Below, piece after piece: positions 1 to 39,686 of a stretch of 39,686 nt of DNA (position 1 is the stretch's first letter; the number at the start of each line of letters is the position of its first letter). The stretch spans positions 1-39,686 of the forward strand of contig JAGQZQ010000024.1 of NCBI GenBank assembly GCA_020435415.1, in the 5' to 3' direction. The DNA is from Flavobacteriales bacterium. GTDB lineage: Bacteria; Bacteroidota; Bacteroidia; JACJYZ01. Both the position numbers and the translations under genes were made by a program. The notes under the pieces were generated by a model that saw only the letters and a program-made list of their open reading frames with translations, was not told where the DNA came from and did no database searches.

Positions 1-890
1 CCTCCACGGAAATCCGTCAGCCAACCGTATTGTGTACGCCCATCCACATTCAGACTATCTTTGGACAGGTGCACACCTCCACCATAGATCAACAGCTCAC
101 CTCTTTCGGGAAAAACGCCCACAACCGGACAAGCCATTGCCACAGCAATCTGTTCGGGTTTACATGAACCGATGACTGCTTGCATCACATCAAAAAAGAC
201 AAAATTTCCCGGCCGGATCTCATCAACACCCTCAAATGACTCTGTCAGGCAACAGCCCGGGGTATCGCCAACAGACAGTTCAAGTTGATTTCCTGCGACA
301 GGTAGTAATTGGTCCGAAAGATGTTGCATGATGTCCCGGGTCCCGCGGAACACTTCCTGAATACTCTCCTTCTCGCGCATACCATAGGTATGTCCTGCAT
401 GTGCAAGCAATCCGACAGGCGTCAATCTACCTGCCCGAACAATGCGCTTCACCACGTCGGAAATCGCGGTTAGATTTCCCGGAGACATCCCTGAACGATG
501 CGTACCCACATCCACCTTTACCCAGACGTTTACAGGGTGATTAAGATGCTTATCAAGAAATGTCACCGCATCCGCAGAATGTACAACAAGGTTGAGGGTT
601 ATCCTTTGTGCAAGTACATTGATCTTATCTATTTCAAGAATGTTTACCGGAAAGGCAACTGTTATATCCATCCACCCATGGTCAGCAAAATACAGGGCCA
701 TATCCAGGGATGAGACGGTGATTTGACGCACACCTTCCGAACGGAACCATTCTCCGATTTCGGCTGACTGGTGGGTTTTGAAATGAGGCCGAAACCGAAC
801 CCTGCCGCTCTCGGCACGTCCCACCATCATCCTGATATTGGCCAATGCCTTTTCCCTGTCAACCAAAAGGGTGGGTTGATTGATTTTCAT
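1..890 (-). CDS. D-threonine aldolase / D-serine dehydratase-like PLP enzyme (alanine racemase N-terminal fold), 3' end cut by window edge
   Basis: Reading from ATG at 890 gives an open frame to the window edge (296 codons). The protein starts MKINQPTLLVDREKALANI and carries RPHFKTHQS at residues 34-42, where Lys38 is the expected Schiff-base lysine for PLP in the alanine-racemase-fold D-threonine aldolase/DSD1 family. Other family-like segments are the HAGHTYG stretch and the SVGDTPGC stretch. Members run about 360-380 residues, so roughly the last 70 residues, with the C-terminal metal-binding His/Asp pair, are missing here. The family cleaves or dehydrates beta-hydroxy D-amino acids in the cytoplasm. 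The start overlaps the stop of the upstream GNAT gene as ATGA, which implies translational coupling. Family assignment is good; the choice between aldolase and dehydratase cannot be made from this part. Confidence 0.85.
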   Translation of the reverse strand, partial: MKINQPTLLVDREKALANIRMMVGRAESGRVRFRPHFKTHQSAEIGEWFRSEGVRQITVSSLDMALYFADHGWMDITVAFPVNILEIDKINVLAQRITLNLVVHSADAVTFLDKHLNHPVNVWVKVDVGTHRSGMSPGNLTAISDVVKRIVRAGRLTPVGLLAHAGHTYGMREKESIQEVFRGTRDIMQHLSDQLLPVAGNQLELSVGDTPGCCLTESFEGVDEIRPGNFVFFDVMQAVIGSCKPEQIAVAMACPVVGVFPERGELLIYGGGVHLSKDSLNVDGRTQYGWLTDFRG

Positions 891-1327
891 AAGGCAACGG
901 GTGTAGCAAGCGTCATGACATAATGTTGTATTCCTACCTCATCGAATGGTGCTCCTGTCTTTTGAAATCCGAACTGCGCATACAGAGAACAAACAGAAGT
1001 CTGTGCATGCAAATACACCGGCTTGTTCATCGTCAATGCCAGAGCCAGGCTTTCTTTTACCATGGACTTTCCGATGCCCTTACCGCGGACCTCACTTAAC
1101 ACAGCAAACCTTTCCAGTTTCACCTTGCCGTTGACTTCCCTCAGACGGGATGTTGCAACAGGAACATCATTCCAGTATCCCAGAAAATGTGTGGATGAGT
1201 GATCCAGGCCATCAAACTCTTCTTCATAAGGACATGCCTGTTCCTGTATAAATACAAGCTCCCTGATACGCATGGCCTCCTGCCAGAGGAGATCATCTGT
1301 CATATCAAATGAGCGTATAACCAGCAT
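887..1327 (-). CDS. GNAT family N-acetyltransferase (YjcF/ElaA-like)
   Basis: A 146-residue cytoplasmic protein of typical single-domain GNAT size. The acetyl-CoA pyrophosphate-binding loop is visible as RGKGIGKSM at residues 81-89, after the beta-strand KVKLERFAV. The N-terminal RELVFIQEQACPYEEEFDG segment (residues 22-40) resembles the YjcF/ElaA-like group, whose substrates are largely unknown. It lies between the outer-membrane protein gene upstream (5-bp gap) and the D-threonine-aldolase-like gene downstream (4-bp overlap), so all three are probably one transcript. Acetylation of an amino-acid-like small molecule would fit the PLP neighbour but is inference. Confidence 0.85.
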   Translation of the reverse strand: MLVIRSFDMTDDLLWQEAMRIRELVFIQEQACPYEEEFDGLDHSSTHFLGYWNDVPVATSRLREVNGKVKLERFAVLSEVRGKGIGKSMVKESLALALTMNKPVYLHAQTSVCSLYAQFGFQKTGAPFDEVGIQHYVMTLATPVAL

Positions 1328-1332
1328 GGTGG

Positions 1333-2985
1333 TTAAAACAGATAACTAAGTCCGCATTCTGCCGCCAATGTCATATTCCGGGATGGAGAAAGTGAAGCAT
1401 CCTTCCATTGCCCCTGGGTATCGGCATCCAGGATTGAATAATCCCAGCGTCCTCCGAGATAGCCGAATATATTTCCGCTGATCTTCAGGTGAACACCTAT
1501 CCCGGCTGCTGCTGCCAGGTCAATACTTTTGAAAGAACTACTGAATGGAATCCTGTCGCTCTTATTTTTAAAGCTTCGCTGTAACAGAATGTCGTCATAA
1601 CTCTCTCCGTCAATTAACTCCTCTGCCTTTTTCAGCAGCCCCAACTGGGGGCCAGCAAAAATCTGAAATACAACATCCTTTCTACTGTTGGTATTGGCTG
1701 CCAGAAACAGCGGAATCTTGATATACTCCAACCGGAACTCAATTTCTCTGGTGCGGTTCTTTTTCTGCAGACTGTCATAATGCGTAAACAGGAACTTCTG
1801 CCCTTGAAATGAGTAGTAAACAGCTGCCTGAGCACTCCACACCGAATCCATGTAATTGGTACCCGACACACCAAAACCATATCCTACCGTCTTCTTATAC
1901 TCCGTGGTCCCCACATGACTTACCAGGCTATTTGTTTCAGGTAGCCTTTCGGTAAATATGGTCTTGTTGTCATATGACTTTCCATTATACCATGATTGCT
2001 GGACAAAGAACCTGGGACTTATCTCCATGCCTTTACAATACATATCCGAGAATCGCTTTGAGAACGTTTTCGCATAACTGATACCGGCAATGTCCCCGTA
2101 CTTCTTAATGTGAGACATGGTGACATGCTGATGGTAATGGAGGTAATCTCCTATGGGATTTCCTGTTCTGAAATGACCGATAAACTTCCCGGAGTGGGCA
2201 TCTATGATATAATGAAGAGACTGGGTACGGCGGTAATGCACCAACTGTACCACAGCATACTTCGGATCAGATTTCTTCAGGGCTTTTTCTATGACCGGAA
2301 ATCCGACAACCTGAACGGGCATGGAATACAGACTGGTGATCTCATCCATATCCGACTCCTTGAAAGCAATGAAATCATTCTTATCTATGAGGAGAATCTT
2401 CCCCGCCATCCCTTTAATGGTATCGGCACTTGCATAAGGATCCTGACTTTCCCACGATGCCCCCCGCTCTGCGAGGTAATGCTGGAGCTGTTTCAATGCA
2501 AGAATGATCTCTCCTTCCTTGGGTACATCGTCGGGTAAGCGAAGTGTGGCTATCTTTCTTTTATTCTCAGGAAGAAATATTTCCATACTACGCACGGTGA
2601 GTGACGTTGGAGCATCTTCCTCCGGCAAATCCGTAATGGTTAACAGCCGTTCTGCAAGCCGAAGTATTACATAGCCGGTATCCCGGTTATCTATCAACGG
2701 TTGCACCTGTGCCTCACTTTTAAACTCAATACCACGTACCTTCAGTTTCCAGTATTTATCGACAGCAGACTTCAGGCTGGCATTAACACTTTTCAGGTCA
2801 AGCGAATTTTCATCCTGCTTAACCACAACCAGGGTGCGTTTATGAATGAGCTTTGCATCCTTTTTCTTCCCGATGCCATGGGGTCTGACACCCATTGGCT
2901 GAGGCATTTTCATCCCGGGTTGTTGGGCAAAACCCAGGCTTGTGAATATCCCGAGCAGGATCCAGGTGCTGATATAATTCTTCAT
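1333..2985 (-). CDS. Secreted protein with C-terminal outer-membrane beta-barrel-like region, function unknown
   Basis: I chose ATG 2985 because it gives a clean signal peptide, MKNYISTWILLGIFTSLGFA, cleaved before QQPG; an ATG at 2994 adds three residues. After a Met/Pro/Lys-rich linker comes a soluble region to about residue 290. The remainder has alternating aromatic and polar strands (YGFGVSGTNY, AAVYYSFQGQKF, FEYIKIPLFLAAN-like, FAGPQLGLL, GYLGGRWDYS) and ends GLSYLF. The terminal Phe and this pattern are typical of Bacteroidota outer-membrane barrels of the PorT/OmpW-like class. It is the first gene of a probable operon with the GNAT and PLP-enzyme genes. I recognise no named family for the N-terminal half, and no substrate can be inferred. 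Confidence 0.75.
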   Translation of the reverse strand: MKNYISTWILLGIFTSLGFAQQPGMKMPQPMGVRPHGIGKKKDAKLIHKRTLVVVKQDENSLDLKSVNASLKSAVDKYWKLKVRGIEFKSEAQVQPLIDNRDTGYVILRLAERLLTITDLPEEDAPTSLTVRSMEIFLPENKRKIATLRLPDDVPKEGEIILALKQLQHYLAERGASWESQDPYASADTIKGMAGKILLIDKNDFIAFKESDMDEITSLYSMPVQVVGFPVIEKALKKSDPKYAVVQLVHYRRTQSLHYIIDAHSGKFIGHFRTGNPIGDYLHYHQHVTMSHIKKYGDIAGISYAKTFSKRFSDMYCKGMEISPRFFVQQSWYNGKSYDNKTIFTERLPETNSLVSHVGTTEYKKTVGYGFGVSGTNYMDSVWSAQAAVYYSFQGQKFLFTHYDSLQKKNRTREIEFRLEYIKIPLFLAANTNSRKDVVFQIFAGPQLGLLKKAEELIDGESYDDILLQRSFKNKSDRIPFSSSFKSIDLAAAAGIGVHLKISGNIFGYLGGRWDYSILDADTQGQWKDASLSPSRNMTLAAECGLSYLF

Positions 2986-3062
2986 GGTGTGCATTTAATC
3001 CAGCGAATTTACGAAAATGCCTATATTGACGATGTGAGACTATTCACCAAAGACAAAATCCG

Positions 3063-3653
3063 TTGAACCTGCTTGCCCACCTCTATCTCTCCGGAGGCGA
3101 TACCGGGCTCATGATAGGTAACTTCATTGCCGACCGGGTTAAGGGCAAGGCATATAAAACATATCCTCAAGGAATCAGTCGTGGCATCCTTTTACACCGG
3201 AAAATTGATCACTATACGGATAACCACCCGATTGTACAGGGTCTTAGAAAGCAACTTCACCCCGAGCATGGTAAATGTGCAGGGATTATTGTTGATCTGT
3301 TCTATGATTATTTTCTGGCCAATACCTGGACCATGCATAGCAATCACGCACTTGGCACCTTTATAGCCAGTGCCTATCAGACCTTAAACCAGAACCGGGA
3401 AGTCATGCCTGCACCTTGTCAAGCCATGTTATCCGCCATGATCCGGCATGATTGGTTATCGGAATATGCAACGGTAAAGGGAATCCGGCAATCATTAATG
3501 GGAATTGAACGCCGTACATCTTTCCCATGGCCTTTGGCAAGCGCAACGGACCGATTGATGCTACCTGAAACCAGAGAATGGGAAAGCAACTTTTTGGAAT
3601 TCTTTAAGGAACTACAGATGGAAGTCCGGCTAAGTATTGATCAATCCGGATGA
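3063..3653 (+). CDS. acpH: Acyl carrier protein phosphodiesterase (DUF479/AcpH family)
   Basis: The 196-residue protein begins MNLLAHLYLSG and carries LMIGNFIADRVKG (16-28), GILLHRKIDHYTDNHP (41-56) and VDLFYDYFLA, the hallmark segments of the ACP phosphodiesterase family. This family removes the 4'-phosphopantetheine arm from holo-ACP and has an HD-like metal site. Length matches the family (about 190-200). The start codon is TTG: the conserved N-terminus MNxLAHLxLS begins exactly there and no ATG gives that alignment. The 3' end overlaps the convergent Cys-rich gene by 13 bp. Family confidence is high; in vivo ACP turnover by these Bacteroidota homologues is presumed. Confidence 0.88.
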   Translation: MNLLAHLYLSGGDTGLMIGNFIADRVKGKAYKTYPQGISRGILLHRKIDHYTDNHPIVQGLRKQLHPEHGKCAGIIVDLFYDYFLANTWTMHSNHALGTFIASAYQTLNQNREVMPAPCQAMLSAMIRHDWLSEYATVKGIRQSLMGIERRTSFPWPLASATDRLMLPETREWESNFLEFFKELQMEVRLSIDQSG

Positions 3654-4051
3654 TCTCTGTTAACTTCTTCTCTCGTTGGAAAAGGTGAACCTTTATCTCC
3701 TGCTTTTCTGGACCAGTACATATACTTTCCTGTGCCCTTGCATGCATATGGAGCCACGGTATCACCAGGATTGATCTCATACCAGGAGAAGCAACGCCAG
3801 GTCTTATTGTCTTCCTGAACGCAGCATTGCACATCAATCGGGGCATCACATTTATTTCGAAGAAACACTTTATAGGTATCCTGATATGAATGACACTGGC
3901 TACAATCTTCATCGCCCCATTTCACATCATATTGTTCAACACACGCTGTCCAATCCTGATCTACAGTTCTTGAAATATCCGGTTCAGCTTCACCAAACCG
4001 GGATATCCAGCAGGCAATAGCGGCAAAAGGTAAAATGTAGATTGCATTCAT
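3641..4051 (-). CDS. Small cysteine-rich secreted protein, unknown family
   Basis: A 136-residue protein with a weak N-terminal hydrophobic segment (MNAIYILPFAAIACWIS) and, after it, eight cysteines at 37, 50, 53, 68, 76, 77, 87 and 104. The motifs include CSQCHSYQDTYKVFLRNKC and VQCCVQE. An even number of cysteines in an exported protein suggests disulphide bonds; a CxxC at 50-53 and an adjacent pair at 76-77 are visible. It starts 9 bp after the stop of the TPR gene, so it is probably the last gene of the 5078-3641 operon. The end overlaps the convergent ACP phosphodiesterase gene by 13 bp. I do not recognise the family. Metal binding rather than disulphides is the alternative. Confidence 0.65.
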   Translation of the reverse strand: MNAIYILPFAAIACWISRFGEAEPDISRTVDQDWTACVEQYDVKWGDEDCSQCHSYQDTYKVFLRNKCDAPIDVQCCVQEDNKTWRCFSWYEINPGDTVAPYACKGTGKYMYWSRKAGDKGSPFPTREEVNRDHPD

Positions 4052-4060
4052 AATCGGTCG

Positions 4061-4621
4061 CTATTTACAATGGTTATTTTTTAAAATAATCTTGGCTTCC
4101 TTGTTGCCCAATTTTTTTGATTTGTTCCAATCTTCACAGGCGCCATCTGTATCACCATTCTTCTTTTTGGCAAACCCTCTGTTGTTATATGCCTCGTGAT
4201 CTTCCGGATCCATTTCAAGTACCTTGTCATAGTCATTAATAGCTCCCTTATAATCTTTCAGTTTCATTTTTGCAGCTGCACGATTCAGAATAGCCCATTT
4301 ATGATTAGGATCAGTCTTCAGCAACTTGTCAAAATCACTTACAGCTTCCTCATACCTTCCCATCAGTAACTGGGCATGGGCCCGTTGTTTCAGGGCATTA
4401 AAAAATTGACTGTCTACTTCCAGAGCCTGATTATAAAAATTGATCGATTCCTCATAGGAACCCTTGTCAAACAGTTTATTTCCTTCTTTGAGCAGGTCAT
4501 TGGCATCCTGTGCCAGGACGGATATAGACATAACCAGGACAAAGCAGGAAACCAAACACCCAGTCGTGAATGCCATTCGACGGATGTACCTCCTGCTACT
4601 CAAACGGTTTTGTTCTTTCAT
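4061..4621 (-). CDS. Secreted tetratricopeptide-repeat protein
   Basis: The frame extends to ATG 4630; I prefer ATG 4621 (MKEQNRLSSRRYIRRMAF), which gives a basic n-region before the hydrophobic core and cleavage after SVLAQ. A third ATG at 4576 would avoid overlap with the upstream gene but loses the basic residues. The mature part consists of about four TPR units of 34 residues (NKLFDKGSYEESINFYNQAL, RYEEAVSDFDKLLKTDPNHK, DYKGAINDYDKVLEMDPEDH, NNRGFAKKKNGDTDGACEDW). TPRs mediate protein-protein contacts; here it would act in the periplasm. It lies in a three-gene set with two other small exported proteins. The partner is unknown. Confidence 0.8.
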   Translation of the reverse strand: MKEQNRLSSRRYIRRMAFTTGCLVSCFVLVMSISVLAQDANDLLKEGNKLFDKGSYEESINFYNQALEVDSQFFNALKQRAHAQLLMGRYEEAVSDFDKLLKTDPNHKWAILNRAAAKMKLKDYKGAINDYDKVLEMDPEDHEAYNNRGFAKKKNGDTDGACEDWNKSKKLGNKEAKIILKNNHCK

Positions 4622-5078
4622 ATTTGTCATCTTTTACAAGGATAATCATATGTTTAAATGCATCCATAAGGACCTGTGCTTCTTCAGGAGAAAACCCGAA
4701 TGCAAAATTGACCCTGGAATAAAATCTTCTTTCCTTATCCTTATACAACCTCCGTGTGACACACTCATCCTCCCCTTCCATGCAGTGTATGTTAATGGAT
4801 TGTTCATCCGGATTATAACTGATCTGTGCCGTATCCATATCAGCCGTGAAAAGAATATCCTCACGGTAATCCACCCCATCCCGAAAATAAGTGATCACCA
4901 GTTTTCCGCCGTTCTTCATATCCAGACGGCAATGGTCATTCATCTTGGATTGTATAAAGGCAATGGTCTGATCCATGGTTATCACATCCTGCGCTCTTAA
5001 AGAAACCGTTACCAGTAGCAGGGCGCCAAGCAAAGATCCATATCTAAATAGCCTCATGTTCCTAGAAATCAAGTTCAT
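4596..5078 (-). CDS. Secreted protein of unknown function
   Basis: A 160-residue protein with signal peptide MRLFRYGSLLGALLLVTVSL followed by RAQD, in the frame starting at ATG 5078 (an ATG at 5057 also works and starts the peptide at MRLFRY). The mature part reads as mixed alpha/beta, with a His/Cys pair in SINIHCMEGEDECVTRRLY and C-terminal helix FSPEEAQVLMDAFKHMI. It is the first gene of the set 5078-3641, and its 3' end overlaps the long start choice of the TPR gene. I do not recognise a family. Its short, conserved-looking ending after the helix suggests an intact gene. Confidence 0.65.
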   Translation of the reverse strand: MNLISRNMRLFRYGSLLGALLLVTVSLRAQDVITMDQTIAFIQSKMNDHCRLDMKNGGKLVITYFRDGVDYREDILFTADMDTAQISYNPDEQSINIHCMEGEDECVTRRLYKDKERRFYSRVNFAFGFSPEEAQVLMDAFKHMIILVKDDKYERTKPFE

Positions 5079-5277
5079 TCTTATTACATTTGTGCGTAGC
5101 CCTTATACTGAAACGTACAGAAAAAGTTATCCGTAACAAGCCGTATTAACGGAGAATATTGGATCGCACATTTTTCTTGAAACAAAAACCAAACCAAAGA
5201 CGAAAACGTAGGTAAAAACAACTATGGCATTGGCTTTGCTGCTTTCAAGGTAGTGAACAAGGATTACAGAATACCAC

Positions 5278-7077
5278 ATGCGTCCGAATTACAATTCATA
5301 TTCCCCTGATACGAGCCCCGACCAAGTTCCCCGGCGATGGCGCCAGGCAATGGTTGCATTGTTCCTGTTTGCGACATCCATACTTTCAGCGCAAAATCAA
5401 CTTGACGTGGAAGGGACGGTTCGTGTCAAAGGGGGAAATCGCAATGACGTTAAAATAACCGTTTCAAGAGACGGAGGTCCTGCCAAGGTTATTCACTTAT
5501 CCGGTGGAGGCTTCTTTTCCGAGCCCCTGGATTTCAATCATGTATATATTTTTAGTTTTTCCAAGCCAGGATATGTTTCAAAGAAGATCAGCGTGGACAC
5601 CAAAGTCCCGGCAGCAAGAATCCAGGACCAATTTGAACCCTTTGATTTTATTATAGAGCTTTTTGAGCAGGTTGAAGGCGTCAACACGATCATCTTTAAT
5701 CAGCCGGTTGGAAAGATATCCTATTCGTCTGATGTAGATGACTTCGACTACGATACTGATTACACGAAATCCATCCAATCGCAAATTGAAAAGGCGGAAC
5801 AGGAACTGGAAGAAAAACTGAAGGAACAGGAAGACGCTAAAAAGGAGGCCGAGAAGAAGGCGAAGGCCGAGGAAGCAGCAAGAAAAAAGGCGGAGGAAGA
5901 AGCGGCGAAGAAAGCCAAGGAAGAGGCCGAAGCCAAGCGTAAAGCGGAAGAAGAGGCTGCTAAGAAAGCGGCGGAAGAAGCCGAAGCCAAACGTAAGGCG
6001 GAGGAAGAGGCTGCCCGGAAAGCAGCTGCAGAGGCCGAGGCTAAACGTCAGGTCGAAGCTCAAAGAGCAGAAGCGGAAGCTAAGAGACAGGCGGAAGCGG
6101 AAGCAGCAAGAAAAGCTGCTGCTGCCCAGGCTGAAGCTGAGGCGAAGCGTAAAGCTGAAGAAGCTGCACGACAGGCGGAAGCTAAACGCAAGGCGGAAGC
6201 TGAAGCCGCGAAAAAAGCTGCAGATGCCGAAGCTGAAGCTAAACGTAAAGCTGAGGAGGCTGCCAGACAAGCAGAAGCCGAGGCCAAACGCAAGGCGGAT
6301 GCAGAAGCGGCACGAAAGGCTGAAGCGGAAGCTAAACGTAAAGCCGAAGAGGAGGCCAGGAAAGCAGCGGCGGATGCAGATGCTAAACGCAAGGCTGAAG
6401 AAGCTGCGAAAAAGGCGGCAGCGGATGCTGAGGCTAAACGCAAAGCTGAGGAAGACGCCAAGAAAGCAGCGGCGGATGCAGAGGCTAAACGCAAGGCTGA
6501 AGAGGCTGCAAAAAAGGCGGCAGCGGATGCTGAGGCTAAACGTAAAGCTGAGGAAGACGCCAGGAAAGCAGCGGCGGATGCGGATGCTAAACGAAAGGCC
6601 GAAGAAGCCGCTAAGAAAGCCGCTGCAGACGCTGAAGCTAAACGTAAAGCAGAAGAAGCTGCGGCAGCAGATGCAAGAGCAGGTGAAGCACGAAGAAAGG
6701 CTGCAGAAGAAGAAGCACGAAAAAAAGCTGAACAGGAAGAAAACGACAGACGGGTTCGCGAGGCTCAGATCGCCGCCGCTGAACGTCGCAGAAAGGAAGC
6801 TGCGGCCAAGCTTGAGCAGCAAAAGCGTTTAACAGAAACACCACCAACGGTTAAGCTGACTTCTAAGACAGAGGTGGAGCTGAACAAAGAATACAAGGAA
6901 GGTATTACCGAAGAAGTTATCGAGGAAAGAAACCGGAGAATCCGAAAGATCGTCATTAACCGTGGAGGTGACGTGACCATCTACAAGCACATCACCTACA
7001 ATTGGGGTGGTGTTTTCTATTTCCGAAATGACGAAAGCATCAGTAAGGACTTGTTTGAGCGGGAAGCAAAACTTTGA
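5278..7077 (+). CDS. Exported protein with Cna/CPD-like N-terminal domain and long TolA-like Ala/Lys/Glu helical repeat
   Basis: 599 residues. A long basic n-region (PRRWRQ) leads into AMVALFLFATSILSAQ, a probable signal peptide. Residues about 40-120 (VEGTVRVKGGNRNDVKITV, ending with the FDFIIELFE strand) look like a carboxypeptidase-regulatory-like beta domain, common in Bacteroidota envelope proteins. Residues about 165-525 are almost entirely Ala, Lys, Glu, Arg, with a 17-residue period (KKAAADAEAKRKAEEDA) in the middle, as in TolA domain II: a single long helix able to span the periplasm. The last ~75 residues form a separate domain containing NWGGVFYFRN. The role is probably structural in the envelope. 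The family is not named with confidence. Convergent with the WG-repeat gene (14-bp gap). Confidence 0.8.
   Translation: MRPNYNSYSPDTSPDQVPRRWRQAMVALFLFATSILSAQNQLDVEGTVRVKGGNRNDVKITVSRDGGPAKVIHLSGGGFFSEPLDFNHVYIFSFSKPGYVSKKISVDTKVPAARIQDQFEPFDFIIELFEQVEGVNTIIFNQPVGKISYSSDVDDFDYDTDYTKSIQSQIEKAEQELEEKLKEQEDAKKEAEKKAKAEEAARKKAEEEAAKKAKEEAEAKRKAEEEAAKKAAEEAEAKRKAEEEAARKAAAEAEAKRQVEAQRAEAEAKRQAEAEAARKAAAAQAEAEAKRKAEEAARQAEAKRKAEAEAAKKAADAEAEAKRKAEEAARQAEAEAKRKADAEAARKAEAEAKRKAEEEARKAAADADAKRKAEEAAKKAAADAEAKRKAEEDAKKAAADAEAKRKAEEAAKKAAADAEAKRKAEEDARKAAADADAKRKAEEAAKKAAADAEAKRKAEEAAAADARAGEARRKAAEEEARKKAEQEENDRRVREAQIAAAERRRKEAAAKLEQQKRLTETPPTVKLTSKTEVELNKEYKEGITEEVIEERNRRIRKIVINRGGDVTIYKHITYNWGGVFYFRNDESISKDLFEREAKL
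6355..6660 (+). repeat. Three tandem ~102-bp coding repeats within the TolA-like gene
   Basis: Units begin at 6355, 6457 and 6559, each starting GCCARGAAAGCAGCGGCGGATG. The first two are close to identical at the DNA level and the third is more diverged. Each encodes 34 residues, that is two 17-residue helical units (protein residues about 360-461). The DNA similarity is greater than needed to keep the amino-acid pattern, which suggests recent unit duplication. Confidence 0.85.
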
Positions 7078-7091
7078 TTTCTTAACTAGCC

Positions 7092-9230
7092 TTATTCGCA
7101 ACCTAACTCTTCCATATCAAATCCTTCCTCTTTCCAGATAATACGATTCTGTAATCTATCCAGATATGCTATTTTCTCATCCCTTACCAGTTCAATCAAA
7201 GGCCCTATCGGTGTAGCGTGATCCAGCAAGGGCATAATCATCGTCGTATCTGTTGTCATTAACCCCCACTTACCCTCCTTCCTGAACCACACCCAACCAT
7301 CGGTAAAATAGCCCGCATCTTCCAGAACACAAGGCACTACTACCTTTCCCAGTGTATCGACAAAACCAATCATTCCGTCCTTCTGTACTTTGGCCAGCCC
7401 ATCATTAAAGTTCCAAGCCTGCTCATACTCATAAGGAATGATCAACCGGACCTTTCGATTCACATAGCCCCATTTTCCTCTCTTCCGAACTGCAAGCCTG
7501 TTTTCACTCATGTTACCAAGATCTTCAAAGTCCGCCGGCACCACGACTTTCCCCAGGGTATCTATCATTCCTCGTTTCTTTCCGATTCTTGTCTTCGCCA
7601 GTCCATCCTGAAATGCCCCCCAATTGACCACATCCGCATCCGCCTCACCGCTCAGCGGTATGACCAGCTGCCCATCCCGGTTGGCATATCCCAGTCTTCC
7701 TTCCAGTACCACAGGTGCCAGACCACTACTAAATGTACCGATAAGTTCATATTCAGGGTTCAGTATCCATCTTCCGTCGCTGGCAATCACTCCGAATTTC
7801 TTTCCTATTCTTATGCGGGCACGACCTCCGGAGAATGATTCGCCCCAATCGAATTGACAAGGTATCTGCATTTTTCCGGTGCGGTCCACATATCCTGTCT
7901 TTCCCCCCATCTTCACCCAAGCCATACCTTCGGAAAAATCCCCTGCCGCATCAAATACAAACGGAATGACTGCATGATTCTCTTCATTTATAAAACCAAA
8001 GCTTCCATCCATTTCTGCTGTTGCCAGTCCTTCTGAAAAGTCATTGAGCTGGCTATATTTCAATGGAATCATCACCCTTCCGGTGCGGTCCACAAATCCG
8101 TAATTCTTCCCATCACCCACCAGGCTCAGGCCATCTTTGAACGCCTCCGCTTCTTCATAAATGAATGGCACAACCATCTGTCCCCTCTTATTCACAAAAC
8201 CCATCAAACCTTGTCTGCCAGCCAGTGCAACCCCTTCTTCAAATGCCCCCACCCACTCAAACTGACAGGGAATCCTTACGTTTGAGGAGCTATCCATGAA
8301 CCCCCATTTCCCCTCATGCCGAATGGGATACAATTGAAGCTTTGCCAATACGATGTCCTGTTTAATCTGCTGCCGGTATGGGTAGTCCGGGTATTTTTTT
8401 AAAAAGGCCTGGATACTTTCCTGGCGGTAATCAGATACTTCCAACTGATACAGGTTATGCCAGGCCGTTTGAACGTTCGGGTTATCGGGATAAAGTTTAA
8501 TGAACCGATGGTAGTCTACAGCCCTGCCTTCCCTGGTTTCATGAACAAATAACGCATTGTGGGCCTCATTCACATATGGGCTTTCCGGGTTTTCCTGAAT
8601 AAACCTGCGATAGCTCTCCAGATCGGATGGTGTTGTTTTTTCCTTGAACAACATCGCATGATACAGTTCTTCCGCCTCAGCATACTGCTGAGCATCCGGA
8701 TAACACTCAACAAATTCCCTCATAGCCCTGGATGTGCCTTGTCTCCGCGCATGACGATATGCTGTTGCATCCCTCAAGACCATGATCTCATGGGCCTGAG
8801 GCGCCCCATCATATACAGACAGGAAATGTTCCAGCGTCTCTACCCGCGGACTGTCAACGGCATGAAAATAAGCCTGTTCATATATGGCTGCTTTCAGAAA
8901 GATAATATGGATTGAATCAACGTATGTTTTCATCTTATTCCGCATATCCGATGGCCAGGATATGAACTTCTCCTGTGCTATGCATATGTACTTGAATGCA
9001 CTGTCAGTTTGATGAAACGGGTTATCTCTCCTGACAAATATGGTTGCCAGGCCAAATGAAGCCGGCACGGGATGTCGCTTGAGCTTTTTATAGAAGATGT
9101 GCTTGGCCTTAAAATAGTTGTATTCTCGTAAAGCTTCATATCCGTCATTGATAGAATGAAACTGCGCCAAGGTCACCCCGGGCAAGGCCAAACAACAAAT
9201 GATCAGAATAGGCAAGACGAGCTTGTGCAT
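7092..9230 (-). CDS. Secreted protein with TPR-like N-terminal half and 11-12 WG repeats
   Basis: I chose ATG 9230 because it gives the signal peptide MHKLVLPILIICCLALPGV and because a TATTTTTG -7 box lies 6 bp upstream; the upstream ATG at 9266 would precede that box. Residues about 20-305 are alpha-helical, with tetratricopeptide-like spacing (YFKAKHIFYKKLKRHP, PESPYVNEAHNALF, YPDNPNVQTAWHNLY). The C-terminal 400 residues hold 11 clear WG repeats (KWGFMD, LMGFVN, NYGFVD, SFGFIN, KTGYVD, KFGVIA, RLGYAN, KRGMID, KWGYVN, MIGFVD, KWGLMT) and a possible twelfth (KIAYLD). WG repeats form beta-propeller-like or solenoid surfaces of unknown function and are abundant in Bacteroidota. It is probably a periplasmic or surface scaffold. 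Confidence 0.85.
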   Translation of the reverse strand: MHKLVLPILIICCLALPGVTLAQFHSINDGYEALREYNYFKAKHIFYKKLKRHPVPASFGLATIFVRRDNPFHQTDSAFKYICIAQEKFISWPSDMRNKMKTYVDSIHIIFLKAAIYEQAYFHAVDSPRVETLEHFLSVYDGAPQAHEIMVLRDATAYRHARRQGTSRAMREFVECYPDAQQYAEAEELYHAMLFKEKTTPSDLESYRRFIQENPESPYVNEAHNALFVHETREGRAVDYHRFIKLYPDNPNVQTAWHNLYQLEVSDYRQESIQAFLKKYPDYPYRQQIKQDIVLAKLQLYPIRHEGKWGFMDSSSNVRIPCQFEWVGAFEEGVALAGRQGLMGFVNKRGQMVVPFIYEEAEAFKDGLSLVGDGKNYGFVDRTGRVMIPLKYSQLNDFSEGLATAEMDGSFGFINEENHAVIPFVFDAAGDFSEGMAWVKMGGKTGYVDRTGKMQIPCQFDWGESFSGGRARIRIGKKFGVIASDGRWILNPEYELIGTFSSGLAPVVLEGRLGYANRDGQLVIPLSGEADADVVNWGAFQDGLAKTRIGKKRGMIDTLGKVVVPADFEDLGNMSENRLAVRKRGKWGYVNRKVRLIIPYEYEQAWNFNDGLAKVQKDGMIGFVDTLGKVVVPCVLEDAGYFTDGWVWFRKEGKWGLMTTDTTMIMPLLDHATPIGPLIELVRDEKIAYLDRLQNRIIWKEEGFDMEELGCE

Positions 9231-9236
9231 GGTATG

Positions 9237-9244
9237 CAAAAATA
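9237..9244 (-). promoter_or_regulatory. TAnnTTTG -7 box of the WG-repeat gene
   Basis: TATTTTTG on the minus strand, an exact match to the Bacteroidota -7 consensus, 6 bp before the chosen ATG. No TTG at the expected -33 spacing is evident. The short distance implies a very short leader. Confidence 0.5.
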
Positions 9245-9437
9245 ACAGGAAATAAAGACCATTCACCGTCCATCCTGTATTTGGTGGCTGAGGCGTGCCA
9301 ATCGCAGATCATAAGCATTAGGCATACTTAGGTTGAAATATGACTGCAAATCTTTGAGAAACACTATCTTCACACATCGGCTAACTCACAAATAACTGAA
9401 TACATGAAAGTTACAAAATATCGCCTGTCATGTTTTT

Positions 9438-9469
9438 TTGTGTAATCTGAGAACCATTCCACAAATTTG
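9438..9469 (+). promoter_or_regulatory. Candidate sigma-ABfr-type promoter of mltF
   Basis: TTG at 9438-9440 and CAAATTTG at 9462-9469 are separated by 21 bp, close to the Bacteroidota -33/-7 arrangement (one mismatch to TAnnTTTG). Transcription from here would give a leader of about 80 nt before the ATG at 9558. The rest of 9231-9437 shows no gene or repeat. Confidence 0.45.
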
Positions 9470-9491
9470 ACGTACAAGAATAAGCGAAAAA

Positions 9492-9557
9492 ATCTCCTCC
9501 AGGGAGATAAGTGCGCCCGGTGACAGGCCGTAAGTAAACGGAAAGGAGCGCAACGGC
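9492..9557 (+). promoter_or_regulatory. Structured 5' leader upstream of mltF
   Basis: Between the candidate promoter and the ATG lie a 6-bp hairpin ATCTCC/GGAGAT (9492-9508) and a nested pair: outer GCGC (9513-9516) with GCGC (9548-9551), enclosing CCGT (9528-9531) with ACGG (9538-9541). The second domain ends 6 nt before the start codon and could occlude it. It does not match any riboswitch consensus I can recall. Confidence 0.4.
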
Positions 9558-11036
9558 ATGAAAAGAACAACACGATATCTTGTTTTAATCCTGACCATGT
9601 GTCTGGCATACAATTGCCAGACAGGTGATCGGAACGGCAGCTATTCAGAAGGTGACTGGATCACATTCGACCTGGATCGGATCAAACAACGCGGCAAATT
9701 AATTGCCCTGACTGAAACCAGTTCTACCACCTATTTCCTATACAAAGGCAATCCCATGGGCTTTGAATACGAGTTGCTCAGACAGTTTGCCAAACACCTG
9801 GGCGTAGAACTGGAGATTAAGGTTATAAAAGATTGGGATAAGATTTTTGTAGACCTGATGGAAGGCCGGGCTGACATTATTGCTTCCAACCTTACCGTCA
9901 CCAATGAACGAAAGAAAATCGTGAACTTCACAGAGCACCATATGCTTACCCGGCAGGTGTTGGTGCAGCGCAAACCCGTGAACTGGTCACGCATGAAACG
10001 GCAGGATTGGGAGGCCGCCCTCGTCCGAAACCCTCTTGACATCGCCGGACAGCATATCCATGTAAAGCGAAATACTAGTTTTTACTCAAGACTTCAGAGT
10101 TTATCGGAGGAGATCGGAGGTAAGATCAACATCGAGGAAGTACAAGGTGATGTGACCTCGGAGATGCTAATCCGACAAGTCGCCAACGGAGAGATCACCA
10201 TGACCGTATCCGATGAGAATGTGGCCATGATTAATAGTACCTACTTTCCGAATCTGGATGTTGCCACGCCCATTTCGTTTCCTCAGAAAATTGCCTGGGC
10301 CGTTAGAAAAGAGTCACCTATGCTATTACAGGAATTGAACCGATGGCTTCACCAGGAAAAACGGACCCCTCATTATTACGCGTTGTACAAGAAATATTTT
10401 CTCAATCCGAAACAATCGGAGGAACGAATGAGCAGTGAGTATTCTTCTTTATCAGGCGGAAAAATAAGCGCCTACGATGAATACCTGAAAACTTACAGTA
10501 AAAAGATCGACTGGGACTGGCGTCTGCTTGCTGCACAGGTATACCAGGAGTCGCATTTTAATCCGGATGCTCAATCCTGGGCTGGTGCCTATGGTTTGAT
10601 GCAACTGATGCCCGCCACAGCCAAGCGACTCGGATTTGATACGATCACATCACCATCCCAAAGCATTGATGCAGCGGTTCGATTCATTGAAAGACTGGAC
10701 AGTTACTGGGCAAAAACGGTAGATGATAAATCAGAGCGGATCAAGTTTATCCTGGCATCCTACAATGTGGGACTGGGACATGTCATTGACGCCAGGAATC
10801 TGGCACGTAAATACCGGAAAGATCCTGAGAAGTGGGAAGAGAATGTGGATTATTTCTTACGAATGAAATCCACACCAAAGTATTATCATGATCCAGTCGT
10901 TAAGCACGGTTATTGCCGGGGAGAAGAACCCTACCAATACGTCAGACAAATTCTGAAAAGATATCAGCACTACCGAAATATCATTTCTGACGAACCGGTG
11001 CCATCCAAATCCTCTACTCTTATGACCGCTAAATGA
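9558..11036 (+). CDS. mltF: Membrane-bound lytic murein transglycosylase F-like lipoprotein (SBP_bac_3 + SLT)
   Basis: 492 residues with a lipoprotein signal peptide (RYLVLILTMCLAYNC, lipobox Cys at about 20). Residues about 45-275 form a family-3 periplasmic solute-binding domain (GKLIALTETSSTTYFLYKG, RADIIASNLTVTNERKK). Residues about 310-440 form a soluble lytic transglycosylase domain with YQESHFNPDA (catalytic Glu331), GAYGLMQLMPATA and ILASYNVGLGHV. This order is that of MltF, which cleaves the MurNAc-GlcNAc bond to 1,6-anhydro ends and whose binding domain senses peptidoglycan peptides. The length matches E. coli MltF (about 500). It should sit on the periplasmic membrane face. The upstream leader is structured. 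Convergent with the LVIVD gene, 7 bp apart. Confidence 0.9.
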   Translation: MKRTTRYLVLILTMCLAYNCQTGDRNGSYSEGDWITFDLDRIKQRGKLIALTETSSTTYFLYKGNPMGFEYELLRQFAKHLGVELEIKVIKDWDKIFVDLMEGRADIIASNLTVTNERKKIVNFTEHHMLTRQVLVQRKPVNWSRMKRQDWEAALVRNPLDIAGQHIHVKRNTSFYSRLQSLSEEIGGKINIEEVQGDVTSEMLIRQVANGEITMTVSDENVAMINSTYFPNLDVATPISFPQKIAWAVRKESPMLLQELNRWLHQEKRTPHYYALYKKYFLNPKQSEERMSSEYSSLSGGKISAYDEYLKTYSKKIDWDWRLLAAQVYQESHFNPDAQSWAGAYGLMQLMPATAKRLGFDTITSPSQSIDAAVRFIERLDSYWAKTVDDKSERIKFILASYNVGLGHVIDARNLARKYRKDPEKWEENVDYFLRMKSTPKYYHDPVVKHGYCRGEEPYQYVRQILKRYQHYRNIISDEPVPSKSSTLMTAK

Positions 11037-11043
11037 TCTGTCA

Positions 11044-12648
11044 TCAGTCTCCTATCACACATCGGGCATGCATCACCCCATCTTCTGAAACCATCGTAAT
11101 GATATACATTCCAGGGATCAATGGTTTGACACCTGTATACAAATCAATTCTCCATTCGCCTGCCCCCGCCTTTCCAAATGACAAACCTGATCGTTTGCCA
11201 TCAGCAGACGTCAGATATACATGTTGTAAAACATTCTGAGGGTGTATGTTTACATTCACCCACGTCCCTGCAGGCTGAGGAAACAAGCACATTGCAGACG
11301 GTAGTTGGGCGAGCCGGCTTGTCCCGGACGTTAGAGAATCCACCAGTTCAATGGTCACAAAAAGGCTGTCATCTTCCTGTGGATACAACTTTCCATAAGC
11401 CTTTGACACATATCCCGGCGCACTGGCATTTAACCAATAACCCTCAATCGGCGAAGGCATAACTCCAATCGCAAACGACCCATCCCATGAACTATTTGCC
11501 TTCGCCGTTGTAGTATCCAGTCGTATGATAGCGTTGGGAACCGGAAGCCCCGTGATTGAATCCAACACTTGTCCGTAAATCCGGGCACCCTTTTGTCCAT
11601 TGAAACGCCAGATATACAATCCGTCTTCCCTGTTCCCTCCCAGTATCAAACCCGAAGGCAGAAAAGGATAGGCAGACCATAAGCCATGGAATCCGCCGCT
11701 TAACCCCGGGTAAGTATCATAATATCCGACTTCTGCCGGACACAGGGGATCAGTGATATCGACCACCCTCAAACCCTCGGTATTGTGAGAGAAAAATGAA
11801 AAAGATCCCTTTATGTAGGGATTGTGTACCAGACTTGCCTCGTTGCCTGAGTATGAAGCTACCTGCTCGGGGTTAAAAGGATCAGAAATGTCCCATATAT
11901 GCGCACGGGCTCCATCAATCTCATCCGTTACAACAAGATAGTGACCATCCTCCGTGGTCCATGAACTGTGCGTGAAGGCACCGGGATATACCAATTGAGA
12001 AACCATCACAGGGTTTGACCTGTCGGAAATATCTACGATGTCTAATGTTCCGTTATAAATTGCTGCAGCATACATCCAATCTCCACGCACATGACAATCA
12101 TGTATGTAGTACGGCGCATACAATCCCACCTGCACAGGGTTTTCCGGATTTTGAACATCCAGAATATGCACCCCTCCTGTACTGTCTGTTCCAGATACAT
12201 AAATAAAGGCGCTGTTGTTGCTAACATCTCTTGAAAGAATGTGTGCGGAAGAAAAGGTGGCCTTGTATGTTGAGGCAAGCCTTGCGCTATCCGGCAAATC
12301 TGAAAGATCGAGTATCTGCAGACCAGCCAATGAATCCCTGCCTTCCGACACGATGTATCCGTAATCACCTGCAACAACCATTTCACGCCAGTTGGAGGCT
12401 GATCCCTGAATAAAGCTTATCTGGCGGATATTTGCAGAATCCGAGATGGCAATGACAGAAGTTCCGTAATATGTGCCGAGGAGGGCATACTCATTACCTA
12501 CGGAGTCAACATACCCCCAGCAGCCTGCATAATGTATGGGTTCAGGATCTATATGCCCATAAAGCGTGACATTCTTTGCATCCTGTGCCAACGAATTCAA
12601 GTGAACGCAAAACGTCAATGTCAGTATATAGACAAGGTATTTTCCCAT
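11044..12648 (-). CDS. Choice-of-anchor B family LVIVD-repeat protein with T9SS sorting domain
   Basis: The start is ATG 12648 (an in-frame TTG directly precedes it). Signal peptide MGKYLVYILTLTFCVHLNSL then AQD. Residues about 25-345 contain repeated LVIVD-type units (GLQILDLSDL, GVHILDVQNPENPVQVG, TLDIVDISDRSNPVMVS, AHIWDISDPFNPEQVA, GLRVVDITDPLCPAEVG), which build a beta-propeller. A carboxypeptidase-regulatory-like domain follows (ARIYGQVLDSITGLPVPNA). The last ~80 residues (LFPQPAGTWVNVNI, ending with PGMYIITMVSEDG and ARCVIGD) form a type IX secretion sorting domain. The protein is thus expected at the cell surface or released. Function is unknown; the combination matches the choice-of-anchor B family. 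Confidence 0.88.
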   Translation of the reverse strand: MGKYLVYILTLTFCVHLNSLAQDAKNVTLYGHIDPEPIHYAGCWGYVDSVGNEYALLGTYYGTSVIAISDSANIRQISFIQGSASNWREMVVAGDYGYIVSEGRDSLAGLQILDLSDLPDSARLASTYKATFSSAHILSRDVSNNSAFIYVSGTDSTGGVHILDVQNPENPVQVGLYAPYYIHDCHVRGDWMYAAAIYNGTLDIVDISDRSNPVMVSQLVYPGAFTHSSWTTEDGHYLVVTDEIDGARAHIWDISDPFNPEQVASYSGNEASLVHNPYIKGSFSFFSHNTEGLRVVDITDPLCPAEVGYYDTYPGLSGGFHGLWSAYPFLPSGLILGGNREDGLYIWRFNGQKGARIYGQVLDSITGLPVPNAIIRLDTTTAKANSSWDGSFAIGVMPSPIEGYWLNASAPGYVSKAYGKLYPQEDDSLFVTIELVDSLTSGTSRLAQLPSAMCLFPQPAGTWVNVNIHPQNVLQHVYLTSADGKRSGLSFGKAGAGEWRIDLYTGVKPLIPGMYIITMVSEDGVMHARCVIGD

Positions 12649-12701
12649 CAACTAAAGGTCAGGAAATATTCAATGAGTACCAACCTTTCTGTTGAAAGCA
12701 T

Positions 12702-12709
12702 TAGTTTTG
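12702..12709 (+). promoter_or_regulatory. TAnnTTTG -7 box of the CPBP protease gene
   Basis: TAGTTTTG, an exact consensus match, 11 bp before ATG 12721 in the 72-bp divergent spacer shared with the LVIVD gene. Confidence 0.5.
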
Positions 12710-12720
12710 GCCTCTGAGTA

Positions 12721-13302
12721 ATGAAAAGGCGCAATTTTATTCTTCTTGCATTGGTCACCCTGGTAGGTTTCTCAGGTGGCGGACTATTGGTGATCTATTA
12801 TTTCAATGACACTCCGATGGTCAGAATCCTAACCGGTGGATTCTCTTTTCCTATGCAAGTGTTTATCGGTATCATCTACGGTATCATTACCGGATGGACA
12901 GCCAAGACCATTGTTGAAAGTGATTTTCTTCAACCGGTAAGAGCACATTACGCCAAACTAATGTCGCCCCTTGAGTTATCCAATTTTGACATCATACTGA
13001 TTTCGCTTTGTGCAGGAATCGGTGAGGAACTATTCTTCAGGGCGGGGATACAACCCCTATTAGGGTTATGGCCCACCAGCATTTTATTCGTAGCACTCCA
13101 TGGTTACCTGAATCCAATGAACCTGCGCCTGTCACTTTATGGAATGGCCATGACTGTGATCATCGCAGGCATGGGTGTACTGTTCCTTCAGACAGGCATT
13201 GTTACCGCCATTGTTGCCCACGCGGTCATTGATGTGATTCTTCTGAAAATGATTGATACCATGCCGGAAGACGTGCCGGCAGAAGATCGTGACAATTATT
13301 GA
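12721..13302 (+). CDS. CPBP (Abi/CAAX-like) family intramembrane metalloprotease
   Basis: 193 residues with about six hydrophobic segments. The diagnostic motifs are present in order: GEELFFRAG (Glu102-Glu103, Arg107), FVALHGYLNP (His127) and IVAHAVIDVI (His167), the EExxxR / FxxxH / HxxxB signature of CPBP proteins, whose Glu and His residues form the intramembrane active site. In eukaryotes the family trims CAAX proteins; in bacteria its substrates are mostly unknown and include peptide modification or immunity. No bacteriocin gene is visible nearby, so the role cannot be assigned. Its stop codon and that of the convergent M23 gene abut as TGATCA. Confidence 0.88.
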   Translation: MKRRNFILLALVTLVGFSGGGLLVIYYFNDTPMVRILTGGFSFPMQVFIGIIYGIITGWTAKTIVESDFLQPVRAHYAKLMSPLELSNFDIILISLCAGIGEELFFRAGIQPLLGLWPTSILFVALHGYLNPMNLRLSLYGMAMTVIIAGMGVLFLQTGIVTAIVAHAVIDVILLKMIDTMPEDVPAEDRDNY

Positions 13303-14325
13303 TCAGCTTCCCGAGACCATTAGTTTTCGTCCCACCCTCAATGTACTGTTCCGGCGAATGCCGTTCATCTCACAAATGTGGCTGATGGTGGTACCGTAGC
13401 GACGTGCGATATTATAAAGACAGTCACCTCGTTCAATAGTATGATACACAACCCCCTTTGGGTATGCACTGTATGTTCTTCCATTGTTATAAAGTACAAC
13501 AGAATCACTGATAAGCTTTTGTTCCTTCAGGGCGATCATGTGCATCGGATTCACCGGCTTTCCTTTGTATCGCATCTCAAAATGCAGGTGGCTTCCGGTA
13601 GATCTTCCTGAACTTCCGCCAAGACCTATCACCTGTCCTGCCTTTACCGTATCACCCTCTGATACCTTGTAACGGTGCAGATGAGCATAAAACGTTTCCA
13701 ACCCATTGTAGTGTCTGATGACCACGAGGCGGCCATAACCACCGTCAGCATGCGCAATACGAACGACACCATCAAAGGCAGCATAAACCTTATCCCAAAC
13801 CTGCAGATCGATATCTACACCATTGTGATGACGACCATCCCGAAATCCATACCTGGACGTAATAACGCCAACAACAGGCTGGACGAATTCCTGAGTATCG
13901 CTTTTTAGCACCAGTAAAACAGTCGTATCGTTAGCAGACAGGGTCTTATCATATGGATTTACTTCATGGGTATCCCAGCTGCCATAAATATCATGAGCAG
14001 GATAAGGCATATAAGCGGCGGCAACGGGAACCGCAGGCGGTTCCTCGCTGTACCGTTCTGACATATGGGAAAGGCTGACCAGTATAGAAGGGTGTACATA
14101 ATCCGCATCCAGCAGAGAGTCCACCACCCTTACCATCTGTTGTTTTTCAAGCCGGGTAAGTCTGACAAGGAGATTAATGTGTGGAGGTACACTGTCTGCA
14201 GGAACCCATACTCCTATGGTGTCTTTGCCTCCCCCTTCATTCGATAGGTCGTATGGGGTAGCATGCACTTTGGTCATACCCAAAAAGAGCAGACCAACTA
14301 TGATATGATGGAGGGGATATCTCAT
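13303..14325 (-). CDS. M23 family peptidoglycan endopeptidase with C-terminal LysM
   Basis: 340 residues with signal peptide MRYPLHHIIVGLLFLGMTKV. The peptidase M23 (LytM) domain covers about 145-262: zinc ligands are seen in HHNGVDID (His167, Asp171) and in SHLHFEMR (His248), with catalytic AHLH at 214-217. All key residues are present, so an active DD-endopeptidase is likely rather than an EnvC-like activator. A single LysM (YHTIERGDCLYNIARRYGTT onward, about 293-338) should bind peptidoglycan. It would act in the periplasm and cut peptide cross-links. Two exact -7 motifs lie in the divergent region shared with the STAS-like pair. Confidence 0.92.
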   Translation of the reverse strand: MRYPLHHIIVGLLFLGMTKVHATPYDLSNEGGGKDTIGVWVPADSVPPHINLLVRLTRLEKQQMVRVVDSLLDADYVHPSILVSLSHMSERYSEEPPAVPVAAAYMPYPAHDIYGSWDTHEVNPYDKTLSANDTTVLLVLKSDTQEFVQPVVGVITSRYGFRDGRHHNGVDIDLQVWDKVYAAFDGVVRIAHADGGYGRLVVIRHYNGLETFYAHLHRYKVSEGDTVKAGQVIGLGGSSGRSTGSHLHFEMRYKGKPVNPMHMIALKEQKLISDSVVLYNNGRTYSAYPKGVVYHTIERGDCLYNIARRYGTTISHICEMNGIRRNSTLRVGRKLMVSGS

Positions 14326-14357
14326 AAGTTGCTACAGCAGCTTATTTTGAAGGAAAA

Positions 14358-14365
14358 CAAAATTA
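14358..14365 (-). promoter_or_regulatory. TAnnTTTG -7 box of the M23 peptidase gene
   Basis: TAATTTTG on the minus strand, 32 bp upstream of ATG 14325. An exact match to the -7 consensus; no convincing -33 TTG at 19-21 bp. Confidence 0.45.
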
Positions 14366-14458
14366 GTCATTCCAACGCAAAACTCCTTAAAACGTTAGCC
14401 CTAAGCCTTGTCGTTTTAGATAAAGGGACGAATTCACCCTACAAAACCACAATTTCAG

Positions 14459-14466
14459 TATATTTG
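14459..14466 (+). promoter_or_regulatory. TAnnTTTG -7 box of the STAS-like pair
   Basis: TATATTTG, an exact match, only 7 bp before ATG 14474, implying a leader of a few nucleotides or none. Confidence 0.5.
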
Positions 14467-14473
14467 AAGTACC

Positions 14474-14902
14474 ATGAATAGCGGCCAGACATCGGAAATT
14501 AAGATCAGAAGCGGAACCGTAAGCCTTCTGCCTAATGGGATCATTCTGGCCCAAACAGGTGATAATCTGATCCTGGAGATGGGGGATGTGAGGGAATTTA
14601 CCGAAGCGATGGCCACCATCGCCGGAGATCAAAAATTACCGGTCCTTACCATCCCAGGAATCAATACCACCGCAGGGCCTGATGTACGGGAGTATTCTTC
14701 TTCGGAAGAGGGATGTCGCAATGTACTGGCACGGGCCATCATAACCGGATCTTTTGCTCAGGAGTTACTGGCAAATTTTTTCATTCGGTTCAACAAGCCG
14801 GTGGTACCCACCAGGTTGTTTCATAACAGGGCTCAGGCTGAAAAATGGCTTTTGGAGCTATTAGCCGTTAAAAAAAAAGGGGTGATGGAATATGAGCAGT
14901 AA
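14474..14902 (+). CDS. STAS/SpoIIAA-like protein, first of a tandem pair
   Basis: 142 residues without signal peptide. It has the layout of the Bacteroidota STAS/SpoIIAA-like (DUF7793-type) proteins: N-terminal beta strands (GTVSLLPNGIILAQ), a central LPVLTIPGINTTAGPDVREY segment, then FAQELLANFFIRFNKPVVP and a terminal helix RAQAEKWLLELL. These proteins are predicted anti-sigma-antagonist or lipid-binding-like domains; no enzymatic role is known to me. It overlaps the next gene by 11 bp in another frame, and the two proteins are clear paralogues, suggesting a stoichiometric or heteromeric pair. Confidence 0.75.
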   Translation: MNSGQTSEIKIRSGTVSLLPNGIILAQTGDNLILEMGDVREFTEAMATIAGDQKLPVLTIPGINTTAGPDVREYSSSEEGCRNVLARAIITGSFAQELLANFFIRFNKPVVPTRLFHNRAQAEKWLLELLAVKKKGVMEYEQ

Positions 14903-15290
14903 GGAAGAAGCGAAAAGGATCATAACGGATGCCGGTCCGGTGAGCATAACCGACAGGTATATTTTAGCAGAGATAAAGCCGGATCAATTTATCGACGAAA
15001 ACAATGTGGAAGCATTTCTGGAAGCCATCAAAAGACTTGCTGGTCATAAGGGAATGCCTATGCTTTCGATCATTGGAAAAAACACCTCCGCGAGCGCGGA
15101 AGCCAGGCGATTTGCCGCGGATCCAAGTAACACTTCATTGATCAGTCATCATGCGGTGGTGATCCAGTCTAAGGCTCAGGAACTCCTCGGAAACTTTTTT
15201 ATCGGTATGAATGAACCGAAGATGCCGACCCGGATTTTTACAAATCAGGAAGAAGCCATACAATGGCTGACTGATATACAGGATCAGTAA
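14892..15290 (+). CDS. STAS/SpoIIAA-like protein, second of a tandem pair
   Basis: 132 residues, paralogue of the preceding gene along its whole length. Aligned landmarks are SITDRYILAE, GMPMLSIIGKNTSASAEARR and KAQELLGNFFIGMNEPKMPT, then a final helix EEAIQWLTDI. The ATG lies inside the last codons of the first paralogue (11-bp overlap), so translation is probably coupled. A phosphorylatable Ser/Thr of the classical SpoIIAA type (in a DxSG loop) is not evident in either copy, which argues against a standard anti-sigma-factor switch. The 3' end abuts the convergent nitroreductase gene. Confidence 0.75.
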   Translation: MSSKEEAKRIITDAGPVSITDRYILAEIKPDQFIDENNVEAFLEAIKRLAGHKGMPMLSIIGKNTSASAEARRFAADPSNTSLISHHAVVIQSKAQELLGNFFIGMNEPKMPTRIFTNQEEAIQWLTDIQDQ

Positions 15291-15291
15291 A

Positions 15292-15879
15292 TTACTTCTC
15301 TTCCCACCTGGTAAAGGTGTCAATCGGTCGTCTTTGGCTTTTTGGCCATTCTCCTTCCGGATATCCGATATAAAGAAACCCCAGGCACTTGTCTTTGTCA
15401 CTCAGTCCAAGAAATGCTTTCATTCCATCGGTGTAGGTAAATCCGCCGGAACTCCAATAGGCCCCGATACCATAGGCTGTAGCCGTCAGCATCATATTCT
15501 GGACAGCGCAAGCCACTGCTTCTACCTCTTCAACCTCCGGAATTTTCTCAATATCCTGTCGCTTCATGGTTATCGCAATCACTGCAGATGCACACAAAGG
15601 GCGTTCTCCCAGCTGATTAAACTTGGCTTCCACAAATGAATCCGGAGATGTTGTCTTCTTATAGGTCTGCTGTTGATAATCCGCAAATTTCCTTCTTCCT
15701 TCTTCGGTAAAAACCACGAAATGCCATGGTTGGGTCATGCCATGAGTAGGTGCCCAACGCGCATTCTCAAGCATATTCTCAATGATCTCCCGATGGACTG
15801 TTCGCGTACTGAAATTTTCGGGTTTTATTGAACGGCGTTCGCGGATCACGCCGTTGATTTCCGACAAGTTGTATTTCAT
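15292..15879 (-). CDS. Nitroreductase family FMN oxidoreductase (YdjA-like)
   Basis: 195 residues from ATG 15879. That start was preferred over ATG 15888 because it forms an ATGA overlap with the stop of the upstream thioredoxin-like gene. The protein begins MKYNLSEINGVIRERRSIKP; the RRS motif binds FMN phosphate, and ARWAPTHGMTQPWHFVVF and IGYPEGEWPKSQRRP are typical of compact YdjA-type nitroreductases. The family uses NAD(P)H to reduce nitro, quinone or enone compounds in the cytoplasm. It is the last gene of a clpS - thioredoxin-like - nitroreductase transcript, which suggests a redox or stress role. Confidence 0.9.
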   Translation of the reverse strand: MKYNLSEINGVIRERRSIKPENFSTRTVHREIIENMLENARWAPTHGMTQPWHFVVFTEEGRRKFADYQQQTYKKTTSPDSFVEAKFNQLGERPLCASAVIAITMKRQDIEKIPEVEEVEAVACAVQNMMLTATAYGIGAYWSSGGFTYTDGMKAFLGLSDKDKCLGFLYIGYPEGEWPKSQRRPIDTFTRWEEK

Positions 15880-16433
15880 TCCTTCCACTTAATACTACAA
15901 CCAATACTGGGATATTGACTGCCATCCAAAGATTCTCCATTGACGATTTTGTCCAGCACCTTTCTCATATCCGCGCCGGTCAGCGGCTTTCCGTTACCTG
16001 GGGTAGATTCATCCAGACGTCCCCTGTATACACATACCAGTTGGCTGTCAAATACCGCAAAATCAGGGGTACAAGCTGCCTGGTAAGCTCGGGCAACATC
16101 CTGACTTTCATCGTACAAATAGGGAAACGGGAAATTCATTGAAACAGCAAGGTCCTGCATTTTATCCGGCGAGTCATCCGGATAACGGCTTACATCGTTG
16201 CTGCTGATGGCGATAAGGTTTACACCCTTCGCCTTATAATCATTTCCAAGGGCTATGAGTTCGGGTAAGACATGCTTGACATACGGACAATGGTTGCATA
16301 TGAACATCAGCACCGTAGCCCGTTCTCCTTTGATATCGGATAATGTCACTGGCTTTCCGCTGACCACTTCCGGCAGGGAAAACGCTTTTGCCTTGAATCC
16401 TAGAGGGATGGGAATTGTTTCAAGCGCAGGCAT
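15876..16433 (-). CDS. Thioredoxin-fold protein of the peroxiredoxin-like PRX_like1 type
   Basis: 185 residues, no signal peptide. The strand VLMFICNHCPYVKHV (41-55) carries Cys46 and Cys49 in a CNHCP arrangement, followed by LIAISSNDVSRYPDDSP and YQAACTPDFAVFDSQ. This set is characteristic of the AhpC/TSA-like thioredoxin-family proteins with the NHCPYV signature. The domain could reduce disulphides or peroxides; the substrate is unknown. It starts 7 nt after the clpS stop and overlaps the nitroreductase start by 4 nt, so all three are probably co-translated. Confidence 0.88.
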   Translation of the reverse strand: MPALETIPIPLGFKAKAFSLPEVVSGKPVTLSDIKGERATVLMFICNHCPYVKHVLPELIALGNDYKAKGVNLIAISSNDVSRYPDDSPDKMQDLAVSMNFPFPYLYDESQDVARAYQAACTPDFAVFDSQLVCVYRGRLDESTPGNGKPLTGADMRKVLDKIVNGESLDGSQYPSIGCSIKWKE

Positions 16434-16439
16434 GGAAGA

Positions 16440-16721
16440 TCACTTGACCTCCAATACCGCATCAATTCCCCGATCAATCAGTGCATCACGCATGGGTTTC
16501 AGCTTACGCTTCTCACCTTCCTTTACGGAGGCTTTGCCCTTGTGGTGAATGATAAATGCACATTGCTCCGCCTGAATCTGGTCGTGGCCGCATATTTCTA
16601 CGAGCGACTCTATAACCCAGTCGAATGTATTCACCTCATCATTGTAAACAATCAGGCTGGATACATCATTCAGCACCTCCAGAATATCCAGGCTTTCGTC
16701 AAATTGTGTTCTGTGCGTCAT
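16440..16721 (-). CDS. clpS: ATP-dependent Clp protease adaptor ClpS
   Basis: 93 residues, usual ClpS length. The core motif LIVYNDEVNTFDWVIESL (23-40) contains the Asn-Asp pair (27-28) that holds the alpha-amino group of N-degrons, and AEQCAFIIHHKGKASVKEG supplies the His of the binding pocket and the ClpA/ClpC-docking surface. ClpS delivers proteins with bulky hydrophobic N-terminal residues to ClpAP or ClpCP. The canonical NDD is NDE here, as is usual for Bacteroidota-like ClpS. An exact -7 box lies upstream at 16744-16751. It heads the transcript with the thioredoxin-like and nitroreductase genes. Confidence 0.92.
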   Translation of the reverse strand: MTHRTQFDESLDILEVLNDVSSLIVYNDEVNTFDWVIESLVEICGHDQIQAEQCAFIIHHKGKASVKEGEKRKLKPMRDALIDRGIDAVLEVK

Positions 16722-16743
16722 GGATGCGATGGTTTGGACGTTT

Positions 16744-16751
16744 CAAAATTA
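16744..16751 (-). promoter_or_regulatory. TAnnTTTG -7 box of clpS
   Basis: TAATTTTG on the minus strand, 22 bp before ATG 16721. An exact match to the consensus in an AT-rich spacer. Confidence 0.5.
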
Positions 16752-16825
16752 ACCAATTTTTAATACAATAAAAGCGAATCACTTAAAAGATTGCTCCCTG
16801 ATCATATGATCCGGGGTACTAAAAA

Positions 16826-17500
16826 CTACTTTATTTCCGCGGTTTCAGACACCGCCTCATTGATAAAGTCGTTCAATGGCTTCATTCCTTTATAATATTG
16901 TAATGCGTTCTTTACAAAATCCTTTTCCAGCATCTCCTTTTCCCCGAAAGCGCGTACCATCAGGAAACTTTTATACTTTAAATAAGATGCCATCGGATGG
17001 TCTTGCTGGTATCCCTTGGGAACTCTTTTGAGTTGGTCTCCTTTCAGTTCTCCGAACATCTTCTTGAAAGAAGTGCTCTCCGCAATAGTTGTAAAACGCC
17101 CGGGATCTGAATCAATGGCCTGTCTTACCGCCGATAACGCATGAGGTTCAGCCATATAGAGCCCACCTGCCACGAAACACTCTCCCGGTTCAATATGCAG
17201 GTAATATCCCGCTCGTGCATGCTGGCTTTCTTTGGGTTGCAACCGGGCACCGAAATTGGTTTTATACGGACTCTTATCCTTAGAAAACCGAACATCCCGG
17301 TGAATCCGGAACAACGCTTTTGACGGAGCGATACCTATCACATGCTCATCAAAAGTGGCAATACCGTTAAGGAGGTCAGCCACCAGGTCCGTCACATTGG
17401 CTTTCGCCTTTTCATAAACAGTCCGGTTGGCTTCAAACCAATCCTTATTATTGTTCTTGTCCAGGTCACTCAGGAACCGGAGCGTTTCACGTAATAACAT
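16826..17500 (-). CDS. DUF2461 family protein
   Basis: 224 residues from ATG 17500, which begins MLLRETLRFLSDLDKNNNKD and matches the conserved N-terminus; the frame stays open upstream to ATG 17548 but those residues look unlike the family. Diagnostic segments are NNNKDWFEANRTVYEKAK, LFRIHRDVRFSKDKSPYKTN and GYYLHIEPGECFVAGGLY, all standard in DUF2461 (TIGR02453) proteins. The family is widespread in Bacteroidota and fungi, but its biochemical activity is not established to my knowledge. It is separated from clpS by 104 bp and probably has its own promoter. Confidence 0.9.
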   Translation of the reverse strand: MLLRETLRFLSDLDKNNNKDWFEANRTVYEKAKANVTDLVADLLNGIATFDEHVIGIAPSKALFRIHRDVRFSKDKSPYKTNFGARLQPKESQHARAGYYLHIEPGECFVAGGLYMAEPHALSAVRQAIDSDPGRFTTIAESTSFKKMFGELKGDQLKRVPKGYQQDHPMASYLKYKSFLMVRAFGEKEMLEKDFVKNALQYYKGMKPLNDFINEAVSETAEIK

Positions 17501-17667
17501 AAAGGAAAATAGTTGCGAATGGCAACCTTTCTCACCCAACATGCCCATGTGGGTTCATTCACCATCCGTTTCACCAATATAAGAATTCTTTCCGAGTCAA
17601 CAATGAAGATACCCATTAGGTTTATATTATTTACGTAATATTGTTGGTGAAAACCAGCACCATCGCT

Positions 17668-18435
17668 GTGAAATCCAACCGGGTAAAAATATTATTCCTA
17701 CTGCCCGCTCTCTTATGCGGATTTGCATGGACTTTTTCAATTGAAAATCCGGATGCCAAAGAAATCATCCGGCGTGCCGAAGACAAACTGCGTGGCACCA
17801 GCAGTGAGGCTTCCATGTCCATGACTATTGTCAGGCCCAAATGGGAACGTACGCTGGATTTCAAAACATGGTCGAAAGGCACGGAACTTGCCATGATTCT
17901 AATAACCGGACCGGCAAGAGACAAGGGCACGGCCTTCTTGAAAAAAGGCAAAGAAGTATGGAACTGGCAACCGTCCATCGAACGTACCATTAAACTACCG
18001 CCATCCATGATGATGCAGTCCTGGATGGGGTCCGATTTCACCAATGATGATCTGGTCAAAGAATCTTCCACAGTTACCGATTACACCCACAAGCTTCTTA
18101 AGGATACCACCATTCAGAATCGCCCCTGCTGGACCCTGGAATTAATTCCTAAGGAAGATGCCGCCGTGGTGTGGGGCAAGGTGATCGTAATGATCGACAA
18201 GAAGGACTATATCCAGATGCGTGGCGAATTCTATGACGAGGATCTTTACCTCGTAAACATCATGCAAGCCGGGGACATCGGAATGCTTGACGGTAAAATG
18301 CTGGCAAAAAAGGTGGAAATGATCCCCGTGGACAAAAAAGGACATAAGACAGTTATTGAATACCACTCCCTTGTCTTCAACAAAGAATATCCCGACGAAT
18401 TCTTTTCGGTAAGACAATTAAAAGATCTCCGCTGA
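17668..18435 (+). CDS. LolA-like periplasmic 'outer membrane lipoprotein-sorting' protein (PF17131 type)
   Basis: The frame lacks an ATG until about residue 58 of the longest reading. A GTG at 17668 gives the signal peptide (V/M)KSNRVKILFLLPALLCGFA; a TTG at 17641 is the alternative. The mature protein has the half-barrel LolA-like pattern: MSMTIVRPKWERTLDFKTWS, MILITGPARDKGTAFLKKGK, WNWQPSIERTIKLPPSMMM, WMGSDFTNDDLVKES and LIPKEDAAVVWGKVIVMIDK. The WxGSDFTNDD segment is a signature of this family. Such proteins carry lipids or lipoproteins across the periplasm. It is the first gene of a five-gene operon with two FtsX-type permeases, an ATPase and a barrel, with only 1 nt to the next gene. 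Confidence 0.85.
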   Translation: MKSNRVKILFLLPALLCGFAWTFSIENPDAKEIIRRAEDKLRGTSSEASMSMTIVRPKWERTLDFKTWSKGTELAMILITGPARDKGTAFLKKGKEVWNWQPSIERTIKLPPSMMMQSWMGSDFTNDDLVKESSTVTDYTHKLLKDTTIQNRPCWTLELIPKEDAAVVWGKVIVMIDKKDYIQMRGEFYDEDLYLVNIMQAGDIGMLDGKMLAKKVEMIPVDKKGHKTVIEYHSLVFNKEYPDEFFSVRQLKDLR

Positions 18436-18436
18436 T

Positions 18437-19651
18437 ATGACCTCCCGCCTGGCCTGGAGAAACCTGTGGAGAAACAAACGGCGATCCGCAATCACCATGG
18501 CCATGGTATTCCTGGCAGTCATTCTTTCTTCTCTGATGATGAGCCTCAAGGATGGAATCTATGACAACATGATCTCTTCCACCATGGGCACCTTCACCGG
18601 CTATGCCCAGGTGCATGCAAAAGGATACTGGGACGACAAGAGCCTTGACCTCAGTCTCGCGTTGTCTGATGAACAGCAACAGAAATTACTCAGTCACCCC
18701 AATGTAACCGGCTTACTACCCAGAATCCAGACAGGCGTTTTGGCCGCATCAGATAGCATCACCCGGTTTTCCATGGTGGTTGGCATCAACCCGGAGCTTG
18801 AAGAAGAAAATGCCCAGCTCTCTGAACGTGTATCCACAGGATCTTACCTCACATCGGAAGATCAAGCCATACTGGTAGGCGCCGGTCTTGCCGATTACCT
18901 GGAAGTGACCGCCGGGGATACCCTGGTGATGCTCGGACAAGGCTACCACGGCGCCAATGCTGCGGGAAAGTATGTCATCAAAGGATTGATCCACTTCGGC
19001 TCCCCCGAACTAAGCAATCGCCTGATCATCCTCCCCATCAAAGAAGCACAATGGCTTTTCAATATGGAGGGGTTGAATACCGGAATGATCATTCGTCTCA
19101 GGAATCCCGACAAGGTCGAGAAAACATGCCGGGAACTGGCAGGTTCCCTTGGACATGAACTGGAGATCATGTCATGGCAGGATATGAACCCGGAGCTTGT
19201 CCGCATGATCGAAACCGATACCATTGAAGGTTATGTATTCATGGTCATATTATACATCGTGATCTCATTCGGGTTGTTCGGGACCATGTTGATGATGCTC
19301 GCAGAAAGAAGCCATGAATTCGGTGTACTCGTAGCCATAGGTATGAGACGCATTCGCCTGGCAACCATGGTCTGGATGGAAATGTGCATCCTGTCGGTCA
19401 TGGGTGCCATTGCGGGGATGGTTGGAGCGGTACCTGTTTGTGCCTGGTTCTATTATAACCCCATATCCCTGGGTGACGAAATGAAGGATATGGTGGAAGA
19501 ATACGGAATAGAAGCGGTGATCCAATCATCCATAAACCCGACCATTTTTCTCCAGCATGGGGTCATTGTTTTCTTTCTGTCGACATTGATTGCCATCTAC
19601 CCACTGATAAAACTTAGCGGCCTGAGTGCCATTAAAGCAATGAAAAGCTGA
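18437..19651 (+). CDS. FtsX/LolC-type ABC transporter permease 1
   Basis: 404 residues with the FtsX/MacB/LolC topology: one N-terminal membrane segment (about 19-37, ITMAMVFLAVILSSLMMSL), a periplasmic domain of about 220 residues and three C-terminal segments near 264-286, 316-338 and 375-392. The N-terminal LAWRNLWRNKRRS is a common amphipathic lead of these permeases, and MLAERSHEFGVLVAIGMRR is the coupling-helix region that touches the ATPase. These type VII ABC systems act as mechanotransmitters or extract lipids and lipoproteins from the outer leaflet of the inner membrane. Stop and next start share a base (TGATG), so the two permeases are co-translated and probably form a heterodimer. 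Confidence 0.92.
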   Translation: MTSRLAWRNLWRNKRRSAITMAMVFLAVILSSLMMSLKDGIYDNMISSTMGTFTGYAQVHAKGYWDDKSLDLSLALSDEQQQKLLSHPNVTGLLPRIQTGVLAASDSITRFSMVVGINPELEEENAQLSERVSTGSYLTSEDQAILVGAGLADYLEVTAGDTLVMLGQGYHGANAAGKYVIKGLIHFGSPELSNRLIILPIKEAQWLFNMEGLNTGMIIRLRNPDKVEKTCRELAGSLGHELEIMSWQDMNPELVRMIETDTIEGYVFMVILYIVISFGLFGTMLMMLAERSHEFGVLVAIGMRRIRLATMVWMEMCILSVMGAIAGMVGAVPVCAWFYYNPISLGDEMKDMVEEYGIEAVIQSSINPTIFLQHGVIVFFLSTLIAIYPLIKLSGLSAIKAMKS

Positions 19652-20859
19652 TGATCATTCGTATCGCCTGGAAGAATATATGGCGGCAGCGTATCCGCAG
19701 TCTGGTGGTGATCATAGCCATTGCCATCGGGCTTTGGGCTGGACTCTTCGTCTCGGCCTTTGTTCGCGGTATGATGTCACAAAAGATCCGCAATGTGGTG
19801 GACCTGGAACTGGCGCACGTGCAAATCCATCACCCTGACTTCTCAGAAGACATGCTCGCCCGATTTACCATTCCTGGTGAAGACAGTATTATCTCAAGAA
19901 TATCAAAGGACAAGCGCATAAAAGCCTGGTCTGAACGCGCCATGGTAAATGTCATGATGGCTACAGGAAATTATTCGGGTGGAATCAAAGTAACAGGCAT
20001 CAATCCTGAACAGGAAAGTAAAATAACCATTCTCTCTAAACACGTTGTTGAGGGAACTTACTTTGATACCGATAAGCGCAATACCATTCTGATCAGCAAA
20101 AAGACAGCCGAAAAATATCACGCTGAGCTTCGCTCTAAAATGGTACTCCAATTTCAGGACAAAGACAGGAATATTGTGAGTGCTGCATTCCGTGTTTGTG
20201 GCATTTACGACTCAGGCAATCCCATGTATGACCAGGCCAATGCTTTTGTCAGATTGGAAGACCTGCAACGGCATCTGAATATCGGTCATGGTATCCATGA
20301 GATAGGAATCATGGCCGTAGATCATGATCTTGCCGAGCCACTAGCCAAGGATTATAGCAGTGCATTTCCGAGGCTTGATGTTGCGGCCTGGCTGGACCTC
20401 AGCACCGGCATGAGGCTGATGATCACAGCCATGGACACCTATATGTTCTACATCGTAGGTATTATTTTACTGGCCCTGTTATTCAGCATTGTGAACACGA
20501 TGTTGATGGCTGTACTTGAAAGGGTACGTGAGATTGGTATGTTAATGGCGATAGGTATGACAAGGCGCAGGGTATTTTCTATGATCATGCTGGAAACGGT
20601 ATTCCTTTCCCTCACCGGCGGACCGGCAGGCGTCTTACTTGCATGGTCAACTATTACCTGGTATGGGAAATACGGCTTCAATGTGCCCGGAGCGGCTTAT
20701 GGAGACTTTGGTTTTTCAAACACGATCTACCCCTCGCTGAACGGAGGAAGTTATATCGACGTAACCATCATGGTACTTGTCATGTCCATCTTTGCAGCGG
20801 TATATCCTGCGATCAAGGCATTGAAACTAAAACCCGTGGAAGCGCTGAGAAAAATATAA
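19651..20859 (+). CDS. FtsX/LolC-type ABC transporter permease 2
   Basis: 402 residues, same topology as permease 1: first membrane segment about 16-36 (VVIIAIAIGLWAGLFVSAF), periplasmic domain, then segments near 264-287, 312-334 and 371-391. It opens IRIAWKNIWRQRIRS, and the coupling region reads VLERVREIGMLMAIGMTRRR. Sequence divergence from permease 1 indicates an old duplication and fits a heterodimeric transporter as in LolCE. It lies between permease 1 (1-nt overlap) and the ATPase (6-nt gap). Confidence 0.92.
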   Translation: MIIRIAWKNIWRQRIRSLVVIIAIAIGLWAGLFVSAFVRGMMSQKIRNVVDLELAHVQIHHPDFSEDMLARFTIPGEDSIISRISKDKRIKAWSERAMVNVMMATGNYSGGIKVTGINPEQESKITILSKHVVEGTYFDTDKRNTILISKKTAEKYHAELRSKMVLQFQDKDRNIVSAAFRVCGIYDSGNPMYDQANAFVRLEDLQRHLNIGHGIHEIGIMAVDHDLAEPLAKDYSSAFPRLDVAAWLDLSTGMRLMITAMDTYMFYIVGIILLALLFSIVNTMLMAVLERVREIGMLMAIGMTRRRVFSMIMLETVFLSLTGGPAGVLLAWSTITWYGKYGFNVPGAAYGDFGFSNTIYPSLNGGSYIDVTIMVLVMSIFAAVYPAIKALKLKPVEALRKI

Positions 20860-20865
20860 TGTGAC

Positions 20866-21555
20866 ATGCATATTATTGAAACAACCCAACTAAAAAAGGT
20901 CTACGAAGGTCCTGTACCCGTTTACGCGGTAAACGATGTGAACCTGACGTTTGATGCCGGTGAGTTCACCGCCATTGTCGGACCTTCCGGAAGCGGAAAA
21001 ACAACACTGCTGAATCTGATTGGCGGTCTGGATCGCCCAACCTCAGGAGACATCACCGTTGCCGGTACGATCATGAATGAATTATCCGAAAATGAATTAA
21101 TCCGGTTCCGGCTTCACAATATTGGTTTCGTGTTTCAGTCCTACAATCTTATTCCGGTGCTTACCGCAAGGGAAAATGCCGAATTCACCATGCTCTTACA
21201 GAAGCACCCGAAAAAAGAAAGACTGGAGCGGGTTGATCAACTATTAAAGGAAGTGGGACTTGCAGATCAGGCCTATAAAACTCCAGGCGCCTTATCCGGA
21301 GGGCAACAACAAAGGGTGGCTGTGGTACGTGCGCTGGCACCGAAGCCCAGGTTTGTTCTGGCTGATGAACCCACCGCCAACCTGGACGGGCATTCAGCAG
21401 AAAACCTACTCGACATCATGCTTAAACTGAACCGTGAAGAAAATGTCACCTTCATCTTCTCCACCCATGACAACCGTGTTATTGAACGAGCCCGGCGCGT
21501 GATCACACTTGAAGACGGAAAGATCGTATCGGATGAGGTCCGGAACAAACAATAG
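20866..21555 (+). CDS. LolD/MacB-type ABC transporter ATP-binding protein
   Basis: 229 residues, a single nucleotide-binding domain. Visible motifs are Walker A GPSGSGKTT (39-47), Q-loop FVFQSYNLIPVLT (Gln91), signature LSGGQQQRVAV (143-153), Walker B VLADEPTANLD (Asp167, Glu168) and the H-loop FSTHD. The motif set and length match the LolD/MacB ATPase group that pairs with FtsX-type permeases. It powers the transporter on the cytoplasmic face. Its last 23 bp overlap the start of the barrel gene, supporting one transcript for the whole module. Confidence 0.95.
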   Translation: MHIIETTQLKKVYEGPVPVYAVNDVNLTFDAGEFTAIVGPSGSGKTTLLNLIGGLDRPTSGDITVAGTIMNELSENELIRFRLHNIGFVFQSYNLIPVLTARENAEFTMLLQKHPKKERLERVDQLLKEVGLADQAYKTPGALSGGQQQRVAVVRALAPKPRFVLADEPTANLDGHSAENLLDIMLKLNREENVTFIFSTHDNRVIERARRVITLEDGKIVSDEVRNKQ

Positions 21556-22705
21556 ACGCATCCTTATCATCCTTCTGGTGTTCTGGTGCACAGTCGCAAC
21601 CGCACAGGACAGTGTACCCGCCATCTCATACACCGTACGAGGATATGTAAAGGACCTCGTAACAATTAATCTGTATCAGCCGGGTGTGAATATCCCGGTG
21701 GATAACCTGATCCATAACCGGTTTAACTTCAAAGCTTATTATAAAAAATCCTTCAAAGGGGTGCTGGAAGTGAGGAACCGATTATTTGTGGGAAACACGG
21801 TAAAGGCAAATCCACAGCTTGCCGCTTTTGTAGATGATGAATGGCCCAACCAACTTGACATGTCGGCAACATGGGATCATCATCCTGACTGGGTGGCACA
21901 ATGCAGGATTGACCGGTTATACCTGAACTGGGAAAAAGGAAAGATAGAAGTAACCGCCGGACGACAACGAATTAACTGGGGCATGGCACTAGCCTGGAAT
22001 CCCAATGATATCTTCAATGCCTATTCATTTTTTGATTTTGATTATGAGGAGCGACCGGGAAGCGACGCCATCAGGGCTCAATACTACCTCGGGCAGGTTT
22101 CACGGATTGAAGTGGCCGCTCGCCCGGGAACCAAAGGCCGCGGGAGCACTGCCGCAGGACTGTGGCGTACAAATCGCTGGGGATACGACTTTCAGGCCCT
22201 TGCCGGTATCAGCGAACACCATGTCGTTTGGGGAGGTGCCTGGGCCGGTAATATCAAAACCTCAGGCTTCAAGGGGGAATTCAGTTTCTTTTACCCCTTC
22301 ACTGCTGCCGACGGTAAATTCACTTCTGTCGTCACCATCATGGGGGACCTTACATTGAAGAATGGTCTCTATCTGGCGGGAGGCGCACTCTACCAAAGCA
22401 CAGGGACTGCAAAATTTAACAACCAGAATCTACTGGCGTATCAGGTTTCCGCCCGAAGCCTGTCACCATTTCGACTTACAACCATGGTCCAGGCCATGGT
22501 TACTTTTCACCCGCTGGTATCGGGAGGTTTATCGTTGATGTATGCACCTACCGGACATGTATTCTTCTTCAACCCCACGGTATCGTGGTCCATGCGTCCC
22601 AACCTGGATCTGAGCCTTGTCGGTCAAACCGTTTACTACAACCCCGGCGATCAGTTTCATAAGGGTGCAAAGTATCTGTTTGTCCGTGTGAAGTATAGTT
22701 TCTGA
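21533..22705 (+). CDS. Outer-membrane beta-barrel protein of the LolA-like/ABC module
   Basis: ATG 21533 (over ATG 21509) gives a signal peptide MRSGTNNRRILIILLVFWCT ending VATAQD. The mature ~365 residues are rich in alternating strands with aromatic girdles: VRGYVKDLVTINLY, FNFKAYYKKSF, LYLNWEKGKIEVTAGRQRI, SFFDFDYEERPGSDAIRAQ, VTIMGDLTLKNGLYLAGG, and a terminal KYLFVRVKYSF ending in Phe, typical of outer-membrane barrels. The GRQRINWG segment recalls barrels of the DUF1302 type that travel with LolA-like proteins and RND/MMPL exporters; that similarity is my inference. It would supply the outer-membrane end of the system encoded by the four preceding genes. Confidence 0.78.
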   Translation: MRSGTNNRRILIILLVFWCTVATAQDSVPAISYTVRGYVKDLVTINLYQPGVNIPVDNLIHNRFNFKAYYKKSFKGVLEVRNRLFVGNTVKANPQLAAFVDDEWPNQLDMSATWDHHPDWVAQCRIDRLYLNWEKGKIEVTAGRQRINWGMALAWNPNDIFNAYSFFDFDYEERPGSDAIRAQYYLGQVSRIEVAARPGTKGRGSTAAGLWRTNRWGYDFQALAGISEHHVVWGGAWAGNIKTSGFKGEFSFFYPFTAADGKFTSVVTIMGDLTLKNGLYLAGGALYQSTGTAKFNNQNLLAYQVSARSLSPFRLTTMVQAMVTFHPLVSGGLSLMYAPTGHVFFFNPTVSWSMRPNLDLSLVGQTVYYNPGDQFHKGAKYLFVRVKYSF

Positions 22706-22774
22706 TCAAACAGATCCTGAGAGATTAGACATTAGAAGACCTTCTGAACCTTCCTTGCTAACAGAAAACCGCAA

Positions 22775-22812
22775 TAAAAAAGGGGTGCCTTCCAATGAAG
22801 ACACCCCTTCGG
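22775..22812 (-). terminator. Rho-independent terminator of the 22833-23888 gene
   Basis: On the minus strand, AAGGGGTGTCTTC pairs with GAAGGCACCCCTT (one mismatch, ATTG loop), followed by a run of T. It lies just past the stop at 22833. It could also stop plus-strand transcripts of the barrel gene. Confidence 0.8.
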
Positions 22813-22832
22813 ATTTCTCACTCACCTATGTC

Positions 22833-23888
22833 TTAGTTTTTCACGAGCCTTGTTCTTGCTCGATTTCCGTTCTGTTCCACTTCTACAATGTACATTCCGT
22901 TTGCATAAGAGGTCAGATCAACTTCCGCCAATTGACCTTGCACGGTCATCGCCTTCAACACCTGCCCCTGAAGGTTCATCAGTCGCAAGGTATAATCATT
23001 GCGTTCCAACTGAACCATGACCCTGTCGGCAGCCGGATTCGGAAACAATCCCAAAGAGGCTCTGAGTTGATCATCATCACCGATACCGGCACTGCAATCA
23101 TAATGGAACTCTTGTGTGGTTACCCGGCTGTCAAAAACACCGGGAAGAGTTTGACGGGTGATAACCTCCTGATTACTCGCATAGGTATAAGCATACTGCA
23201 GGGCCTTTGTTCCGGCAGGGCCGAGTACTTCCGCATTATCAAAGGTGATGGTCAGGATGTTATTGGTATTGTAGAATGAGATCATGTCCGGCCCTTCTGT
23301 CACATACATCAATCGCTCTACATTCTTATATCCATCCATAGACGCACTCAACTCCAGTGTATCCGGTCCATTGCCCAGGTCTGCCACGAGATCGAGCTTT
23401 GATATGTTACCCCCACTCCACTGGATATTCTGAAACGAGGCCATGAATCCTTCCGGACTGCCTGAAATAGCAGTAGCATCGAGTAAAACAGCCGTCAGAT
23501 TCGCTGAACCATCATAGGTCATATTATGCGCCATGGTCCAGGGCGAACCGTTGTCACCGGCTACATGTATCCTGCTGATCTTGTTGCTTCCGTTATATGA
23601 AATCGTTGAAGTTTGCCTTGGGCTGGTATTTCCCACATCCATGCGGTATACGTTCACCAATCTGTTGCTACCGTCATATTTCAGGCTATCATAGCTGTTA
23701 TAGGAGGTCTGACCGGAATCCACCATAAACACACGGGATATCCTTCCTGATCCGTCATATTCATAGCTCTCATAACGTGTCTGATCCTCTCCGGCTATGA
23801 TCGAATCGGTGAGTAGCTTACACTGTGCAGAGGCTGCAGAAGCAAAAAAGGTGGCTGAGATAATAAGGAGTAGCGGTTTTCTCATCAT
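22833..23888 (-). CDS. Secreted YD/RHS-like repeat protein with T9SS sorting domain
   Basis: ATG 23888 gives the signal peptide MMRKPLLLIISATFFASAAS before AQCKLL; the frame is open to 23966 but those residues lack signal-peptide character. Residues about 30-230 hold repeated YDGSGRISRVFMVD / YDGSNRLVNVYRMD / YNGSNKISRIHVA units, similar to RHS/YD-type beta repeats. After the short linker GIGDDDQLR, the C-terminal ~75 residues (LGLFPNPAADRVMVQLE, ANGMYIVEVEQNG, TRLVKN) are a classic type IX secretion type A sorting domain. It should be surface-attached or secreted. Function is unknown. The conserved DDDQ linker is common before such sorting domains. Confidence 0.88.
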   Translation of the reverse strand: MMRKPLLLIISATFFASAASAQCKLLTDSIIAGEDQTRYESYEYDGSGRISRVFMVDSGQTSYNSYDSLKYDGSNRLVNVYRMDVGNTSPRQTSTISYNGSNKISRIHVAGDNGSPWTMAHNMTYDGSANLTAVLLDATAISGSPEGFMASFQNIQWSGGNISKLDLVADLGNGPDTLELSASMDGYKNVERLMYVTEGPDMISFYNTNNILTITFDNAEVLGPAGTKALQYAYTYASNQEVITRQTLPGVFDSRVTTQEFHYDCSAGIGDDDQLRASLGLFPNPAADRVMVQLERNDYTLRLMNLQGQVLKAMTVQGQLAEVDLTSYANGMYIVEVEQNGNRARTRLVKN

Positions 23889-23991
23889 ATTAATTTTAGT
23901 GAATGTTCTATGAGTTGCCCCTTTGTACGAACGAATACCCTTAGGGTTTTGCACAATCCCGTTCATCCGGCGAAACCTCTGCCATCACCGT

Positions 23992-24031
23992 AAAAAAAAC
24001 CGGTGCAGGTCATGTGACAGACTTGCACCGG
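23992..24031 (-). terminator. Rho-independent terminator of the 24060-24911 gene
   Basis: On the minus strand a long stem starting CCGGTGCA and closing TGCACCGG is followed by eight T residues (23999-23992). It lies 29 bp after the stop codon of the coiled-coil lipoprotein gene. Confidence 0.85.
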
Positions 24032-24059
24032 CAGGATTAACTAAAAACGTTGACTGAGA

Positions 24060-24911
24060 TTATTCTACCAGGATCACGAGATACTTTGATGAGGACCAGA
24101 AAGCATCAGGATCTTTGATAAGCAGTTTATCCACCTTACCATCCTCTCCCTGCCATTCATATGAACTGTCGGGATGAGAAGAAATGAGCTTGGCCGTTTT
24201 CACATAGAGTGGGATCTCAGGCATTTCCCGAATATCAATCTTTCGGAAGTAGTCCTTGTTGAAATTGCTCATGAGTTTCTTCATCCTTCCGATGCCAATG
24301 AAGCCGCCTTCTTTTGTGAGGATACCATTCTCACTTAGCTCCTTATATGAACCGTAGGCATACCAGGCGCTATTCAGCTCCGACTCTTTGTCCGACAACT
24401 CCTGAATCCGTTGATTGTATTCATTGAACAGCATTTCCAGTTTATCATTAACCTTGAAAAGTTCCTGTTGCAACTTGCTGATCTCCGCATCCTTTTGTTG
24501 TATCTGCTCCACCAACTTTTCGATACGTTTGTTCAATGCTTCGATCTGTACGTTGGATCTGCTGAGTTTTGAGCTCATGGAAGCGATCTTCTCCTTATTC
24601 TTCTGCATCAACTCCTGGATAAGCTGGATATCCGCAATGATCTGTTCCTGCTGGGCAGGTCGCAGCTCACGGTCGCTCGTCTGTTCCACAAGCAGGCCTT
24701 CCTTTGCCTTAATGGTGTTGAGGTTCCCTTCAATCTCATCCAGGGTTCCGAAATAAGCGGTGAGTAGAGAATCCTTCTCTGTGGCTACCTGATTCAACCG
24801 GATATTCTCCAGTCTCATTTTTTCCAGTTCAGGATTGGTTTCTTCGGATGATTCACCGGCACACGCCATCAGAAACAGCGCCGAGGCCAGGCCAACATAG
24901 TATTTTTTCAT
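24060..24911 (-). CDS. Coiled-coil lipoprotein, unknown function
   Basis: ATG 24911 starts the signal peptide MKKYYVGLASALFLMACAGE with lipobox LMAC, so it is a lipoprotein (Cys17); an in-frame GTG at 24941 is less likely. Residues about 25-185 are a continuous coiled coil (MRLENIRLNQVATEKDSL, IEALNKRIEKLVEQIQQK, LEMLFNEYNQRIQELSDK). A globular C-terminal domain follows, with AWYAYGSYKELSENGILTKE, GFIGIGRMKKLMSN and DAFWSSSKYLVILVE. Proteins of this build are common in Bacteroidota, but I cannot name a function. It may act as a spacer reaching from a membrane into the periplasm. A strong terminator follows it, so it is a single-gene transcript. Confidence 0.8.
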   Translation of the reverse strand: MKKYYVGLASALFLMACAGESSEETNPELEKMRLENIRLNQVATEKDSLLTAYFGTLDEIEGNLNTIKAKEGLLVEQTSDRELRPAQQEQIIADIQLIQELMQKNKEKIASMSSKLSRSNVQIEALNKRIEKLVEQIQQKDAEISKLQQELFKVNDKLEMLFNEYNQRIQELSDKESELNSAWYAYGSYKELSENGILTKEGGFIGIGRMKKLMSNFNKDYFRKIDIREMPEIPLYVKTAKLISSHPDSSYEWQGEDGKVDKLLIKDPDAFWSSSKYLVILVE

Positions 24912-24981
24912 GAAGCTCAATTCAATGATTGGGTTTACCACGAATGTACGGATTCTAAGAAAAGCAAACAGGAATTATCGT

Positions 24982-24989
24982 TATATTTG
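24982..24989 (+). promoter_or_regulatory. TAnnTTTG -7 box immediately before a start codon
   Basis: TATATTTG, an exact match, with only 3 bp between the box and ATG 24993. Transcription from it would give a leaderless or nearly leaderless message. No -33 TTG at normal spacing. Confidence 0.45.
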
Positions 24990-24992
24990 TAC

Positions 24993-25907
24993 ATGCTTCA
25001 ACGTTCCATTTATTTTATTGTTGGCATTTCAGTTCTAACCTGGTTGGGATGCAATTCCTCGGGTACGGAAAGTGATCATAAATCGGAAATCGCCTCACGA
25101 CAACTTCCGGAGCCATTCGGAGACTACTGGTATCAATCCAAAGCCGAGATCAACCGTTATGATCTTTACCAGGAACGGTACGGAGAAATCCGAAACGGTG
25201 ACGCTATCCTGATTTTTGTTACGGAAGATTTTTTGCCGGGGAAACAAGTGAAGGCCGATGATTTCCGGAATCCCGATGCGAAAAAAGTTATGAAACTGAA
25301 CCACATCCGGAAATTCGTTACCGGCATTTACGACTATTCCGTTATGACTTCGGTCTTCGTGCCTCTTTACACCATGGAAGGCGCCTGGAAGATATCGACC
25401 TCTTCTCAGGAATGGTGCGGACATTCCTGGATTCAGCTCAACAAGCAAAATGGTCGCTGGGCAGTTGAAGGACATTCCTATTTTGAGAAAGAAGCGGATA
25501 CCTCCTATACCCTTCCGGACGCCTGGACAGAAGATGAGTTAATGATATGGGCCAGGCTTGATCCGGAACAACTTCCCACAGGCCCCATAGACATGATCCC
25601 TTCTGCACTGGGAAGCCGCCTCTACCATCATCCGAGCAGCATCAACCATGCCGAAGCATCCTGGGAGGAAAGTCTCGGCGATACACTTGTATACCAGGTT
25701 GACTTTACCGAGCAAAAGCATAAAGTCATTCTCTATATCCAAAAAGCATTCCCCCATCAGATCTGGGGTTGGGATGAAAGTCCCGTGGGTAAAAGTGATC
25801 AGCCGGAACTTTATACCAGGGCCAGACTCAGACAAACTATACTTGAGCCTTACTGGCAGCAAAATGCGGTGAAAGACAGCGTGGAACGTGTTAGGTTGAT
25901 GATGTGA
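24993..25907 (+). CDS. Uncharacterised lipoprotein of a Bacteroidota-specific type
   Basis: ATG 24993 (preferred over the TTG at 24987) gives MLQRSIYFIVGISVLTWLGC, a lipoprotein signal peptide. The mature ~285 residues contain GDYWYQSKAEINRYDLYQE, DAILIFVTEDFLPGKQVKAD, VMKLNHIRKFVTGIYDYSV and SSQEWCGHSWIQLNKQNG. I recall homologues in this phylum often labelled 'septum formation inhibitor Maf'; that label looks wrong, since none of the nucleotide-pyrophosphatase Maf motifs is present and the protein is exported. It is probably periplasmic, facing the outer or inner membrane. Function is unknown. A GC-rich hairpin follows the stop by 3 bp. Confidence 0.78.
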   Translation: MLQRSIYFIVGISVLTWLGCNSSGTESDHKSEIASRQLPEPFGDYWYQSKAEINRYDLYQERYGEIRNGDAILIFVTEDFLPGKQVKADDFRNPDAKKVMKLNHIRKFVTGIYDYSVMTSVFVPLYTMEGAWKISTSSQEWCGHSWIQLNKQNGRWAVEGHSYFEKEADTSYTLPDAWTEDELMIWARLDPEQLPTGPIDMIPSALGSRLYHHPSSINHAEASWEESLGDTLVYQVDFTEQKHKVILYIQKAFPHQIWGWDESPVGKSDQPELYTRARLRQTILEPYWQQNAVKDSVERVRLMM

Positions 25908-25910
25908 TGA

Positions 25911-25946
25911 CCTGCCAGCCGAAGCGCCGGGCTAATGCGGGGCAGG
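25911..25946. repeat. GC-rich imperfect hairpin (REP-like)
   Basis: CCTGCC (25911-25916) pairs with GGCAGG (25941-25946), and directly inside AGCC (25917-25920) pairs with GGCT (25930-25933). It begins 3 bp after the lipoprotein stop codon. There is no T-run, so it is a REP-like palindrome or a weak terminator. Confidence 0.5.
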
Positions 25947-25985
25947 CTGGTGTGCTGATTTGAAAATGTGCCTTCCAGGCGTTGG

Positions 25986-26126
25986 CTATTATCATCTCTT
26001 CTTTATCTATTGTCTGGTGTCTAATATCTACTAACACCCCTGCGTACACCTATGCAAACCTTATTCCGGAAACCCAACGCGTTACGTCCTGCCTACTGCC
26101 TACTGCCTACTATCTACTATCTACTC
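25986..26126 (-). repeat. Degenerate 7-base tandem arrays downstream of the cardiolipin-synthase-like gene
   Basis: Two blocks read in steps of seven. Plus-strand units at 26092-26126 are CCTACTG, CCTACTG, CCTACTA, TCTACTA, TCTACTC. Seven more degenerate units lie at 25986-26034 (CTATTAT, CATCTCT, TCTTTAT, CTATTGT, CTGGTGT, CTAATAT, CTACTAA). On the minus strand, the coding strand of the gene ending at 26144, the main block reads AGTAGAT/AGTAGGC and begins 17 bp after the stop codon. The intervening 26035-26091 shows no clear structure. Confidence 0.8.
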
Positions 26127-26143
26127 TCAACTTCCCACCAACC

Positions 26144-27286
26144 TCAATGCCCCAAATCACTCTTTCGTTTACCTGTAAAGAAGAGCAGTAAGCTTTCCGC
26201 AGCCTTCATCAGAATGTAGCTAAGCCAGTCGGTCATACCCGACAGATGTCCGCCGATTCCACCGTGCGAAACGGACCTGATCCGGACACATTGATTGTCC
26301 ATCAGCCATTGTAAATGTTCGGAGAATACCTTCACATGAACCGGCGCATCCACCTCCGCATTCATTTCCAGACTTCCATAATCACTCAGGTGATTCAGGT
26401 TGTATGAGCCGACTGTAATCCAACGATCATCTACCAACGCCACTTTACCATGCACTACGCCAGGCTGGTATTCATAAATTTCCATGCCTGACTTCATCAT
26501 CCAACGATAAAGGAATCGCGATGCCGCGCGCATCAACGGGATGTCGGAAACAGATGACATGACAAAACGGATGCGCACGCCCCTGGCTGCAGCCTCTTCC
26601 AATCTTTTCTTGATTCTTCTTCCCGGCAGGAAGTAACTGGCCACAATCATGATATCATCCGATGCCATGGATACCGCCTCCCGATAAGACCTCGATATTT
26701 CCGACCTACCCACCAACCAGTCGTTCCGGCGAATCAGGAGTCGACCATGGTCATCTTTCAGGCCATATTCTGTCGACCTGATCCTGGCCAACCGCACATG
26801 TTGCTTATTGAACAACGCTTCCGCAATCTCGTGCAACTGCACCGCAGGTTCTCCGACTATGTGAACACCGAAATCCAGCCACGGCTTTCCTTGCACCCCT
26901 TTGTATTTGTCTGCGATATTAATTCCTCCAAGGACGGCCTCCCGCCGGTCCGCAACGATCAACTTGTGATGAAGCCTCCTGCCATAGGGATGCCTGGAAG
27001 ACAAGGTCAGGTGACCGAACATCCTGAAACGAATGCCAGACTTTAAACAACGCTCCTTATAACGATGTGCGAATCCTGCCGACCCGAAATCATCCAGGAG
27101 CAGATAAACCGAAACACCCCGTGCAGATGCTGCTTCCAACTGCTCAAGCATCTCCATGCCGGTTTGGTCATAATCAAATATGTACACCTGCAGATGAAGG
27201 ACGGTTCGCGCCCGGGAAATCAATGATTCTGCAGCCTTAAAGAAATCCGGACCGCTTAGCAACCAATCCAGTTCAGCCTTATTCAT
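26144..27286 (-). CDS. Phospholipase D-superfamily cardiolipin synthase-like protein (ClsB-like)
   Basis: 380 residues from ATG 27286 (an in-frame GTG at 27337 overlaps the divergent region and is less likely). Both HKD motifs are complete: HHKLIVADRREAVLGGIN and VHGKVALVDDRWITVGSYN, each preceded by the expected beta strands. There is no N-terminal transmembrane pair, unlike ClsA, so it resembles soluble-type ClsB; a hydrophobic C-terminal segment (WLSYILMKAAESLLLFFTG) could attach it to the membrane. The expected reaction is transfer of a phosphatidyl group to form cardiolipin or a related lipid. Exact substrates of ClsB-like enzymes vary. Its 3' flank carries the 7-base arrays. Confidence 0.88.
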   Translation of the reverse strand: MNKAELDWLLSGPDFFKAAESLISRARTVLHLQVYIFDYDQTGMEMLEQLEAASARGVSVYLLLDDFGSAGFAHRYKERCLKSGIRFRMFGHLTLSSRHPYGRRLHHKLIVADRREAVLGGINIADKYKGVQGKPWLDFGVHIVGEPAVQLHEIAEALFNKQHVRLARIRSTEYGLKDDHGRLLIRRNDWLVGRSEISRSYREAVSMASDDIMIVASYFLPGRRIKKRLEEAAARGVRIRFVMSSVSDIPLMRAASRFLYRWMMKSGMEIYEYQPGVVHGKVALVDDRWITVGSYNLNHLSDYGSLEMNAEVDAPVHVKVFSEHLQWLMDNQCVRIRSVSHGGIGGHLSGMTDWLSYILMKAAESLLLFFTGKRKSDLGH

Positions 27287-27431
27287 ATGGAACGGATCAA
27301 AATTTGCAGATACATTTATGGAATTGTCCGGCGACACTCATCTCATTAAAAACAGAAAAGTTATGCGCCTAAAAATAAACACATTCGTCACGAGAAACCA
27401 TGGATTAGGTCATCTCTTTGCAGGAAAGGCC

Positions 27432-27977
27432 ATGAAACTGTTCCTGGCCCTGATCTTTTTACATGGATCGGTATGTTTTTCGCAATCACTGGAACCCTTT
27501 CCGGCAGACGCTATTTCCAACGGAAATTGTTATGCAAAATCCGATTTACCCGACACCGTGAGCCCGGGGGGATTTGGTATTACAGACAATACATCCAAAG
27601 ATCTGCGAACCGACATGAAAACTAAAAAGGAGCTATATCTCCGAATGGAAGAACATGAGCACGCCGCCTTTCGCCAGAGATATGAAGGGCAAATGCTTTA
27701 TCTGATCAACAACACATCCGATTATCAAACGTATCCTGCGGCAGACAGCCGGCTATATCTGACGGCCGAACGCCTCACTGACACAGGATGGGTGGCCGTT
27801 GAAAACATCCCACCCAGTCCGTGCGGGAATAGCTTCCACAAGGTGCATCAACGTCCGGGATCCTATTACGCATTTGTGGTTCCCGTTTACCACTTCCCGG
27901 AGAAGAGGTATAAGTTAAAACTGGAAAATGGCGACTTCATTTATTCCCAGAACTTCGAAGCACTGCCTTTTGACTGA
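27432..27977 (+). CDS. Secreted protein of unknown function
   Basis: ATG 27432 gives the signal peptide MKLFLALIFLHGSVCFSQS; upstream in-frame ATGs (27318, 27363) would bury it behind about 25-38 residues. The mature ~160 residues include MLYLINNTSDYQTYPAADSR, LYLTAERLTDTGWVAVENIP, SCGNSFHKV-like CGNSFHKVHQRPGSYYAFVV and a final KLENGDFIYSQNF. The beta-rich pattern suggests an immunoglobulin-like or jelly-roll fold; no family recognised. The gene is divergent from the cardiolipin-synthase-like gene, with 145 bp between the chosen starts. Confidence 0.68.
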   Translation: MKLFLALIFLHGSVCFSQSLEPFPADAISNGNCYAKSDLPDTVSPGGFGITDNTSKDLRTDMKTKKELYLRMEEHEHAAFRQRYEGQMLYLINNTSDYQTYPAADSRLYLTAERLTDTGWVAVENIPPSPCGNSFHKVHQRPGSYYAFVVPVYHFPEKRYKLKLENGDFIYSQNFEALPFD

Positions 27978-28077
27978 TACATGAAGGTGAAAATGTTCAT
28001 TCCAGGACGGCTTCCGCCAGAAATGCCTGTACCGTTTTCCTGAGGTCAGTGACCTGATCTGGTGTGCATGTAGCACA

Positions 28078-28470
28078 TCATGGGATGGAGAAGGCACTGC
28101 TCTCAAATTCAAGACCCTTATTGGTACTTGTGATGCATTTCCCCTCTTTGCAATAAAACACAACCCCTTTGACTACGTAGGTTTTGTCACCTTTATCCTC
28201 TCGGAACCGCTCGGGATCAATGTCGCCCACATGAAATGTGTTTGACCGGATAAGGATACTATCCACCCGCAACTCTTCATGAAACACGCCCTCCTGATCC
28301 AGGGTCATGAAGACGGTACATTGATTTGCATGATAGTTGCGTTGGCCATGCTCCTCGTAGTGAATCATTTTATCCAGAAATTCTTTCCAGGGTCGGTCCT
28401 GAGGCATTGTGAGACTAGCACATGCAATCAAAACCACAACAAGGATCATATTCCGGAGAAAGAAATTCAT
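28078..28470 (-). CDS. Small exported protein, possible lipoprotein
   Basis: 130 residues beginning MNFFLRNMILVVVLIACASL. The LIAC at 14-17 fits a lipobox, so lipid attachment at Cys17 is possible; cleavage later (after TMPQ) is the alternative. The mature part has CTVFMTLDQEGVFHEELRVD, GDKTYVVKGVVFYCKEGKCI and a Ser/Phe-rich end. Two cysteines in FYCKEGKC form a CxxxxC pair. Function and family are unknown. Convergent with the 27432 gene across about 100 bp, which contains a short perfect palindrome (AGGTCA-G-TGACCT, 28043-28055). Confidence 0.65.
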   Translation of the reverse strand: MNFFLRNMILVVVLIACASLTMPQDRPWKEFLDKMIHYEEHGQRNYHANQCTVFMTLDQEGVFHEELRVDSILIRSNTFHVGDIDPERFREDKGDKTYVVKGVVFYCKEGKCITSTNKGLEFESSAFSIP

Positions 28471-28551
28471 AGTACGGCGTTACGGAACGGTGATAAAAAG
28501 TACACATTCCGTCAGAAGATAGCAAACCGCTGAACCCGGAAACCCGAATGA

Positions 28552-29586
28552 CTACAATTCCTGGTTGTAGAAAATCTTGTAATACTTCCGGCCTCCCTCG
28601 TCCTCCCCTTTCTGGATCATATTGCGGTTTCCGTGTATATAGATGTGAAAATTCTTGTCAAGCTTCAGGACACTTTTGAATATCCGCGCCTGCTTTTTGA
28701 CCGCCTGATCGGAGATGGAAAAATCCTGTGGAATCTCCACGGCGAACTCCTGCTGGTAATGGTTCTTATAATCTTTGAAAGACTCCACCACCCCTGGGTC
28801 GCCAAAAACGGTTGCCCCGAAATTCTCCTCATCGAGCTTGTCATTTTGTTTGAGGTAGTGGATCGATCGATTCAGCAGATCGGCCTGATCAGCGCGATCC
28901 ACTTCAAACTCTTCGGACATTCTCTCAGCCACGAAGGACCGGGTCAGTTCCATGAAATTCTTGGTATCGTGGTAGCTGTCCACCGCAGGTTTCACTTTCA
29001 AAAAATCCTCTTTCCAATAACCGGATGCACCGAAACGCAACCCTTTATCCACCTGACAAACGCGGAACCCTTCCTCCTCTTTCAAGTTGAGGATCAGGCA
29101 GCCTTTATCGGGTTTATTCACATTCAATCCGGCCAGGATATCCAGGGTATAGTGGTCATCTTCCTCATTCAACAGGATAAAGTCCTCACGGTTTTCAATC
29201 TTGCAGATGGCAACCGCATCGGTGAGTTCACCATCCACTTTTACATCCTTCAGGTGGGCGATCATCAGATCACCCGCATCAATGGAAATATCAATCGCGG
29301 TCTCATAATGGTGCTGTGCAATGGCTTTGGATTGCTCATGCAGCGATGCCGGCTTTGAAAAGATGGCTTTGGCTGCCTTCCAGAGGGGATGCACGGCATG
29401 TTCATCAAACACAAAATACTCCGGGGAAGAAAATGGGTTACCGATATACCTTTTGACGATATCCTGAAGCTCCTGCCTTTTTACATTCACAGAAGTTTCC
29501 GTAAGCATCAGGATCTCTCCTTCGGTCTGGTTACCTACGCGGTGTACAAAGAGACCGGTGATCGTTGCATCTTGATAATGGATCAT
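28552..29586 (-). CDS. 37-kDa nucleoid-associated protein (NdpA/YejK family)
   Basis: 344 residues, no signal. The N-terminal ITGLFVHRVGNQTEGEILML and mid region AHLKDVKVDGELTDAVAICK, with KGCLILNLKEEEGFRVCQVD, are typical of the nucleoid-associated protein family (PF04245), whose E. coli member YejK/NdpA binds DNA. Length equals the family norm (about 335-350). Bacteroidota members are somewhat distant and their DNA-binding role is presumed. An exact -7 box (29610-29617) lies 23 bp upstream. Confidence 0.85.
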   Translation of the reverse strand: MIHYQDATITGLFVHRVGNQTEGEILMLTETSVNVKRQELQDIVKRYIGNPFSSPEYFVFDEHAVHPLWKAAKAIFSKPASLHEQSKAIAQHHYETAIDISIDAGDLMIAHLKDVKVDGELTDAVAICKIENREDFILLNEEDDHYTLDILAGLNVNKPDKGCLILNLKEEEGFRVCQVDKGLRFGASGYWKEDFLKVKPAVDSYHDTKNFMELTRSFVAERMSEEFEVDRADQADLLNRSIHYLKQNDKLDEENFGATVFGDPGVVESFKDYKNHYQQEFAVEIPQDFSISDQAVKKQARIFKSVLKLDKNFHIYIHGNRNMIQKGEDEGGRKYYKIFYNQEL

Positions 29587-29609
29587 AACTATCGAAATAA
29601 TAAGGCTTG

Positions 29610-29617
29610 CAAAAGTA
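29610..29617 (-). promoter_or_regulatory. TAnnTTTG -7 box of the nucleoid-associated protein gene
   Basis: TACTTTTG on the minus strand, an exact match, 23 bp before ATG 29586. It lies in the 51-bp gap after the mutase gene stop, so the two genes can be transcribed separately. Confidence 0.5.
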
Positions 29618-29637
29618 AATGAATTGCCGGTTTCCCG

Positions 29638-32600
29638 TTACATATTCCTGCGGTACTGTCCTCCCACCTCGAACAGGCCCTCGGTAATTTGGCCCAGGCT
29701 ACAGGCTTTTACCGCATCCATGAGACTTGCGAAGACATTGCCACTATGCAAGGCAGTTTCCTGTACCTTATCCAATGCAGCGGAAGAGGAATCTTTTTTC
29801 GCATCATGCAAATCGGCAACCGTTTGAATCTGCACCTGTTTTTCTGTTTCCGTAGCGCGGATAACCTCACCGGGGGTGATGGTCGGGGAGCCTTCGTTGC
29901 TCAGGAACGTATTCACACCGATCAATGGAAGATCGCCTGTGTGCTTGAGGGTCTCATAATAAAGACTTTCCTCCTGGATCTTGCCACGCTGGTACATGGT
30001 TTCCATGGCTCCTAACACACCGCCGCGTTCCGTGATCCGGTCGAATTCAGCCATGACAGCTTCTTCCACCAGGTCGGTCAGCTCTTCGATGATAAAGCTT
30101 CCCTGGATAGGGTTTTCGTTCTTGGCCAGACCGAGTTCATGATTGATGATCAGCTGAATGGCCATCGCACGGCGTACGCTTTCTTCCGTTGGTGTGGTGA
30201 TCGCCTCATCATAGGCATTGGTGTGCAGACTGTTGCAGTTATCGTAAATAGCGTACAGCGCCTGCAGGGTCGTACGTATATCATTGAAAGCAATCTCCTG
30301 TGCATGTAAAGAGCGGCCACTGGTTTGAATATGATACTTCAATTTCTGGCTTCGCTCATCCGCTTCATATTTATCCCTCATGGCCTTAGCCCAAATACGG
30401 CGCGCCACCCTGCCGATCACCGCATACTCCGGATCGATGCCATTGCTGAAGAAAAAGCTCAGGTTGGGGGCAAATGCGCTGATGTCCATTCCCCGGCTCA
30501 GGTAGTACTCCACATAAGTAAACCCATTGGCCAGCGTAAAGGCAAGCTGGGTGATAGGGTTGGCACCGGCTTCCGCGATATGATAACCGCTGATGCTCAC
30601 AGAATAGAAATTACGGACCTGATGTTCGATAAAATAGGATTGGACATCACCCATCAGCTTCAGCGCAAACTCGGTGCTGAAGATGCATGTATTCTGTGCC
30701 TGGTCTTCTTTGAGGATATCTGCCTGAACCGTTCCACGAACCGAGGTCAGAGCACGTACGCGGCATTCTTCATAAACCTTTTCAGGCAGCACCTGATCGC
30801 CGGTCACCCCCAGCAAAAGGAGGCCAAGGCCATCATTCCCTTCAGGCAATCCGCCTTTCACAGAATCAGCAAGGTATTCAGGTGTTTGCCCTTTGATGTT
30901 GCTTTCGCCGTGATATTGCGGACGATTCCTGCCTTTATATATCTCCGATATCTTCTTCCTCACCTCGTCGGTCAGGTTATTTTCAAGGATATATTTCTCA
31001 CATTGCTGATCAATGGCTGCATTCAGGAAGAAGGCCAGCAGCATAGGCGCCGGACCGTTGATGGTCATGGACACGCTGGTTTTCGGATCGCACAGATCGA
31101 AACCACTGTATAGTTTCTTGGCATCATCCAGGCAGCAGATGCTTACCCCGGAATTCCCGATCTTCCCGTAAATGTCAGGGCGTTCACCCGGGTCCCGGCC
31201 GTAAAGGGTAACGCTGTCAAATGCGGTAGACAAGCGTTTGGCCGGCATTCCCAGGCTTACATAATGAAAGCGTTTGTTTGTACGTTCAGGGCCACCTTCT
31301 CCTGCAAACATCCGGGTTGGATCCTCCCCTTCCCTCTTGAATGGGAACACGCCGGCAGTGAACGGAAATTCTCCGGGTACATTTTCCTGGAGGTTCCAGC
31401 GAAGCAGATCGCCCCAGGCTTCGTACTTCGGAAGACTGATCTTGGGAATGCGTTGATGAGACAATGACTGACTGGATGTCTGCACTTTCACTTCCTTGTC
31501 ACGCACTTTATAGGAATAGGTGTCACCGGCATACTTCTGTACCTTCCCCGGCCAGTCTTTCAGTAACGTCAGGTTTTTCGGATCAAGCTTATCCAGAAGC
31601 AACAGGTACTGCTCTTTCAACTCTTTGATAGCGCCTTTTGCATCCGCAGGTAATTCACCTTTTTCTTTGGGAACCGGATCGGTTGATTCGCCGGAAAGGG
31701 ATTGTATGGCAAGGGTAATCCCATATAATTTCTGGGCGATGTCCTTTTGCTTCCCTGTCCATTGGTTGTATTTCCGCACGGTTTCACTGATCTCACTCAG
31801 GTATCTTGTTCTGGACGGTGGGATCACGTGGATCTTCTCACTGTCTCCGACGGCGCCTTCAAACGAAGAAACCAGATCCGCTCCGGTTCGCTCAGCAATC
31901 ACCGTCATCAGTTTCATGTAAAGCGCGTTGGTTCCGGAATCGTTGAACTGACTGGCGATGGTCCCGAAGACAGGCACATCCTCATCCTTCATCTCAAACA
32001 ACTTGCGGTTGCGCTTGTATTGCTTACGCACATCGCGCAGGGCATCACCGGATCCGCGCTTATCAAACTTATTCAGGGAGATAACATCCGCAAAATCCAG
32101 CATGTCAATCTTCTCAAGCTGTGAGGCCGCGCCATACTCGGGGGTCATCACGTAGAGGCTCACATCACAGTGGTCCACAATCTCCGTATCGCTCTGGCCG
32201 ATGCCGGATGTTTCCAGGATGACCAGATCAAACTCCGATGCTTTCAGAATATCCACAGCTTCCTGCACATGCTTGCTTACCGCCAGGTTGCTCTGACGGG
32301 TTGCGAGGGAGCGCATGTAACACCTTTCATTGAAAATGCTGTTCATCCGGATGCGGTCGCCCAGAAGTGCGCCTCCGGTTTTACGCTTGGATGGATCAAC
32401 GGAAATAATGCCGATATGCTTCTCAGGAAAATCGATCAGAAAGCGTCGTACCACTTCATCAATCAGCGAGCTCTTCCCCGCACCGCCGGTACCTGTGATA
32501 CCGAGTACGGGTACGCCGGATTCCTTTGCCTTTTTACTGATACCTGCCAGTATCTTTTCGTGCTTATCATGATGATTTTCGGCTGCGGAGATCAATCGGG

Positions 32601-33105
32601 CCAGATCCGCCTGCTTCTTATCGGTGATCCGGGTCGCCTCGCCGTTCAGGTTGATACCGGTCCCGAAATCGCTTTGTTTCAACAGATCGTTGATCATCCC
32701 CTGGAGTCCCAATTCCCTGCCATCGTCCGGATGGTATATCCTTGCGATACCGTAATCCTGAAGTTCTTTGATCTCATCAGGAAGAATAGTCCCGCCGCCG
32801 CCACCAAAGATGCGGATATGCCCGCATCCGCGCTCTTTCAAGAGGTCGTACATGTACTTGAAGTATTCCATGTGGCCTCCCTGATAAGAAGTCATGGCGA
32901 TGGCATTCGCATCTTCCTGTATGGCGCAATCCACCACTTCCTGTACACTGCGATCGTGGCCAAGGTGGATCACTTCCACGCCGGAAGCCTGGATGATTCG
33001 CCGCATCACATTGATAGCGGCATCATGACCATCGAATAATGAGGCGGCCGTAACCACCCTGATCTTATGTTGGGCAACGTAAGGCTTAGGTTCTTGTATC
33101 TGCAT
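29638..33105 (-). CDS. icmF: Fused isobutyryl-CoA mutase (cobalamin domain + MeaB-like GTPase + mutase)
   Basis: 1155 residues. Residues 1-145 are a B12-binding domain ([36 protein letters not shown]). Residues about 195-420 are the G-protein chaperone, Walker [10 protein letters not shown] near 205. Residues about 560-1110 are the TIM-barrel mutase ([41 protein letters not shown]). This order is IcmF, which interconverts isobutyryl- and butyryl-CoA using adenosylcobalamin. At the two specificity positions it has Phe600 (RMFAGEG) and Gln804 (QAQNTCIF), as in IcmF (Phe/Gln), not the Tyr/Arg of methylmalonyl-CoA mutase. The spacing between them is about 60 residues longer than in the Cupriavidus enzyme, matching the longer total length. 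Automatic labels as methylmalonyl-CoA mutase would be wrong. Confidence 0.93.
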
Positions 33106-33196
33106 GGGACTCCTATCTCTGGGGGTGTGCGAATATAGACAAAATGCCCTATTTTTTCAAGGGATACCCCACCCCCACAAGATGCAGGGGCGCACC

Positions 33197-34489
33197 TTAC
33201 AACTCAGCCGCAGGAACACTCATATGCCTGGGAACCTGATCCAGGGCATCCGAAATATCATGTACCAGATCAACATAGTTTTCCACCCCTATGGATAAGC
33301 GGATCATCTTATCTGTGATTCCCATCCTTTGCTTCAGATCACGCTCAATACCGGCATGTGTCATCGATGCGGGATGTTGCGCAAGGGACTCCGTACCACC
33401 CAGGCTAACCGCCAGTTTGATCAGTCTTAAACTGTCCAGAAAAGCAAACGCTTCACGTTCTCCACCCCGGATATCGAAGGACAGCATGGCCCCGGCAGAC
33501 AAACATTGGCGTTTGTAAACCTCAGCCTGTTTACCGCTTTTATCTTCGAGATGTCCCAGGTAATAGAGCCGTTCCACCATGGGGTGACCTTTAAGAAAAT
33601 CAGCCACCTTGCGGGCATTGTTCGCCTGAGCTTCCATTCTTACTTTAAGCGTTTCCAGGCTTCGTAGCAAAAGCCAGCCGGTCCACGGTCCGGCCATGTT
33701 ACCGAGGAAGGTCCTGAGCGTTTTCACACGCTGAATAAGGTCGTTGCTACCCAGGCATGCCCCGGCGATCACATCGCTATGCCCACCTATGTATTTCGTT
33801 GCGGAGTACAGAACAAGGTCCGCTCCATGGGCCAGGGGATGTTGCCAAAGAGGCCCCAGGTATGTGTTGTCAACGGCAACCAACACCTTCTTGTCTTTAT
33901 TTGAAGCCTTTTTTGCAAGAGCAGCATATGCTTGTATGTCTATTAGGTCATTGGTTGGATTGGCTGGAGTTTCGAGATATACCATGGCCAACTTTTCACT
34001 TTTGCCGGATGCCTGAAGTTCTGCCCACAACGTTTCCGGATCATCATCCGGCATGAAGCCCATCACCTCAATACCATATCGGGTGAGTACCTCACGGATA
34101 AAGTGTTCGCTTCCACCGTACACCGGGTTGCTATACAGGAGCAGATCCCCGGGATTAAGAAACTCCATCAGGCAGGTAGTGATTGCAGACATACCACTTT
34201 CAAACACGGCGCAGTCCTCCGCATCATCCCAGAGCGCCAGTCGGTTTTCAAGGATTTCCAGATCGGGATTGTTCAGCCGGCTATAGATCAGACCGGGCTG
34301 TTCAAATTCTTCCCGCTCCCGAAGGCCATAGGCCAGTTCAAAGAACGCCTTTCCCTGCGCTGCGTTCCTGAACACAAAGGTGGATGTTTGGAAAATGGGA
34401 CATTTGATGGACCCTTCTGAGAGTTGCGGGTCATATCCATAGGACATCATCAGGCTTTCCGGCGCCTGGGCCTTGCGTTGCTTTTTCAT
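33197..34489 (-). CDS. Cystathionine gamma-synthase family PLP enzyme (Cys/Met metabolism)
   Basis: 430 residues. The PLP lysine is Lys232 in YSATKYIGGHSD; Asp207 in VAVDNTYLG binds the pyridine nitrogen; YSRLNNPDLEILE (69-81) supplies the Tyr/Arg of the phosphate site from the partner subunit; SLGGTESLAQHPASMTH is the substrate carboxylate region. Methionine gamma-lyases carry a Cys in the YGCT loop; here it is VYGGS, so a synthase or cystathionine-lyase-type reaction is more likely than methioninase. An extended stretch before YSRL (about 50-67) marks the longer 'cystathionine gamma-synthase family' subgroup. It acts in the cytoplasm in transsulfuration or methionine synthesis. It is divergent from an Lrp/AsnC regulator gene that may control it. 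Confidence 0.88.
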   Translation of the reverse strand: MKKQRKAQAPESLMMSYGYDPQLSEGSIKCPIFQTSTFVFRNAAQGKAFFELAYGLREREEFEQPGLIYSRLNNPDLEILENRLALWDDAEDCAVFESGMSAITTCLMEFLNPGDLLLYSNPVYGGSEHFIREVLTRYGIEVMGFMPDDDPETLWAELQASGKSEKLAMVYLETPANPTNDLIDIQAYAALAKKASNKDKKVLVAVDNTYLGPLWQHPLAHGADLVLYSATKYIGGHSDVIAGACLGSNDLIQRVKTLRTFLGNMAGPWTGWLLLRSLETLKVRMEAQANNARKVADFLKGHPMVERLYYLGHLEDKSGKQAEVYKRQCLSAGAMLSFDIRGGEREAFAFLDSLRLIKLAVSLGGTESLAQHPASMTHAGIERDLKQRMGITDKMIRLSIGVENYVDLVHDISDALDQVPRHMSVPAAEL

Positions 34490-34506
34490 AAGTAATTCGT
34501 TTCCAA

Positions 34507-34514
34507 CAAAATTA
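34507..34514 (-). promoter_or_regulatory. TAnnTTTG -7 box of the cystathionine gamma-synthase-family gene
   Basis: TAATTTTG on the minus strand, 17 bp before ATG 34489, in the AT-rich divergent spacer 34490-34603. The spacer also contains ATTTAAAT and TATATATA palindromes that could serve as Lrp sites; that is inference. Confidence 0.5.
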
Positions 34515-34603
34515 CAATGTGTAGATTTTTTGTCATATACTTGGACTTATATATAGATAAATATCCTTTATATTTTGAATTTAAATCTATTAATTTCCAA
34601 ACC

Positions 34604-35104
34604 ATGGTTACAAAAACCGGAGATACAGAAAAAAAATCCGGGGGTTGGGCCCCGGACAAGACCGACCGGAAGATATTAGGACTGCTACAGGACAACGCCA
34701 AACTAACCATCAAAGAGATCGGCTCCAGGCTTCACCTGACACATACACCGGTGTTCGAGCGCATCAAGCGCCTGGAGCGCTCGGGGGTGATCAAACAATA
34801 TGTAGCGGTGGTAGACAGGGTGAAGGCGGGTTATCATGTGGTGGTATTCTGCTCCGTGTCTCTTGACACCCACAAGGCGGAGTTTATCAAGACCTTTGAG
34901 ACCCAGATCCAGCAATTAGAGGAGGTCAGGGAGTGTTACCATGTTGCCGGCCTGAACGACTATCTATTAAAGGTGGTGGTGACTGACATGGAAGCCTACC
35001 AACAGTTCCTTTCAAAAAAACTGGCGTCACTCGATCATGTGGGAAAAGTGATCAGCTCCATGGTAATGTCGGAGATCAAACATTCGTATCGCATGATACC
35101 GTAG
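34604..35104 (+). CDS. Lrp/AsnC family transcriptional regulator
   Basis: 166 residues from ATG 34604. The frame is open to 34517, but those 29 residues are encoded by the AT-rich spacer and look unlike Lrp. The winged helix-turn-helix covers about 17-70 (DKTDRKILGLLQDNAKLTIK, LTHTPVFERIKRLERSGVI), followed by the ligand-binding RAM domain (YHVVVFCSVSLDTHKAEF, YHVAGLNDYLLKVVVTDMEA). Lrp/AsnC proteins form octamers and respond to amino acids. Divergent placement next to the cystathionine gamma-synthase-family gene suggests control of sulfur amino-acid metabolism plus autoregulation. The N-terminal KTGDTEKKSGGWAP is a charged disordered tail. Confidence 0.93.
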   Translation: MVTKTGDTEKKSGGWAPDKTDRKILGLLQDNAKLTIKEIGSRLHLTHTPVFERIKRLERSGVIKQYVAVVDRVKAGYHVVVFCSVSLDTHKAEFIKTFETQIQQLEEVRECYHVAGLNDYLLKVVVTDMEAYQQFLSKKLASLDHVGKVISSMVMSEIKHSYRMIP

Positions 35105-35138
35105 GAGTGTTTAACGATACATTTCCCATCTTTGCGCC

Positions 35139-35888
35139 ATGTTTTTCGTGATCTCCAAACTGATTGCCTCTGTTTGTAATCCTCTATTCTGGATCACGAT
35201 TTTACTCTTATATGCATGGCTGAAGAAAAAACGAAGGCCAGTGGTCATTGCCGGACTGCTTTTATATTTTTTTTCTAACTCCTTTATCCTGGACGAGGCG
35301 ATGCGCCTTTGGGAGATACCGGGTGTTCGAACTGACAGTCTGGAAACCCGATATGACGTGGGCATTGTGCTAAGCGGAATGGTGGGGTTTGACGAGCAGT
35401 TGGAACGAATCGGCTTCCATGAAAACATAGACCGAATGTTACAGGCCGTTGACCTGTATAAGAAGGGAATCATTGATAAAATTCTTATCAGTGGTGGTTC
35501 CGGGAGCCTTAGCGAAAAACACAGTGAAGCGGAGTTGTTGTTCAATTACTTCACCGGCCTGGGTATCCCACCCAAAGACCTTTTAACGGAGAACACCTCA
35601 CGAAACACCCACGAAAACGCCGTCAATACTGCAAAAATATTGAAAGAGCACTGGCCTGAAGGTAAATTTCTCCTGATCACGTCTGCCACCCACATGAGAC
35701 GGGCCAGGGCCTGTTTCGAAAACGAGGGGATAGAAATTTTTTCTTTTACAACAAACCGGCATAGCGGTTTGAGAAAATATTACCCGGATCACCTTCTCGT
35801 ACCAAGTGTCCACGCTCTCGGCGGATGGGAAAATCTAATGCATGAATGGGTGGGCTACCTTACATATGCAACGATGGGTTACCTTTAA
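35139..35888 (+). CDS. YdcF/ElyC family protein (DUF218) with two N-terminal membrane segments
   Basis: 249 residues. Two hydrophobic segments lie near 12-28 (NPLFWITILLLYAWL) and 34-50 (PVVIAGLLLYFFSNSFI). The DUF218 domain follows: DVGIVLSGMVG, RMLQAVDLYKKGIIDKILIS, GGSGSLSEKHSEAELLF, TSRNTHENAVNTAKIL and LLITSATHMRRARACFENEG. The ENTSRNTxENA and TSAxHMxRA signatures are standard. ElyC in E. coli supports peptidoglycan and lipid-carrier metabolism; other members (SanA, YdcF) are less well understood. The domain should face the periplasm. CATCTTTG precedes the ATG by 5 bp, one base from the -7 consensus. Confidence 0.88.
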   Translation: MFFVISKLIASVCNPLFWITILLLYAWLKKKRRPVVIAGLLLYFFSNSFILDEAMRLWEIPGVRTDSLETRYDVGIVLSGMVGFDEQLERIGFHENIDRMLQAVDLYKKGIIDKILISGGSGSLSEKHSEAELLFNYFTGLGIPPKDLLTENTSRNTHENAVNTAKILKEHWPEGKFLLITSATHMRRARACFENEGIEIFSFTTNRHSGLRKYYPDHLLVPSVHALGGWENLMHEWVGYLTYATMGYL

Positions 35889-35925
35889 GTTTACGCTTTC
35901 TTAATGGAATATTTCATAAAGTTGC

Positions 35926-35933
35926 TAATTTTG
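35926..35933 (+). promoter_or_regulatory. TAnnTTTG -7 box of the small membrane protein gene
   Basis: TAATTTTG, an exact match, 31 bp before the GTG start at 35965. Supports transcription of this small gene. Confidence 0.5.
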
Positions 35934-35964
35934 CCCTCCGAATGCATCCAAATTAACGACGAAA

Positions 35965-36219
35965 GTGACCAAAATTGAACAGGAAGATACCCGGACAAAG
36001 ACAGTGATCATGAGTGGGGTCATGATTCTGGCCCTTGCCCTGGTATACTGCACTGACATATATGTCAGGCCAGCAGTGAGTGGGGATTCAAATGAAACAC
36101 CCCGTAGTCAAAATATCCAAGCCCCTTCCCCGGAAGGAAAAAACCTTGTCAGAAACAGCGAGGATCCCGCTAAACATCAGGAAACGCAAACCGTTTCTCT
36201 GACATTTCCGGGAAAATAA
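35965..36219 (+). CDS. Small single-pass membrane protein, unknown
   Basis: 84 residues from a GTG start; no in-frame ATG until residue 16. A short charged N-terminus (EQEDTRTK) is followed by one hydrophobic segment (VIMSGVMILALALVYCTDIY, about 15-34) and a polar tail of about 50 residues rich in Ser, Asn, Pro and Glu (SGDSNETPRSQN, SPEGKNLVRNSED). This would be a type II membrane protein with a disordered periplasmic tail. An exact -7 box upstream and a 7-base stop-rich array directly downstream support it being a real gene, but no family is recognised and the coding evidence is modest. Confidence 0.5.
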   Translation: MTKIEQEDTRTKTVIMSGVMILALALVYCTDIYVRPAVSGDSNETPRSQNIQAPSPEGKNLVRNSEDPAKHQETQTVSLTFPGK

Positions 36220-36228
36220 CACTTTGTA

Positions 36229-36263
36229 CTCAGTACTGAGTAGATAGTAGTTAGTAAATAGAG
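36229..36263 (+). repeat. 7-base tandem array after the small membrane protein gene
   Basis: Units CTCAGTA, CTGAGTA, GATAGTA, GTTAGTA, AATAGAG in steps of seven, starting 9 bp after the stop codon at 36217-36219. The stop-rich (AGTA/TAG) strand is the coding strand of the upstream gene. Confidence 0.8.
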
Positions 36264-36331
36264 GGGGACCTTTCTGGGAATATTGGCCATTGGCTTATAA
36301 ATTATGGCTTCAGATTAGTAACGTATCGCCT

Positions 36332-36373
36332 TTCAGAGATCCCTCGCTGCGATTCGGGATGACATAACTCTGA
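36332..36373. repeat. REP-like palindrome
   Basis: Outer arms TTCAGAG (36332-36338) and CTCTGAA (36367-36373) enclose ATCCC (36339-36343) and GGGAT (36356-36360). The core, GAGATCCCTCGCTGCG then ATTCGGGATGAC, resembles a palindromic sequence I recall as dispersed in many bacterial genomes, including Bacteroidota. Confidence 0.65.
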
Positions 36374-36404
36374 AGAGGAGAAGGAAAGAGAAAAAGGCGC
36401 GTTT

Positions 36405-36515
36405 GTATTTAGCAAATAGAATAGCTTTCCACTTGCGCCGACTATTTCCCATTGACTACTGATCACCGTCCTTTTACTAACTACTATCTACTCGCTACCA
36501 TCTACTATTTACTGG
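36405..36515 (-). repeat. Copy A of a ~110-bp direct repeat ending in a 7-base array
   Basis: Starts GTATTTAGCAAAT, like copy B at 36745, and aligns to it over its full length with one single-base gap and scattered substitutions (roughly three quarters identical by eye). The last 42 bp are six 7-base units: TTACTAA, CTACTAT, CTACTCG, CTACCAT, CTACTAT, TTACTGG (36474-36515). Confidence 0.8.
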
Positions 36516-36521
36516 AAATCC

Positions 36522-36688
36522 GGTGGTTAGGCGAAGGTTGCACCTTCGTCTGTCTATCCCGTAGCTTTAAGCTACTTGCTTCGTCTTAGCTTACACTGCT
36601 GGTAACTGAGGAAGAATTCTCAGTAGAAAACACCAAAGCGGAACGCTTTGAAGATAACAGGACGAAGGTGCAACCTTCGCCCAACACC
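36522..36688. repeat. ~167-bp hairpin-rich element with perfect 21-bp inverted ends (REP/BIME- or MITE-like)
   Basis: The sequence at 36530-36550 (GGCGAAGG to CCTTCGTC) is exactly the reverse complement of 36661-36681, and similarity continues outward to 36522 and 36688 with small gaps. Each end is itself a hairpin (GAAGGT-TGC-ACCTTC). Inside are GTAGCTT-T-AAGCTAC (36561-36575), ACTGAG/CTCAGT (36605-36624) and CAAAGCG-GAA-CGCTTTG (36634-36650). No transposase is present. A row of hairpins is typical of REP clusters moved by RAYT (TnpA-REP) enzymes; a MITE is the alternative. Confidence 0.8.
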
Positions 36689-36744
36689 TTGGTATTACCA
36701 TTCACAGACTCAATATAACTTACAATGCAAAGCGATCAACATTG

Positions 36745-36857
36745 GTATTTAGCAAATGGATATGGTTATCCACTTGTGTCTGCTATTTCCTATTGACTGT
36801 TGACCAATGTCCTTTTACTTACTACTATCTACTTACTACTATCTACTATTTACCAGA
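36745..36857 (-). repeat. Copy B of the ~110-bp direct repeat, overlapping the 3' end of valS
   Basis: Starts GTATTTAGCAAAT and ends with units TTACTTA, CTACTAT, CTACTTA, CTACTAT, CTACTAT, TTACCAG (36815-36856). The valS stop codon (36846-36848) and its last two sense codons lie within the final units, so the gene ends inside the array. Confidence 0.82.
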
Positions 36858-39473
36858 AACCGCGGCCAGCTGTGTCTCCAGTGACCTGATCCGGGCTTCG
36901 GCATCAGATTTCTTTTTCCGTTCAGCTTCAACCACTTGTTCCGGGGCATTGTCTACAAAGCGGGCGTTTCCGAGCTTTTTCTCTACCGTATTCAGGAATC
37001 CGCGTGTATACTCCAACTCCTCCTTAAGCTTATCCAGATTTCCTTCCTGGTCACCATTGGCCGGGAGCGGGAGGTACAGTTCAGTGGTTCCGGCCATCAC
37101 CACAAGAGACTGCGCCGGCTGAACATCCGCCCTTTGAAGATCACTCAGATTGGCGAGTTTGATCGTTGCGCCTTCCATCACGTTCACGTCACTCACAGCC
37201 TTATAACTGAGCGGCACTACTTCCTTGGGTGACATCTGATTCGAGGCGCGGTAATTCCTGATCTTCATCACCCAATCCTTTGTTTGCTCAAAGCGTACCA
37301 GCAGTTGCTCATCGGCCTTACTCATTTCGGGCCACAGGGCATTGATCAGATAAGGATGCTGTTCATTACTCAAGTGGCTCCATATTTCTTCAGTGATAAA
37401 TGGCATGAACGGATGCATCAGCTTAAGGAGCTCCGACAGGAAGTGTGTCGTAGCGTCCATGGTGGTTCGGTCAATCGGTGTTTCACGCGCCGGCTTTACC
37501 ATCTCCAGGTACCACGAACAGAAATCATCCCACACCAGCTTGTAGATTGTCATCAGTGCTTCGGAGAGCTTGAACCGTTCAAACTGCCCTTCAAGTTGTG
37601 CAACCGCATGTTTGAGTGCGGAATCAAACCAGGCCACTGCCTCCCTGGCGGCTTCGGATTGTTCAACTTTATCACTTACCTCCCAGCCATTCACCAGTCG
37701 GAACGCATTCCATAACTTGTTATTGAAATTCCTGCCCTGTTCACACAGGCCCTCATCGAACAGCAGATCGTTCCCGGCGGGGGAGCAAAGCAACATCCCC
37801 ACACGAACACCATCTGCACCGTATTGGGCGATTAGGTCAAGAGGATCCGGTGAATTCCCGAGGGATTTGGACATCTTGCGGCCCTGCTTATCCCTTACAA
37901 TTCCGGTGAGGTAAACATTCTTAAACGGCTTCTCCCCGCGGTATTCATACCCTGCCATGATCATCCGTGCCACCCAGAAAAAGAGAATCTCGGGGGCCGT
38001 CACCAGATCGTTGGTAGGGTAATAATATTTTATGTCTTTGTTGTCGGGATCCCTGAAACCATCAAATACGGATATCGGCCACAGCCAGGATGAGAACCAG
38101 GTATCCACCACATCCTCATCCTGTCTGATGTCATCAGCGGAAAGATTCCGTCCGCTTTTCTCACGTGCCAGACCAACAGCCTCTTCGGATGTTTTGGCCA
38201 CCACGAATTCATCCTCACCATCGCCATAGTACCATGCGGGTATCCGTTGTCCCCACCAAAGTTGTCTGGAGATACACCAATCCCGTACATTCTCCATCCA
38301 GTGCTTGTAGGTATTGATAAACTTTCCGGGAAAGAGTTCGATGTCCTTATTCAGCACGTGGTCAAGGGCGGGACCCGCCATTTCCTTCATGCTACAAAAC
38401 CACTGCAGGCTCAGTCGCGGCTCGATCACCTCGTGTGTCCTTTCGGAATAGCCAACTTTGTTGGTCAACTGCTCGGTCTTAATGAGCACACCTTCCTTTT
38501 TAAGGGCTTCAACCATTTTTTCGCGTGCATCGAAACGGTCTGTACCGACAAAATGTCCTGCCTTTTCGGAAAGGGTACCATCGGGATTGAATATGTCTAT
38601 GGTCTCAAGTTGATGACGCTTCCCAATCTCATAGTCATTCACATCGTGTGCCGGCGTGATCTTCAGCGCACCCGTACCGAACTCGCGATCCACGTAGGTA
38701 TCTGCAATCACCGGAATTTCCCGGTTAACAAGCGGTACACGCACTTTCTTACCTACAAGATGCTTGTAACGTTCGTCTTCCGGGTGTACACAAACGGCGG
38801 TATCCCCCAGGATCGTCTCGGGACGCGTGGTGGCAATCGTGAGTGATTCCTTACCATCCACTACCGGGTAAGACACATAAAAGAGCCGGGATTGTTCTTC
38901 CTTATGATAAACCTCTTCATCGGAAACGGCGGTGAGGGCTTTGGGGTCCCAGTTTACCATCCGTACACCGCGGTATATATAACCTTTCTTATACAGATCA
39001 ATAAACACATCGATCACGGCTTCGGAGAGGCTTTCATCCATGGTAAACCGGGTTCGCTCCCAATCACATGACGCGCCTAGTTTTTTGAGTTGTTCCAGAA
39101 TAATGCCTCCATGTTTCTCTTTCCACGCCCAGGCATGCTCCATGAACTTTTCCCTGGTAAGGTCCGATTTGCGGATACCTTCTTCGCGAAGCTTGGCCAC
39201 CACTTTGGCTTCGGTGGCAATAGACGCATGGTCTGTTCCGGGCACCCAACATGCATTTTTTCCCAACATCCTGGCACGGCGTACAAGCACATCCTGAATG
39301 GTGTTATTCAGCATATGCCCCATGTGCAGGACACCCGTTACGTTGGGCGGTGGGATCACGATGGTATATGCTTCGCGGTCGTCCGGTTCTGAATGAAAGA
39401 AGCCCTTCTCCATCCACAGGTCATACCATTTCTTCTCAATGGCTTCGGGCTGATATGTTTTATTGATTTCCAT
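36846..39473 (-). CDS. valS: Valyl-tRNA synthetase
   Basis: 875 residues, normal for bacterial ValRS. Class I motifs: HIGH as HMGH (50-53, after PPPNVTGVLH) and KMSKS (533-537, GRKMSKSLGNSPDPLDLI). The CP1 editing domain lies between about 190 and 350, with TTRPETILGDTAVCVHPEDE and GTGALKITPAHDVNDYEIGK, which are typical of ValRS and clear mischarged Thr-tRNA. WWGQRIPAWYYGDGE and the anticodon-binding region follow. The C-terminal coiled-coil arm is visible from about 810 (LDKLKEELEYTRGFLNTVEK), ending QLAAVSGK. It charges tRNA-Val in the cytoplasm. The 3' end lies in a 7-base repeat array, so the last two residues are repeat-encoded. Upstream is a long perfect hairpin. Confidence 0.97.
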   Translation of the reverse strand: MEINKTYQPEAIEKKWYDLWMEKGFFHSEPDDREAYTIVIPPPNVTGVLHMGHMLNNTIQDVLVRRARMLGKNACWVPGTDHASIATEAKVVAKLREEGIRKSDLTREKFMEHAWAWKEKHGGIILEQLKKLGASCDWERTRFTMDESLSEAVIDVFIDLYKKGYIYRGVRMVNWDPKALTAVSDEEVYHKEEQSRLFYVSYPVVDGKESLTIATTRPETILGDTAVCVHPEDERYKHLVGKKVRVPLVNREIPVIADTYVDREFGTGALKITPAHDVNDYEIGKRHQLETIDIFNPDGTLSEKAGHFVGTDRFDAREKMVEALKKEGVLIKTEQLTNKVGYSERTHEVIEPRLSLQWFCSMKEMAGPALDHVLNKDIELFPGKFINTYKHWMENVRDWCISRQLWWGQRIPAWYYGDGEDEFVVAKTSEEAVGLAREKSGRNLSADDIRQDEDVVDTWFSSWLWPISVFDGFRDPDNKDIKYYYPTNDLVTAPEILFFWVARMIMAGYEYRGEKPFKNVYLTGIVRDKQGRKMSKSLGNSPDPLDLIAQYGADGVRVGMLLCSPAGNDLLFDEGLCEQGRNFNNKLWNAFRLVNGWEVSDKVEQSEAAREAVAWFDSALKHAVAQLEGQFERFKLSEALMTIYKLVWDDFCSWYLEMVKPARETPIDRTTMDATTHFLSELLKLMHPFMPFITEEIWSHLSNEQHPYLINALWPEMSKADEQLLVRFEQTKDWVMKIRNYRASNQMSPKEVVPLSYKAVSDVNVMEGATIKLANLSDLQRADVQPAQSLVVMAGTTELYLPLPANGDQEGNLDKLKEELEYTRGFLNTVEKKLGNARFVDNAPEQVVEAERKKKSDAEARIRSLETQLAAVSGK

Positions 39474-39541
39474 GATACTGTTAAAAGAGGTGCGAATTTA
39501 CCATTTTTGCATGAGCCTATCCAAGTCAAGATGGCTGCAAA

Positions 39542-39591
39542 CTTAATCCCAAACTATGCAATAGAAGATTTTCTATTGCATAGCGATTAAG
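39542..39591. repeat. Perfect 13-bp-stem hairpin upstream of valS
   Basis: CTATGCAATAGAA (39554-39566), loop GATT, TTCTATTGCATAG (39571-39583) is a perfect inverted repeat. Outside it CTTAAT (39542-39547) pairs with ATTAAG (39586-39591) across an asymmetric internal loop. No T-run follows in either direction. It lies about 70 bp upstream of the valS ATG. Confidence 0.7.
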
Positions 39592-39639
39592 AAAATCAAC
39601 CTTCCCGGCCCGTACTTCGTGTATCCGAAAAGTGATTTT

Positions 39640-39664
39640 CTATCCCGTAGGTTCGGGAGGGATA
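39640..39664. repeat. Short REP-like hairpin sharing an 11-mer with the 36522-36688 element
   Basis: TATCCC (39641-39646) can pair with GGGATA (39659-39664), or CCCG with CGGG inside. CTATCCCGTAG (39640-39650) also occurs exactly at 36554-36564, next to the GTAGCTT hairpin. Continuation past the window edge cannot be seen. Confidence 0.45.
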
Positions 39665-39686
39665 CCCCCAACTAAATACAGATAGT

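Follow-up and report, generated by a model that had tools for sequence, protein, structure and literature searches.

A REPIN-like pair of two-hairpin units, probably of the atypical Bacteroidetes RAYT class, carried in an IS982-type MITE of a Flavobacteriales genome

REPINs and BIMEs are inverted pairs of REP sequences that are dispersed and mostly extragenic in genomes that also encode a RAYT, and canonical REPs carry GTAG or GTGG immediately 5' of the hairpin. The RAYTs of subclass 2.6 (Bertels group 5), from Bacteroidetes, are described as being flanked by atypical structures that do not contain GT[AG]G and have copies elsewhere (PMC6006769). The REPs of this subclass are called atypical, and locating them required inspection by hand (PMC6006769, section 12); its proteins are characterized by the motifs NH[LIV]H, WQ, and YIH[QN]NP and by an SS tail (PMC6006769, Table 1). 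In CGTC-tagged REPs, a class that includes Bacteroidetes, the stems almost invariably start with AT pairs and there is usually a CCA tail, while the class is described as apparently having no dedicated transposase (PMC3733652). Biochemical work on TnpA-REP places cleavage at CT adjoining hairpins in single strands (PMC8266576). Here we analyze a locus that is probably a non-autonomous element of the REPIN/BIME type, built from inverted bipartite REPs that belong with the atypical Bacteroidetes RAYTs (TnpA-REP) of subclass 2.6, and riding in an IS982-type MITE.

The window, a stretch of 39,686 nucleotides, contains a hairpin-rich element for which the original prediction, made from the DNA letters, gave limits of 36522–36688 and exact 21-bp inverted termini. 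Two such arms, GGCGAAGGTTGCACCTTCGTC (36530–36550) and GACGAAGGTGCAACCTTCGCC (36661–36681), are indeed exact reverse complements separated by 110 bp, and each is a small palindrome. They start 8 bp and finish 7 bp inside these limits, which are slightly wide. Many genomic matches begin at nucleotide 5 of the element or end at nucleotide 164, and we therefore set the unit at 36526–36685. In 20 mononucleotide shuffles of the window, no inverted pair of at least 14 bp, and so none of 21 bp, occurred within 300 bp, whereas the real window has two exact 21-bp inverted pairs at this spacing. The second pair, 36238–36258 with 36473–36493, lies in low-complexity sequence of the TAGTAGATAG type; several ends of IS982 copies and of MITEs are located in sequence of this kind. 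No open reading frame of at least 80 aa overlaps 36522–36688. The features of the locus are as follows.

36402–36518, + strand: local direct repeat, copy 1, 117 bp, 81% identical to 36742–36859
36526–36685, + strand: REPIN-like unit, an inverted pair of bipartite REP units (GTTAGGCG...CGCCCAAC), from its copies and the orientation of the pair
36530–36550, + strand: left REP, palindrome P1 with TGC loop, from 46 genomic sites and pairing changes on both sides across species
36551–36560, + strand: left spacer with a conserved CTAT at 36554–36557; nearly all of 38 units in the same genome have YTAT here
36561–36575, + strand: left P2 hairpin, GTAGCTTTAAGCTAC, from P2-type hairpins that follow P1 near the RAYTs of relatives
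36606–36623, + strand: small central hairpin, CTGAG...CTCAG, from the sequence and partial conservation among copies
36634–36650, - strand: right P2-like hairpin, CAAAGCGGAACGCTTTG, in the P2 place of the right-hand unit read on the - strand
36661–36681, - strand: right REP, inverted palindrome P1, from the genomic P1 sites and the shuffle test
36686–36745, + strand: right arm of the host MITE, with an eroded end TIR at 36730–36745, from the arm common to other copies
36742–36859, + strand: local direct repeat, copy 2, overlapping the 3' end of valS, from the same comparison as copy 1
36846–39473, - strand: valS, valine--tRNA ligase, from the ORF list and its identification

In each half of the unit, a GTTRG foot leads into P1, whose loop is TGY, and a spacer of 10 nt containing YTAT separates P1 from the second hairpin P2, which on the right-hand side reads CAAAGCGTTCCGCTTTG on the other strand. 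The three further interior hairpins that had been predicted are present at 36561–36575, 36606–36623, and 36634–36650, and are accounted for by the two P2 hairpins and the small central one. By analogy with TnpA-REP, the CT dinucleotides of the left spacer are candidate cleavage sites. The foot of P1 is GTTAG, GTTGG, or GTTCG, so that no GTAG or GTGG guide stands directly 5' of the hairpin; P2 does contain GTAG, but within its stem. For this reason we do not file the feature as a canonical GTAG REP, and such a guide would not be expected if the repeats belong with subclass 2.6 as that subclass is described (PMC6006769).

The genome that contains the window (3.48 Mb, in a fragmented assembly of 194 contigs) yields 74 matches to the element, some of which are one palindrome matched on both strands. 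Twelve are near-full copies, the window's included, the other 11 having 77–96% identity, and many matches cover one end only. Palindrome P1 occurs at 46 sites with at most 3 mismatches (control, 0), and a variant of P1 with a longer hairpin tip at 13 sites (control, 0). In this variant (L072:4885-4922 and 12 more sites) the tip is swapped for a longer CCCGG...CCGGG hairpin, the loops varying while the stems are mostly retained. Six of the 12 near-full copies carry the longer tip at one end, and the ends of these copies are thus not exact mirror images. Pairing of the palindromes is strongly oriented: among 20 adjacent P1 pairs within 300 bp, 16 run + then -, none run - then +, and 4 are direct, with 32 of the 59 known P1 sites belonging to inverted pairs. 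The sites are mostly extragenic: 2 of 38 P1 sites (28 loci; 38 of the 59 known sites entered this test) lie in ORFs of at least 150 aa, compared with a background coverage of 72%. A search of 59 further genomes from the same class, all belonging to other families, gave no match to the element at E ≤ 0.001.

The existence of a dispersed family had been predicted, and it is established by these near-full copies and P1 sites rather than by the 11-mer on which the prediction had relied. The 11-mer, CTATCCCGTAG, does recur at 39640, but the copy there was rejected as a family member, as it belongs to another repeat, CTATCCCGTAGGTTCGGGAGGGATA (39640–39664). With up to 3 mismatches allowed, this other repeat occurs at 5 places in the genome. 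Three of these are close to contig ends (C24, C137, and C141), one being the right end of the window, and the sequence probably marks where a different mobile repeat ends and where the assembly broke. Since 6 of the element's 157 11-mers recur, as three overlapping pairs, and the copy at 39640 is part of a different repeat, the 11-mer provides no evidence of a dispersed family. A fragmented assembly could in principle suggest that the whole feature is a product of chance or an assembly artefact. However, shuffles yield no such inverted repeat, the window copy is 3 kb away from the end of its contig, the family is found on many contigs, and the same design occurs in named genomes, which together make this explanation extraordinarily improbable.

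Four genes in the genome encode Y1_Tnp proteins, three of which score above the cut-off for the REP-associated tyrosine transposase model NF047646. One of them, the C30 RAYT, has two units upstream in the gene's own orientation and two inverted units downstream, with a fifth ~0.7 kb downstream, and so provides a RAYT gene with flanks matching the element, as had been proposed as a check. The other two are arranged differently. One unit, pointing the other way, lies ~350 bp upstream of the C55 RAYT, which is not flanked by inverted copies of the unit, and the C140 RAYT, which abuts a contig end, has its nearest unit at least 2.6 kb away. The C55 RAYT has a REP family of its own, AGCTGGCGCGGACGTCYCGTCC (L036:1689-2517), with four of its five sites surrounding the gene. 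The fourth Y1 protein, encoded on C40, was rejected as a partner because no P1 unit lies in the surrounding 5 kb; this transposase (L031:1462-1950) has the motif YVLNQPEHH, which resembles the motif given for subclass 1.2 (PMC6006769, Table 1). By eye, the C30 RAYT contains NHIH, YIHNNP, and SS, with WT instead of WQ, while the C55 and C140 RAYTs contain WQ and SS, but SHLH and YIHANP or YIHMNP. No PDB sequence matched the C30 RAYT at E ≤ 0.01.

Similar hairpins accompany RAYT genes in relatives. We scanned the loci of the best 80 of 309 RAYT relatives, 78 of which are from Bacteroidota as judged by record titles, for hairpins with a stem of at least 8 pairs and a loop beginning with TG no more than 700 bp from the gene. 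At least one hairpin of this design was present, on one or both sides, in 55 of the 80 loci; the other 25, some of which have short flanks, have none. On the gene strand, 71 hairpins were counted in 104,974 nt near the gene, whereas the 203,099 nt lying beyond 1.5 kb contained 8. Among 143 hairpins, 120 follow the inverted arrangement (59 upstream on the + strand and 61 downstream on the - strand) and 23 do not, and a P1-like hairpin is followed by a P2 hairpin with GTAG or TTAG in 23 of the 143 cases, against 30 of 4000 random 45-mers. As a simpler test, we took for each locus the longest exact match of one flank to the reverse complement of the other: among the 73 loci that could be used, it was 14 nt or longer in 46, whereas in the largest of 20 shuffles 14 nt was reached in four loci. 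Exact direct matches of 14 nt between flanks also occur in 22 of the 73 loci by our own count, perhaps because the units repeat in tandem as well. Of the cells in an alignment of 29 units (7 from this genome and 22 from elsewhere), 97.2% pair, and changes on both sides are seen in 11 of the 14 base pairs, a number that none of 500 shuffles equaled; the alignment leans towards the structure, as its units were selected for having both hairpins and related species were counted apart.

The copies, the flanks of the C30 RAYT, the hairpins of the relatives, and the compensatory changes identify the unit as a pair of the REPIN/BIME type, with dispersed, multicopy, mostly extragenic palindromes, inverted pairing, and a RAYT flanked by matching repeats. 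Like REPINs and BIMEs (PMC3116915), the element is an inverted REP pair, but here each unit is two hairpins long, the copies number in the tens, and many pairs are inside a TIR element. Resemblance to subclass 2.6 lies in the NHIH and YIHNNP motifs and SS tail of the C30 RAYT, in flanking repeats with copies elsewhere, and in a main hairpin that has no GT[AG]G foot, whereas the WT of the C30 protein and the SHLH, YIHANP, and YIHMNP of the C55 and C140 proteins depart from its motifs (PMC6006769). The TGY loop of P1 combined with a GTAG...CTAC second hairpin, and the nesting in a MITE, are not part of the description of the subclass in section 12 of that paper. Judged by sequence, the element appears to fit a subclass-2.6-type REPIN with small motif differences, several copies of which are in an IS982-type MITE. 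The P1 stem leads into ...CGTC, as in CGTC-tagged REPs, but in contrast to the account of that class (PMC3733652), a RAYT is associated with the element here.

Alignment of the 12 near-full copies with their flanks showed that many are conserved past the unit, up to AACGCGTTGACCACTT and its reverse complement. Ten of the 12 match the 403-bp copy on C17 past the unit, that copy being counted, while at C17:25494 and C16:43956 the unit is matched and the arms are not. When up to 2 mismatches are allowed, the outer 16-mer TIR, whose third base is Y, occurs at 42 sites (control, 9). Ten contigs break off within ~460 bp of a TIR site that forms the start of either of two IS ends. The reading frames at these IS ends encode a transposase in two pieces, which hit the IS982 model NF033520 (E = 3.4e-9 and 1e-29); both are partial, scoring 36.6 and 103.9 bits, below the full-length cut-off of 130. 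The C-terminal piece matches DDE_Tnp_1, whereas no Pfam family matched the N-terminal one. A multicopy IS of the IS982 family, seen only as partial copies at contig ends, is resident in the genome and shares the outer 16-bp TIRs of the MITE. Past the terminal 16–18 bp, the arms of the MITE have no convincing similarity to the IS, the best match being 40 bp at 77.5%.

Both outer TIRs are present at up to 3 mismatches in six of the 12 copies, with total lengths of 326–403 bp, and the six others, the window copy among them, do not have an intact TIR pair. In the six TIR-bearing copies, the 7-bp flanks agree at 7, 6, 6, 5, 2, and 1 positions, and in a shorter element on C34 at 6. For these seven elements 8 of 5040 permutations gave agreement as good, the length of 7 having been picked after the exact AGTAGTT duplication of C17:4588-4990 had been seen. 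Two of the seven have no duplication (2/7 and 1/7 agreement), and the target-site duplications that were to be looked for are thus found at most of the elements compared. As a family, the host unit therefore has the TIRs matching a resident IS982-family IS and the target-site duplication that mark a MITE. The original prediction had offered a REP cluster (BIME) or a MITE in need of an enzyme in trans as alternatives; with the copies, the RAYT, and the outer TIRs, both apply.

The C34 element (C34:29840-30020; L066:2341-2521) is a 181-bp version of the MITE that is without most of the REP pair but retains its last 14 nt. It looks like the product of a deletion starting at the left border of the unit, and because those 14 nt of the unit are still present, we consider it less likely to be an ancestral empty MITE than a deletion derivative. 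At two other places (L065:2001 and L067:2121), seen from one end, the same outer repeat stands at the start and is followed by AATACCTGACACG and later by TAACCCCGAAGGGGTGAAA; several miniature families may therefore make use of the IS982 ends.

The window copy of the MITE is decayed, with its left arm lost and its right TIR eroded. By itself it does not have two intact TIRs: the best site on the left has 6 mismatches, and the end repeat on the right (36730–36745) has 7 of 16, which is no better than shuffles (p = 0.575), and is recognized by position alone. The element is bracketed by the direct repeats at 36402–36518 and 36742–36859, and no other full-length genomic match to the ~117-bp repeat was found. 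With valS on the - strand and + strand ORFs opposite, it sits between convergent 3' ends, ~160 bp past the valS stop codon. This position, together with the placement of 36 of 38 sites outside ORFs of at least 150 aa, could be taken to mean that the feature is a host-domesticated 3'-end structure, such as a bidirectional terminator or mRNA stabilizer for valS and the convergent gene, with its repeat nature secondary. However, no Rfam family matched 35900–37000 at E ≤ 1, many copies bear the ends of a transposon together with target duplications, and the units are concentrated near RAYTs. We therefore regard such a role as very unlikely as the primary explanation, although the element may have a secondary effect on transcripts.

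The nesting raises a further explanation, in which the feature is nothing more than the central part of an IS982-type MITE whose hairpins are interior sequence captured once, with no role of a RAYT in its present spread. Arms and core do travel together in several copies, and the TIRs and target duplications suit a TIR element. On the other hand, many units are outside any recognized MITE, as singles and in other pairs, and units surround both the C30 RAYT and the RAYTs of other species, so that we find this explanation improbable, if less so than a 3'-end structure. The preferred reading remains a REPIN/BIME-type pair that is in part carried by a MITE. The GTAG-15 palindromes of A. variabilis are likewise REP dimers nested in a larger inverted-repeat sequence and are tied to no IS family in the section that describes them (PMC3733652, section 7), whereas the outer repeats here match a resident IS982-family IS and come with 7-bp duplications. 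Cardinium belongs to the Bacteroidetes. Its MITECca01 is similarly derived from IS982, and its ends resemble the ones of an IS982-family IS resident in that genome; section 4 of the account of it reports no REP or RAYT content (PMC9769881). Among the papers listed in a literature search, none was seen to describe a REP pair nested within an IS982 MITE.

In the process that we consider most likely for the REPIN/BIME-type pair, P1 and P2 would fold in single-stranded DNA, such as the lagging-strand template. By analogy with TnpA-REP, a RAYT such as the C30 gene product would be expected to act on the single-stranded P1 and P2, binding them and nicking near the hairpins, and could then copy or transfer the unit elsewhere. 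One REP pair would have inserted into a miniature transposon of the IS982 type. The composite would then have been spread by IS982 transposase through its outer 16-bp repeats, leaving 7-bp target duplications; movement of the composite in trans by this transposase is expected by comparison with MITECca01 (PMC9769881). If the REP pair spreads both alone and as MITE cargo, two unrelated transposases would share one non-autonomous population. We tentatively suggest, as a possibility held at somewhat less than even confidence, that the element is such a doubly mobile repeat, with an HUH tyrosine REP pair spreading by itself and as cargo of a DDE (IS982) MITE, and that P1-TGY/P2-GTAG is a shared ancestral form of the subclass 2.6 REPs.

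The TGY loop, the inverted flanking of the gene, and, in part of the group, the GTAG second hairpin offer a concrete substrate for work with purified RAYT protein. That REP pairs are nested in an IS982-type MITE points to a route by which a second, unrelated transposase could spread a REP pair, and bears on the persistence of REP populations.
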